Positions 1 through 64,000 of a stretch of 64,000 bases of DNA are shown here, piece by piece; the stretch's first letter is position 1, and each line of letters starts with the position of its first letter. Origin of the DNA: Terebella lapidaria (Eukaryota; Annelida; Polychaeta; Terebellida; Terebellidae); contig OX424563.1 in assembly GCA_949152475.1 (NCBI GenBank), positions 8,281,001 to 8,345,000 of the forward strand, read 5' to 3'. The position numbers were made by a program, and so were the translations under genes. The notes under the pieces were generated by a model. It made no database searches. It was not told the DNA's origin and saw only the letters and a list, made by a program, of their open reading frames with translations.

Positions 1-456
1 GAGTAACTTGCGATACATACAACCTGTTCGCCTGGTATACTATATAGTGTCGCCCCACTCTCCTGAAAGATTCACCACGAGACATGTACATGAATGGGAA
101 ATTTACCTTGTTCTCTATCACTGAAGCTCAATTGTTTGTATTCACTACGTATTCGAACTTTGTTACCGAAGTCCTGGTTAATCAGTGTTGCAGTAGCTAT
201 GTTCAAACTTCCGGAGAGATTGGCGTTATATGGCGACGTAATAAATACAAAAATGAATCAGTAGAAAATTAAAGATATTCCCATATCCTAGATGATGCCC
301 ACCCTTAATCAAGTATCTGTATGCTAAATACATACATTCATATCCAAGTTTTGCTTCAAATGTAAGTTCCTTTTATCAAACACAATCAAAGCAGTCTCGG
401 AATTGAAAAATACTCTTCAAGGAACATCCGAAATTGAAGGGATTGAAGGTGTACAG

Positions 457-666
457 ATGTCCAAGCGAGCCCAGCATGTTTTGAGAGAATGCTGCAGCTG
501 GCAGAGCAGAAGTGTGCGGGAGAGTATGGTGAGAATGTGGGAGATACATACGTGCCATTGTATGCACAAAGTTATCCAGGAGGAAGACACAAACTCTCAA
601 CTGACGCTGGTCAAGGAACAAGGCCAGAAACTCCTGCAGCCATGGTTAGCATCACTGAACAGCAAT
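457..666 (+). other. Exon-like segment, unrecognised product
   Basis: This 210-bp stretch is less AT-rich than its surroundings. It starts after an acceptor-like ACAG (453-456) and ends at a strong donor-like GTAAGT (667-672). One frame, with codons starting at position 459, reads through without a stop and contains the peptide ERMLQLAEQKCAGEYGENVG, which looks protein-like. Another frame is also open across the segment, so the frame is not decided. I recognise no domain. It could be a real internal exon of a gene that extends outside the window, a decayed exon, or chance. The acceptor lacks a good pyrimidine tract, which lowers confidence. Confidence 0.25.
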
Positions 667-3600
667 GTAAGTTAGAGAACGCTCTGATCTTTGAGATCCC
701 CATGAAAACTGCATACACGCCGGATCTCAGGAAGGACAAGATCGTATTTACTATCAGGCATATTTGATTGAGCAATGACTATGTTACTTGGGAGCCGTAG
801 ATTGTTGATCAGTGCTAAAAATGATGTGGAAATGTTTCCATACGTGTTTATCAATGGTGCAAAGTTTCCTCCCATTGTGTGATTTGTTTCCATATATTCT
901 TTTTGGTTTTGTCCGACAATATTCTGGGATTTTTATGTATACTCATGTGTAGTTTGCAACTGTTAATACGTTCTAAATTAAAACCTTCAACAATATTCTC
1001 ACGCGCGCAATATAGGGTTGATATGACCAATTATTGGCTGCATTTAAATCAATCTCAAATTGGGCAACTTCGAGTGTGCGTTTCACCTTCCCAAAAAAAA
1101 ATTAGGGCTTAGCGGTTGACAGGGTGTGATAGTATAATCATAGTACTTCTATGTCACTATAGAGCATGATAGTACCAATTTTTCATAAAATGACACTGAA
1201 CAGGACCCCTGTCAATTTAGCTCGTTTTCAGATCGCAATTGCCGACATAGCATACATTCAGCAAAACCTTTCTCTACTCCAAATCCCGGGGAATACCATC
1301 GGAATTTTTGCTTTTCCCAAAACCAGACTTCCACACGCGCAAAATAAACCAGCACGTGGATCAATATCGCTTCGCGTTGTCTCCCTAGGCAACCATACAT
1401 CTGGTGAAATGACGTCACTTAAAACGGAATCCTCAATGTGTGAGGCATCCCCAGGTCTATTCCTGGCTTCTACCCTATAGGGGTGGGGGTGGGTGGAGTG
1501 GGCGGGTGTAACGCTAAGTGACCCATCCCCCCACCACCACCACACCCGCCAGTGCAGAAGTCATACATCAGCAGAAAACGGATTAACATGAACACTTATC
1601 GTCATTTTAATCACAGGTCAAGGGTCTCGTGTCAGTAATGATTGAAAGCGAGTTAATTACAGACACATCGATCACCTGACAGTCCCGTGATATCGGGAAT
1701 CCCCTGTCACTATCGACGCCGCTGGCATATATGTGGGTGCAAAATCTATTTTATCGGAGTTTGGCAACAGAAACGACTAGAATGAACACATTAGTATGTG
1801 TCCGAATAATAGTGTGTTGGAATCAACTGACACACGTGCTTGATGTGTCGTATTAGATTGATAGATTTGTAACGTCTCACCATAACTATTTCTGTTCTAT
1901 TACACATTTACTGTTATTAGAGCCACATTTCTACTATGCAATTGTCTTGTTAATCTAATAGTTCATCGTGCTCCACTGACAGTTCATGTCTACTGACATG
2001 CATTGTATGAACTAATATGGGTACCAAAATCGGTTTTTATCAATATAGGTGTGGTTGTAATAATTCACTGCAGCGCTTCAACAACACTGGAACTTGACCT
2101 CGTCGATCAATGGTATAAAAAATCTTGATGAATTGGATAGTTGCGTGCTGTGAAAGTGGTCAATGAACTTGGAATCCCAAGAGTCATGATAACCGAATCA
2201 GAAACCAAGGCCAAAAGTTTCCCATATACTCTACATATTATCCTATGTATTGACTGACCTTTTTGATGTCACATAGAAACAAGATTAAAAGTGCATAACT
2301 ATTCTCTGGCATCAATGTCAACTATTCAAGAAACACTCATGCTATAAACACCCATTTTGTGCTCGTTACTTCCATAACTGGATGAAAGTAGTGTACAACG
2401 TATCTGAGATTGCGTTTCATTCGAGGTGAAATGATGTGTCCACATGGATGGATTTGTGTTTCCACCAATACTTGTCAACAGCTACTATATAGGAAAATAT
2501 GATTGGCATTCGGTGGAAACATGAGGATTGGATAATTTTAGTCTTTCACATTCAGTGATTTTCATCTTTGGCGAAACAATACCTGCTTAGAACGAACACA
2601 TACTTTTTCGTTTCAGGAACATGCGTTCTAAATCATGCTCGATCGCGAATAGTCCCTTTGTCTAGACATGAACATTCATATATCTTTGACTTGGCGCTAC
2701 GTACTGGACTTATCATCCATCATTTCGTTCGACTGGGTTCCTCTGCAGTCTTTTCATTCCATCATCCATATCGGATGTACAGAAGGACATTCGTTATGTG
2801 CAGAAAAAGGCCAAAACCATTATGGAATTTGCAGGCATAATCCTCCTTCCGATTGTAAGCTCATTATTTTTAACGGTGCAGAAGATTATAATGTTTGTGT
2901 ATACAATAATGTTGGTGTAAAACTCGAGCTCATCAAAACTTTGTCATCAGTCGATATACTACCATACATTGTGCATCAAACTCGAAGCTGATTTACCTCA
3001 CGAGCCCCATACAACCCACCTGTTATGACCTTCCTATAAGTAACGTTTAGATCATATTACGTGAAGTTTACTTAGAATTTCGATTACCTGTTTCATATCG
3101 CGATTACCGGTAGATGAGAAACCGTTTTTTCATGAGCTTGTGTGCAGGAACCTAAATACATACATACATAGGAACCTTCATATATTAGCAAACATGCATG
3201 CTGCATGTAGTGACATGAATCAATAATGGTATCGTACCGTATGTCAACAAAAACTGACAATTATGTTGAACGAATATGAAGATGTCCAAAGTGAAGAAGA
3301 CATTGAACCATGCGCAGGCCTCTTGAAAAATTCAAACATTGCATGAAACGGAAAAAAAAACACACAAAGGACACAGATCTCTGTGGTCGTATCGTTGCCT
3401 TTCCCGAAATATGATTCGATGTAACAGAAGAATGACAAATCTAATTTCCCCCATTGCGTGTGCTTTTGGGATGGGTTCTTTCCAAAAGTGTCCGGTGTAG
3501 TCATGGGACACAATGATGAATGATGAAAAATCGAATCGATCAAATTCGAATGAAACAGTCCCCTGACTTATCTACTCTGCTCATCATCCGAACCCCAAAC

Positions 3601-5010
3601 GATGGTAAAAGGTCTGGCTGTGATACTATCACAACTAATTTAGGACAAGCAGACCACAACAGTTACGTACAGCGTGAAACACTTTTCGCTCTTCCAAAAA
3701 ACAGCAGCACTCCTGAAATCTGACCACTTGTCAGTAATTGTCTATGAGTAATGCTAGTACTGAACTGAAATAGTTATTTTATCAATTGGTTGTATGTGTG
3801 GCCTTGATTGGTAATTGTTTTTGGTTCCAATCCCATATACAACAGTGATGCAATGATGAGAGTGGAAGTGCATAGAACAATCACCTGTATCGAGCATTCT
3901 TATAAAAGTTACTGAAACAATCTGCTAGTGAGTGGGCATAGTACCAGCATAGTGGTGAATAAAATGATATCAAGTCTAATATTACCTTCTCGTGTACCAA
4001 ATTCAGACATGGGTACGGTTCTTTTCTAGTATCTTGAACTTGCACCACCCATGTTATATCATTCATGTAATCTTCCGCAAGCCACTACGGAAGTGGCAGC
4101 ACAAATCGCCATCTTGTCATGAACGTCAATCAGCTTTAAAAAACCCTCTAAATTGGATTAAAAAAATTCAAGTTTGACACGGCTGAAAAGAACGTTTTTT
4201 TCTCACTTAGCCAGGATTACCCCCATATACATGTAATATATCTGAAACATGCAGATTACATTGTCCAAGGCATATTATGGTGTTATCATGAAACATCAGA
4301 CTGATGTCAAACGAATGCATATATGTGGTTAGTATGATTGGCCTTGTGTCCAGAGAACACATGATTATGATTCACGATACTTCATACAAACAAGTTGCAT
4401 CAGTTGAGATTTGCTGCATGCCAACTATTGAACCTGCCTCTTCTGTTCCTTGTTCGATCAAGGGCAAGCATATAATTTCCCATCAAGTCCAGCTTCATGA
4501 TAATGAGTATTGTAGTATGTGTATCATTTACACCATATTGATGGGTGGCTAACAATATGAAATTAATCCATATGAAATTAATCCATCACCTGCACTGTGT
4601 TTCTTTGTATAATGGGCTTTTCTGAGAAATATCACATATTGTTGCTTGCATTATGGAAATATATCCATCCCACCCACTGACACTTAACTTCTAGTCAGGT
4701 TTCTACAGTAACTGAGGTGACGGTACTAAATAACAATTACGGGGAGTGTTGTTTTACCTGCAACAGAGTCAAAGGTGCAATGTATTCGCATGCTTTGTAC
4801 CACAGTTTTATTGCGTAAAGAGAATTCTTACGTGGAGCATTTCAACGTCATCTTCAGATGATATCACATTCATCATCTACAGATGATGCGCATGCACATT
4901 GGTAAATAACATAATATTTATATTGTTATGAGTGAAAGTCTATTATGTTATGTTTATTCCTTATCAAAACATATTTAGTATATTTTGTGCACTAGTCCTT
5001 CTCGATACAC
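667..5010. other. Long stretch with no supported gene
   Basis: AT-rich sequence with only short scattered open frames. I see no domain, tRNA or recognisable transposon. The one compositional landmark is the G-rich then C-rich tract at 1,480-1,550, listed separately. Short simple-sequence runs occur, such as a TACA repeat near 3,157-3,168 and a 16-bp direct duplication near 4,558-4,588. Confidence 0.6.
1480..1550 (+). other. G-rich tract followed by C-rich tract
   Basis: Positions 1,480-1,507 hold several G runs (GGGG, GGGGG, GGG, GGG, GGG) separated by one to a few bases. Positions 1,522-1,550 hold C runs with CCA spacing. The first run fits a G-quadruplex pattern. The two tracts can also pair as an imperfect hairpin around a loop of about 15 bases. 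This is unusual for the AT-rich background. No gene is attached to it. Confidence 0.5.
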
Positions 5011-5014
5011 TTGG

Positions 5015-6020
5015 GTAACGTGTTCGCCCACTATCATCGCGCTCCTGATTCCATCAATCTACCCTCTGGCAGATGTGACCTTGATTCCTGATGGATGAAC
5101 CTCCCCGTGTCAAGAATCAACTGGTAAACACGACATGCAATCCAGCCCCTATCGAAAGCTATAGGAAATGGTTAGCATGTAATATCGGCGGAGGGTATTC
5201 ACAATTCTGTGGTGTTGAAAAAAAAAAACCCTGACATTCACAGGCACCCTAATTCATATTAATTATTAGAAGCATATTGCCGCGGACCTCAATTCCATTA
5301 TGTTGCAGGTCAGAAAATGTCAGCGAATGAATCAGAATGATCCACTTCATGATATATTATGTGATGCTACCCTATATCAATATTGACGAAAACTTATGAA
5401 AAATTCATTACATATGAAACGAAATTATTTGTCTCCCGAAATGTATGGTTTGCTTTTGATCTTACCGCGCCAGTGGAAAACTGCCTCAATATTGAAGTCT
5501 TACTGATTAATTTTCGCAAAAGATGTCAACTAAGTGATAGTTATGACAATGTTGTACAAGACCGATATTTAAACTAAAGAAAAGCAAAACTGAATACGGT
5601 ATCATAAGCATAAGACACATATACGTTGCTTCGAATCTCAGAACAATGCCTCCGTATTCTCATGACACACACATGTTTCATCACCAATAAAGCACTGTTA
5701 AATTTGAATCAGGTAAATTGGATAGACGCTAGGGACATGCTTCCCATCGGATACTCACGTCTCATATTTTTTTCATTTGTTGTGTAGGCGCAGCATCTCC
5801 CTGTTGTCAATCCATCATGCATCTGACGTTATTACTTTTTGAAATCATGGCCAGGTGAATTGACTTCCTTCCAGAAATTCCTAGAATATCTCACGTCGAA
5901 TCTACGACCATGCCCACTTTTGAATATTGCTAGTCGTCAGCCAAGTGCCTGTGTTCGTCTGAGTATCATCATTTGTGAAATGTGGTCTGTAACTTTGATA
6001 TTCAAACCAAAATGTAGCTA
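5015..6020 (+). repeat. Ancient segment F1, 5' part, copy 1
   Basis: This stretch aligns in order, on the opposite strand, with about 26,810 down to 25,780. Three anchors are clear by eye. At 5,040-5,170 the match to 26,800-26,645 is around 80%. At 5,650-5,870 the match to 26,150-25,920 includes a conserved donor-like TCAGGTAAA. At 5,890-6,000 the match to 25,890-25,780 includes the shared word GTCGTCAGCCAAGTG. In the other copy the last anchor is open and cysteine-rich (SSAKCPCQSECSMAGHVC); here that frame is not kept open. It may be a decayed gene piece or part of a large unclassified repeat. Confidence 0.65.
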
Positions 6021-6144
6021 TGGCTACGGGTGTGATCAACTGTGAAAGTGATATCCATCTAGTGTACAGTAGAGACAGCTATATTTCACACAGTGTCTGT
6101 CCCTGGGACGCCGGAGTGACTTTGGCTGTGAATATTTGGTCGGG

Positions 6145-6475
6145 CTTCATTTTTATTTCTTATTGACATCATCAAACTCTGCTTGGGTGGGAGGTAATAG
6201 GCTGATATAATCATGTCTATTATAATAATATATTTTAATTATAATAATATAATAATATTGGTAGTAGGTTGATAATAGGTTGTTGCGGATTTCTAAAGTA
6301 TTTTCATCGGTTGTTGGGCAGTTGTCTACTAATTCCATCAGGTGTACAGTAGAAACAACTACATTTAACACAGTGTCAGCCCCTGATGACGCCAGTGTGT
6401 CTTCGGATAAAATGTTTGGTCGGGTTATTGGAATCATCAAAATTTGGCTGTATTGGTGGTAATAGATTGATACTT
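6145..6475 (+). mobile_element. Small MITE-like repeat, copy 1
   Basis: First member of a dispersed family with a shared core: GTTGTTGGGCAGTTGT, then CCATCAGGTGTACAGTAGAAAC, then a GTCGGG block, then a CATCAAAATTTGG block, ending in GGTAATAGATTGATACTTAC. The core starts near 6,278. The left part (6,145-6,275) holds a broken extra copy of the 3' half plus an AT-rich TAATAATAT stretch. It codes for no transposase, so it is probably non-autonomous. The short frame NSIRCTVETTTFNTVSAPDD recurs in other copies, which follows from copy age and need not mean it is translated. Confidence 0.6.
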
Positions 6476-6835
6476 ACATTCATACCACTGAGCCGGTGTC
6501 CCTGCAGCTGGTGGACATTAAATCTGTCCGCGATGATAGCATCAACTCAGTAGCCTTTTGGCTTGTGATTAGGTATGTACTTATGGTATATGTATTCCAT
6601 GGTGGTTTGTTTCTATTTTTCATAGGTTGTTGGGCAGTTGTATACTAATTCCATCAGGTGTACAGTAGAAACAGCTAAAGTTAACACACTGTCTGCCCCA
6701 AATGGCGCCAGTGTGTCTTCTGATAAACTGTTCCGTCGGACTTTGTTTCTATTGCAGAAAGTATTTTGTGTTTGTTATTGGAATCATCAAAATTTGGGGG
6801 TATTGGTGGTAATAGATTGATACTTACATTGATAC
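6476..6835 (+). mobile_element. Small MITE-like repeat, copy 2 (fullest)
   Basis: Adjacent direct copy of the same family, ending at the same GGTAATAGATTGATACTTACATT terminus. It also carries the family's outer segment at 6,485-6,590 (CACTGAGCC, CCACCAGC-like, AGCCTTTTGGCTTG), which is seen in reverse at 17,520-17,590, 21,150-21,260 and 50,685-50,800. With these outer parts the full element is about 350 bp. The tandem arrangement with copy 1 suggests insertion next to, or unequal exchange between, family members. Confidence 0.6.
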
Positions 6836-6897
6836 TCACATCCAGCACAGATATCACAATGGCTACTAGTGAGACTGATGACAACCCAAGATAAAAA

Positions 6898-7335
6898 AAA
6901 TGTAAGTATCAATCTATTACCGCCTATACAGCCAAATTTTGATGATTCCAATAACAAACGTAATATACAACATTTACAAATCAGTGGATATTAGTTGTAT
7001 AGAACTTGGTCGTAATGTTTTTGCCCAAAAATCCAGAGTGATTCGGGAGTATCGGACAGTGTCAGACAGCTACTTTTGAGAGAAGACCCGTATAACCGTG
7101 TTGTGCTTGATCTTTTATTGTCTCCGTTTCAATAATTGTCGTTTTATGTACATGTCTTCGTCAGGTATATGTATATTTCTTCTTTTGAAGGCAAAATAAA
7201 CAAAGGAACAATTTCGCAATAAAAACAAAGCCCGACCAAACAGTTCATGAAATGACACACTGGCGCCATCAGGGGCAGAAAGTGTGTAAGACGTAGTTGT
7301 TTCTCCTGTACACCTGATGGAATAATTCGAGCATT
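6898..7335 (-). mobile_element. Small MITE-like repeat, two reversed pieces
   Basis: Position 6,901 starts a reversed terminus (GTAAGTATCAATCTATTACC) that runs to about 6,975. A second reversed piece covers about 7,190-7,325 (AAACAAAGCCCGACCAAAC, then CTGTACACCTGATGGAATAA). About 210 bp of unrelated sequence lies between them. With the two forward copies just upstream this makes a head-to-head MITE cluster of about 1.2 kb, inserted between the two halves of F1 copy 1. Confidence 0.55.
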
Positions 7336-7359
7336 TTATTTCCCACATTTGGTGTTGTC

Positions 7360-9420
7360 ACAATCAATGTGTGAAGTGAAACTGTCCAAACTGAATATCC
7401 ACCATCTAACGTTGTACCTTTTTAGAACATGTACACATGTAGACAGCATACTTGAGCATGAAAACATTACGTTTGAACACGAATTTAACGATGAATGTTT
7501 ACCTTACGGAGAATGACAAAATGATTTACAGTAATAATTACAAATGTGCATTTGGTTCTTTTCCCAACAGAGCAACCATCATGGATTTGGCTTTCACAAT
7601 CATAAATTCATTTTGTATGGGAAGAAGAGGAAGGAGTTCAGACGAATTTATCACGATGCTATGAAACCAGATAATTACATCTTCAATTCTTCATAATAAA
7701 ACTTCCAACCTGATGGGCAGATTCGGGATAAGGAACATAATATATGCTGCCCACATATGCAAAAGTGATGTATATTGTCGTGTAGTTTATATTGTCATGT
7801 AATATCGGATATTAAGAGGTATACCAATCAAGGGTATACATATATAAAACCATGCGAGTGTGTTCTCCGCAAAAAGATATCGGTCGAGTTTGGTCTGGCG
7901 GATGAGTTCAGGATGCACGAGTCCGAAGGACGAATGTATTCTGTGTTTATCCGCCAGACCAAACTCAACCGATATCTTTTTGCAGAAAACACACGAGCGT
8001 GGTTTTTATTTTATCACACACTACTATTCAGATATGATATTAAATACAGTCGTTATCAACGAACATTGTGAATGATCATTAATAAATAAATTAATTAATT
8101 TAATTATATTCATGAATATGCATGTGATGTCCGAAAAATCTCAAGTCTGGGCTTGGTAAGTAACTCTAGGTTACTAGAATGGTTTTCATACGACATCGCA
8201 TTGTTCTTATACGCAATAACGGCCTTCACGTAATCCGCGTGAGAAAGCAGTTTCGGCCCGGTGTGGGTCAGAAAAGGTTATCACACCTTTCGGAGTCCTC
8301 TAGCATTGCAGTTTATAGTGTGTGATAAAGTGTGATACCGAGTATGGTTTCTTAGTTAAAGGCAAACAAGAAACACAGCAATACGAGCTTTATACAAGCG
8401 CCACCTACGAGGGATTTCCATAGCATGTGGCAATACTGACATATCATTTGTACTATTGCAACAATTTCAGGTATTTATTGGTCAGCAAATTAATTATTAC
8501 AACATACGCAAACTCGATAATTATAACTACATGAGTGGGTTGGAATTACAATCGACTGTCCATTGTTTTGTATCTATATCTATGGTTTGAGCAGGTGAGG
8601 TAACTTTTTAGAATATGCATTTCGGTTTATCAACAAGTGGAATGCCTGGTTCTGGAGCATGATTATACATAAATATATCCAGCAACTTTCCATTTCGTAT
8701 TGGCAATATCAGTTATGTAGATTGTATGATGTATTTTTCTGGCACTATCATACGGAAAAATTGCTGAAGCATGTGTTTGTAGAATTGTGTCATCTGCCGA
8801 TAGTTATATGAAATCAGCAAAAAAGGTCGATCCTCCTTTAATGATTACCAAAAAGTGTACCTCAATTGAATTGTGGCACTTCACATTGATTGAATTATCC
8901 CTCATGAGCATCATATCTCCTTTCACTGTGCTAAAGTTCTCTATGGATCTTGACTTGGTTGAGCATCATTAATACGCATAATTTCCGTCAGCAAGATGTC
9001 TCTTCATGGACAACATAGTGTCACTAATCATGTCGTTTATAGACACAATATCCTGAGTTATGTTTGTTTTGCGGCTCCAAGATGCCGACATTCGTTGCTG
9101 TTGTCTGTTACAGTGTTGTGTTGGCTATGAAAATAGATGTCACTTGTGTTGATATCTAGCGCATCTTGTGCTTGGTGGCAGATTCTTGGAAAATATTTAT
9201 CATGCTGGTATGTCCAAACATACCAGGAATGTGAAAAACAGCCTATGAGACTGCATTTAGTTACAGTTTCTACAATGCAAGCAACAAGAAATGTGGCATT
9301 GTATTATATTCCAAGAATACATTGTACATCCACACATGGCTAAACGTCAGCAGGTGAAAGTTGCCGAATTCACCGTTCATAATATATCAGCCAGGATTTT
9401 GTTGTATGAAGGCCGGAAAT
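7360..9420 (+). repeat. Ancient segment F1, 3' part, copy 1
   Basis: This block aligns directly with 11,215-12,660 and in reverse with 25,605-24,060. Clear anchors are CAATGTGTGA with ACTGTCCAAAC (7,363-7,392), AGGAGTTCAGACGAATTTAT (7,631-7,650), GATGCTATGAAACCAGATAA (7,656-7,675), the 8,355-8,620 stretch, and 8,960-9,150 with the words TTTTGCGGCTCCA and GATGTCACTTGTGTTGATA. A hairpin (7,846-8,006) sits inside it. The reverse strand of 8,960-9,140 matches an open frame in the other two copies (KWYP.SV, then an IST-rich stretch), but no frame is open across all three. Identity looks like 65-75% with many small gaps. Confidence 0.65.
7846..8006 (+). repeat. Foldback hairpin, 58-bp arms
   Basis: The left arm 7,846-7,903 and right arm 7,949-8,006 are inverted repeats with 52 of 58 positions paired and no gaps, around a 45-base loop. 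The best-paired core is GATATCGGT.GAGTTTGGTC. It lies inside F1 copy 1 and is absent from the matching place in the copies at 11.4 kb and 25.3 kb, so it was inserted after those copies split. A small foldback MITE is the simplest reading. A hairpin-RNA source is possible but has no direct support. Confidence 0.7.
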
Positions 9421-10010
9421 TTGCTTCCGGTCGGAAATGTGATGGTCAGGAATACAGGTGCTGAATACATATACTAGCAGTTTAATGTAGTGTATCATGT
9501 ATCTCAGTAAATTGTCCCCTTTCATATAGTATTAGGTTAGTCTTAATATGTGTATCCTACTGTCTCGAATCCCGGAGTTGCACTTTGACGCTGATGGTTC
9601 CTGTATATTGTATTCTTGTACGAATAATCCTAATCCATTCTGGGAGTATCATTTTCCCCCCTATCGTTGTATACAAGATTGACTGGGTTTTGGCATATTG
9701 TTCAATTTGGTAATTTTGGCTTTTATATCGTGTATCCAAACACGAGAAAATATGTATCTAATATATTGTTAGTTGTCAGTATTATATTAGTGTATTAGTT
9801 GATAAAAAATGTATGATTGAATCGAACGTGCAGATATATGATAATTTAATGAAAAGCATGACTCTTTAATCATGTGTGAATGATTGTTTGACGGAATGAA
9901 CATATTAAATATATTCTCTGTCTATTCTATAATTTGACTAATTCAGTATTCCGACTCATAATTATATCCGGCTAGTGGTTCAGAAACTTATGTAAGGACA
10001 CGTTTGACCG
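9421..10010. other. AT-rich stretch, nothing recognised
   Basis: AT-rich with only very short frames. I see no repeat match elsewhere in the window, no domain and no RNA gene. Confidence 0.5.
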
Positions 10011-10014
10011 TACT

Positions 10015-10165
10015 TACATGTAATTATAGAAGATGCACCGTAAATTGGAATTGGAATATTCACTCAATAAAGGTCGCATCCAAATATATCTACAGCCAGC
10101 ATGCCGAGTGTAGGAAGGGCATGATATTGCACATAACGATCATACCAACCAGAAATTGTTTTGCA
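10015..10165 (+). repeat. Ancient dispersed segment F4, copy 1
   Basis: Aligns directly with 52,935-53,085. The clearest shared parts are ATTATAGAAGATG near the start and GAGTGTAGAAAGGGCATGG-like sequence followed by TATTGCACATAAC near the end (here GAGTGTAGGAAGGGCATGA, then TATTGCACATAAC). The middle is more diverged. The function is unknown; it may be a short conserved piece of a larger duplicated unit. Confidence 0.55.
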
Positions 10166-11214
10166 TAGTTCACTTACTCTAAAAACAGCCCAAGGAAATA
10201 AAAATCACATATATTTCAATATCTATATTGATCTATCTACTCGTAGATGGCTCAGTATCAGGTCCTTTCCGTCGGATGATCGGACGTATAATTTATCTTC
10301 CATGGATTGATGATAATAAGGGAGTGTGGTGTTATGATATATATTGGTCAGAGTGTGTTTCTGATCTTAAAAAAAGAAGATATTACATAAGATCTTCTTA
10401 CATAAGATTTATCTGTATTATCTCTGAACATGATTCAATTGTAACCTTGAAGCGAAAAATATTGACGACGGACGCATTGTCGTATCAATAGGTTATCGAG
10501 CTTAGGTTATCAGTCTAACTGAAAATTAGACTGAGCTACTGGATAATAATTGATCCCACCTCAATACGTACAACGATAAGACTTCGATAAGGCCTGGCAA
10601 CATAAGTCTCGCTTCTCCTTGGATATATTCTTACCATACAAATAATATTCTTGTCAATCATTAACATTGGAATCTACCAAGAAGTAGATATAGCACATAG
10701 CACACGTTTTTGTAATCGTATTAAACGTACATACGACATTCAGAAAACAATAGTAATCTTCCAGCACAGCTGTCACTTTAACTCTGTTTGGAAGAGATTC
10801 TACATAGTCGCATCTGCTCGGAAATGTAGATCCAATTGTTGTCTGATGACGCACACATTCGGTTTTGCTGTTCCCATTATGTCCCTATTTGTAGTAGTGG
10901 CTGGCCATGACCATTTGGTCGTCAAGTGAAAATATTTTAGGTGTGTCTGGCGCAAAAATATAGTAACATTTTGTGCCGATAGGTACATTTCCTGCAGGAA
11001 TAAAATAATGAAGAAGCAGGAATAACAAGCTTTCTATCCTTGTTATGTTTGCAGATGACAATATTGTATTGGAATATTCCACACTCACCAACCGCTATCG
11101 ATTAGCACATTTTATCATCATTACTGATTTTTTCCGAAGCTTCAGCTTCAGATTTCCAGACAATAGGGTAGTGGTGATATCTCAGTTTCTTTATATACTA
11201 TAAATAATTACATA
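10166..11214. other. AT-rich stretch, nothing recognised
   Basis: Only frames below 95 codons, overlapping on both strands, with no recognisable domain. A short inverted repeat built from ATAAGATCTTCTTACATAAGAT-like words occurs near 10,375-10,412. No other structure was seen. Confidence 0.5.
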
Positions 11215-12660
11215 TGTGAATAGGGTCCTTTTCGCCATTATAAACTCTTCATATATATTGTATTATTACACTGGCAACGATAGGAATGAGTCCAGAAGAA
11301 CTTATTCTGATGCTATGAAACCCGATGATTACATCTTCATACATAAGCTTCCAACCTATAGGGCAAATGAAAGTGGGGAACATAATACACACCGCCTACA
11401 TTTGCAAAATGTATCTTATCCTATGAGTGGTTTTTCGTGGAATATCTATTAGGAGGTATCATACCAGGATTTTGCATGGGTATCTTGCAGGCAACTAAGC
11501 AAACAAGAAACACGCCAACATAAGCTGTGAACAAGCATTGCCAGTACGGCGGCGTGTAGGAGGGGGTGGGTGGCTGGAATTACTGACATCGCATGCTCCA
11601 TCGCATCAATTATGTTCCGTGATCCGGGTCTTGTTGATTCCTTGTCATGCTCGATGATGGTCTTTTGATTATATGAATAAATTACAGGTATTTACCGGTT
11701 ACTGAATCAGAATATTAACAATACTGGAATCGTGTCTTGATTTTACTTTGAAAATTGATTCAAATTTCAGTAGACTGCCCACTATTTTTGTATATGATCA
11801 ATTTATATATAAAGATTCATGGTTCAGTTTTCCAGGAAACCACAATTTTCGTTATTATACCTGTTTGAGCAGCATTCCATTTAAATGCCGGAAATCTCAT
11901 GTGTCACATCGCTGTTCGTATCTTTATGACACCACCACATTCTGGATTTTCTTCCATGTTTCCTCCATTGGCACTATCAGTTAACATGGATGGTATTTTT
12001 TTCCGTGACTTGGGTCGTTTGTTGGTAGAGTTGTAATAAATAGCAAAAAATAGAATATAAGTCCTTGAGTGTTTAGCAGAGAGTGTAACTCAAATGGATT
12101 AATGCATATGACATTGACACAATTATTGTTTATAGTCATCATCTCTCTTTGCACTGTACTTGTGCTAAATCTCTCTCAGGTTCTTGACACAGTTGAGGAT
12201 CGTTTTTACGCATAATTTCGGTCAGCAAGTTGCCTCTTCACGGACAATAGACTTCTACTAATAATGTCCTTCATAGACACATTATCCTGAGTTATGGTTG
12301 TTTTGCGGCTCCATGATGGCGACATCGTTGATGTCGAAATGAATATATTGTTCCTAAGTTGTCCTAGCACTGAAAATGGATACCACTTGTGTTGATAGTA
12401 ATGAACGATTATTTGAAAAGAAACTATTTGTTTGAAATTCTGCAACTACTAGTAAAACTTAAGCATGACATGATTCCATCATTCAACCTCAATGTTAAGA
12501 TGAAAAAAAAATTGCATGTTTCTTGCAGCTTACAACATTGGTGCAAGAAATCTGATATCGTGGTCTATTCCAAGCCCATATCCAAATGAATAAACGTGAG
12601 TTAACAACAGGCGAAAGTTGTTTTTTGTTTCCCGCTCATAATCTATTCAAACGATTTTTT
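11215..12660 (+). repeat. Ancient segment F1, 3' part, copy 2
   Basis: Direct paralogue of 7,545-9,420 and reversed paralogue of 25,470-24,060. It contains the anchors GATGCTATGAAACC (11,310), AACAAGAAACACG (11,503), TTTTGCGGCTCCATGATGGC (12,301-12,320), GGATACCACTTGTGTTGATA (12,378-12,397) and CCAAATGAATAAACGTGAG (12,582-12,600). The last anchor is also in the reversed copy near 24,180 but is weak in copy 1. The reverse strand has an open frame at 12,206-12,445 beginning MQNFKQIVSF and containing KWYPFSVLGQL, whose start resembles KWYPLSVPEEL in the 24.4-kb copy. This copy lacks the 5' part of F1. Confidence 0.65.
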
Positions 12661-12982
12661 TTTAATGGAAATGTGGCAGAGGTTTTGTCCAAGCCATAGA
12701 GGCGTTTTCCCCCGACATTTCATTCATTGTCCATCTCTAGAAATACAATTATCTCGTGAAGGTCACACTCACACACCAGGCAGCACATGACTAGCTGAAA
12801 CACGTGCCTTGATACAGATAGTGTAACTATTCCCTGATGAGTGATTAATAGGTGACTCCTTGGAAACATTTTTTTCTTCATTAACACTCATCTCGTTCTT
12901 ATTAACATACCCTCAGTTTTTAAAACACTATTTCCACAAGCATGGCGAACACGATTGACTGCCGTTAGCAAACTGTTTTTTG
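12661..12982. other. Gap between F1 and the AGGTCA element
   Basis: About 320 bp with poly-T and poly-A runs and no frame, repeat match or RNA gene that I can support. Confidence 0.5.
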
Positions 12983-14239
12983 GGTTACCGGACATATGGT
13001 CCGATAACCTATTGGCATGGCGTCGGCGGCGTTGTCCGTCCACATTTTTATCTTTAAAGTTTACAATCAGATCTTTCTTAAATTTTGCACGAAAATACCT
13101 GAAAATATTCCAAGAGAGGGTTATTTTTTTGTTTTTTTTATTTTCGCATTTTTCTCAAAATGGCAGCCATTTTCGCCGAAAAACGGTCAATTTCTGACTT
13201 TGGCGGCCATTTTCTCAAAAACTGTTCAGACAGTTTTGAGATTTTTATTTCAAAATATTGCTCTCAGATATCTCTGTGATGTGTATAAGTTTCATTGCCC
13301 CTGAATTCATTTTCTCAACGGGTCCCAAATAGGACTTTCTCATGTTAAAATCTCCTATGCTTTATAATGGGACACATTATGCCTAATATCTCACTTAATA
13401 TTGATATTAGAGACTAGGAATGAATTGTGGACACATAGGAAATGATATATGCCGAATATTCTGATGACCTTGGATTTGACCTTCGACCTCATTTTCAAGG
13501 TCAGAGCACAAAATGGCTTATATCTCGCTGATTATCGAATTTAGAGCTTAGGAATCAATCGTGGACATATAGGAAATGATATATTCCGAATATTGTGCTG
13601 ACCTTGCATTTGACCTTTGATCTCATTTTCAAGGTCGAAGAACGAAATGGGTACTATCCCGCTTATTATCGACTTTACAACTTGAGAATCAATTGTGGAC
13701 AGATATGAAATGATATATGCTGAATATTGTCATTACCTTGAATTCGACCTTTGACCTCATTTTCAAGGTCAGAGCACAGAATGGCTAATATCTCGCTTAT
13801 TATCAACTTTACAGATTAGGAATCAATTGTGGACATATAGGAAATGATATATGCTGAATATTGTCGTGACCTTGAATTTGACCTTTGACCTCATTTTCAA
13901 GGTCTCAGAGGACAACTTCGCTAATATCTTGTTTATTATCAAATTTACATCTTAAGATTCTATTGTGGACGTACAGCAAATGACATATGCCGAATATTCT
14001 GATGACCTTTAATTTGACTTTTGATTTCATTTTCAAGGTCACAGGATATAATGACTAATATGTCTCTTATTACTTAATTTACAGCTAGTAATCAACGTGT
14101 GAACGTATAAGAAATCATATATGCTGAATACTCTCGTGACTTTAAATCTGACCGTGACCTTATTTTCAAGGCCACGGGACAAAATAGCTACTATATATTG
14201 TCCGGTAACCTATCTTAGCCCTTGGGCTAATTTTTTTTT
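12983..14239 (+). mobile_element. AGGTCA-rich tandem element, copy 1
   Basis: A 1.26-kb element. It starts with an inverted-repeat head (GGTTACCGGAC, CATATG, GTCCGATAACC; 12,983-13,010), followed by a CG-rich GTCCGTCC stretch and repeats of the words GGCAGCCATTTTC and GGCGGCCATTTTC. It then has about six units of roughly 133 bp (near 13,466, 13,598, 13,733, 13,866, 14,004 and 14,137). Each unit carries GACCTTGAATTTGACC, TTTGACCTCATTTTCAAGGTC, a TTATTATC word and GGACATATAGGAAATGATAT. It ends with GTCCGGTAACC and a short hairpin, TTAGCCCTTGGGCTAA, then a T run. No protein is encoded. The same architecture recurs at 35.9, 43.3, 48.8 and 60.7 kb. Confidence 0.75.
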
Positions 14240-14417
14240 AAATTCTGTACTTCGCGTTTTCTATACATATCAAATGTGAAGATAGGAGTTGATGAAAAGG
14301 TAATGGAATTACGCGGAGCGACAATTGGATTCATTGATCCTAGTTTAGAGTATGACTCACCAAGTTGTCATGTTCTTAAATCACGGGCAATCTCTTGCCC
14401 AGAAAATATAGATAGAT

Positions 14418-15240
14418 TTAGATGTGTATTCTAGAATCAGTGTACGACAGTTCACACGGTAGGCGAGGGGAGCGTTGTAGGCAAGACTTTGCTTCATTGA
14501 TAAGTGTTAGATGTTTGACTTGACATGTGAAATTTATTCGGTCCATTTGGTTCATGTATCCAAGACGAATTAAGACCAACAATTCGCACCACACACACCC
14601 AGACCACCCTCTCCCATATGTGCTTGAGCCTGCCTGTAGTACATGTGACTGTTTACAGGTGACACTGGCCATCGTCACTCATCAGGTATGGCAGATTGCT
14701 GACGGAGGGTAAGTGTGAGCGACACTGGAGAAACTTGATCTCGAGCTGGTCATCACCGCAACACGAACCGGAAACCAGTCCATCTGGTGATGTACCAACA
14801 AATAACTTATTTGGGTGCTCATAATCTTGCGTGGACAACCACGTCTTATGTCCCGTACCCTTGAGGTGTCTCGTACTGGGAGCGGACTTAACCCTCGGTC
14901 TCGCATCCATACTTGACACCTGGGAGTTGTGATATCGAGTAACATCTTGATAGTTCCACTAGCTTCTTGATCAAGTCAGCAGAGGGGTGCTTCGCGAATA
15001 TCTCCGTCCTGGTACGCTCAATGTATATATGTGAGGCTGTCACAACGCTTCTCGATATGTGTGCCAATCAGGATCTGCTAACTGTACTCTGGTATACTTC
15101 TCAAGTGTAACGATTCCATTTTGAGAGTACTGGTGAGTCAGCACGTCATCACCAGGTAAACTGGTTGACACAATGTCCATGAAGTTTGCAGGTAAAGCTC
15201 TGTACTCCACATCCTTCACAGGGCCCACATTGGAAGCCTA
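14418..15240 (-). pseudogene. YqaJ-like nuclease fossil
   Basis: The reverse strand at 14,653-14,919 encodes KLFVGTSPDGLVSG, then CCGDDQLEIKF and a short PYLMSDDG stretch. This is the core of YqaJ-type (lambda-exonuclease-fold) nucleases: an xSPDGxV motif, then a cysteine pair before an xLEIK catalytic motif. A neighbouring frame further downstream on this strand holds WCELLVLIRLGY, resembling the WCDFVV region that follows the core in these proteins. The upstream frame at 15,040-15,228 may be another part of the same protein. The gene is broken and incomplete. In animals such genes usually come from virus-like or transposon sources, so I treat it as a fossil. Confidence 0.6.
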
Positions 15241-15476
15241 GTTCATATGTCGGTCGACGTTGATCCCCTACGTGGCCTGGCAGCTCCGCACCCTCGAAAG
15301 CGGGAATCCTTGCAATTTGGGTACATCGCAGCCATGAGAGAATCCAGCGAATGTATCTTCTGTTTCATTTTACTCTTGTCGAAGAGGGCCCACCTGATAT
15401 TGAATTATTGTTTACTGGTAACATATTCACTGGCCATAAATCAAAATTGCATTATGTCACGAGAAGCATGACTGTA
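15241..15476. other. Unassigned flank of the nuclease fossil
   Basis: A short forward open frame (15,247-15,471) begins with a less AT-rich stretch resembling no family I know. It may be flanking sequence of the fossil. Confidence 0.3.
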
Positions 15477-15560
15477 ATTTTGTCTAGGCTCCATAATTAT
15501 ATATAGAAGTTTGTACACTGCAATATCAAAATCGAGACCCGAGCTATACGTCTATATATT
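15477..15560 (+). repeat. Short direct repeat R1, copy 1
   Basis: Matches 17,175-17,255 in the same orientation: TTTTGTCT, CCATAATTATATA, GTTTGT.CACTG, then AATATCAAAATCGAGACCC. It is about 80% identical by eye. In the second copy the repeat runs straight into a MITE-like element; here the MITE is absent. Confidence 0.6.
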
Positions 15561-17174
15561 CCTACAATTGCAATTGCGTTTCATTATTGTAAATATAGTG
15601 TCTGAATAACATAATATACGACTGATAAAACGAAATAGCATGAAACAGTCATGTATTTTTAAGTCCCGGTTACGTAATCAGTTTAGATAAAGGCCTTATA
15701 TAAATACCGTACTTCTTCGACCATATACGCAATATAAGTAGACGAGTCGTCAGTAATTGATCTACATTTTAAACAAATTATGTTGTTATCAAATCTGTAG
15801 AACCTATCTCTTAGAACTTCTCACACCGAATTTGAGAAAAAAAATAGTGTTATATACCTTGCTGTAATAAACTTCCCGTCTAGTTGACTTCAGATTTCCC
15901 TGCATGGTCATTGGACATAATTTTTAAAGCTGCCTGCAGACTACATCCAAAATCTCTCAGAACATCGTCAGGCAACTAAAGAAGACTAGCTCTCAATTCG
16001 TTTTTCACCTCAAGATGCAAGTGGGTATTACGTTCTAATGAAAGAGACAGCCATAATTTTCTTCCAAAGGATGACTGATTTGAGGGTGAGACCGGCTGGC
16101 AAACATAGAGTAATTCTACACTGTAAACGATTAGAGGCGACTGTCCTAGATTCCACCCGATATTAAATGCAAAATTTCATTTCGTCCTGTGATATTACAT
16201 TGTGTCCCTGTAGCATCGTTCGATTTGTTGGGCTTTTGTCTGATGCAACTATGTTAGAAGGATAAGTCATACAAAAAGAAATAAAAAAATAGCCGGCACG
16301 CACAGACCTGTGATTCAAGGACCATGAACGACCACTTTACAAAGGTACATGAGGGGGATCGTATCCACGATTAACAAAAATTGTCTGAACCGATGTCGAG
16401 AAAATGGCTGCCGGAGTCCAAATATAGGCAGTTTTCATTTTTAAAAAATGGCCTTCATTCTGGACAAAACGCAATAATGACAAAAAAAAACCACCAAAAA
16501 TAGTCCCTCTCGAATTATTTCAAAGTATTACTGTGCAGAATTTCAAGAAGGTCATACCATGAACTTGAGATAAAAATGTGGACGACTCCGTCAACGGAAA
16601 TACACAATTTCATGACAATAAGTTATCAGACCAGAGATCCGGTAACCTGAAAACTCATATAATTGGAATGTTCCTTCATGAAATAGAATACAAATACATA
16701 CAAGGCATATACATATCCGCCGTTTGTATCACAATAACACATCTAATTTCGTCAACCTAAAGTTTACTTGCTATTTACTGCCTAGTTTACCGCCAAAACA
16801 CCCGCTTCTTTGCAATTGATGCCTACATGCATTCGTGATTCGTGACAGTGATTAACATGATTAAGGGGTGCAACAAATCATTCAAACATTTGTCCATGGT
16901 AATATGAGTTTTTTTGGTACAACCCTGAGACTTATTTAGCATTGAATATTTCGCCCAACAATAAATCAGTATATATTGTTGGGCGTGACACTGGAGAATG
17001 TAACTCGACACATGTACAATCAGACACAATCGAAACAACCCACGTTTAATACAGGTAAGCTGTAGACGATAGATGTTATAAATATCAATGTATAAATAGA
17101 AATTTTAGTCGTTGGATCATTTCTGAAAAAAAGGAAACCCATTTCATGTGCAAACTCATTTGGTGGATTGGTGT
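15561..17174. other. AT-rich stretch with an element-like tail
   Basis: Most of this has nothing I recognise. At about 16,270-16,660 the words CGAGAAAATGGC, AAAAAATGGCC and CCGGTAACCT, and phrases such as CAAAGTATTACTGTGCAGAATTT, resemble the non-tandem head of the AGGTCA elements in diverged form. It could be an old solo head of that family. Confidence 0.35.
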
Positions 17175-17255
17175 AATTTTGTCTCGGACCCATAATTATA
17201 TAGACCAAGTTTGTGCACTGTAATATCAAAATCGAGACCCCAGTTACAAGTCTAT
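17175..17255 (+). repeat. Short direct repeat R1, copy 2
   Basis: Second copy of the repeat at 15,477-15,560. It ends where the reversed MITE-like element begins, so the MITE may have inserted at its edge. Confidence 0.55.
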
Positions 17256-17590
17256 GTAAATGTCAGTCTATTACCACCAATGCAGTCAGATTTTGATGAT
17301 GCCAATAACAAATGTAAAACACAACATTTTGCAATAGAAACAAAGCCCGACCAAATGGTTTATCGAAAGACACACTGACGTCATCAGGGGCAGACAGTGT
17401 ATTAAATGTAGTTGTTTCTACTGTACACCTGATGGAATTGGTATACAACTGCCCAACAACCTATAAAAATACTTTAGAAATCCGAAACAAACCCCATGGA
17501 ATAGATATATGACAAGTACCTAATCACAAGCCAAAAGGCTACTGAGTTGATGGTATCCTCGGACAGATTTTTGTCCACCAGCAGTGACTG
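17256..17590 (-). mobile_element. Small MITE-like repeat, reversed copy
   Basis: A nearly complete family member in reverse. It runs from the ATCAATCTATTACC-like terminus near 17,262 through AAACAAAGCCCGACCAAAT and CTGTACACCTGATGGAATTG to the outer segment with CACAAGCCAAAAGGCTACTG and CCACCAGCAGTGAC (to 17,587). The reverse strand has an open frame at 17,263-17,448 beginning MYTNSIRCTVETTTF, shared with the copies at 6.3 and 6.6 kb. No transposase is present. Confidence 0.65.
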
Positions 17591-17940
17591 TATTCAAACT
17601 TGTCCATAATTTGAACAAAAGCCCGTACGATGAGTCAAAAAGGCAATACATTCTATTCATCTCAACTAATCTCTATCATTCGAATCACACCATGTAACCA
17701 CATAACTTCCCAATGTACAGCCCAATTTGAAACATTATAGCGGGAACCGCTTTTAGAATTGACAAAATTTATTCATTTTGTAATAGCTTTATTTTGCTTA
17801 TAAACTGACAATTCGCGCAGAAAACTGGTTTGAAAAAATATTTATTCTGAAAAACGGCCCGCGTTGCTGGCGAATTCCACACCTAGTCTCGTGATATGAC
17901 GTCATCGGTATTCGTGTTGATATCGTGGCAACGGTTGCCA

Positions 17941-18017
17941 CTGGATTGAGGAAGATTGGCTTGCCGACATTGCTGGTTGAACCGGCAATGTCGGCAAGCC
18001 AATCTTTCTCAATCCAG
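17941..18017 (+). repeat. Near-perfect 77-bp hairpin
   Basis: Arms 17,941-17,978 and 17,980-18,017 pair at 36 of 38 positions around a single central base (17,979). If the forward strand is transcribed, both mismatches become G-U pairs, so the RNA stem would be fully paired apart from loop strain. In DNA it could extrude as a cruciform. It may be a miRNA-like precursor, a recent foldback event or an assembly effect. No flanking target-site duplication is obvious. Confidence 0.75.
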
Positions 18018-18164
18018 TTTTTTACATGCACGTTCAAATGTGATTTGCTGATTTGGTTGATTTTAAAATTGGTCCCAACTGTAACTATCAATCTATTGTC
18101 ATCATCATAAGACTGTACAACTGCAATACTTATGCCAATATATCCATATTTTTATCCAGGTTGT

Positions 18165-18695
18165 TTCGCCACAGGTGATTGAGTCATGTGATGAAGATTA
18201 CGACCGTAACTGGTAATATGGGGACACGATGAACGTTATGACAGTCACTGATGAATGGTCATATGATAAAGTCCGCTTCAACTGGTGTTTATTGAGCATT
18301 ACTTCGTGACTGATATCGTATGGCTGTCATATTGTATTCAGTTCACTTCAAATATAATGCCAATTCACACGGTTGTTTGGACACAATGATGCTATATTCT
18401 TATTAGGAAATATATAATGCCATTGCTTGCATTATTAATTTTTTCATATATGTTCAGCATCTGGGTTGACAGCCAATTTTGAAAGGAAAGAAGCTAGTTG
18501 ACACAGTAATCACCCACTGAGTACTGAATGACAGCGTTTGAATGAGATGGTACCAGGAACAACAATGGAGCAATGCCATTTTGTTTATGATCTGAAAAGC
18601 CACGGTTGTGGCCAATTGTTATTGCGTTGAGATGTAAAGTTATTATTGGAATGGCCGCTTTGAATGAAGATTTTTTTCTTCGAATGCTCTCAATG
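18165..18695 (-). repeat. Ancient segment F2, late part, reversed copy
   Basis: On the reverse strand this aligns with 59,905-60,330 and with 32,400-32,880. The best anchor is 18,495-18,590, whose complement carries GTGGGTGATTACTGTGTCAACTAGCTTC-type sequence. The same run is at 60,050 with very few changes and at 32,525 with a few more. A second anchor, near 18,185-18,260, matches 32,800-32,870 (words like CCAGTTAC and GTCATAACGTTCATCGTGT). The order is kept, so this is a single reversed segment. Confidence 0.7.
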
Positions 18696-19374
18696 CCAAC
18701 TGGAGTAAATGTGGATTCTGTGTAGATGTTGATATATATCCTATATGCAGTTTATCACCGTAGATAAATTCTCCTTGAATAGATCTCAGTCCTTACACTA
18801 TTTCCTGACCACAAACACAACCAGGTAAACCACATGGACTCAAAGTTAATCCACCTCTTCACCGTGTGAAATTCAATGTATATTTTATTTATTTAACGAG
18901 GATATTTATTTAACCAAGGGGTATGATCTGTGCAATACACGTTCAGTGCAGAAAAACATTTTACAGGTATCTAGAATATAATATGTTCTAAATAGCTGTA
19001 ACATGCTGTAATGTTATTACAGCACACATTGGTGCCCCGCTTGGTGTAATTTATTCAAATAGTTAGCACAAACATCAAAAAGGGATTCAAAAATGATATG
19101 TTTTTGTCTAATGCACGCCAAATCGAATTCATCGTGTTTTATCTGGTCATGAAATTCATTTTACTCTTAATTTTCACCCAGTGTTGAGCCTTAAACTCCA
19201 AATCCGAATACATGTATAATCATTCATGCATTATTACGTTTTTCATAATAATTTATTGTATTTGGTGATTTCATTTTATTAAGAAGTGAGGGACAGTGCT
19301 CCTCATTACTAAAACGTCTGACACATGTTCAAACCTCATTACATATATGGTGAATATTCATGGATTTTTTTTTT
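18696..19374. other. AT-rich gap between F2 anchors
   Basis: Expected to correspond to part of 58.8-59.9 kb if the reversed F2 alignment is continuous, but I could not find a convincing match by eye. No gene or known repeat was seen. Confidence 0.4.
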
Positions 19375-19625
19375 GTGGAAAAGACTTCTGGGGAAGTGTA
19401 TGCAGTACCAAATATATGTTAATCTACTTTACCTCTCACCAATCGCCCATTGGATACTGGATAATCGCAGCTGAATGTGGTGGAACCTGTAAACACAATG
19501 CTGCAAGGTCGTGCGTCTTTATTTGCTCAAGGTGCTTTGTTGGTAGATTGAGTTGTCTTGTTGGGAATGCCACTCTGTGGTTATTTTTGTGAATGGGGGC
19601 GACACATGTGTATTTCGTGATCGGC
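19375..19625 (-). pseudogene. Conserved short frame in F2, reversed copy
   Basis: The reverse strand encodes MPITKYTCVAPIHKNNH and continues to QYPMGD. The matching forward frame at 58,545-58,736 has 43 of 60 residues identical, with no gap or internal stop in either copy. By eye about 12 codons differ silently and 17 change the residue, so silent sites are hit harder per site. This hints at past protein-level constraint. Homology continues beyond the frame (19,375-19,440 against 58,740-58,800). I recognise no domain. It could be an exon of a decayed gene or part of a transposon gene. Confidence 0.5.
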
Positions 19626-19985
19626 ATAGTCTATAAATAGAAAATGGTACACGTTCATAGTACATAACACGTTCTCGTATTCACATTCTCAATCAGTTGT
19701 CAAGTTCCCACCGATTTCAGGATATTGTAATGAAGATAATAGAATGGTATATATTTCCAGGACCGGGATGTTTAATCCTGTTTTGATATGCAACAGTCTG
19801 AAATTGGTGAACTCTAAAGACCATCAAGGCCTGGAGAAAATATCAAACAACCTGAGTTTTCTAAACACGGTCTATATTCGAATTTATTTGAGGTTATCCA
19901 GCCCTACTGAGTGATTAGTTTCCTTTGTTAAATTGTACAATAAACGACAATATTCTAAGCAGAATGATCTCGGTATTCAGTCTCA
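19626..19985. other. AT-rich stretch, nothing recognised
   Basis: No frame, repeat match or RNA gene that I can support. Confidence 0.45.
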
Positions 19986-19989
19986 TGCT

Positions 19990-20150
19990 TGTTCAGGTGA
20001 AAACTGCTTCATCGTTCCTTAATCCTCGTCACCGAGTTTTGCGCTTGAACACTCGAGGAAATTAAGTCCACTTCGAATCATCCGGGCATTTTATTTGTGT
20101 TCTATAAATCTGATATCTGCCTGCTGGAAATTAAAATTAAGGTAAATGAG
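19990..20150 (+). repeat. Short direct repeat R2, copy 1
   Basis: Aligns with about 22,050-22,190 in the same orientation. Shared words are GAGGAAATT.AGTC, CTTCG, a TGTGTT word and TGACATCTACTTGCAGGAAAT-like sequence (here TGATATCTGCCTGCTGGAAAT). The two copies are diverged but colinear over about 120 bp. Confidence 0.45.
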
Positions 20151-20204
20151 AAAGTCGTGATAAAGCTATTGGCACCTGCATGCAACGTAGGCTGTTGGCA
20201 TGCG

Positions 20205-20950
20205 AATAGACGTGGAATCAATACCCAATATTAAGTATTCCGAGCAAACAAAATAGGGTCCGATATCCAATCTCATAGTCCTGGGACAGAAACTCATATC
20301 AGGCATACGAAGTTAGAGAAAACAAAAAATGGGAAACTCATGAACCTCCAAAAATGGCCATTAGGAAAATAGATCTAGTTGCATGGCAGATATGGTTTTG
20401 GTGTATTTATCAACCAGATCATGATGACGTCCATAGAATTTCTTAAACGCAGCAATAAGTCTTGGTATAACATATCCTTGTCACAGCAGTTTAGAGACTA
20501 GCTGGGCACTTCGATAGACAAAGTCCTCATATTTGCAACTAGCTCTGGAATAGCGCATAAGTTGAGAAACAAACACACCATATGCCGGTGACATAAGAAT
20601 GTTGCTGCTTAGAAAAGGGAAATTGACTATGGAAAAATTGAAATCATCACGTTTGTCATATAATCTAGTTGACAGGTTAGAATCATTATCAATCTCGAAC
20701 CTCAGGTCTAGATAGTTGGAAAAATTAGCGGAGTCTGTAGTATCCCTAATTTCAAGTTCCTTAGGTTATATGACATCCAAATAATCACAAAACTTGGGAT
20801 TATTTAGCGACAATACATCATCTATGTATCGGAAAGTGAAATTACAATTACATGTTAGTTTCTTAGAACCTCTTCGTTGTAAATGTTGGATAAAATCTTA
20901 TTCATATGAGTATAAGAGCAGGTCTGCCAATAATGGTGCTTCAATCAACT
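20205..20950 (-). mobile_element. YIDD-type retroelement fragment, copy 1
   Basis: 3' part of a reverse-transcriptase element on the reverse strand. The catalytic YIDD motif is at about 20,814-20,834, followed by conserved blocks LYDKRDDFNFSIVNFPFLSS, PAYGVFVSQLIRY and KKFYGRHHDLVDKY of the C-terminal RT region. The 3' end is marked by an AATACCCAATATTAAG-like tail at 20,213. The element is incomplete at its 5' side, where it meets a MITE, and the gene is broken. The class is uncertain: Penelope-like is my best guess from general form, but I see no GIY-YIG endonuclease. It matches 57,563-58,225 closely. Confidence 0.65.
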
Positions 20951-20954
20951 TCAC

Positions 20955-21345
20955 TCAAATACAACATTTTGCAATAGAAACAAAGTCCGACCAAATAGTT
21001 TATCCAAAGACACATGGGGTCATCAGGGGCAGACAGTGTGTTAATTGTAGTTTGTTTCTACTGTACACCTGATGGAATTAGTATACAACTGCCCAACAAC
21101 CTGTGAAAATAATTTAGAAATCCAAAACAAACCCCATGGAATAGATGTATGACAAGTACATAAGTACCTAATCACAAACCAGAAGGCTACTGAGTTGACG
21201 GTATCCTCTGGACAGATTTAACGTCTGCCAACAGTGACACCCACTCAGTCGTATGAATGTAAGTGTAAGTATCAATCTATTACCACCCATATAGTCAAAT
21301 TTTGATGATGCCAATAACAAACGTAAATTACAATATTTTGCAATA
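20955..21345 (-). mobile_element. Small MITE-like repeat, reversed, with extra end
   Basis: A reversed family member starting at AAATACAACATTTTGCAATAG (20,957). It runs through the GGGGTCATCAGGGGCAGAC and CTGTACACCTGATGGAATTA blocks and the outer segment (21,170-21,260). It then reads into the beginning of a second reversed copy (GTAAGTATCAATCTATTACC, 21,267-21,286, to about 21,345). This repeats the back-to-back arrangement seen at 6.5 kb. The left side abuts the retroelement fragment directly, so one of them inserted into the other. Confidence 0.6.
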
Positions 21346-21790
21346 GAAACAAAAAAACACTAAAAAAACCCGATCAATGATATTTACACTTGAACCCACT
21401 TAGATAGGCTGAAATTTTGAATTGTTTTGATCAATTGCAGACTTCTTTGATATTATGATGTATTTTATTGTTATGTATATACATGTAGTGTTGAACAGAG
21501 TTGTGAAAAAAACACAAAATGAGATTGGTCAGGTGATTCCCATGTGTTTGTTCAAAGTTTGTTTGTTCATATTACATAGGACCATAAAAATCGCAAACAT
21601 ATTTCCACCTGTCGTTCACCGGGAACACATTGGTTATCTAAAGGTCGTCAATTGGGAATCACAATACTCCTGACGTCAAAACACGGAGCAGTGAAGTTAT
21701 TCTTTTCAGGTTTCAGATCGAGTTGATTTGCTTTCTGTAAAATTCCAGTAGCACTGGTTTGATTTATATGCTTAATTGAAAAATTATATT
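21346..21790. other. Unassigned stretch
   Basis: Possible weak similarity between 21,525-21,590 and 51,090-51,150 (CCCATGTGTTT, TTGTTCAT.TTACATA), both forward. Not strong enough to annotate as a repeat. Nothing else was seen. Confidence 0.35.
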
Positions 21791-21792
21791 GT

Positions 21793-22030
21793 ACAGTCAA
21801 ACCTGTTCTAATCTAAATTTTCATATAAACGCCATCTGTCCATAAACGCCTCAATTCTCAGGTCCCGATGCAGTTTGCAATCAACTTCACCTTTACAGAA
21901 CCGCCTCTCGTCAAACGCCGCGCCAGCCATTTACGGTCCCACATGCACTGGCTCTACTGTATATAACCGCCAGTAACATCCGTACTTATTCCCGCCGCCG
22001 CCACGGCTCAACACTCAGCAGACACACAAA
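21793..22030 (+). mobile_element. Possible pogo-like MITE remnant
   Basis: TACAGTCAAACCTGTTCTAA at 21,792 resembles the terminal motif of many pogo/Tigger-like short elements (CAGT..AACCT.). It is followed by a CG-containing stretch with repeated ATAAACGCC words and a CCGCCGCC run near 21,992. I could not find a matching opposite terminus, so this is a weak call. The stretch could also be an old CpG-rich promoter. Confidence 0.25.
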
Positions 22031-22049
22031 CCAACGCAGTTATTACTTC

Positions 22050-22190
22050 TCATTCCACCAAACTTCTCAAATTTCATTGCCCTTGAGAATATCCTCCTTA
22101 AATTTGAGGAAATTGAGTCGGCTTCGTTATCACATGTATTGTGTTTTGCGTTCAGGTTGACATCTACTTGCAGGAAATAAAGACACACAA
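22050..22190 (+). repeat. Short direct repeat R2, copy 2
   Basis: Second copy of 19,990-20,150. It carries AAATTTGAGGAAATTGAGTC at 22,098 and TTGACATCTACTTGCAGGAA at 22,158. Confidence 0.45.
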
Positions 22191-22364
22191 AAGTACATTG
22201 AAGTGGGGATCAGTTATCAGCTCCCATATATATGCATTCAACGAACAAAAACTACTAACGTTCTGAAAACTCAGTGTACGGTATTCGTCTGACAGGTGAG
22301 TGCGGCTGCTCCATAAATGGTGAAAGTGGCATATATGTATATCACGGCTTCCTATTTGGCCGAA

Positions 22365-22510
22365 ATTATAAGTCATTACAGAGTCAGCACGTACCTAAAG
22401 TCCATCTGTTCCCTTAAATACATCCGCCATGTGGCCTTCAAACATGGCGGTCATCATCTGATTGCTGTCGGCATCTGGGGCAATGATGACTGGCGACTGT
22501 TACAGAATGA
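22365..22510 (-). repeat. Ancient segment F2, early anchor, reversed copy
   Basis: Aligns in reverse with 56,785-56,910. The shared core is ACATCCGCCATGTGGCCTTC, then CATGGCGGTCATCATCTGATTGC (ATGACCGTCATTTTCGAAGG on the other copy's forward strand). The forward frame here reads YIRHVAFKHGGHHLIA, and the reverse frame at 56.8 kb reads HIRHVTFENDGHHLIA, so this frame is conserved on opposite strands. With the anchors at 19.4-19.6 and 18.2-18.7 kb it gives one colinear reversed alignment to 56.8-60.3 kb. Confidence 0.55.
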
Positions 22511-24055
22511 TCGAATGGTAATCGAACGAATGTTCAGTAGGTGATATCCACCAAGTATGAGATCCTGCAAATCGTATCTCTTGTTGGTATTTTGTTCTGA
22601 AACATATGGAATATGTTTAGACATGTATACATGAATGGTCACTAAATATGGAATATTTTTCAGAAATGTGACAGATTGATGTCATTGCATTACACATTCT
22701 GTCACTATCATCGTTAGTTTTCTCCACTTCTGAGAGCGACATCATACGAGTGCGTTAGTAAGTTACATACATGTACTGTACCATTTATTCGATTTACATG
22801 TATACATGTCAAGTGATTGCAATACGATTTGATAATATTACTGGGAATTGACCGTTACATGGGATCCGTAGTCAGGTAGTGAGTGAGTTTAGTGAACTAC
22901 GTGTTATTATGTGAACGAGGTACGGTAGAATATCGAACCCCATGATTGTAGTCCAATGACGTTACCAATGAATTGACGTCAATTGACGTTATCAATGACA
23001 TGCGATTTGCCTGGAGCTATATCTGTATAGCAGTGAATTACACCATGAACTCAGGCATATAATAGAATGTATAGCCTAGCATTTGTTCATTTAACTAGAC
23101 AAACACAACACCACATTTCGGAATAGAATATTGGGAATCAGTGTCTGCTTTGTCCAATTTTAGCCTGACCACGTTTTTGACTGACTGTTTGGCCATATAT
23201 CCTTGACATGTTGAACACCAACAATGCTAATGTTTACATGTTTTAGATTTTCTCAGTGCTGTGCCATGGCTAATGCATTTAGTGACCATTCAGCAAACAA
23301 AAAGTGCCGAGGCACCAATAATGGGAAGTTAAAGGAATGAAATTTATATAATTATATTAGAGGTCCACAGATATTACAGCCACGCAAAGGCGCGGAAAAC
23401 ATAAATCTGTGTCTATTTCCACGGATGAATATCCTGCGATGGTGTACATTTTCGGCACCACAACCAGAGAACATGATTTGCCATTGCATGATGCCAATCA
23501 CAAAACCTTTGAATTCAGAACAAACACTCTTCATGACGCAACACTGTCTCCGCTAACCTGGATATGTGGTGTCGTATTCGTTCTTGGCGCGGTGGCGACA
23601 GGTTGTAACAATACTTCTTCATTCGTCTTTCTCTTATGAAAAGTGAACAATAAATCACACCAAAACATTGTTGCATTTCAATGACAAATATCAAGTCTGT
23701 TGGCAGCACTTCATCATTGTATGAAAATTGTCATCACCGTCTTGGAATAGAAACATAGACAAAAATACATTCAAACCACACACGTGCAGACACAACAATC
23801 TATACAATTTACTGAATGAATAGACACAATCAAATCAGAACATGTTGATATATATTATCTTAGTCGGATAATATTTATGTACAGTTTTATGCCTAAAATA
23901 TACACAGGCAGTGCTGACATTCCAACTGTAAATATGTTTGGACGTGACTTTCGATGTACGAATGATGATTAACATTATCTTACATGGTTAGAAAATGTCA
24001 AATATTTCCTGATATAACCTCCTGAAACAACTTGCCCATTATGATCATGAGGTGA
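22511..24055. other. Stretch with one weak repeat match
   Basis: At about 23,255-23,330 the words TTAGTGACCATTCAG and CCGAGGCACC resemble TTAGTGACCACTCAG and CCGAGGCGCT at 28,678-28,715. TGACGTCA-type words occur near 22,975-23,000 (ATTGACGTCAATTGACGT). The opposed open frames at 23,352-23,709 show no domain. No gene is supported. Confidence 0.4.
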
Positions 24056-24059
24056 AATA

Positions 24060-25605
24060 TCCAATTAGTCCAAATATATGATACACATATAAGATATCTA
24101 TATTTGTTGCGTCAGGAAACCAACGGAAATGAACCGGAAATCCAACAAACTTCGCCAATTTATAAACGCCTTCACGTTTATTCATTTGGGTATAAACATG
24201 GAATAGACCACGATGCAAGGTATCTCGTTGCTCAAACTTTGGAAGCTGCAACAAAAATGGAAGTTCGGTTATTGTTCACAGAGAGCTGGAATGCTGAAAC
24301 CGTATTTTAAGTTGTATTCGTAGAACTAGAATGTCACCAAAAACTTTTTTTTCCGAAAATCGTTCACTACTACCAGCACAAAGTGGTATCCACTTTCAGT
24401 GCCAGAAGAACTTGGGGACATTATTTTGATTTCGACAACAGCAACGCCTGCCGTCATCATGGAGCCTATAAGCGAGATGATTAGTGGCAATATATTGTAC
24501 ATGAGAGGGATCAAGCTGACGGAAATTACGCGTATTAACTATCCTAGCTATGTCAAGGACCAGAGAGAGTGGAGTGAAAGAAATATTTATTACAATGTAA
24601 AAGAGAGTTAATGCCAGCTGTCTTAAATCATTTGAAGTACACTCTCGAGTGAACATTCAAGGAGGACTGACATTATTTGTTGTTGATTTCATAATACATA
24701 TACGCGAATTTCACAGAAAGATCAATCGATGTCATGAGCCGTTATCCAGAACGTGGTTGTATGACATACAAACGGATAGGGGATGACAGGTTGGATTTTT
24801 AGCACAAAGATGGAATGTTGAAGATGTGATACGAAAATTATGGTTTCGGGAGGTAAATTCCACCACGGCAATTAATATGCATATATGAGATACAAAAATA
24901 GTGTATAGTCGCTTGTAACTCGGTGTCTATTCCCAAAGTATAATCAAGATTCGTACATTTAAACTGATGTTAATATTTTGTTGTTAATATCAATTTGGTG
25001 ACTGCGAAATTCTTTTAATTTTGTTAATATGATGTAAATATCATGATCGTGCGAGCGTGAATCAACATGATCCAAATCACCCCATATAATCGACCCGATG
25101 GAATATGTTTGTGAGTGGAGCCACATCCTCTACACACGCCCTCGTCCTGGTGATACTTGTGTTCAGCTTATTTCGATGCGATTCTTGTTTGTTCAGTTGC
25201 CTGCAAGAAACCACACTTGGTAACACACCCTTGCATGATACCTCCTGATATGGGATATACCACAAAAAATATATACCACTTATAGGATAAGATCATTTCT
25301 GCAAATGCAGGTTTCATGTAATACATTCTCCATTCCCAATCTGCCCTATAGATTGGAAGCCTCGATATGAGGATGTTATTGTCTGGTTTTTTAGCATAAG
25401 AATAAATTCGTCTGAACTCCTTCCTATCCTTGGAGTCCAGACTCTATGATGGCTGAAGAGACCATTATGCACATATGTAATTCATTATTTTACATTATTT
25501 TCCTTTCACATACATATAATAAATTGTTTTCTCTATATCCACGTTCAGATGTTGTTTTCATGTCCCGTTTGGACAGTTTACACTCTCACACATTGGGATA
25601 TGAGA
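24060..25605 (-). repeat. Ancient segment F1, 3' part, reversed copy
   Basis: The reverse strand aligns in order with 7,360-9,420 and 11,215-12,660. Anchors are 25,590-25,555 (CAATGTGTGAGAG, ACTGTCCAAAC), 25,425-25,395 (GGAAGGAGTTCAGACGAATT), 25,110-25,060 (the ATCATGTTGATTC region), 24,560-24,360 (GGCTCCATGATGACGGC, ACTGAAAGTGGATACCACTT) and 24,215-24,170 (CGTGGTCTATTCCATG, CCAAATGAATAAACGTGAA). The forward strand at 24,399-24,611 is open and reads PEELGDIILISTTATPAVIM, partly matched by the reverse frame at 12.3 kb. Identity is around 70%. Confidence 0.7.
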
Positions 25606-25779
25606 AGGTCAAAGGTATATACTCCAAGAAAACTCCATTTTTGAATATAGAAACATCAATTGCACGTGCGCATGACATCCATTTATATTACACCTGTCCA
25701 ATGCATGCACTTTAATTAAAAGTATATACACTATAATATCGTGTGTTATGTCATCAGTCTTACCAATACCCATACTGAT

Positions 25780-26810
25780 GTATGTGCTGGATATCACAGT
25801 ACAGACATGACCTGCCATACTGCACTCAGATTGACATGGACACTTGGCTGACGACGAGCAATAAATCTGGGTATGGTTGTAGACTTTGATGTACAACTGT
25901 TTTAGAAACTTCCGAAAGGAAGTTATTTATCTGGTCTGGGATGCAAAACAGCAGTAACTTCAGTTGCATGATGGATTAGCACTAGGGAGATGCTTTGGCT
26001 ACAAAACAAATGAATAAATTATGAGACGTCTATGTCCGATGTGAACCATGTCCCTAGCGTCTACCCAGTTTACCTGATTTGGATCTAGAAGTGACCACAT
26101 ACATTATTGGTGATGAAACATACGTATGTCATGGGAATAAGGAGGCTTTTATTTGCAATTCAAAGGCAATGTTTCCCATGAGCAATACACATATGTGTAT
26201 CCCGAAACGTCCGAAAGCATTTTAGGCAATGAATCATTATATGTGTATGGTGACCAGGTGTCCGCTTGTTTCCTATTACTGACATAATCGGTACTCAAAT
26301 TTCCTCAGTTTTAAACGCAGGGTTTCAAGAACGTGTTTTGTTCCCGGAACAATCTGTTATTTGATATGTATCGCCTTTTTAAAAAGCTCACGAGTCATAA
26401 TAGCTTTCAGAGCTGTTATAAATTTATGCTATAATACTGAAAGTATTCAACAATCACACTCCAACATGCAAATCATAATCTGATAGCAGTTTCGATCCTG
26501 ATCCATTCGGTGACAGATTTTTGACCTGAAAAGCAGAGAGTAAGATGCCAGTCAAACCCATTGTGTGTATAGATTTGGGGTTCCAGTGAATGTCAATTTG
26601 TTTTTCAATACCATACAATTGTAAATACTCTCTGCCGCTGTTACAAGCTAACCATTTCCGATCGCTATCGACATGGACTGGGCTGCATGTCGTGTTTACC
26701 AGTTGGTTCTTGACATCGGGAGGTTAATTTATCAGTTATCAAGGTCACATCTGCCAGAGGGTAGATTGATGGAATCAGGAGCCTGATGGTAGTGGGCCAA
26801 TATGTTAACA
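25780..26810 (-). repeat. Ancient segment F1, 5' part, reversed copy
   Basis: Reverse complement of the 5,015-6,020 segment. Here the exon-like anchor at 25,780-25,896 is open and cysteine-rich: HTQIYCSSSAKCPCQSEC, then SMAGHVCTVIS. Six cysteines in about 25 residues suggest a secreted or extracellular domain, but I cannot name it. The donor-like TCAGGTAAAC (complement, near 26,080) is conserved in the other copy. With 24,060-25,605 this is the most complete F1 copy, about 2.75 kb with no large insertion. Confidence 0.65.
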
Positions 26811-27477
26811 GAAAGTTTTGAAATGAACCAGTTCATGATGATAAACTTTCAATCAGGACATCTAGCTCAATACCAATCACTTGTTATTCGCCAATATGCA
26901 TGCACAAAAATTTGATTCAACACAATATGAGATATTGACGACGATATTGTATAGACGATATTTCATGGATCAACGCAAGTACTTCTTACAATGTAATTAT
27001 GGGAACAGGAACTGCATAGTTTGTGCTGCGTACGCAAGATAAATTAAATCTGCAGATGGTTGACCCCAGTCTCATGTATCATGATAACATCGTAGTGGGC
27101 TTGACAGAGGAGCAAATCTGTTATGCATGTGCTCGCGACAACGTCATGTATGTTTCACATGATCTACAACGCTCACCCTCATGAGATCAAGTCGAGAGAT
27201 ATATTTTCAATCGATATTTAATGGAAAAATTAATATGGAAATTAGCAAGAACCTTTTTTTATCTGACATTAAAAATCTAGTTTTTAATCTGACATTTTCG
27301 CTGCTTTGAAAACAAGAAAAATACCAAATAGGCCTATAAAACAAAATATGGCCATTGAAATACCTAACTAAATGATGACATTAACAAAAGAGAAAAAAAT
27401 AAATTATTTTGCAGGAACGAAACCAACAAATATATTTCCAAATGTGGTCATTTAAAAGATTGGGGTTGGAAACATAG
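26811..27477. other. AT-rich stretch, nothing recognised
   Basis: No frame, RNA gene or repeat match supported. A short direct duplication of a TCTGACATT word with AATCTAGTTTTTAATCTGAC occurs near 27,260-27,297. Confidence 0.45.
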
Positions 27478-27752
27478 CATAGCCATCACTTTTGGCTTGT
27501 GATTTCGTATTTATGTTCTTGTCATATATCTATTCCATGGGGTTTGTTTCGGATTTCTAAATTATTTTCATAGGTTGTTTGGCAGTTGTACATTTTTACT
27601 CATTCCATCAGGTGTACAGTAGAAACAACTACATTTACCACACTGTATTTGGTCGGGCTTTGTTTCTATTGCAAAGTGTTGTATTTTACGTTTGTTATTG
27701 GAATCATCAAAATTTGGCTGTATTGGCGGTAATAGATTGATACTTACAATAA
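27478..27752 (+). mobile_element. Small MITE-like repeat, forward copy
   Basis: Runs from the outer segment (TTGGCTTGTGATT at 27,492, CCATGGGGTTTGTTTC at 27,534) through CCATCAGGTGTACAGTAGAAAC, GGTCGGGCTTTGTTTCTATT and CATCAAAATTTGGCTGTA to the standard terminus GGTAATAGATTGATACTTAC at 27,730. It is slightly shorter than other members in the middle. No protein is encoded. Confidence 0.65.
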
Positions 27753-29015
27753 TATAGACACCAAAATCATGCTTCTACTGTGAATTGTTCTCGAGTGTCC
27801 GTTTTCGTGATGTGATATAGTTCACGTGTCGGAGAGATGTTTTCGGCTAAATCGCGTTTTGATTTTTTCAGGTTTACTCAAGGTTTCCCAAATTCTAGAA
27901 CCCTGGAAATAACACTTCTAGATACCACATGAAATAATTATTAGAACGGATTTAAAAAAAAATATATCACAACGTTTGATCATATAATGATCATATCATT
28001 ATTTATTACGTTTAAAGCGATTATAATTTCAGGGTGTTTTGAAGGTCTAAGATAATTTCCATAAAATATTCACCATAATATGCGACATTGTGGATGCAGA
28101 CCGGAGCCAATGGTCCCCAATGATACCCCATGTCAGTATATATTCGTGTATTCTAATTTCCTGCAGGCGCATGTCAGAGTCCATTTAGGGGAACACAAAA
28201 CACAATGCCTGAGAGATATAAAGTCAACTCAAGTGTTCAACGGATACGCTCAAGGGCAGAGATATGTGAAAAGTGGAGACATAGCAGTAATATTTTTTTC
28301 TCATCTGAACGTGCTATTCAAACCATTGCTACTATATTTTTGAGTCAAGGGAATTAGTGGTTTTCAACACCGAGAAAAAGTTCCGATCCAACCACGAGAT
28401 ATATTTACTGTACCCACCATGGAACTTACGGTATTGTATTACATCAATAAAGATTACAAATTGAAAATGAAATGAAAAGTTCTGACGTTGATACAAGTAC
28501 CTAAGGAATATTGCTATTCTGGCATGTCAATGATCAGTTCTCTTCGTCTTAAACAATATGACGTTGTGTTCATATGAGGGTTTTATAAACATCATCGAAA
28601 TGTTGTGGTAATGGAGTCCTAGGTGGACAATACATTCCAACATGTATTGCCAGGGCAGATTCCTGAGACTGATTTACTTAGTGACCACTCAGTGAAAGTG
28701 ATGTCCCGAGGCGCTGTTTTATGGAAACAAAACGAGATATCAGGAGTGACCGCGGATGATTCCATTAGCCACTGGCACCCGTTAGAAAAACATTTTTATT
28801 ATTGAATGGTTTTGTTTTGTTCCGATTGCAAGTCTTGAAGGTCAAGCCACATATTGTGTATTCCAGTACCATTTTCATGCCAATTTGATACATGTATAAA
28901 TCACGGAAATTGACTCTATGATTTTTTTTTCAAGTTGTGATCTCGATCAATATAATGTAACTCGCAATTGTCATTCTATTTCCATGTCAGCATGTTTGTT
29001 CTAATCAATTCAAGG
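27753..29015. other. Stretch with short frames, no supported gene
   Basis: A forward open frame at 28,080-28,343 begins MRHCGCRPEPMVPNDTPCQY and is less AT-rich than its flanks, but I recognise no domain and no splice context decides it. The 28,640-28,745 part resembles 23,240-23,330 (see there). Otherwise nothing. Confidence 0.35.
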
Positions 29016-29411
29016 TAGTCCGCTCGAAACAGTGAGGGGAGGGGGTCAAAATAAATAACTGTATCTACATATTGTAGAGTTTCAAAATGACATATTTTGT
29101 AGAGTAACTGATCAGCATCCTAAAACTGAAAAGAGAATAGGGGGTCACCGTATCCGTTAGCATTGAAAACACGATGCAATATGCGAATATGGACAATAGA
29201 TGAGCAAAAATGCCACAATTCATGTCATTATGGTAAATGTTTGTGATTTTGATCGAATATGTCGAAGAAACCAGCACTGTGACCCCCTATTTTCTTTTCA
29301 GTATCAGGATCCTCATCAGTTACTCTATATAATATGTCATTTTTAAGAGATAATATTCAATAAATAACTATTAAATTTTGACTTCGTAACCTCACTGTTA
29401 ATAGCGGACTA
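29016..29411. mobile_element. Foldback MITE with about 132-bp terminal repeats
   Basis: The element starts TAGTCCGCT (29,016) and ends AGCGGACTA (29,411). The arms, 29,016-29,149 and 29,278-29,411, are inverted repeats at roughly 75-80%. Shared parts are AACAGTGAGG, AATGACATATT, AGAGTAACTGAT, ACTGAAAAGA.AATAGGGGG and GGGTCAC. A loop of about 128 bp lies between. There is no transposase. A TA or GG-type target duplication is possible but not clear. A similar short word string (GAAAAGAGAAAACAAAATTG, GGGGTCACC) near 48,523-48,548 may be a fragment of a relative. Confidence 0.75.
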
Positions 29412-29963
29412 GGTTAATCAGCCCGTTTCACAGATACTGTTTACCTTTTTTCATCAACTCTTTGTCCCACAACTTATTTCTTGTTCAGGAACACCGGGTT
29501 CACAAATCGCACCCAAAACAAATTCACAAATCGCACCCAATATGTCTTTATCTGTCTTTTACGCATGGCAAGTGAGAAATTGGTTCGTCAACATGTCCTT
29601 CATTTTGAAGAGCAAAACGAACTACCCCATGAGGGCAAATATATGATCAAGTCATCTCGTACCAGCATGTTTCATCACAGTTACAGGGGGATTATAATAC
29701 ACCTACTGGCACTTCCTGGAAGGATGACTGGAAGTGTAGGATATAGAATTCGCGATTTCATATTTCATAGAACTACCTCGTTATCTCAAGAGTAAATCAC
29801 TGCTTACACTGTGTAATAATGTGTATTGAATATACGCATTCTCCGAAACCAAATGTTGATAATTGCTTTATTATATAAAGCACGTGAAAAGCTAGTAAAA
29901 TCGTTACGCAAATTCCCGAGTAGTGCCGAATACTTGCAGAAACTATATCATATGTACGGAAGC
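29412..29963. other. Short unrecognised frame region
   Basis: A forward open frame at 29,481-29,795 (104 codons) begins MFRNTGFTNRTQNKFTNRTQ and has an internal CACAAATCGCACCCAA duplication at its start. No domain recognised, no flanking splice or promoter evidence, and no second copy in the window. Unsupported as a gene. Confidence 0.3.
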
Positions 29964-30474
29964 CCATAGGTGACATGTGCGTAAAAAATGTCTATGTCTT
30001 TTCCAGCAAAAAGCTAGCACGTTCGAACCTGGAAGCATTTAACACTATCACGTTCGCACGTGGAAACTTCAGGAGCTACCACATTCGCACGTGCAAAGAT
30101 TTGGGTGTAGTGGCATCAAATGCTTTCACGTGTGAACGTGGTAGCTTCGAATCTTCTACGTGTGAACGTGGAAACCTACATCTTTCTACGTTTGAATGTG
30201 ATAGGTTTTAAAGTTTCTACGTGAGAACGTGAAAGCATATATTGTTTCCACGTGTGAACGTGGTAGCTTCGGACTTTCTACGTGTGAACGTGGAAGCCTA
30301 AAACCTTTCTGCGTGCGAACGTGATAAGTTTTAAACTTACCACGTGCGAACGTGATAGCGCTAAATGCTTCCACGTGCGAACGTGGTAGCTTTGAACTTT
30401 CTACGTTCGAACGTGCAAGATTTTTACTAGAAAAAACTCCAAATTGTTTTCCCGCATATGTCACCTGTGAAATG
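29964..30474. mobile_element. Foldback element enclosing a CACGTG-rich array
   Basis: The outer 60-65 bp on each side are inverted repeats: GGTGACATGTGCG, TTTTCCAGCAAAAAGCTAGC and CACGTTCGAAC on the left; their complements (GTTCGAACGTGCAAG, TTTTTACTAGAAAAAAC, GCATATGTCACC) on the right. Between them lie about 11 units of 30-37 bp built on CACGTG.GAACGTG. The units face inward from both sides, with a switch near 30,110. E-box-like CACGTG and CGTGTGAACGTG words recur. Translations of opposite strands give similar peptides, as expected of an inverted repeat. The left edge of the 7,338-bp tandem duplication falls inside this array. Confidence 0.7.
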
Positions 30475-30640
30475 TATGCATCAACCTATTACTACCCAAT
30501 ACAATCAGGTTTTGATGATTCGAAAAACAAATTTAATACAAACTGTTGGGACAAAAACAAGCCCGACCAAATATTTGTATTCAATGTATGTATACAGGTG
30601 TGTCAGGCAGCTTTACCAATCTCCCATGGATGTGGAACAA
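30475..30640 (-). mobile_element. Decayed MITE-like repeat, reversed
   Basis: A diverged family member: GTATGCATCAACCTATTACT, CAGGTTTTGATGATTCGAAA and AACAAGCCCGACCAAAT are recognisable, then it fades into CAGGTGTGTCAGGCAG. It begins exactly at the right end of the CACGTG foldback element. The same copy appears at 37,813-37,978 in the second tandem unit. Confidence 0.5.
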
Positions 30641-30954
30641 TGCAGAACTTCGAATGTTGCGAGTATTGTCATAAGCACTATTCTACTTATTGTTAAATTT
30701 CATGCAAGGAAAACATTGGAAATACAAGGTTTGACAATTATTTCGGACTGAAATTCATTGTTTGGGCAAAATGCTAACTTGTGATTTTATTAAACGATGC
30801 TCATTACGTTTCGGTAGTTACTAATTTATTTCCATTGTGCAAATATGCTTCTGTTTTACATTGTTTTATGAACAAACAGTATGTCAATACAACGCACCAC
30901 AACATCTATTTGGTACGTTGTACTGATATATTTAATCTCACTTACCATTATGAT

Positions 30955-33310
30955 ATATGCTTGAGGAGGGCGAATATTTAATTTCCTGTACGTGGCTGTT
31001 AACATTCACAAGGTATGAAGACATGTCAGCACACAATAGAGATTTTCACATCAATTTCCGATTGCTTGTAATTTTTATCTCGAGGGGAAATCTCCTTTTA
31101 CATGTAAGATTCAATAGCGAATTTCCCGTTATTTATTTTCACCTGGAATAAACTGATGGGTGGAATTACCACTTAATATCCCGCGCGAAACTTATAATGA
31201 CTTTTTTAATGAAAATCTATATTAAGTGATATACTTAATGAATATATAGGATATTTCTTGAATTATGCATTATGAGTAGGACATTATCATATTACTCATA
31301 TATCCAACTGAAAGAAGTATATTGTATAAGAGATCGGCTTACAATGTACAGTCATGCATCTATTCAGCATGAGGCTAACTCATGGTATTTATTTTTTTTA
31401 CGTTTGTGTATACTTGTTGTGGTATTTTATTATTGTTGTTATTTTCATTAGTTATACTGGCTTATGGTCTGGTTATGTCTTTCCATGTGAAATTGCCCAC
31501 TCTAGCTGCATGGAAGAACATTGTCGAGTTTTCACTGCAACCTCAAGTGTGTGACGTTGAATGTCAACGTTTCTCTTAGTTTGGGACGAAATAACGTGTG
31601 AATTCAAAGCAACAAAAATATGGGATAATGTACAGCTCGGATGGTTGTAGCTGGTATATGATGGCCGTATCATAGCAATGGAACAAAAAATATCATATTA
31701 TGAACCCCCACCTGCCTTTCCTATTTAATATTATGCACCATATAAGTAATTGCGAAAGGAATGATGTCTCATTTCTCCGAATGAAATGGCATCAATAAAT
31801 GGATGTTAACGTAGTGATTGCGAAATAATATGCATATTAGAGCAGGGATTTGGTCTCAACACCGGGGGTTATGGTACTATCAGGGTCAGGTGAAACAATG
31901 TGACCAGCAGGGTCAGGTCAAGCACAAAGTCTAAGCTGGCGTGGTTTAAGCATAATACCGCATTTCTCCCAGGATGCAGAGAGCGGATGCACTTTTAAAT
32001 TTTGTCTACATGATGAATGTTCGTGGACAAGAAACAGGTAAGAGCTGACAGTGTGCTATCATTAGCAATGCCATTCATTGCATGTAGGATCCATGTCAAG
32101 ATCAATGTGAAATTCACATTTTATATTGAGCTGTTGATTCGTTTGTGTTATTTGACCGAAAATCAAACACACTTCAATGAAACGGGAGAGGGAGAGAAAA
32201 TATCCATCAATACCATCCTCTGGATTATTATGGGATAATTACACAAAAAGCAATATATTTATCAAAGTCTGATATGGTGACACGCACACAATGTGTTGCC
32301 AATCAGAGACAAAACCGACTGACATGAATCAGCTAAAATTGCTGATTGGTTAATCTATTTTGCGAAAGAAACTATCAATAGACATAGAAATGGAGGCAAA
32401 TATGCAATATGCGTCCATCCAATAATACTCTTATATTGCAACCAGATAATAATAAACAAAATGACCTTGTACCATTATTGTTGCTGGTTTTGTCGTTCTG
32501 GTTTTATGCTGTTATTCAGTGCTCAGTGGGTGATAACTACGTCAACAAGCTTCTGTTTTCTGAATATTGATTGTCACGCCAGGTTCTGAGCATATATTAA
32601 GAACTATAATACACTGACATTATATATTTCATATTTCCTAACACTAATATAACACTGATGGGTCCTAACAAACGTGACTATTGGTATCATTTTTCAAATC
32701 AACTGTAGGTGGATACAATAGGATATCCATGCGTCATGTAGTCATGTTGCTTAATTGAAACCAATGGCGTCACATTATATCTCCTCTTATTCCATCCCCC
32801 ATGTGACCATTTCCCCAGTTACTGTCAAAACGTTTGTCGTGTGAATATAATACCAGTGATTGTCGTTTCTAAGCATTTGATACTTTCATATACGTGTGGC
32901 AAAACAGCCTTGAGTTTTGTCGGAACTTGTATATGGACATATGCAGATTGCACTTGCAGAGATGTATGATGTCAACAATAAATTACAGTTAATGTCTCGT
33001 CTTACCTCATGCAATACATTATAAATGATTTGCTTGAATCATGCGTTTTCTGAATGCTAATGTGGAGATGAAAACCTTCCATTCAATTTGTGTAATTTCA
33101 TATTGGTTTTGTGTTCATGTTAAGGAAGAGTTGAGTAAAATAGTTATAGATACATGTAGAATTATCACAAATATCACACTCAAATTCCCCTTACGAGTAT
33201 TGATCGAGCATTTATATTCGTGCCATTTCTGTTCTGAACCCATTCGTTGGTGATCCCAAGCAGAATGCCGGAATGGATATTTATCCTTCAAATCAAACAT
33301 TGTATGAGAT
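30955..33310 (+). repeat. Ancient segment F2, copy in tandem unit 1
   Basis: Aligns in order with 57,030-62,330. Anchors: 30,963 GAGGGCGAATATTTAATTTC against 57,028 GAGGGCGAGTTTCAATTTCC; 31,045-31,150, where the short frame HINFRLLVIF ending FHLE and a stop parallels YINFRLPVIV ending FHLG and a stop; 32,028-32,180, with the conserved donor-like ACAGGTAAGAGCTGAC; 32,480-32,590 with GTGGGTGATAACTAC; and 33,040-33,245 with TTCTGAATGCTAA and TCTGAACCCATTC. The late part also aligns with reversed 18,165-18,695. The product is unknown; conserved frames and donor-like sites make a decayed duplicated gene plausible. Confidence 0.65.
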
Positions 33311-33597
33311 TACCTGCTATTGTCAACAAAAATATCGATAAATCAGTCATAATTTGGTGTTTCAATTATGCCTACCTCGTTCATTGCAACTGTAGACACC
33401 CTAGTAGAATGAAGACACCTGATACACATATTCAAATGTTCGATTGGCGTTCCAATGTGGATTGGCGTTGATACAGAAGACTGACTGACATTTTGTTGAC
33501 AATAGCAGCGGTCCAGAAACTGAAACAAATTGAATAACCAGCTTTCAGTGACGCGAAATTCAGCCAATATTATGCAATACAAACACATTTCAAATTT

Positions 33598-33912
33598 ACG
33601 GAAGCGTATTACCGCCATGCAAAAAATTTTTTTTATCTCGCCGTGGCGAGTTACTATCTCGCCGTGGCGAGTTAGTATCTCGCCGTGGCGAGTTAGCTAT
33701 CTCGCCGTGGCGAGTTACTATCTCGCCGTGGCGAGTTACTATCTCGCCATGGCGAGTTACTATCTTGCCGTGGCGAGTTAGCTATCTTGCCGTGGCGAGT
33801 TACTATCTTGCCGTGGCGAGTTAGCTATCTCGCCCAGGCGAGTTACTATCTCGCCGTGGCGAGTTACTATCTCGCCGTGGCGAGTTACTATCTTGCCGTG
33901 GCGAGTTACTAT
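33598..33912 (+). repeat. Array of 13 short palindromes, unit 1
   Basis: After a flank GGAAGCGTATTACCGCCATG and an A/T-run spacer, 13 units of 20-22 bp follow. Each is CTCGCCGTGGCGAG, a palindrome with 6-bp arms around GT, spaced by TTACTAT, TTAGTAT or TTAGCTAT. A few units vary (CTTGCC, CATGG, CCAGG). Each unit could form a small cruciform or RNA hairpin. An inverted copy with the same flank occurs at 46,026-46,285, which marks this as the end of a mobile family and not a local satellite. The array is translatable (SPWRVS, LAVASY), a by-product of its period. Confidence 0.85.
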
Positions 33913-34417
33913 TCTGTCTTCAATAGCATCGTGACGTAGCCCCCAAGGTCATCTGAGATTAATTTCAAGGTTACCAAAAAATGAGCCCTTCACATAATTG
34001 TGACTTCCTACATGTTTAGCATATGAACCCATAATACGAACTTATAAAAGTTTCTCAAGGGTATCTTATGGCCAATCTGTGCAATTTGGTGTAGCTATAA
34101 CTTTTATCCGAGCACTCGAGGTCTGCTGGAGTCAAGTCCATGTTCATCAGAAAATGCACCACACATTAAATTGAATATATTTAGGAAAGGATAGGATAAA
34201 TAGCTATCCTGTTCTAACCCTGATTCTATTAATACAAATCCAGCCTCTATCATGAAGCATTCAGCGTTCAGGCGAGAGTTTTTATAAAGTGGTCATCTCG
34301 GGCCAATAATGGACGGAATTGACCGTACAATATAACGTGAACTGGAAATAGGTTCTGGGTAGAACGTTTTACGGTTGTTTGAGCTTATACATATATGAAA
34401 CCTCAACAGTTTCATTT
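33913..34417. other. Unassigned stretch between arrays
   Basis: Contains TCAAGGTTACC-like words but no tandem units. No gene or RNA was recognised. The matching stretch in the second tandem unit is 41,251-41,755. Confidence 0.4.
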
Positions 34418-34785
34418 AAAACCTTTTTGAAAGGTTCTTTGTGTGGAACCTTTTTCACGGAACCTCAAAGGTTCTTTGTAAAGAAAATTTGGAATTATGA
34501 GATGAGGTTTTTGTAAAGGTTCAACCCGGGTTCTTTCACAACCAGTGAATTGAAGCTTTTGGGGGTACTTCAAGGTACCATCAAATCACGTTTAGGTTCT
34601 TTGAAGAACTCTCCCTGATTCGAATATGTTTCCATAAAAAAAATCAGTTCCATATTGACCCATTTCAGGTTCTTTGCAGGTTAGGTAAAGAACCTCCAAG
34701 TGGTTCAATATTTGTTCACTCCAAAGTACTCAAGTTTCTAAATAGAACATTTCAGGTTCTTCAGAGAACCTTTCAATTGTTATCA
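34418..34785 (+). repeat. AGGTTCTTT / AAAGAACCT palindrome cluster
   Basis: About a dozen copies of GGTTCTTT or AAAGAACC (and close variants such as AACCTTTTT, GAAAGGTTC and GAAGAACTC) occur in about 370 bp on both strands. Examples: GAAAGGTTCTTTGTG (34,429), CAAAGGTTCTTTGTAAAG (34,466), AGGTTCTTTGAAGAAC (34,593) and GGTAAAGAACCTCC (34,684). Spacing is irregular, so this is not a simple tandem repeat. The pattern may be a foldback element built of small palindromes. Duplicated at 41,756-42,123. Confidence 0.65.
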
Positions 34786-34867
34786 AAAGAATATCCTATG
34801 GTCCAAAATAAGTTGTTTGAAACACATCAATTTCATATTGAACCTTCGAAAGCTCTATAGTTAAAAA

Positions 34868-35600
34868 AGTAGGTGTGGCGATTTTGCCCTAAGCACGCGG
34901 CAGGTGATTGTAAACATAAAAGCCATTTATGTGGCCTTTTCGTACTTGGCCTTGTTTTGACACGCTCGGTTCGAGCGTGCGTTGCCACGGCGACGCATTG
35001 TAATTTACGCTCCAGTAAACTATAACAATGGATCAATTAGACCTCGCGTGCGCCCTACAGCTTGTGGTGTATTATATATACACTGGAAGCGACTCGATCG
35101 AGGAGATTGTCCGAGAGAGAGTGACTAGGACGCACACGAGGCTCGCCATGAGCTTTGTGTTCCCTGGTTCTGAGTAGAGGGCTCCTAGAGCCCTGGGGAC
35201 GATTTCCATGGGGAGGCCCGGGCTGGGAGAGACAAGTTGCTGACTCGGGGGCGTACGCCCTGTGGATCGCCAGTTCTCTCCCTTCCCGGGACGTGTGACA
35301 TAGGCTCTGGCCAGCATGTCGGACTGTACGGGGTTCCGTCCCCGAGGCAGACCGCGGCTCGCCAGGCCCCGCCAGTTAACACCGTAGGGATGAACTAGTT
35401 TCTGAACGGTGTCCGTAGGCCTGGGAGTGTCGGGTGGGCTGTTACCTGGTTACCGTTAATGCTGAAGTAGTTACCGTGTCCGCAGCGACCTCCGGTGAGC
35501 GGCCCTGCCGCAAGGATCCGGAATAGCGGATGCGCGTCCGCAAGGACTCGGATGAGAGAGGACTATCCTCGAGGATCCCGAAGAGCGGACGGTAGTCAAT
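34868..35600 (+). other. GC-rich, CpG-containing block
   Basis: A sharp rise in GC and CpG content against AT-rich surroundings. The left part (34,873-35,030) resembles 47,477-47,620: GTGGCGATTTTGCCC, GCAGGTGATT.TAAAC-like and a CACGCTCGGTTCGAGCGTGC palindrome here, against GTGGCGATTTTGCCCAAAG and CTTCGTGTTCGAAGCACGTG there. Both run up to an ACAATGG start-like site. The right part (35,510-35,600) has repeated CCGCAAGGA, GAGGATC and AGCGGA words. It may be the 5' region of an unclassified DNA transposon or an old promoter. Confidence 0.5.
35028..35177 (+). CDS. Small hypothetical frame in the GC-rich block
   Basis: A 49-codon frame starting MDQLDLACALQLVVYYIYTG and ending TRLAMSFVFPGSE. It has an acidic, leucine-rich start followed by an arginine-rich stretch (RERVTRTRTR). 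The ACAATGG start context and position just after a CpG-rich upstream block make translation conceivable. The pattern loosely recalls the N-terminus of Harbinger-type nuclease proteins (short acidic-leucine start, then an Arg-rich run), but no catalytic motif follows, so the family is not established. It may be a truncated transposase start or chance. Confidence 0.25.
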   Translation: MDQLDLACALQLVVYYIYTGSDSIEEIVRERVTRTHTRLAMSFVFPGSE

Positions 35601-35744
35601 AACTTTACATAGGTGTATATTTATTTATATGCATAAATCGGGAAAATACTCTGAGTCAAAAACTTTTCACTCCATTCATGTAAAATGAACCTTATAAGAA
35701 ACTTATGAGTCCAAACTAGGAGGTAATAAGTCCAAATAAGTCCG

Positions 35745-35905
35745 ACTTGGGACACTGCTGAGACCAACGAAGACCTTATCCAGCCTGGGAACGTGGGAGA
35801 GCCTACAGGGGACAATGCTGACACAAATGAAAACCTTATCCAGCCTGGGGGGCATGGCAGAGGCTACAGGGGACACTGCCGAGACAAATGAAGGACATAT
35901 TTCAC
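35745..35905 (+). repeat. 61-bp tandem repeat, 2.6 units
   Basis: Units begin GGGACACTGCTGAGAC (35,748), GGGACAATGCTGACAC (35,809) and GGGACACTGCCGAGAC (35,870). Each carries CTTATCCAGCCTGGG and GAG.CTACAGGG, the last only in part. The units are about 80-85% alike. It lies just left of an AGGTCA element. Duplicated at 43,083-43,243. Confidence 0.75.
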
Positions 35906-35930
35906 TAATTCCTTCGGCCATACAAAAAAA

Positions 35931-37084
35931 TTAGCCCAAGGGCTAAGAAAGGTTACCGGACAATACATATTTCAGATATTAGTATTTTGTACCGTGACCT
36001 CGAAAATAAGGTCATTGGCCAATTCAAGGACACAATAATATTCAGCATATGTCATTTCTAGTATGTCCACAATTGATTCCTAAGCTGTAACGTTAATAAT
36101 AAACGAAATATTAGCCATATGTCCTGTGACCTTGAAAATTAGGTCAAAGGTTAAGTTCAAGGTCATGACAATGTTCAGAATATATCATTTTCTATATGTC
36201 CACAATTGATTGTGAAGCTGTAAAGTCGATAAAAAGCGAGATATCAGCCATTTCGTTCTATGACCTTGCGAATGAGGTCAAAGGTCAAATTCAAGGTCAT
36301 AGCAATATTCAGCATACGATGTATATCATTTCCTATATGTTCATAATCGATTCCTAAGCTGTAAAGTTGATAATAAGCGAGATATTAGCCATTTTGTCCT
36401 GTGACCTTGAAAATGAGGTCAAAGGTCAAAATCAACGTCATCAGAATTTTCGGCATATATCATTCCTATATGTCCACAATTAATTCCTAAGCTGTAAGGT
36501 CGATATTAAGCGCGATATTAGACATTTTGTGCTCTGACCTTGAAACCGAGGTCAGAGGTCGAATTCAAGGTCACGAGAATATTCCGCATATATCATTTCC
36601 TATATGTCCACAATTGATTCCTAGTCTCTAATCTCAATATTAAGTGAGATATTAGGTATAATATGTCCCATTATAAAGCATAGGAGAATTTAACATGGAA
36701 AAGTCCCATTTGGGCCAAATTTGGGCCAAATTGGCCCACTTCGAGCGATTCAAGCGCAACGAAATTTATAGACATCATAGGAATACATATGAGGAGTGTT
36801 ATGTATCAAAAAGAGAAAAAGTTACTGAACAGATTTTAATAAAATGGCCGCCAAAGTCCAAAATTAAGCATTTTTTGTCCAAAACGGCCGCCATTTTGAA
36901 AAAAAATTGCGAAAATCAAAAAACTAAAAAATACCTCCCTCTCGAAATATTTTTAGGCCTTTTTGTGCAAAATTTGAGAAAAGAACGATCGCAAACTTTA
37001 AAGATAAAATTGTTGACGGACGGACGCCGGACGCCGGACGCAACGCCATGGCAATAGGTTATCGGACCATAGGTCCGGTAACCT
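35931..37084 (-). mobile_element. AGGTCA-rich tandem element, copy 2
   Basis: Reverse orientation relative to 12,983-14,239. It opens with the hairpin TTAGCCCAAGGGCTAA and GGTTACCGGAC, carries about five 133-bp units (AGGTCAAAGGTCA with AAATTCAAGGTCA near 36,270 and 36,412), then the CATTTT/GGCCGCC words, a GGACGCCGGACG stretch, and closes with GGTTATCGGACC, ATAG, GTCCGGTAACC. It looks whole from end hairpin to palindromic head. No protein is encoded. Its start is inside the tandem unit, so an identical copy lies at 43,269-44,422. Confidence 0.75.
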
Positions 37085-37442
37085 AACAATGATAAGAAGC
37101 CCAAATTCAAGTCTCCATAGCTCCGTCCCAGAACAATATGAACCGGGCGTCACAGGGAAGAATCCGTTGGATCTTCCCAAGGTTTTCTGGTTGGAGGATG
37201 GCTTCAAGGTTTCCTTGCATCTCATGGACGGACGCCGGACGGACGGACGCCGGACGCAACGCCATGGCAATAGGTTATCGGACCATAGCTCCGGTAACCT
37301 AACAATGATAAGAAGCCCAAATTCAAGTCTCCATAGCTCCGTCCCAGAACAATATGAACCGGGCGTCACAGGGAAGAATCCGTTGGATCTTCCCAAGGTT
37401 TTCTGGTTGGAGGATGGCCTCAAGGTTTCCTTGCATCTCATC
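37016..37442 (+). repeat. 216-bp tandem duplication at the element end
   Basis: The end of the AGGTCA element plus about 150 bp of adjoining sequence is repeated with a 216-bp period. The GGTAACCT junction is at 37,078-37,084 and again near 37,294-37,300. The two repeats are almost identical (GGCTTCAAGG against GGCCTCAAGG; ATAGGTCC against ATAGCTCC). Within the duplication the GGACGGACGCC word is expanded. The adjoining sequence begins the DIRS-type fossil. Also present at 44,354-44,780. Confidence 0.8.
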
Positions 37443-37558
37443 CCGTCCTTCCTAGTAAAAACTCAGCTTGCCTTCTCTCCATCGTTGGCCTTCACGATCC
37501 CTGCCTTGGCTTCGTCCTTAGGCCCGAATCTGATAAAAGACTGTATTCTATGCTCGGT
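37443..37558 (+). mobile_element. DIRS-type recombinase fossil, cut by the duplication
   Basis: Start of a DIRS-like tyrosine recombinase remnant, continuing in full only in the second unit (44,781-45,130). The sequence ends at the tandem duplication junction. A fossil; incomplete. Confidence 0.5.
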
Positions 37559-37812
37559 GTGAGAACGTGAAAGCATATATTGTTTCCACGTGTGAACGTG
37601 GTAGCTTCGGACTTTCTACGTGTGAACGTGGAAGCCTAAAACCTTTCTGCGTGCGAACGTGATAAGTTTTAAACTTACCACGTGCGAACGTGATAGCGCT
37701 AAATGCTTCCACGTGCGAACGTGGTAGCTTTGAACTTTCTACGTTCGAACGTGCAAGATTTTTACTAGAAAAAACTCCAAATTGTTTTCCCGCATATGTC
37801 ACCTGTGAAATG
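37559..37812. mobile_element. CACGTG foldback element, right half only
   Basis: The part of the 29,964-30,474 element right of position 30,221, including the right terminal repeat. The left terminal repeat is absent because the duplication starts inside the array. Confidence 0.75.
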
Positions 37813-37978
37813 TATGCATCAACCTATTACTACCCAATACAATCAGGTTTTGATGATTCGAAAAACAAATTTAATACAAACTGTTGGGACAAAAACAAGC
37901 CCGACCAAATATTTGTATTCAATGTATGTATACAGGTGTGTCAGGCAGCTTTACCAATCTCCCATGGATGTGGAACAA
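37813..37978 (-). mobile_element. Decayed MITE-like repeat, reversed, second unit
   Basis: Identical by eye to 30,475-30,640. Confidence 0.5.
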
Positions 37979-38292
37979 TGCAGAACTTCGAATGTTGCGA
38001 GTATTGTCATAAGCACTATTCTACTTATTGTTAAATTTCATGCAAGGAAAACATTGGAAATACAAGGTTTGACAATTATTTCGGACTGAAATTCATTGTT
38101 TGGGCAAAATGCTAACTTGTGATTTTATTAAACGATGCTCATTACGTTTCGGTAGTTACTAATTTATTTCCATTGTGCAAATATGCTTCTGTTTTACATT
38201 GTTTTATGAACAAACAGTATGTCAATACAACGCACCACAACATCTATTTGGTACGTTGTACTGATATATTTAATCTCACTTACCATTATGAT

Positions 38293-40648
38293 ATATGCTT
38301 GAGGAGGGCGAATATTTAATTTCCTGTACGTGGCTGTTAACATTCACAAGGTATGAAGACATGTCAGCACACAATAGAGATTTTCACATCAATTTCCGAT
38401 TGCTTGTAATTTTTATCTCGAGGGGAAATCTCCTTTTACATGTAAGATTCAATAGCGAATTTCCCGTTATTTATTTTCACCTGGAATAAACTGATGGGTG
38501 GAATTACCACTTAATATCCCGCGCGAAACTTATAATGACTTTTTTAATGAAAATCTATATTAAGTGATATACTTAATGAATATATAGGATATTTCTTGAA
38601 TTATGCATTATGAGTAGGACATTATCATATTACTCATATATCCAACTGAAAGAAGTATATTGTATAAGAGATCGGCTTACAATGTACAGTCATGCATCTA
38701 TTCAGCATGAGGCTAACTCATGGTATTTATTTTTTTTACGTTTGTGTATACTTGTTGTGGTATTTTATTATTGTTGTTATTTTCATTAGTTATACTGGCT
38801 TATGGTCTGGTTATGTCTTTCCATGTGAAATTGCCCACTCTAGCTGCATGGAAGAACATTGTCGAGTTTTCACTGCAACCTCAAGTGTGTGACGTTGAAT
38901 GTCAACGTTTCTCTTAGTTTGGGACGAAATAACGTGTGAATTCAAAGCAACAAAAATATGGGATAATGTACAGCTCGGATGGTTGTAGCTGGTATATGAT
39001 GGCCGTATCATAGCAATGGAACAAAAAATATCATATTATGAACCCCCACCTGCCTTTCCTATTTAATATTATGCACCATATAAGTAATTGCGAAAGGAAT
39101 GATGTCTCATTTCTCCGAATGAAATGGCATCAATAAATGGATGTTAACGTAGTGATTGCGAAATAATATGCATATTAGAGCAGGGATTTGGTCTCAACAC
39201 CGGGGGTTATGGTACTATCAGGGTCAGGTGAAACAATGTGACCAGCAGGGTCAGGTCAAGCACAAAGTCTAAGCTGGCGTGGTTTAAGCATAATACCGCA
39301 TTTCTCCCAGGATGCAGAGAGCGGATGCACTTTTAAATTTTGTCTACATGATGAATGTTCGTGGACAAGAAACAGGTAAGAGCTGACAGTGTGCTATCAT
39401 TAGCAATGCCATTCATTGCATGTAGGATCCATGTCAAGATCAATGTGAAATTCACATTTTATATTGAGCTGTTGATTCGTTTGTGTTATTTGACCGAAAA
39501 TCAAACACACTTCAATGAAACGGGAGAGGGAGAGAAAATATCCATCAATACCATCCTCTGGATTATTATGGGATAATTACACAAAAAGCAATATATTTAT
39601 CAAAGTCTGATATGGTGACACGCACACAATGTGTTGCCAATCAGAGACAAAACCGACTGACATGAATCAGCTAAAATTGCTGATTGGTTAATCTATTTTG
39701 CGAAAGAAACTATCAATAGACATAGAAATGGAGGCAAATATGCAATATGCGTCCATCCAATAATACTCTTATATTGCAACCAGATAATAATAAACAAAAT
39801 GACCTTGTACCATTATTGTTGCTGGTTTTGTCGTTCTGGTTTTATGCTGTTATTCAGTGCTCAGTGGGTGATAACTACGTCAACAAGCTTCTGTTTTCTG
39901 AATATTGATTGTCACGCCAGGTTCTGAGCATATATTAAGAACTATAATACACTGACATTATATATTTCATATTTCCTAACACTAATATAACACTGATGGG
40001 TCCTAACAAACGTGACTATTGGTATCATTTTTCAAATCAACTGTAGGTGGATACAATAGGATATCCATGCGTCATGTAGTCATGTTGCTTAATTGAAACC
40101 AATGGCGTCACATTATATCTCCTCTTATTCCATCCCCCATGTGACCATTTCCCCAGTTACTGTCAAAACGTTTGTCGTGTGAATATAATACCAGTGATTG
40201 TCGTTTCTAAGCATTTGATACTTTCATATACGTGTGGCAAAACAGCCTTGAGTTTTGTCGGAACTTGTATATGGACATATGCAGATTGCACTTGCAGAGA
40301 TGTATGATGTCAACAATAAATTACAGTTAATGTCTCGTCTTACCTCATGCAATACATTATAAATGATTTGCTTGAATCATGCGTTTTCTGAATGCTAATG
40401 TGGAGATGAAAACCTTCCATTCAATTTGTGTAATTTCATATTGGTTTTGTGTTCATGTTAAGGAAGAGTTGAGTAAAATAGTTATAGATACATGTAGAAT
40501 TATCACAAATATCACACTCAAATTCCCCTTACGAGTATTGATCGAGCATTTATATTCGTGCCATTTCTGTTCTGAACCCATTCGTTGGTGATCCCAAGCA
40601 GAATGCCGGAATGGATATTTATCCTTCAAATCAAACATTGTATGAGAT
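38293..40648 (+). repeat. Ancient segment F2, copy in tandem unit 2
   Basis: Same as 30,955-33,310, with no difference seen. Confidence 0.65.
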
Positions 40649-40935
40649 TACCTGCTATTGTCAACAAAAATATCGATAAATCAGTCATAATTTGGTGTTT
40701 CAATTATGCCTACCTCGTTCATTGCAACTGTAGACACCCTAGTAGAATGAAGACACCTGATACACATATTCAAATGTTCGATTGGCGTTCCAATGTGGAT
40801 TGGCGTTGATACAGAAGACTGACTGACATTTTGTTGACAATAGCAGCGGTCCAGAAACTGAAACAAATTGAATAACCAGCTTTCAGTGACGCGAAATTCA
40901 GCCAATATTATGCAATACAAACACATTTCAAATTT

Positions 40936-41250
40936 ACGGAAGCGTATTACCGCCATGCAAAAAATTTTTTTTATCTCGCCGTGGCGAGTTACTATCTCGC
41001 CGTGGCGAGTTAGTATCTCGCCGTGGCGAGTTAGCTATCTCGCCGTGGCGAGTTACTATCTCGCCGTGGCGAGTTACTATCTCGCCATGGCGAGTTACTA
41101 TCTTGCCGTGGCGAGTTAGCTATCTTGCCGTGGCGAGTTACTATCTTGCCGTGGCGAGTTAGCTATCTCGCCGTGGCGAGTTACTATCTCGCCGTGGCGA
41201 GTTACTATCTCGCCGTGGCGAGTTACTATCTTGCCGTGGCGAGTTACTAT
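40936..41250 (+). repeat. Array of 13 short palindromes, unit 2
   Basis: Same as 33,598-33,912 except that the tenth palindrome has the array consensus CCGTGG (41,173-41,174) where unit 1 has CCCAGG. The variant therefore arose in unit 1, or unit 2 was corrected to consensus. Confidence 0.85.
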
Positions 41251-41755
41251 TCTGTCTTCAATAGCATCGTGACGTAGCCCCCAAGGTCATCTGAGATTAA
41301 TTTCAAGGTTACCAAAAAATGAGCCCTTCACATAATTGTGACTTCCTACATGTTTAGCATATGAACCCATAATACGAACTTATAAAAGTTTCTCAAGGGT
41401 ATCTTATGGCCAATCTGTGCAATTTGGTGTAGCTATAACTTTTATCCGAGCACTCGAGGTCTGCTGGAGTCAAGTCCATGTTCATCAGAAAATGCACCAC
41501 ACATTAAATTGAATATATTTAGGAAAGGATAGGATAAATAGCTATCCTGTTCTAACCCTGATTCTATTAATACAAATCCAGCCTCTATCATGAAGCATTC
41601 AGCGTTCAGGCGAGAGTTTTTATAAAGTGGTCATCTCGGGCCAATAATGGACGGAATTGACCGTACAATATAACGTGAACTGGAAATAGGTTCTGGGTAG
41701 AACGTTTTACGGTTGTTTGAGCTTATACATATATGAAACCTCAACAGTTTCATTT

Positions 41756-42123
41756 AAAACCTTTTTGAAAGGTTCTTTGTGTGGAACCTTTTTCACGGAA
41801 CCTCAAAGGTTCTTTGTAAAGAAAATTTGGAATTATGAGATGAGGTTTTTGTAAAGGTTCAACCCGGGTTCTTTCACAACCAGTGAATTGAAGCTTTTGG
41901 GGGTACTTCAAGGTACCATCAAATCACGTTTAGGTTCTTTGAAGAACTCTCCCTGATTCGAATATGTTTCCATAAAAAAAATCAGTTCCATATTGACCCA
42001 TTTCAGGTTCTTTGCAGGTTAGGTAAAGAACCTCCAAGTGGTTCAATATTTGTTCACTCCAAAGTACTCAAGTTTCTAAATAGAACATTTCAGGTTCTTC
42101 AGAGAACCTTTCAATTGTTATCA
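41756..42123 (+). repeat. AGGTTCTTT palindrome cluster, second unit
   Basis: Same as 34,418-34,785. Confidence 0.65.
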
Positions 42124-42205
42124 AAAGAATATCCTATGGTCCAAAATAAGTTGTTTGAAACACATCAATTTCATATTGAACCTTCGAAAGCTCTATAGTT
42201 AAAAA

Positions 42206-42938
42206 AGTAGGTGTGGCGATTTTGCCCTAAGCACGCGGCAGGTGATTGTAAACATAAAAGCCATTTATGTGGCCTTTTCGTACTTGGCCTTGTTTTGACA
42301 CGCTCGGTTCGAGCGTGCGTTGCCACGGCGACGCATTGTAATTTACGCTCCAGTAAACTATAACAATGGATCAATTAGACCTCGCGTGCGCCCTACAGCT
42401 TGTGGTGTATTATATATACACTGGAAGCGACTCGATCGAGGAGATTGTCCGAGAGAGAGTGACTAGGACGCACACGAGGCTCGCCATGAGCTTTGTGTTC
42501 CCTGGTTCTGAGTAGAGGGCTCCTAGAGCCCTGGGGACGATTTCCATGGGGAGGCCCGGGCTGGGAGAGACAAGTTGCTGACTCGGGGGCGTACGCCCTG
42601 TGGATCGCCAGTTCTCTCCCTTCCCGGGACGTGTGACATAGGCTCTGGCCAGCATGTCGGACTGTACGGGGTTCCGTCCCCGAGGCAGACCGCGGCTCGC
42701 CAGGCCCCGCCAGTTAACACCGTAGGGATGAACTAGTTTCTGAACGGTGTCCGTAGGCCTGGGAGTGTCGGGTGGGCTGTTACCTGGTTACCGTTAATGC
42801 TGAAGTAGTTACCGTGTCCGCAGCGACCTCCGGTGAGCGGCCCTGCCGCAAGGATCCGGAATAGCGGATGCGCGTCCGCAAGGACTCGGATGAGAGAGGA
42901 CTATCCTCGAGGATCCCGAAGAGCGGACGGTAGTCAAT
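42206..42938 (+). other. GC-rich block, second unit
   Basis: Same as 34,868-35,600, including the small frame (see 42,366). Confidence 0.5.
42366..42515 (+). CDS. Small hypothetical frame, second unit
   Basis: Identical 49-codon frame to 35,028-35,177; the same reservations apply. Confidence 0.25.
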   Translation: MDQLDLACALQLVVYYIYTGSDSIEEIVRERVTRTHTRLAMSFVFPGSE

Positions 42939-43082
42939 AACTTTACATAGGTGTATATTTATTTATATGCATAAATCGGGAAAATACTCTGAGTCAAAAA
43001 CTTTTCACTCCATTCATGTAAAATGAACCTTATAAGAAACTTATGAGTCCAAACTAGGAGGTAATAAGTCCAAATAAGTCCG

Positions 43083-43243
43083 ACTTGGGACACTGCTGAG
43101 ACCAACGAAGACCTTATCCAGCCTGGGAACGTGGGAGAGCCTACAGGGGACAATGCTGACACAAATGAAAACCTTATCCAGCCTGGGGGGCATGGCAGAG
43201 GCTACAGGGGACACTGCCGAGACAAATGAAGGACATATTTCAC
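43083..43243 (+). repeat. 61-bp tandem repeat, second unit
   Basis: Same as 35,745-35,905. Confidence 0.75.
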
Positions 43244-43268
43244 TAATTCCTTCGGCCATACAAAAAAA

Positions 43269-44422
43269 TTAGCCCAAGGGCTAAGAAAGGTTACCGGACA
43301 ATACATATTTCAGATATTAGTATTTTGTACCGTGACCTCGAAAATAAGGTCATTGGCCAATTCAAGGACACAATAATATTCAGCATATGTCATTTCTAGT
43401 ATGTCCACAATTGATTCCTAAGCTGTAACGTTAATAATAAACGAAATATTAGCCATATGTCCTGTGACCTTGAAAATTAGGTCAAAGGTTAAGTTCAAGG
43501 TCATGACAATGTTCAGAATATATCATTTTCTATATGTCCACAATTGATTGTGAAGCTGTAAAGTCGATAAAAAGCGAGATATCAGCCATTTCGTTCTATG
43601 ACCTTGCGAATGAGGTCAAAGGTCAAATTCAAGGTCATAGCAATATTCAGCATACAATGTATATCATTTCCTATATGTTCATAATCGATTCCTAAGCTGT
43701 AAAGTTGATAATAAGCGAGATATTAGCCATTTTGTCCTGTGACCTTGAAAATGAGGTCAAAGGTCAAAATCAACGTCATCAGAATTTTCGGCATATATCA
43801 TTCCTATATGTCCACAATTAATTCCTAAGCTGTAAGGTCGATATTAAGCGCGATATTAGACATTTTGTGCTCTGACCTTGAAACCGAGGTCAGAGGTCGA
43901 ATTCAAGGTCACGAGAATATTCCGCATATATCATTTCCTATATGTCCACAATTGATTCCTAGTCTCTAATCTCAATATTAAGTGAGATATTAGGTATAAT
44001 ATGTCCCATTATAAAGCATAGGAGAATTTAACATGGAAAAGTCCCATTTGGGCCAAATTTGGGCCAAATTGGCCCACTTCGAGCGATTCAAGCGCAACGA
44101 AATTTATAGACATCATAGGAATACATATGAGGAGTGTTATGTATCAAAAAGAGAAAAAGTTACTGAACAGATTTTAATAAAATGGCCGCCAAAGTCCAAA
44201 ATTAAGCATTTTTTGTCCAAAACGGCCGCCATTTTGAAAAAAAATTGCGAAAATCAAAAAACTAAAAAATACCTCCCTCTCGAAATATTTTTAGGCCTTT
44301 TTGTGCAAAATTTGAGAAAAGAACGATCGCAAACTTTAAAGATAAAATTGTTGACGGACGGACGCCGGACGCCGGACGCAACGCCATGGCAATAGGTTAT
44401 CGGACCATAGGTCCGGTAACCT
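43269..44422 (-). mobile_element. AGGTCA-rich tandem element, copy 3
   Basis: Same as 35,931-37,084 except for A instead of G at 43,656. Confidence 0.75.
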
Positions 44423-44780
44423 AACAATGATAAGAAGCCCAAATTCAAGTCTCCATAGCTCCGTCCCAGAACAATATGAACCGGGCGTCACAGGGAAGAA
44501 TCCGTTGGATCTTCCCAAGGTTTTCTGGTTGGAGGATGGCTTCAAGGTTTCCTTGCATCTCATGGACGGACGCCGGACGGACGGACGCCGGACGCAACGC
44601 CATGGCAATAGGTTATCGGACCATAGCTCCGGTAACCTAACAATGATAAGAAGCCCAAATTCAAGTCTCCATAGCTCCGTCCCAGAACAATATGAACCGG
44701 GCGTCACAGGGAAGAATCCGTTGGATCTTCCCAAGGTTTTCTGGTTGGAGGATGGCCTCAAGGTTTCCTTGCATCTCATC
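44354..44780 (+). repeat. 216-bp tandem duplication, second unit
   Basis: Same as 37,016-37,442. Its presence in both units shows the 216-bp event came before the 7.3-kb event. Confidence 0.8.
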
Positions 44781-45130
44781 CCGTCCTTCCTAGTAAAAAC
44801 TCAGCTTGCCTTCTCTCCATCGTTGGCCTTCACGATCCCTGCCTTGGCTTCGTCCTTAGGCCCGAATCTGATAAAAGACTGTATTCTATGCTCGGTGTGG
44901 GTTTTGCGCTTGTTACTTAAGTGAACAAGAAATCTGTTTGTGAACAAAAAAACGTCTGCTGTTCATATCGCATCAGTCAATATTCCACCGAGACATACGT
45001 TCGCTTCCTATTCGTCCTGGATTCAAAAGTGTATCCAAATTTGTTATGACCTGGCCAAGCAGGACTCCACTTGTTCGTTTGAGGTAAGTGCCCATGACGT
45101 TAGAGCCATGGCGGCTTCCCTATATGGGAT
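44740..45130 (+). mobile_element. DIRS-type tyrosine recombinase fossil
   Basis: Remnant of the tyrosine recombinase gene of a DIRS-like retrotransposon. Two blocks are recognisable. The first, 44,770-44,900, has FTIPALASSLGP and a following block of the form seen before the middle of these recombinases. The second, around 44,985-45,120, has RHTFASYSSWI and AHDVRAMAAS, the conserved HxxR region of the catalytic domain. DIRS elements integrate with such recombinases instead of an integrase. The copy is a fragment and is broken; no reverse transcriptase or terminal repeat was found beside it. The ancestral copy was interrupted at its 5' side by the AGGTCA element end. Confidence 0.6.
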
Positions 45131-46020
45131 GTGTTCCTCTCGATCAAGTGATGTTGATGGCAATCCCATAACACCTTTACCTCTTTCTACCGTAGGGACT
45201 AGATATGGACGAGATGTGAGGGTTACCACCTCAAGCCCGTGGTAGCCGTGCACGGTGTCGTCACCCTGTGAGGTGGATGTGGCCCACCTGATATACGTTG
45301 CGTTCACTTGTACATATGTTGCTGTTCCACGGTTTCGAGTTAAGGTTCGTTAGGGAACCCACTGGAACCTGTTTTTCTAAGAGTGAATAATATCTATCTT
45401 GCTGTGCAGAAAAGTCGCAGTTTTCATCAGAGCGACATTGTGAAAGCTGCCACTAGAAATGAGATGCATAAATATCAGTGACCTGGAAAGAATACTCATG
45501 ATTTAGTGATCCAGTACTGAGTTAGTGGCACACATGTAATTTGAGTGCATGAATGGCGTATCTCATTCCAACGAAAAGACATTTTGAACGTAATTCGTGG
45601 ATGAGATTTCGCATTATACTCTATAATTATCTCAAACACACACTTTGGGAGGGGGAGTCGATATTCGACATTGTCGTCGAGTTACTTCTTTTCTCCATCC
45701 ACATAGATCTAACATATTCAATATTTCTGGAAAACGTGTCCAGGCATTGCTCAACCAACTCGTTCACAATCCCAGCGATTCAATGGAAATTGTCATCCCT
45801 AGAGCGCATACAGGCCATGCGTGTCAAGAGGGTTGATTTTATCATCATTTCATCATCAACTCATTAGACAAAATCGATAGGTACATACATCAAATGCGTA
45901 TGCAACAATCATCAAAATCGTATGAGAAATGGGACCTGTAGAACGCTCTACACAAATTTATTTGGGGTGGAGTGAATCCATAGTATCTGCCGACCTACGT
46001 TTGAGGAATACAATGACACA
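45131..46020. other. Flank of the DIRS fossil, otherwise unassigned
   Basis: 45,131-45,370 may be the downstream part of the DIRS-like element. The open frames at 45,553-45,867 overlap in different frames and show no domain. Confidence 0.35.
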
Positions 46021-46025
46021 CCGAC

Positions 46026-46285
46026 GACGAGTTAGTAACTCGCCACGGCAAGATAGTAACTCGCCACGGCGAGATAGCTAACTCGCCACGGCGAGATAGT
46101 TACTCGCCACGGCGAGATGGTAACTCGCCACGGCGAGATAGCTAACTCGCCACGGCGAGATAGTAACTCGCCACGGCAAGATAGCTAACTCGCCACAGCG
46201 AGATAGTAACTCGCCACGGCGAGATAGTAACTCGCCACGGCGAGATAAAAAAAAATTTTGCATGGCGGTAATACGCTTCCGTACA
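46026..46285 (-). repeat. Array of 10 short palindromes, inverted copy
   Basis: Ten CTCGCCACGGCGAG units (the complement of the array at 33.6 kb), then the A/T spacer and the flank CATGGCGGTAATACGCTTCC at 46,262. The flank continues as GTACAAATT here and TAAATTTG in the matching place at 33,590, so homology stops soon after the flank. A shared flank on one side with a variable unit number (10 against 13) is the signature of a mobile element ending in an unstable array. Confidence 0.8.
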
Positions 46286-46329
46286 AATTGACCCATTACT
46301 CTACCAGATTTCATCGACTTTGAATATAA

Positions 46330-46382
46330 CAACTGAACTAGTTTCTAGCAATATGTAACTGAACTAGTTTCTAGCAATATGT
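46330..46382 (+). repeat. 26-bp tandem duplication
   Basis: CTGAACTAGTTTCTAGCAAT occurs twice with a 26-bp period. Confidence 0.8.
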
Positions 46383-46848
46383 ATATATTCAAAATGAATC
46401 TTGCCACTGTCATGAATCTCTACGATGTATATTACACCTGGGTACATAACCATAGCCTACATTTGTGTCCATGAAGCTTCCGTTCACGATAAATTTACAT
46501 TCAACGTTTATGAAATGAAAAGGGAAGTTTAATAAATAATATCGGTAATGTAGTTCACATTGTCCTTGACCTTGTCAATCGACTTCAGCCGGTCCAAACT
46601 TGAACGCAATCATCTAAATAGAAACCCGGACATAAAACACGGCATGAACCGGACTCGAATACAACAGGGCATCACAACAATACCCAGGTTTGCTGGAGGT
46701 GTTAGCCGCCATTTGAAATGCCCAACAAATCAGGATTATGTGAGCGATTATGTCTAATAGTATGTTCTTTAGAGACATTCACCAAAGAACGGGAGTAATT
46801 GCCAACTCTGAGAGGCATTGAAAGGAGAATCCCAATTATCAATCAAAG

Positions 46849-47165
46849 AAAGATGTTTTATTTCCAGATATACACAAGACATGCTGAAATTCAAAATTAG
46901 AATATTTGTTGTAGATCAATATGGGGCACTGGGGCAGACAGTATTCAAATGTAAGTATCAATCAATTACCACCAATACACCTAAGATGTTTTATTTCCAG
47001 ATATACACAAGACATGCTGAAATTCAAAATTAGAATATTTGTTGTAGCTCAATATGGGGCACTGGGGCAGACAGACTTCATATGTAAGTATCAATCAATT
47101 AGCACCAATACACCTAGATTTTGATAATGTCAATAGCAAACGTAAAATACAACATTTTGCTACAG
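46849..47165 (-). mobile_element. MITE-like terminus, duplicated with 133-bp period
   Basis: Two tandem copies (46,851 and 46,984 start AGATGTTTTATTTCCAGATA) each end in GGGGCAGACAG, TGTAAGTATCAATCAATTA and CACCAATACACCTA, the outer end of the MITE family. The second continues into the family body (TTTTGATAATGTCAATAGCA, AAATACAACATTTTGC) to about 47,165. The duplication captures flank plus terminus, so it happened after insertion. Confidence 0.6.
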
Positions 47166-47560
47166 AAATCTAAAGTAACTTTTATGTCGGTCGTTTCATC
47201 AACAAATCTGCGCCTCTTGCATTTGTTTTTGTGGGTGATTAACTGAGCTTTGATCTGGTTGACAGACAATTGTCAGATACGTGTATTTAACATGACAATT
47301 TATTATTAAGGATCATGTATTATTATTGTCTGTGAAAAATGTTAAATTAAGTATGATTCAAATGCTTCATTATGCCTGATATGCTTCAAGTAGGCCTACA
47401 TACTATAACACTGGTGCCATGTACATAAAATGGGACGTGCACGCTTGAAACTAACTTCAGTGAAACCATCAACATATGTGGCGATTTTGCCCAAAGATCA
47501 CGACAGGAGATTTTTTCTAAACACTCTCTTGTTTCTGGTCGCTTCGTGTTCGAAGCACGT
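47166..47560. other. Unassigned, with a GC-block relative at its right
   Basis: 47,477-47,620 resembles the left part of the GC-rich block at 34,873 (see there). The rest has nothing I recognise. Confidence 0.4.
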
Positions 47561-47564
47561 GCGT

Positions 47565-47612
47565 CGCTTAGTGACGTATTTTGTCTTTTATCGATCCACT
47601 GTACTGAAACAA
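47565..47612 (+). repeat. Inverted repeat I1, left arm
   Basis: GTCTTTTATCGATCCACTGT with ACTGAAACAATGGTTTTA-like continuation pairs with the complement of 49,848-49,903 (CAGTACAGTGGATCGATAAA and AGACAATA). In the right arm part of the sequence is present twice (GTCAGTACAGTGGATCG at 49,845 and 49,873). The two arms bracket the SINE pair and an AGGTCA element fragment, about 2.3 kb. Confidence 0.6.
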
Positions 47613-47684
47613 TGGTTTTATGTCATCTCTCGTGCTCACGACTCTAGTATAAATAATGTGGCCGCACTTTGTGTGGCTGGAGGG

Positions 47685-47890
47685 GGCGGGATGGTGCAGT
47701 AGCAGAGCGCTCGGCCCATGATCTACAGGTCGTGGTTTCGAGTTCGCTCAGCGCCACTTGCACAGTGGGTAGGCAGACAGTAGTCTTGCATGATTTCCGA
47801 ACTCTAACTGATGCACTAAGAACTCTTGCATGATTTTATGATGGATGCGGAGGTGGGGACCTCCACAAAAACACCTAATAATACGAGAAA
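47685..47890 (+). mobile_element. tRNA-Met-derived SINE
   Basis: The head at 47,685-47,756 resembles an initiator or elongator tRNA-Met gene: A-box-like GTGCAGTAGCAGAGCGCTC, an anticodon-loop region CCCATGATC with CAT, AGGTCGTGGTTTCGAGTTC as variable arm plus B-box, and a terminal GCGCCA. The acceptor stem pairs only in part, so this is not a working tRNA gene. A body of about 130 bp follows with GTGGGTAGGCAGACAG and a hairpin, GGAGGTGGGGACCTCC (47,849-47,864). RNA polymerase III transcription from the internal boxes is the family's usual mode. Confidence 0.6.
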
Positions 47891-48796
47891 TTGTTAATTT
47901 TATGAGTAACCAACCATATCACGGAACATTTAAGTAACTCATTGTGATAGGGACGAAGTTTCGGTAAAAATAAACAACGTTTTGTGTTCGAAATGTCTTA
48001 CACTGAAATGAAGGATGATCAAAAGAAATAGCCGCCGAGTGAAATAATGGGTTGTATTTCTGTCGTCGCCGTTTATTTACAAGGTACATGGCAATCTACA
48101 CAGCCATACAGACATGTTCTATGGTACTTTTTTAACTCTTGCAGCAAAATATTATCTATAATCATCACATATAACGTTTCAAATTATTTATGCATATGTA
48201 CGCACTCTAACATGATTGGCAAAAACCTAGCATCTCACTCTTGCATGATTCGACGTGATCGAACCTTTGCAGACCGAGACAGAGATCTCTGTGATGGAGA
48301 CACGTGTTAATAAATATAAATGGTGCATCCTTAAGCAAGTTATGCTTAAGCAAGTTATGCTAGAATGAATCGTTGCACCAGATAACTATCCGATAATTCA
48401 TTCATTTAGATAGCAGATGGTTTCTCTGTTACTGTAACCTAACATCTCACCCGAGAAGAGGCCATCGGCTCTGCATGGAAATTTGTCAGTAGCCTATACT
48501 AAATAAGATGTCTACTTTCCGAAAAGAGAAAACAAAATTGGGGTCACCTGCGGATGCTCCCTCGTGGACAATATTCCACGACTGTTTTTTCCCATAAACA
48601 TTCTCCAGCTGCACTGCCGTCTGGTCTCGTGGATATATACTAGATCATATCAAATTATGGCTTTGCAACCAGAGTTACCAAATTTATTACCGGAAACCCC
48701 CGTAAACAAGCCCGTCCGTTCATTTGCCCATGAGTGTATTTACTGATTTTTTTTCGAAAATATATATTTGTTGTTTTTAGCTTACCAGTCCATAGA
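47891..48796. other. Unassigned stretch
   Basis: No gene recognised. A 16-bp AAGCAAGTTATGCT-type tandem duplication is at 48,333-48,361. 48,523-48,548 resembles part of the foldback MITE arm at 29,120-29,148. Confidence 0.4.
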
Positions 48797-49212
48797 GGGA
48801 ATGATATATGCCAAATATTCTGATGACCTTGAATTTGACCTTTGACCTCATTTTCAAGGTCAGAGCACAAAAATGGCTAGTATCTTGTGTATTTTTTACT
48901 TTACAGCTCAGGAATCAATTGTGGACATATAAGAAATGATATATGCTGAATATTGTCGTGACCTAGAGTATGACCTTTGACTTCATTGTCAGGGTCAGAA
49001 CACAAAATGACTAATATCTCGCTTATTTAACTACTTTACAGCTTTGGAATCATTTATGAACATGTACATGTTTGGAATATCCTTGCAACGAATGAATTAA
49101 TATTCTTGCGACCTCGAATTTGATCTTTGACCATACTTTCAAGGTCCCTGAACAAATTGGCTAAGATCTACAACATATATTGTCGGTAACCTTCCTTAGC
49201 CCTTGGAATAAA
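48797..49212 (+). mobile_element. AGGTCA-rich element fragment, copy 4
   Basis: About three 133-bp units in the same orientation as copy 1 (ATTTGACCTTTGACCTCATT at 48,833), then the closing GTCGGTAACC and a decayed hairpin (TTAGCCCTTGG, AATAAA). The palindromic head and CG-rich part are missing, so it is truncated on its left side. Confidence 0.65.
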
Positions 49213-49439
49213 TTTTACAAACATATATCACGATGAAATAACTACCAGTATTCAAATCTGGAAGTGAACATAATGCATTAATTAGGCCCTACTAAGATTT
49301 AGGTGACGGCAACACCTGTCAAACTCTGTTGTATGCTACCTGATGTGCCTCCACGCTGGAATGAGGTTCACCCCAGATCATTGAGAAAATACATCTGTAA
49401 AATAAGTTTATTAACAGCCACATAAATTATGGGGAAAAA

Positions 49440-49800
49440 CACATGGCATACCACGTTTTATTTGGGAGGAATCATGCAAGAGTGGGGAGGTACATCATGC
49501 AAGAGTTCGGATTTGTTTTTTGGCGTTTTGTTTACGCAAGAGTTCTTAGCGATCAGTTAGAGTTCGGAAATCATGCAAGAGTACTGTCTGCCTACCCACC
49601 GTCACTTGTTCCTGAAAACCTCCCACGCCAGTGCAGCCCGACTGGCGGTAAAAACAAAGGCCGGGTGGTGTCAGAGACTGTCTATGGTATGTGGCACCTA
49701 AAAGATCCCTTGGGATGTATCGTAAAGAGTAGGGGATTTCCCCGATCCCGGGTTTCTGTCTAGGGGGCATATCATCGAGTTATGGCGCCCACAACCAAAA
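49440..49800 (-). mobile_element. SINE-like element, reversed
   Basis: The complement shares GGTGGGTAGGCAGACAGTA and the following CTTGCATGATTTCCGAACTC with the SINE at 47,765-47,810. Its other part (49,690-49,770) has GTGTGGCACCTAAAAGATCC-like sequence with a CCCGATCCCGGGTTTC palindrome-rich stretch, a style common in invertebrate SINE bodies. ATCATGCAAGAGT words repeat several times at 49,475-49,580. No tRNA-like head is clear. Probably a related SINE, or a composite. Confidence 0.5.
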
Positions 49801-50680
49801 TGTGTGGCCGGAGTTGTCACAGAGTGAGACGTAAAGTCATTTTGTCAGTACAGTGGATCGTAAAGCCATTGTGTCAGTACAGTGGATCGATAAAAGACAA
49901 TATGTGTTATGATGACGTGTTATGATGTGATGTATGACATGACATCAGTTCCTGATAATTAGTAATACATTTTAATGCAAAAGGGTTTTACAAAGTTCAA
50001 AATTTTACAAATTATCAGGAACTTTCACAAAGTTCCTGATAATTAGTAATACATTTTATTGCAAAATGGTTTTATTGCAATAGGGCTTACGAATTTCTCT
50101 ACCATATACATGAATACATTCCGTAAATCTGGTATTTTACCGTACAATGACCAATACACAACCAAATTTGAATGATATTCCAGCTATTTCACCGCAGAGC
50201 ATCGTACAGTAAACATGAACAGGGTACACCGCACACATTTTTCAAGAAACAACTGCTATTTAGACAGCGACGTGCAAATCAAAGCTTCGCACACACTTAT
50301 GATGTTCTACTGAACCACAAATGACATAAACCTGCAAGCATATGAGCATATTTGAAGCAATATCTGACGGAAAATGCCCCGAAATTGTCAGATTTTCGTG
50401 GACAACTTCGGGGTGGATGCGGGCGGGACCAAAATATAACAAAACTCAAGTGAATATTGACAGACTTCTATTTTATATGTGACCATGGAACATTCGGACA
50501 CTAAACTGTGACACTCCAAACCTGTTTTTTTGCTGCTGGGAATAGCACAAAAACTGTCAGAATTAGTTAACATGAGCAGTGTACACATCCGGGTAGCGCT
50601 TGTAGCTTTCAATATTGTACGCAGCTCTTCGTTTACACCCAGTGAACCTACAAAATTATTTAGACCATGCAATAGATGTC
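49801..50680. other. Right arm of I1 and local duplications
   Basis: 49,835-49,905 is the right arm of inverted repeat I1. At 49,946-50,080 GTTCCTGATAATTAGTAATACATTTTA-like sequence occurs twice, with an inverted AATTATCAGGAACTT between. 50,081-50,680 has only opposed short frames and no recognised domain. Confidence 0.5.
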
Positions 50681-50800
50681 TGTCAAGTACATAAGTACAT
50701 ACCTAATCACAAGTCAAAATCTATGCTTTACTGAGTTTATGGTATTCTCGGGGACATATTTAACGTCCATCAGCAGTGACACGGGCTCAGTAGTATGTCT
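50680..50800 (-). mobile_element. Outer segment of the MITE family, solo
   Basis: GTCAAGTACATAAGTACATA, CCTAATCACAAGTCAAAAT, ACTGAGTTTATGGTATTCTC and CATCAGCAGTGACACGGGCT match the outer segment at 17,510-17,590 and 21,150-21,250. The inner body is missing. Confidence 0.55.
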
Positions 50801-50882
50801 GGTGTTCATCCTGCATTTGCTGAGTTATTTCAGACAACCAATGGTGTTCATCCTGCATTTGGTGAGTTATTTCAGACAACGG
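50797..50882 (+). repeat. 43-bp tandem duplication
   Basis: GGTGTTCATCCTGCATTTG, then TGAGTTATTTCAGACAAC, is present twice in a row with one or two differences. Confidence 0.75.
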
Positions 50883-50899
50883 CTGATGCTGGCTGATGT

Positions 50900-51680
50900 T
50901 CTATTGCATCAGAGATAATTTTCCTGGACTGGATATATATTTTGACACTCATTCGCATAACGGGTATTATCCATGACACATACATTACGACCATATGATG
51001 AAAATTCGTCTCATGAAAAATTGCGAGCTCTTCTGGTAACCGTAATGCACAAATTGGTCTTGAAAAGTCTCCTATTTGGCTAGAATGATAGCTTGTTCCC
51101 ATGTGTTTACGAAGTTCTGTTTCGCAAATTGTTGTCTGTTCATTACATAATATGAATGGTCTTCATTCAGGTTTTAGTAACTGATTTTTTTCATATGAAA
51201 AATTAATATATTATACCGTGTTGATGCCAGAGTGACCCATCATTCGAATATAATGACTATAATAATCACTAAGTGATGATATACTTCGGATCCAGATGTT
51301 TGGTTGGAAAGTTCATCTCAGTTTTTATTGTCATGATCGTTTTTACCAACATCGCACCAAGGCGCCATGTTGGTAGTGTTCACAAATTACTGCCATGTTG
51401 GATCCGAATATTACGCATCTAAGTTGTAAGTTGTATTTTGTGTTGAAGCTGTGTAGGTTAGGTGATTTGAGCGTTTTACAACACCCGCCCCAACACCCCC
51501 ACCCTATTGCACTGAATATACTCTTGGTTGTGATAGTATGGTCGAAACATCTCAATCACCTTTTAGTATGTATCTCATTGCAATGTCGCTTCTAGATTGT
51601 GATAACCTCACTTGGGTATCGTTTTGAATGACGTCATATTTAACTGCAATGCTTTCGTTTACGAATCAGTCATATCGCGC
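50900..51680. other. Unassigned stretch
   Basis: Opposed short frames only. A C-rich CACCCGCCCCAACACCCCCA tract lies near 51,482. 51,090-51,150 may be weakly related to 21,525-21,590. Confidence 0.4.
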
Positions 51681-51689
51681 CAGTACGCC

Positions 51690-52460
51690 AGGCCCATAGG
51701 AACCACAGAGGTTAAGGTATTCGGTTGCATGACATGACGCTGGTTACCCTCGCTCCGATAGGGGAAGAGAGTATGGCATTTGGGTTTGTCTGTATATATA
51801 TGTCTGTTCGGGCATGTAACGCGGAAATGGATGGCATTATGGATGACCTTTGACCTTGACCTTAAATTTTTTCGCTGAGATGGCATTTTTCGTTTCCGTC
51901 GATATCTCGAAAACGGTGAGTCGTAGAGTGAAACGGACGTTATTTTCGGACTCGTCGCCCTAGACAAACATGTATTAAGGGTATTAGGGAGGGATGACCT
52001 TTGACCTTGACCTTAAATTTTTACGCTGAGTCGGCAGTTTTCGTTTTCGCCGATATCTCATAAACGGTGCGTCTGAGAGCGAAACGGAGGTTATTTTCGG
52101 ACTCGTGGCCCTAGACAAACATCTCTAAATACTATTAGGGATGACCTTTGACCTTGACCTCAAATTTTTACGCTGAATCAGCATTTTTCGTTTTCGTCGA
52201 TATCTCGTATACGGTGCGTCTGAGAGCGACCTTTAAGGGGAACTAGGGATGACCTTTGACCTTGACCTGGAATTTTTTTGCAGCGTCGCGTCTGCATCAC
52301 ACTGAAACTGTGCTTCGTATAGCGAAACGGCAATACATGTAATTGCACAAATGTCTTATAGGTCTCATTGGGAGCTTATCATGTTTTTGCATTTGGTTTT
52401 TTTCATGCATCACACTGAAATGCCCTCAAGGCCTTTAGGCCTTGACGTCTAGTTTTAGAT
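51690..52460 (+). mobile_element. GACCTTTGACC tandem element, second type
   Basis: A unique left part (51,690-51,840) leads into four units starting GGATGACCTTTGACCTTGAC (51,841, 51,991, 52,138 and 52,246). Each is followed by AAATTTTT, CGCTGA, GGCA.TTTTCGTTT, CGATATCTC, ACGGTG.GTC and GACTCG.CGCCCTAGACA-like words; the third and fourth are shorter. It differs in unit sequence from the AGGTCA elements at 13 and 36 kb but carries the same TGACCTTTGACCT word. It closes with CAAGGCCTTTAGGCCTTGA, a hairpin at 52,427-52,446. No protein is encoded. Confidence 0.7.
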
Positions 52461-52934
52461 TATATGATTCATAATGATTTGTTTTCGCGGCAGAAAAATA
52501 TTGCTAGACATATATCCAATGATACAACTTCAATTGTGAATCTTATGTTATGTACAAATGCAGTGGGCATAAAAGATTCAGCATATTTCTGTATTAATCC
52601 TTTGAAGTTCACCCAAAATATACCATGCAGAACGCACTGAATATAATATATTTTTTGTCACTCTGATTTTTATATTTATCTGCCTAAAAGCCTAACGATA
52701 TTAAGTATGGATAGACAATATGTGGATAGACAAATGATACCAGAAATCATATTTCTAAACTATGAGATTATGCATTTTTCATATCTTCGTCAATGTGTCA
52801 GTTGTTATTTGACAACGGTTTTCTGACTCAACATATATGGATGTGTTACCTGTGTGTTCTACAATTCGACTACATGAATATTCCACATCATGGTTATATC
52901 AGGCAAATGGTTCCAGAAACCTATGTCTTGATCG
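52461..52934. other. AT-rich stretch, nothing recognised
   Basis: No frame or repeat that I can support. Confidence 0.45.
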
Positions 52935-53085
52935 CACTTGATTATAGAAGATGTACCATAATTAACACACTCAAGGTCGTGTGCGATCATTTCTACCTCC
53001 AGAATGTCAGCATCGTGAGTGTAGAAAGGGCATGGTATTGCACATAACTACCACACCGACCGAGAGATGTCATCACATGTATCAT
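52935..53085 (+). repeat. Ancient dispersed segment F4, copy 2
   Basis: Direct match of 10,015-10,165: GATTATAGAAGATGTACCAT, GAGTGTAGAAAGGGCATGGT and ATTGCACATAAC. About 75% identical by eye. Confidence 0.55.
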
Positions 53086-53990
53086 ATTTCCCCCATAGTT
53101 CATATGCTGCACTGTGAAACAGAACGAGTCATTATTTTTATTTGAAAAATCTCTGCATTGGGTCGTCGTGCACATGGTGCAGTTGAAACATAGAGCCATC
53201 AGAATTCATGATCTGTCGTTCACATGTAACAACATTTTGATGTAACTCATTTTCTAACTATTCATAGGAGAAAGGCGTATGAGGACGTACTGTTATCACC
53301 TGTCACAACGGCCCAACAGACTAATAGACGACCACGCCATTGAAAATGTATCCTTGTATGATGTGAGGCGTTTTGAAATAAAACGGATTCGATTTGAATT
53401 TTCCGGTTATCACTGTGTTAATTTACATAATCAAAAACCAATCCCACTAAAACGGGATACTGCCATTGAGTAAAACGGGGTACTGCCATTGAGTGGCTGT
53501 GATATCTAGGCACTTCTAATATGATTATACACACTGATTTCTGATCGTCCCGTGTACGATTACTATTGTTGTGAGCGTGTACCCCTATTTTGTGACATGA
53601 TAATTCTGACGTACTGTCTTGCTACATTAATACATATCTGATTCAGTAATGGCGACTAACAGTAATTTGAACTGATTATAGTTTGTCATTCTGTCGCGAC
53701 TGTAATAGCTGACTGAGAACTGAGGGAGGATGGCATATACCTGCCACAAATGAGTCTTACTTATGATTGGTTAGCAAACAATTTTAATTATTCATTAACA
53801 ATATTAGTTTTATTTTATTTTATTTCGCACTTCTCATGTATCCTTCTCTTCAAGCCCCGCTTAGAATGAAGCCTTCAAATGCACATATCATTTCCCAATT
53901 GCAGGTGTTTCATGTCATGTCGTCTAACTATGAGACTTCTCGTGGAAATGATCTATCCCACGTTTTTTAAACAAGGATACAGATTGCGTT
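53086..53990. other. Unassigned, with a 23-bp tandem repeat
   Basis: AAAACGGGATACTGCCATTG and AAAACGGGGTACTGCCATTG lie in tandem at 53,449-53,494. The frame at 53,279-53,473 has no recognised domain. Confidence 0.4.
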
Positions 53991-53996
53991 TGTTAA

Positions 53997-54886
53997 AGTA
54001 CTAGTAGCATGCAAATATGAGGTGTACTCATATGAAAGATCTCATTGATCTGAGCAAAATGGTCTTTACGGCATGTCAATATCACTATCTGTTCAAAAGT
54101 TAAAGCCATTTAAACCTACCATTTCGGCACTACATTACAGAAAAGTTTCAGCAAGTCATTATTATGCAAATTAGATGTTAATGAGAAATCATGACGTCAT
54201 GAGGGGAACAAAATTCAATTAGGATTTTTTAGACCATGAAAAAATGATTCTTATTGAAGGTTCTGACGATCTGACTAGTGCATATTGTTATGTATCACAA
54301 ATAGTCAATATCCACACTAACTATCCACACTACTGTTGCTATGGTTACCAGTCTTTCCCTAGAGCCTTAGTTACCCATGGTTGCCATGGCTGTTAAAATG
54401 ACAAGTCAAGCTTGCAGACTTTCTGTCGATTATTTATGAATTAAATCAATATAGTGCTCGAGTCAGCACCGTTTTTATTTTGTGCATACCCTATTATAAG
54501 TGGGTTTCTGGCATTAGCAACCACGGTTGCTAAGGGCGATACGAGGTCACTGGTTGCCTTGACAACAACCTAGAAAGTGAAAACACTGATTATTCATATT
54601 GAACACTGTATGGAATACGTTTTCATGAATTATCATAACACTAAATGAATGAATAATGCATATTAAAGTACCTAATTAAAACAGTTCCCCTGATGACGTC
54701 ATGAATTTCTCATTTGCATACTAATTAGCTAAATGATTTTGAAAAAGCAAATATGCAGAGTTCAATCTTCAAAGTGCTGTAACTTTCGAACGGATTGTGA
54801 TAATTACATGCCGTAAAAACCATTTTGCTCAGATCAATGAAATCTTTCATATAAGCTCATATCATATTTGCACTTCACTAGTACTT
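53997..54886. mobile_element. TTAA-flanked foldback element, 890 bp
   Basis: Flanked by TTAA on both sides (53,993-53,996 and 54,887-54,890), as left by piggyBac-type transposition. Termini are AGTACTAGT and ACTAGTACT. The arms (about 53,997-54,235 and 54,662-54,886) are inverted repeats at roughly 75%: GCAAATATGA, CATATGAAAGAT, CATTGATCTGAGCAAAATGG and a TTTACGGCATGT word. Each arm carries a perfect TGACGTCA (54,192 and 54,694). The centre holds GTTGCTATGGTTACC and AGCAACCACGGTTGCT, close to RFX X-box sites. No transposase, so non-autonomous. Confidence 0.8.
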
Positions 54887-54890
54887 TAAT

Positions 54891-56784
54891 GTTTACACGA
54901 AATGACTCAGTCTCAGTATTAAGTCATTGAGTGTTATTGTGTATTCCAGTAATACTTAATACTTAGGTTTGTCTCTCATGGGACATCCGTTCGATACAAC
55001 ATTATTATTACACTCATAATCATTATTGGAATACATTTCTGAATATCTCAATTCTATTCGAAATGATTTGGGTCAGGGCAGCGAGGAGTACAACGGGGTT
55101 AATTCCAATTTATCTAACTGGAATTTCTTCCCAAGATAATAGCTATCATTGCATATTGATTTTGATTACGCCAATACGCAATCGATATATTTATCCATGT
55201 CACATACACGTCACAATGAAGTTGATGAAATGTGCCACATACTGAGTTCGTGTTAATTTTTACACACGGGAAGCAACTTCACAACATCGAATGCAATTGA
55301 ATTATACATTGCGGTGCATTCAAAAGACTTTCAGTTATCCCCTATTCATTTGAAATTTGTTTGCCATAGTAGGATGAGTGGGTTGTCAATGCAGACATTC
55401 TACTCGTGAAGATCGTGAGTAAATGGTTCAGCTAAACATCGTTCAGTTAAGCATCGTTTAATTCATTGATAGGTACACCTAAAGTCGGCGCATAATTTAT
55501 TGGCGCGAACCTATCTCGTCATATCTCATAATTTTCTGACTTGTATAAATTGAAATTGATAGAAAGTGAAAACGGCACTGTGACCATGATGAATCAATGG
55601 CTGTTTTTCTGTCGTGTGCGTTTCTCATCCGTATATTTAGGAAAATGTATTTCCTTATGGGGTTTCAAAATGCCAATTCTAGCTTGCCATTTTGATGCCG
55701 TATGGATTGAGACAAATCAATGGAACAGCCGATCTGAATAGGGGTCATCTCAAAGAAAATACAATAGTCACAAATGAAAATTTGTTTGCTTACACGTGCT
55801 TTAAAATACTTGCCATTCAAGAAATCACAATCACACAATATCCACTTGAGTTATTCAGGCCGATTCTGATCATACTCCGAACAGTTACGGAAGTTGAAAG
55901 ACAACTTCATGTTTCGTTCGTATATATTATATGAATACATGTATGGTATATCATGGTATATAGGGTACATGTATTTTGGCGCATCTGCCACAGAATATAA
56001 GCCTATGTGCGGTACGTTGAAATTTATTATAATCAATACTATGATCACATTATTATGATCGCTCTTTTGTTTGATTGATCAACAGCGCAATCCAGCACAA
56101 ACATTTTGACATTATTTTCTGAAATCAGGTATGGCATCCTTAAGCAATACTGGGCTGAGCTATATAATTTGACTCAGAGGACTCAAGCCAGGCCAAAGCG
56201 AGCATAGCCGGAGACGATACAAAGTTGGTCAAAAATTAGGCACCCCAAATCCTCAATTCACATATTGCTGAATATTGAATATGTTCATTTGTTTAGCGAT
56301 AACAATATACTGCAAACAAACATAATTTTGTGTCCTATCCTGTCTGTGACATATAGTTTCTCGCCCAAATATACAATATTACGCTCAGCCATTCCGGGAT
56401 ATCAAACTGAGCAGTATCCGTTTCTGAACAGCATAACATCATCACATGTAATTTTTCGGACCGTTGCCCACCACTGGTCAGACCAATGATTTTTCTTTGC
56501 ATTATGAGCTATTGCATTGACATTCACCACTCTTTTGACTGTATGCTTTCCCGCTCGTTGATACAATGGTGAATGTTTAGAATCGTATTTATTGAGATAA
56601 TATTCTTCTGTCTGAAAAACAAACTTCGAATTCACGTCATAGTCTTGTTCAAACGTTGCCTGAATTGCTTATAATACAAGTCTGTAAGTTCCGAGATTTC
56701 ATCAGATATGTTCGCGCCAATATTATGTGCCGACTTTAGCTAGTCCTTGTCGTTCTCTGATAGAGGCCTTGCTAGTATTAATGT
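54891..56784. other. AT-rich stretch, no supported gene
   Basis: Frames are all below 85 codons and overlap on both strands. I see no domain and no convincing repeat match. If F2 continues upstream of 56,785 its partner should be above 22,510 in reverse, but I found no match there. Confidence 0.45.
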
Positions 56785-56910
56785 TCCAGATGTCGAATGC
56801 AGCAATCAGATGATGACCGTCATTTTCGAAGGTTACATGGCGGATGTGATTAGGGGATGACATTGACTTTGAACTCATGCTGACTCTGTGATTATGCATA
56901 CACTCTCTAC
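56785..56910 (+). repeat. Ancient segment F2, early anchor
   Basis: Forward partner of reversed 22,365-22,510 (AATCAGATGATGACCGTCAT, GTTACATGGCGGATGT, TGACTCTGTGATTATG). The reverse frame here reads HIRHVTFENDGHHLIA, similar to YIRHVAFKHGGHHLIA at 22.4 kb. Confidence 0.55.
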
Positions 56911-57029
56911 ATTCAGCCAAACAGGTATCCATGATAAGTTGTATAGACAGATTTGACCAATCAGGATAATATGTATAAGTATTTCACGTTATAGAAACAA
57001 CCAGATTCACCCATCAGGCAAAATTGTGG

Positions 57030-57235
57030 AGGGCGAGTTTCAATTTCCTGTTTATGGATGTCAAAGTTCTCAAGGAATGGGACATTATAGCCAACAATAG
57101 AGAAGCCGAAGGGGGGGGGGGTTCTACATCAATTTCCGATTGCCAGTAATTGTTAGAGAAGCATTATGCAGCGACGAGCTTTTCGTCATAGATTTTCATC
57201 TGGGATGAATTCATATATCACTCATGCCAGACAAA
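57030..57235 (+). repeat. Ancient segment F2, part matching 30.96 kb
   Basis: Aligns with 30,963-31,165: GAGGGCGAGTTTCAATTTCC, CCAACAATAGAGAAG, ACATCAATTTCCGATTGCC, then a frame ending FHLG and a stop where the other copy has FHLE and a stop. An 11-G run (57,111-57,121) interrupts this copy. Confidence 0.6.
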
Positions 57236-57562
57236 GCTAATCATATATATATATTTTTTATTGTTTATATTGAGTTATATTATGAGTAAAAAGAGTCGGG
57301 TATTGGCACATATGGGTATTGACTCAAAGTGGAAATATGTACTGGAATGTTCCGTGGAAACTATAGTTTAGACAGAAAAATAAGAACGAATGTATTCCCA
57401 TGGGGATTCCAAATGAACGTCTGTTTTGTTCAACAATCAGTATTTCAAATTACAATCGTGTTCTACAATTCGAATATGATATAATATTGGGACTATATTT
57501 CCAGGACCTTCTCCTGATGTTGAACTTTGGTCTATATACAAAATAAATGAGTTTTAAGCCAG

Positions 57563-58225
57563 ATAGACGTGGAATCAATACCCAGTATTAAGTATTCCGA
57601 GCAAACAAAACAGGGTCCGTTATCCAATCTCATAGTCCAGGGTCAGAAAGTCATATCAGGCATACGAAGTGAGAGAAAACACAAATGACAGGGAAACTCA
57701 TGAACCCCCACAAATGGCCATTAGGAGGTGAAATCAGGTGTTCCGGAAAGAGTGAGCATTTCCTGCCCCACTAGTGGCACCCGTCATGAATTCCCCCAAA
57801 TTAACATGAAAATAGATCTGGTTGCATGGCAGACATGGATTTGCGTATTTATCAACCAGATCATGATGACGTCCGTAGAATTTCTTAAACGCAGCTATAA
57901 GTCTTGGTAAAACATATCCTTGTCGCAGCAGTTTAGAGACTAGCTGGGCACTTCGATAGACAAAGTCATATTTGCAACTAGCACTGGAATAGCGTATAAG
58001 TTGAGAAACAAACACACCATATGCCGGTGACATAGGAATGTTGCTGCTTAGGAAATGGAAATTGACTATGGAAAAATTGAAATCATCACGTTTGTCATAT
58101 AATCTAGTTGACAGGTTAGAATCATTATCAATCTCCAACCTCAGGTCTAGATAGTTGGAAAAATTAGCGGAGTCTGTAGTATCCTTAATTTCAAGTTCCT
58201 TAGGATATATGACATCCAAATAAGA
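57563..58225 (-). mobile_element. YIDD-type retroelement fragment, copy 2
   Basis: Reverse-strand fragment with a 161-codon open frame (57,734-58,219) covering the region after the catalytic YIDD motif: DLRLEIDNDSNLSTRLYDKR, DDFNFSIVNF, PAYGVFVSQLIRY and KKFYGRHHDLVDKY. The 3' tail (57,563-57,700) matches copies at 20,205 and 63,302. The catalytic motif itself is missing because the 5' end lies beyond the truncation. It lies between F2 anchors that are contiguous in the other F2 copies, so it inserted into F2 after F2 had duplicated. Class uncertain, Penelope-like at best guess. Confidence 0.7.
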
Positions 58226-58377
58226 TCATGGTCGATGTTTTTAACAAGTTTGGGGAGACTTAATGCCATACTTTTCTCCCTGCATTGAAGCTGAAGGATA
58301 GGGGTACAATATGGGTCAGATTTAGTCCAGGCCTACTTAAAAGATGTGCATCTGGTTATTTCATAAAGTGTATAAGG

Positions 58378-58492
58378 TTTTCACATTTGTGGGTAATTGA
58401 CAAAAACGTTTTTACATTTGTAGTTGGATATTTTTATATTTGTGGATGATTGACAGAATTCGTTTTCAGATTTGTGGATTTTCACGTTCATG
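58378..58492 (+). repeat. Irregular TTTGTGGAT repeat
   Basis: TTTTCACATTTGTGGGTAAT, TTTTTACATTTGTAGTTGGA, TTTTTATATTTGTGGATGAT and TTTTCAGATTTGTGGATTTT follow one another, with TTGACA between some. This is a short degenerate tandem repeat of about 30-45 bp units. Confidence 0.55.
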
Positions 58493-58499
58493 TACGTTT

Positions 58500-58810
58500 T
58501 TACACTTATGAATTCAACACACGTGTGCCATTTCCTATTTGAAGACTATGTCGATCACGAAATTCTCATGCGTTGCACCAATTCACAAAAACAACCATTG
58601 TGCGGCTTTCCCAACAATGCAACTCAATATACCCACAAAGCACTCTGGACAAATAAAGACTGACGACCTTGTAGCATTGTATCTGTTGATTCAACCCTTT
58701 TCCGACGCGATTACCCAGTATCCAATGGGCGATTAGTGTGACATCTGTAGGTTTGTAGTACTTGGTGGCGCACCAGGACAGTCCTTCCCAGAACGTTTGT
58801 TTTTCTCGAA
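58500..58810 (+). pseudogene. Conserved short frame in F2, forward copy
   Basis: The forward strand encodes MSITKFSCVAPIHKNNH and continues to QYPMGD and a stop at 58,734-58,736. It is the partner of the reversed frame at 19,436-19,627, with 43 of 60 residues identical and no gaps. The match continues to 58,800 (GTAGTACTTGGTGG, GTCCTTCCCAGAACG against the complement of 19,375-19,440). The frame is preceded in both copies by CTATTT and GACTATG. No domain recognised. Whether it was ever an exon or a transposon gene piece is open. Confidence 0.5.
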
Positions 58811-59419
58811 CACCCTCAATATATTCCAATATATGTAATAACGAATGGATTGATATGAAAAGAACACATCATTATGCTCAGTGATATGCTCGGTGATATG
58901 CACTAAAATAAACAATAAACTTTATTTCATATACTTGAACGTTATTTCACATAAGACCTCTGGCTCATATACATACATAAACAGTATGTAGGGTGTTGAA
59001 TAACAGACTTGATAATTTTTACATGATGAATTTTTACTTGATGAATTTTAACATGTAGTCATACATATGAATAGTCATACAAAACATATGTACATGTATA
59101 CAATACATTTGAATGAACATTGAATGCATGATACAAATAACCAGCTAATTTTTATAAAACGCAATTCAACACAATATGCCTATATCGCTGTACACAAAGT
59201 AAAATAGATGAAAACGCAGTAAAACAATGCGTCTATAAATAGAATACATCATAAAGCTAGAGGGTTACAGCTATCCCACTAGCCGAGCTGGTAGAAATTC
59301 TGACTACCAAATTGGGCGAACCCCGAATGGGCCCTGGCACATATACATGATATAGGGCGTGGATTAAGCGAAACGCACAATTTCCATTGGCGAGGAAGTG
59401 GATGTATTTTAAACAGAAG
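58811..59419. other. AT-rich gap between F2 anchors
   Basis: No gene or repeat recognised. TACATGATGAATTTTTAC and TTGATGAATTTTAACATG near 59,020-59,055 are a small direct duplication. Confidence 0.4.
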
Positions 59420-60330
59420 TGATTCACCTCATGGTGATCGTGATCAGGATTCAGGTAAGAGCTGACCCTCTGCCATTAATAGAAATAATAATTAGCAAAC
59501 ACTTTGCAGCTAGAACCTATCTACTGATCCACATAAAATTCAAATTTTTACTTATTACGCTTTTGATTCTTTTCTCCAATGATTGGGCTGAACCAATTCA
59601 ATGGATGTAGATTGAAACATTTATCAATATTGGCCTTTTGCTTATAGTGTGATAATTACATAGAAATGATCGTTACAGCTTGACAAGGTACGATGCTCAC
59701 AATGTTTTGCCTATCGTTTAATAACCATATAGTGACGCATGTCATATACCATATAGTGACGCATACATGATGTATTACGTTGGTCGTCCTGTATAATATG
59801 CCTTTACGTTATTCCATTACGAACATGGTTAAATATATGTTGATAATTGATTTGTCTTTTTTTTATGAAAAAAAAACTATCGATCTACTCAAAAAAGGGA
59901 AACCTACAAGAGCGTCCATTCCAATAATACTTTTACATTTCAACCCAATGACAACTGACGATAACCGTGGCATTTCACACTATAACACAATGACCTTGCA
60001 CCATTGTTGTTACTGGTTCTTTCTCATTCAAACGCTGGTATTCAGTTCTGAGTGGGTGATTACTGTGTCAACTAGCTTCTGTCTTTTCAATATCGATTGT
60101 CACATCAGTTGCGAAGTTCATGCCCGTATAAATACTGTAACAGCAAATGAAGCAATATATTGATACATGCACTGACATATTATATTTGGTAATAAAACAT
60201 AGCTTAATACACATGGTTGCTTTGGCAGAAAACCATTATTATGCCCATGCAAACGTGTGAATTAGGATGATACTCCTGATGAATTGTAAGTGAATACAAT
60301 ATATAATCAAGGCGATTTCTATCATCGTTG
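59420..60330 (+). repeat. Ancient segment F2, late part, forward copy
   Basis: Aligns with 32,010-32,720. The donor-like TTCAGGTAAGAGCTGAC at 59,450 matches AACAGGTAAGAGCTGAC at 32,033. 59,905-60,115 matches both 32,400-32,590 and reversed 18,495-18,690, more closely the latter. The forward open frame at 59,780-60,163 (127 codons) contains HHCCYWFFLIQTLVFSSEWV, and the reversed copy keeps LHCCSWYHLIQTLSFSTQWV over the same part, so this frame too is shared over about 40 residues. The 32.5-kb copy does not keep it. Confidence 0.65.
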
Positions 60331-60394
60331 GCTTATTTGTGCCATAATTATTGTTTTTTTACTTCACAGAAATTAAGTTCCAAATTATCAAACA

Positions 60395-60656
60395 ACGGAA
60401 ATATTTTCGCTGCACCTATTTTAGTTCCAGCTTAAATTATTTTCGCCTCAGATAAAACTAATTTAGATCCAGCTAAAATATTTTCGCTGCAGGTAAAACT
60501 ATTTTCGCCCAAGTAAAATATTTTCACTTCAGCTAAAACTATTTTCGCCCCAGGTAAAAATAAAACAAATTTAGCTGCAGCTAAAACTATTCAAGCTCCA
60601 GCTAAAATATTTCCGCTGCAGCGAAAACTATTTTTGCCCCAGCTAAATTATTTTCG
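60395..60656 (+). repeat. GCTAAAATATTTTCGC degenerate array
   Basis: About 13 irregular units of 18-22 bp made from CAGCTAAAA, CTATTTTCGC and CCCCAGGTAAAA words, including the palindrome TTTAGCTGCAGCTAAA (60,575). The right end runs straight into an AGGTCA element unit, so the two may belong to one larger element. Confidence 0.65.
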
Positions 60657-61412
60657 CTGACGAGAATATTCAGCATATATCATTTCTTATATGTGCACAA
60701 TTGATTCCTAAGCTGCAAAGCTGATACTAAACGAGATATTAGCCAGTCTGTGCTCTGACTTTGAAAATGAGGTCAAAGGTCAAGTTCAAAGTCATGACAA
60801 TTTCAGCATGATATCATTTCCTATATATCAACAATTGATTCTCAAGTTCTAAAATCGATCATAAGCGAAATGTTAGCCATTTTGTGCTGTGACCTTGACA
60901 ATAGGGTCGAAGGACAAATTCAAGGTCGAGATAATAAGCGAGATATTAGCCATTTTCTGCCTGACCTTGTAAATGAGGTCAAAGGTCAAATTCAAAGTCA
61001 TCAAAATATTTGGCACACATCATTTCCTATACGTCCACAAATTAGTCCCAAGCTGTAAATTGGATAGTAATGAGGTCAAAGGTCAAATTCAAGTTCATGA
61101 GAATAATCAACATATATCATTTCCTATGTTCACAATTGATTCCTAGTCTCTAATCTCAATATTGTCAGTGAGATATCAGGTATAATGTATACAGCATACG
61201 CTAAGGTCAGAACACTAATATATCTATGGCTAATATCCCGCTTCTTATCGACTTTACAGGTTGGGAATCAATTGTGGACATGTTGGAAATGATTTATACT
61301 GAATATTCTTCAAATTCCACCTTTGGCCTCGCTTTCAAGGTAACGGGACGAAATGGCTAATATCTAAGATATAAAACATATTGTCCGGTAACTCTCTTAG
61401 TCCTTGGGCTAA
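60657..61412. mobile_element. AGGTCA-rich element, rearranged copy 5
   Basis: 60,657-61,195 holds units in the copy-2 orientation, with AGGTCAAAGGTCA at 60,772, 60,978 and 61,075. From about 61,200 the orientation flips to that of copy 1 (TCGACTTTACAGGTTGGGAA, GGACATGTTGGAAATGATTT) and closes with GTCCGGTAAC and a decayed TTAGTCCTTGGGCTAA hairpin. This is two truncated members joined head to head, or one inverted internally. Confidence 0.65.
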
Positions 61413-61420
61413 TATTTTTA

Positions 61421-61835
61421 GGTTACCGGACCTTTGGTCCGATAACCTATTACCGTGGCGCTACTGTGGCGTTTCGTTCGTCCGTCGTCTGTCACCCGTC
61501 GTCCGTCCATCCACATTTTTATCTTTAAAATTTAAAGTCAAAGCTTTCTGAAATTTTGCAGAAAAATACCCAAAAATATTCCAGGAAGGGTTTTGCTAGT
61601 TTTTTTTCATTTTCGCATTTTTTTCAAAATGGCGGCCATTTTCGACGAAAAATGACCAATTTTGCACTTTGATGGCCAATTTCTCAAAATCTGTCTGAAA
61701 ATTTTTTTTAAAACTTATCCATAAGGAGCCCCTCACAGTTTTGTTGTCCTTGAATCGTCGGTCTTCGTGTGGCGGCCATTTTGACGGATCGACGAAAAAA
61801 AATATTTTCGCCCCAAATCGCAATACTATCTCGTT
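61421..61835 (+). mobile_element. AGGTCA-rich element head, copy 6
   Basis: Begins with the palindromic head GGTTACCGGACC, TTTG, GTCCGATAACC, then GTCCGTC-rich sequence, ATCTTTAAAATTTAAAG and GGCGGCCATTTT words. It stops before any AGGTCA unit. It starts 9 bp after the closing hairpin of copy 5. A truncated member or a head-only variant. Confidence 0.65.
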
Positions 61836-61869
61836 TTACATACAATACAGGGGGAGGAGGGTTATGTAT

Positions 61870-62330
61870 ATTATATGTTTCTGAATGCTAAGATAGGATT
61901 AGATAAATGGAATGCATCGCCTCGTTGTTATTCCATATCGGCTTTTGTTCAAGTTATAGATTTGTTGAATACACATACATCACCTGGTGTTTCCAGTAGG
62001 TACCCTGATATTTGCCAGAGATCCACAGTATTGGCCCGAGGTCGAAGGACAATGCAAGATCAAGGACGAAAATCAAGGCACGTACAGGAATGAAGTAGAG
62101 AACAATAAGACGCGTGCACGTTGACAACGGGCAGGATACTGGTCAGTATTTGTCCTGGAATTTGCCCGCCAAGCGCTGTTATGGTACGAGGCATGTAGAA
62201 ATATCACATCCAAATCCCTGTTAAGAATATTGATCTGCCAGCGTCCCGATCGAGGTCATTATTTTCATGTCAGTCCCTCGCACTGTCCTGAACCCATTCT
62301 ACAGAAGTCATCTGAGTGTGACAACCTGCG
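61870..62330 (+). repeat. Ancient segment F2, last part
   Basis: TTTCTGAATGCTAAGATAGG (61,879) matches 33,045, and 62,213-62,300 (AAGAATATTGATC, GTCATTATTTTCATGTCAGT, GTCCTGAACCCATTC) matches 33,197-33,245. The AGGTCA elements at 60.66-61.84 kb therefore sit inside F2. Homology fades after about 62,330. Confidence 0.55.
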
Positions 62331-63301
62331 AAATACCGTTGATGTTGCAGTATTCTGTTAATCAATGGCAAAAAGGTCGACTATGCGGAAATGCCCTGCT
62401 ATTTTCATACCAATTACATGGTACAGCAGTTAAGACTGTTACACATCATTTCTCTGTGTGGTCTGAATCGCAGCTTTGTAGTCCATCATCGAATATGCAT
62501 TCAAGAATAGTCAAAAATACTTGTGATAATTAAGAATTATCATATTAATGTATACCAATACTTTAATGTGTTATTAGTTGTCCTGGTAGTCAACACAAAT
62601 AGCCTTGGTTGAGATATTAAAAGTGGCATAAACCGTTTTTGCAATTTGCTACATATCGATTAGCTATCATGTTTCCACTGACATAGCACCACCAGATCCT
62701 CCAAACTAGGCGGGGATGACTCTATAATGAAGTTTGAACATACCGAAAAAATGTATGAAGTGAATGATTTGTTCGTATTTGCGCTGGCATAAACATAGTC
62801 AGGAGTTGGCAATAATTGTCGTTATCTGGAACTCAGAAGATTTTTATTGAATATTGTGGGTTTCATCCCTATCATACAGCTTACTACGCGGAACTATACT
62901 AAAAGGTTTATCATCAAGGTCAAATTTTGACAGATTTGAGATTGCAGTGAACATTTTGTAGTGATCTTCTGTCTTGTGGAGTTACTGATCAGTTTCGCTT
63001 AAGGAAAAAAATCCAGATTATGCCACTTTAACAACATATTCAAGATATCTGCCAAGAATATTTGGTATGTTCGTTCCCCTCGATTATGAAACATTGTGAC
63101 TAATATAACATCCATATAAACAGGGCAATACATAATAAAACGAACAACATAAATAGTATATATGTGGTATTCATGTAAGACAGTATAGATTGTCAATAAC
63201 TGGATAATAATTGTCGCTTAATCAATGGTGTCATATTAGCTATAGAACCTGCTGTTGATACTAAATAATGAAGTCGTGATTGAGTGATTCAGTTGATTCA
63301 G
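62331..63301. other. Unassigned stretch
   Basis: No gene, RNA or repeat recognised. Confidence 0.45.
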
Positions 63302-63453
63302 CCATTGTTGGGGGTTCATGAGTTTCCCTGTCATTTTTGTTTTCTCTCACTTCGTATGCCTGGTATGATTTTCTGTCCCCGGACTATGAGATTGGATAGC
63401 GGACCGTTTTGTTTGTTCGGAGTACTTAATACTGGGTATTGATTCCACGTCTA
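63302..63453 (+). mobile_element. YIDD-type retroelement 3' tail, copy 3
   Basis: TGGGGGTTCATGAGTTTCCC, TCACTTCGTATGCCTG, GACTATGAGATTGGATA and TACTGGGTATTGATTCCACG are the reverse complement of the 3' tails at 57,566-57,715 and 20,205-20,365. Only the last 150 bp are present. A strongly 5'-truncated insertion, as usual for elements copied by reverse transcription at the target site. Confidence 0.7.
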
Positions 63454-63965
63454 TTATAGCGGAAATGGGAAAAGTAAGAACATTGAAAACAACAACGTGC
63501 AAGTCTGACATTGTTTTGAGTGAGAGTATTTCATACGCACACCGCCCAACAAACCCAATATTGCTATATAATGTGCAGTGGCGCCCTGTAGCATTATGTT
63601 GCAGCGAATAGTTTGGAGTTATCGAATATTTGGTTTATATATCGCTGATAAAGGTTCGGAAATTTGATGAAGCTTTGTGATGAGCTTGGCATATGAGATG
63701 TACGCCGCTCGAGCATGAAGTTAATCATTAACTTACTGTTGTAAAGATAATTGACGGCAATGATTTACGTTTTGCACTGTGAAGTAGTGAGTTTCACCAG
63801 ATTTCCATGAAATGCAAATGCAAGTGTGGGCGACCTATAAGAACAGAACCACTGTTTTTTTCACCGCACATCTGTATATACAATCATCCCTTTGCCATTC
63901 ATGTATCGTTTCATATCGATTACTAGCTTCGGCTAATGTTTATATTGTATCTTTTATCGACTTTA
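63454..63965. other. Unassigned stretch
   Basis: Nothing recognised. Confidence 0.45.
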
Positions 63966-64000
63966 AATAAAATTGTACTCATTTACTTAGTTTCTTACAG
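63966..64000 (+). other. Acceptor-like sequence at the window end
   Basis: The last bases read ACTTAGTTTCTTACAG, a T-rich tract ending in CAG with a branch-point-like CTCAT just upstream (63,978). It fits a 3' splice site placed exactly at the window edge. The downstream exon, if any, is outside. Confidence 0.35.

Follow-up and report, generated by a model that had tools for sequence, protein, structure and literature searches.

A stretch of 64,000 nucleotides from the annelid Terebella lapidaria (hereafter, the window) contains two adjacent, same-orientation copies of a non-satellite sequence, joined by a single novel junction. The pair has the appearance of a genuine young duplication and is most likely the outcome of an ordinary copying accident of a common kind. 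The first copy occupies positions 30221–37558 and the second positions 37559–44896, both on the forward strand and 7,338 bp long, as defined by offset comparison and self-BLAST. When the window is compared with itself, 30221–37561 aligns to 37559–44899 at an offset of 7,338 without indels, and self-BLAST of the two copies yields 99.959% identity over 7,341 bp, a near-identical repeat of a length that makes chance origin impossible. Only three mismatches separate the copies (33835, C/G; 33836, A/T; 36318, G/A), with 3,614 bp separating the left edge from the first of them and 1,240 bp lying between the last and the right edge. The trinucleotide GTG is found at the outer left edge (30221–30223), at the internal junction (37559–37561) and, on the same strand, at the outer right edge (44897–44899). 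An earlier sequence-only reading of this DNA had reported the constant offset, the three differing bases and the GTG at all three edges, and each of these observations was recovered at the same positions.

The novelty of the internal junction is apparent from searches of the complete assembly (761.6 Mb in 438 contigs, the window being C9:8281001–8345000), where the 43-mer spanning it (37537–37579, forward strand) occurs once, even with up to three mismatches allowed. When the unit's first 3,001 bp were used as a query, scoring covered the best 40 of 1,184 first-look candidates, which makes repeat counts derived from it lower bounds, and returned two full matches, namely, the adjacent copies in the window; none of the other matches listed reaches 350 bp, and they are either dispersed or local. 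Beyond the window, the 7,338-bp unit was not seen in full among these scored candidates, and no N bases are present within 264 kb around the window.

Each unit is a composite of 30221–33596 (3.4 kb), which comprises half of a hairpin-forming repeat and its flank, and 33597–37558, which corresponds to the first 3,962 bp of a transposon. The present order is thus a truncated transposon, a copy of the flank and a complete transposon. The complete element spans 40935–46283 (5,349 bp), including the right edge of the duplication at 44897, and is bounded by the termini TACGGAAGC and GCTTCCGTA and by a target duplication, CAAATT. The left end TACGGAAGC is located at 33597 and again at 40935, and the right end GCTTCCGTA at 46283; self-comparison together with these ends identifies 33597–37558 as the same transposon cut off by the duplication junction. 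The inverted arms of the element (33590–33857 versus 46291–46024) are 92% identical and carry 21-bp minisatellites; in the truncated transposon, the minisatellite of the left terminal inverted repeat arm lies at 33634–33912, its second copy lies at 40972–41250, and that of the right arm at 46024–46247. In one of the other genomic copies of the transposon (L014), the alignment stops exactly at the left end. This locus, on C1, holds a pair of transposons with directly abutted ends.

A paralogous locus 26 kb past the end of the window (L003; window coordinate 89529, C9:8370529) is an empty site with a single copy of the flank: there, sequences matching 32889–33599 and 46284–47423 directly abut each other, with 92–93% identity. 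CAAATT occurs once at this locus and twice at the occupied site, which hence carries a 6-bp target duplication from one insertion. Given its TA...TA termini and the 6-bp target duplication, the interrupted transposon can be described as putatively IS3EU-like, and it is probably non-autonomous. In the excerpted text of a study on IS3EU and GingerRoot (PMC10045372), IS3EU elements are characterized by TA...TA termini and, usually, 6-bp target duplications, and the window transposon shares with the elements described there the TA...TA termini, the terminal inverted repeats and the 6-bp target duplication. Unlike those elements as described in that text, it carries a 21-bp minisatellite in its terminal arms and has no transposase in the few ORFs tested; a DDE transposase related to IS3/IS481 is a further hallmark of IS3EU/GingerRoot transposons. 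Ten ORFs, including those located in the transposon, were compared with Pfam, and none matched a family above the curated cut-off; a single weak match was obtained (E 0.019; 15.4 bits versus a cut-off of 27).

Both outer edges of the duplication cut through dispersed repeats. The left edge, 30221, lies within an interspersed repeat (29996–30469, the left end being approximate) that consists of inverted arms of a 31/61-bp minisatellite and is strongly hairpin-forming; its array spans 30118–30419 and its inverted arms are located at 30010–30102 and 30301–30393. In predictions of single-stranded DNA folding, the 200 bases around the left edge fold far better than shuffled sequences, which served as the comparison (z −4.77; 0 of 200 shuffles as good), whereas folding around the right edge is not unusual (z −1.68; 12 of 200 shuffles as good). 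The left edge is crossed by all 39 other repeat copies scored (the best 40 of 811 candidates, one being the window itself), and the right edge by all 39 other transposon copies scored (the best 40 of 273 candidates, again including the window), 16 of them with 98–99% and 23 with 91–94% identity; only the best candidates were scored in both searches, so that copies stopping at an edge would be under-represented in these counts. As both repeats are unbroken in every other scored copy, the inner junction seems to be the new one, and the ancestral state seems to be preserved at the outer edges. Both interrupted elements presumably resemble foldback elements, in which inverted arms are built of tandem sub-repeats, the likeness being one of layout only.

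Comparison with other copies of the transposon allows the differences between the two units to be polarized. At 33835–33836, copy 1 has CA and copy 2 has GT; CA appears to be the derived state, as judged from L014, the one informative locus of seven, and from the minisatellite consensus. At 36318, copy 1 has G, and copy 2 has A at the corresponding position 43656; the A appears to be derived through a CpG to CpA change, since G is present in all six informative loci (six of seven, L015 being without in-register coverage of this position), a count that excludes secondary alignments placing neighbouring repeat units out of register, which show A or a gap. The units would therefore differ by about two mutations, one per copy, if the adjacent CA/GT differences are counted, by assumption, as one event. 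If 2e-9 to 8e-9 mutations per site and generation are assumed, point estimates of the age are 17,000–68,000 generations, and the two events place the limits anywhere from about 2,000 to 246,000 generations, a wide range that follows from the small number of mutations. Aligned with the full transposon, the copies L010–L016 are at best 99.2% identical in alignments longer than 1.5 kb (one 449-bp piece reaches 99.6%), compared with 99.96% identity between the two units. This disparity argues against two independent insertions having produced the pair, and suggests that the duplication is younger than the insertions of L010–L016. Overall, near-identity and one derived event per copy point to a young age of the unit copies and lend support to the very recent duplication that the sequence-only reading had envisaged.

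We consider it probable that the pair arose in a single recent tandem segmental duplication, through microhomology-mediated end joining or template switching at GTG. The ancestral locus would have contained a single, complete IS3EU-like transposon in addition to the hairpin-forming repeat and roughly 3.1 kb of other flanking sequence. At 30221, within the hairpin-forming repeat, the DNA would then have broken or a replication fork stalled, and this site would have been joined through the 3-bp GTG to a point within the transposon (44896/44897 today), by either of the two routes. Such joining would copy 7,338 bp head to tail, leaving a truncated transposon followed by the duplicated flank and the intact element, and about one mutation would have followed in each copy. 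Both the joining pathway and the role of the hairpin in stalling the fork are what we infer from the edges and their folding. The ancestral edges share 3 bp of identity and lack the long homology of non-allelic homologous recombination, so that the pair did not originate in recombination between extended homologous stretches. Microhomology-mediated joining, as proposed in the sequence-only reading, is compatible with the edges, but GTG alone is a weak, merely suggestive sign of it: in 400,000 random draws of breakpoint pairs from this window, spaced 4–10 kb, microhomology of at least 3 bp was encountered in 6.0%, and because it arises by chance at this frequency, the edges may have been joined bluntly. 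Furthermore, the three GTGs constitute one observation, as any tandem duplication with 3-bp microhomology shows the motif three times.

The edges can be compared with copy-number variants (CNVs) in Drosophila. In the excerpted part of a survey (PMC4056370), 41% of the breakpoints of CNVs (644 in all) display microhomology, counted from 2 bp upwards, and 35% are blunt, homologous exchange is negligible, and breakpoints are enriched in non-B structures; tandem duplications account for 2 of 50 insertions there, so that these figures, as given in that part of the survey, derive mostly from other events. Similar to the variants described in it, the window pair has short microhomology, no filler and no long edge homology, is arranged head to tail and has one edge capable of forming a non-B structure. 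It is, however, far larger than the typical Drosophila variants in the same text, with medians of tens to hundreds of bp, and is known from one assembly.

The unit contains seven tandem arrays (minimum score 50; one nested in another), in agreement with the seven kinds of repeat counted previously, but six of the seven reside within one transposon. Each of these six falls within alignments to other genomic copies of the element: L014 aligns over the 21-bp array, L011 over the 61-bp array, L010 and other copies over the 133-bp and 11-bp arrays, and both L010 and L016 over the 216-bp pair, in which a 15-bp array is nested; L011–L015 align as though they carried one 216-bp unit. The seventh array is part of a different dispersed repeat, of which 39 further copies were scored among the best 40 of 811 candidates. 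Given their presence in other copies of the transposon, the six arrays appear to have spread with it, the duplication merely carrying one set along. The suggestion that the unit could be a mechanism for multiplying whole repeat clusters thus finds no support, considering the dispersed nature of all seven arrays, the two full copies of the 3,001-bp probe and the unique junction.

The 7.3-kb pair is surrounded by an older nest of local duplications, which emerged from a self-comparison of 264 kb (coordinates relative to the window start). For instance, 59272–69375 pairs with 106547–116675 (98.7% identity) and −88656 to −80235 with −48807 to −40338 (97.1%); the region at 46–59 kb pairs with that at 90–106 kb in several pieces of 91–95%, and other pairs range down to about 85%. 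None of the other local pairs longer than 2 kb in the 264 kb is as similar as the 7.3-kb one. Genome-wide searches with two segments of the nest (best 40 of 1,338 and best 40 of 4,395 candidates) listed matches longer than 500 bp only within the cluster. On other chromosomes, the flanks of L004 and L008 have no second local copy beyond dispersed repeats, and that of L005 has diverged local repeats on C14 (74–92%); these three comparison flanks are short loci chosen for convenience, too few to yield a base rate of such nests. A 2.17-kb head-to-tail repeat at −68818 to −64489 (99.5%) was considered as an independent event at a corresponding place and was not counted, because its edge sequences differ and the region reads, by eye, like a retroelement. 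In a codon-position test across local paralogues, two frames had most of their differences at third positions (uncorrected, with many frames tried), neither of them in the unit.

An assembly artefact is unlikely; it would mean that the chromosome sequence had incorporated a loop, or else a chimeric or extrachromosomal circular molecule, and that the second copy does not exist. A mere three differences in 7.3 kb would be in keeping with such an error, and false duplications persist in newer long-read assemblies, with 61–92% located on the same scaffold, according to the excerpted text of PMC9516828; most of those described there stem from haplotypes that were left unmerged, and they are recognizable by halved depth and by gaps between the pair. 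Yet a 3-bp overlap should be too short to lead an assembler to join the ends, so that the junction probably was present in a read. In addition, the 264 kb is free of gaps and Ns, and the substitutions polarize to one event per copy, including a CpG transition, which re-used reads would not produce. A second haplotype was rejected on the basis of the novel junction and the near-identity: were the copies alleles 0.5% apart (an assumed divergence rather than the heterozygosity of this species), the probability of three or fewer differences would be about 1e-12. That a mis-joined haplotype is improbable had already been argued in the sequence-only reading, and the argument is strengthened by the gapless junction between two unrelated repeats, which mis-joining would not be expected to create.

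An older tandem duplication whose copies have stayed identical through gene conversion or unequal exchange with each other is quite improbable, even though something of this kind may operate nearby: along one pair of the cluster, identity jumps from 91–95% in the pieces at 46–59 kb to 98.7% at 59–69 kb, which suggests that conversion or repeated duplication is acting there. Had conversion tracts been at work, diverged ends would be expected, whereas identity in the 7.3-kb pair is complete to both edges, and both differences look like private derived changes; a young age accordingly appears likelier than homogenization by gene conversion. Scarcely credible is the insertion in tandem of a mobile element, or of a circle formed from one. 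The unit does contain most of a transposon, and an abutted transposon pair is present on C1, but neither edge coincides with a transposon end (33597, 40935 or 46283), and full copies of the unit's first 3,001 bp are confined to the two adjacent ones among the best 40 of 1,184 candidates. Thus, of the options that the sequence-only reading had left open, a recent duplication is favoured over gene conversion, which is less likely, and over an assembly loop, which is unlikely.

A single recent tandem duplication would offer a junction that is clean and can be dated, and with which the initiation of tandem duplications in a transposon-rich genome could be studied. It also carries a warning, in that repeat clusters within such duplications may be mere transposon parts. 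A broader proposition, which we regard as decidedly doubtful, is that transposons with inverted-minisatellite hairpins are recurrent fork-stalling sites that repeatedly seed local tandem duplications, in which case the cluster on C9 would be a self-renewing hotspot and the 7.3-kb pair its latest product. If it segregates in the species, the 7.3-kb duplication would be a ready copy-number marker.

The window lies within a 264-kb stretch (C9:8181001-8445000) in which older local duplications are clustered and nested within one another; their matches extend from about -99 kb to +131 kb of the window start. Self-comparison of this cluster revealed that identity jumps along one of its paralogous pairs, which suggests conversion or repeated rounds of duplication. 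Upstream of the window, at -68818 to -64489 relative to its start (C9:8212182-8216511), a 2.17-kb repeat is arranged head-to-tail, its units being 99.5% identical and its junction carrying 10 extra bases; judged by eye, the surroundings read like retroelement sequence.

Two minus-strand open frames, 56726-56983 and 54550-54675, are possible exons, given that 8 of 9 and 6 of 6 differences from a local paralogue, respectively, fall at third codon positions, these being uncorrected figures drawn from many frames tested. The residues of another frame, 44925-45242, resemble, by eye, those of a tyrosine recombinase; the Pfam search returned only a weak, sub-threshold match, to a different family. 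A 511-aa minus-strand frame at 140821-142353 relative to the window start (C9:8421821-8423353) looks, again by eye, like a membrane receptor.

Sequence comparison also placed two copies of the IS3EU-like transposon, the element interrupted by the right edge of the 7,338-bp duplication, in direct contact on C1 (locus L014, C1:88869879-88869910), with their ends touching and the terminal TA common to both (CTTCCGTACGGAAG). This was the sole junction of its kind in an assembly search for exact transposon ends separated by a spacer of 0-30 bp, and its structure resembles the end-to-end junction of a transposon circle or dimer.
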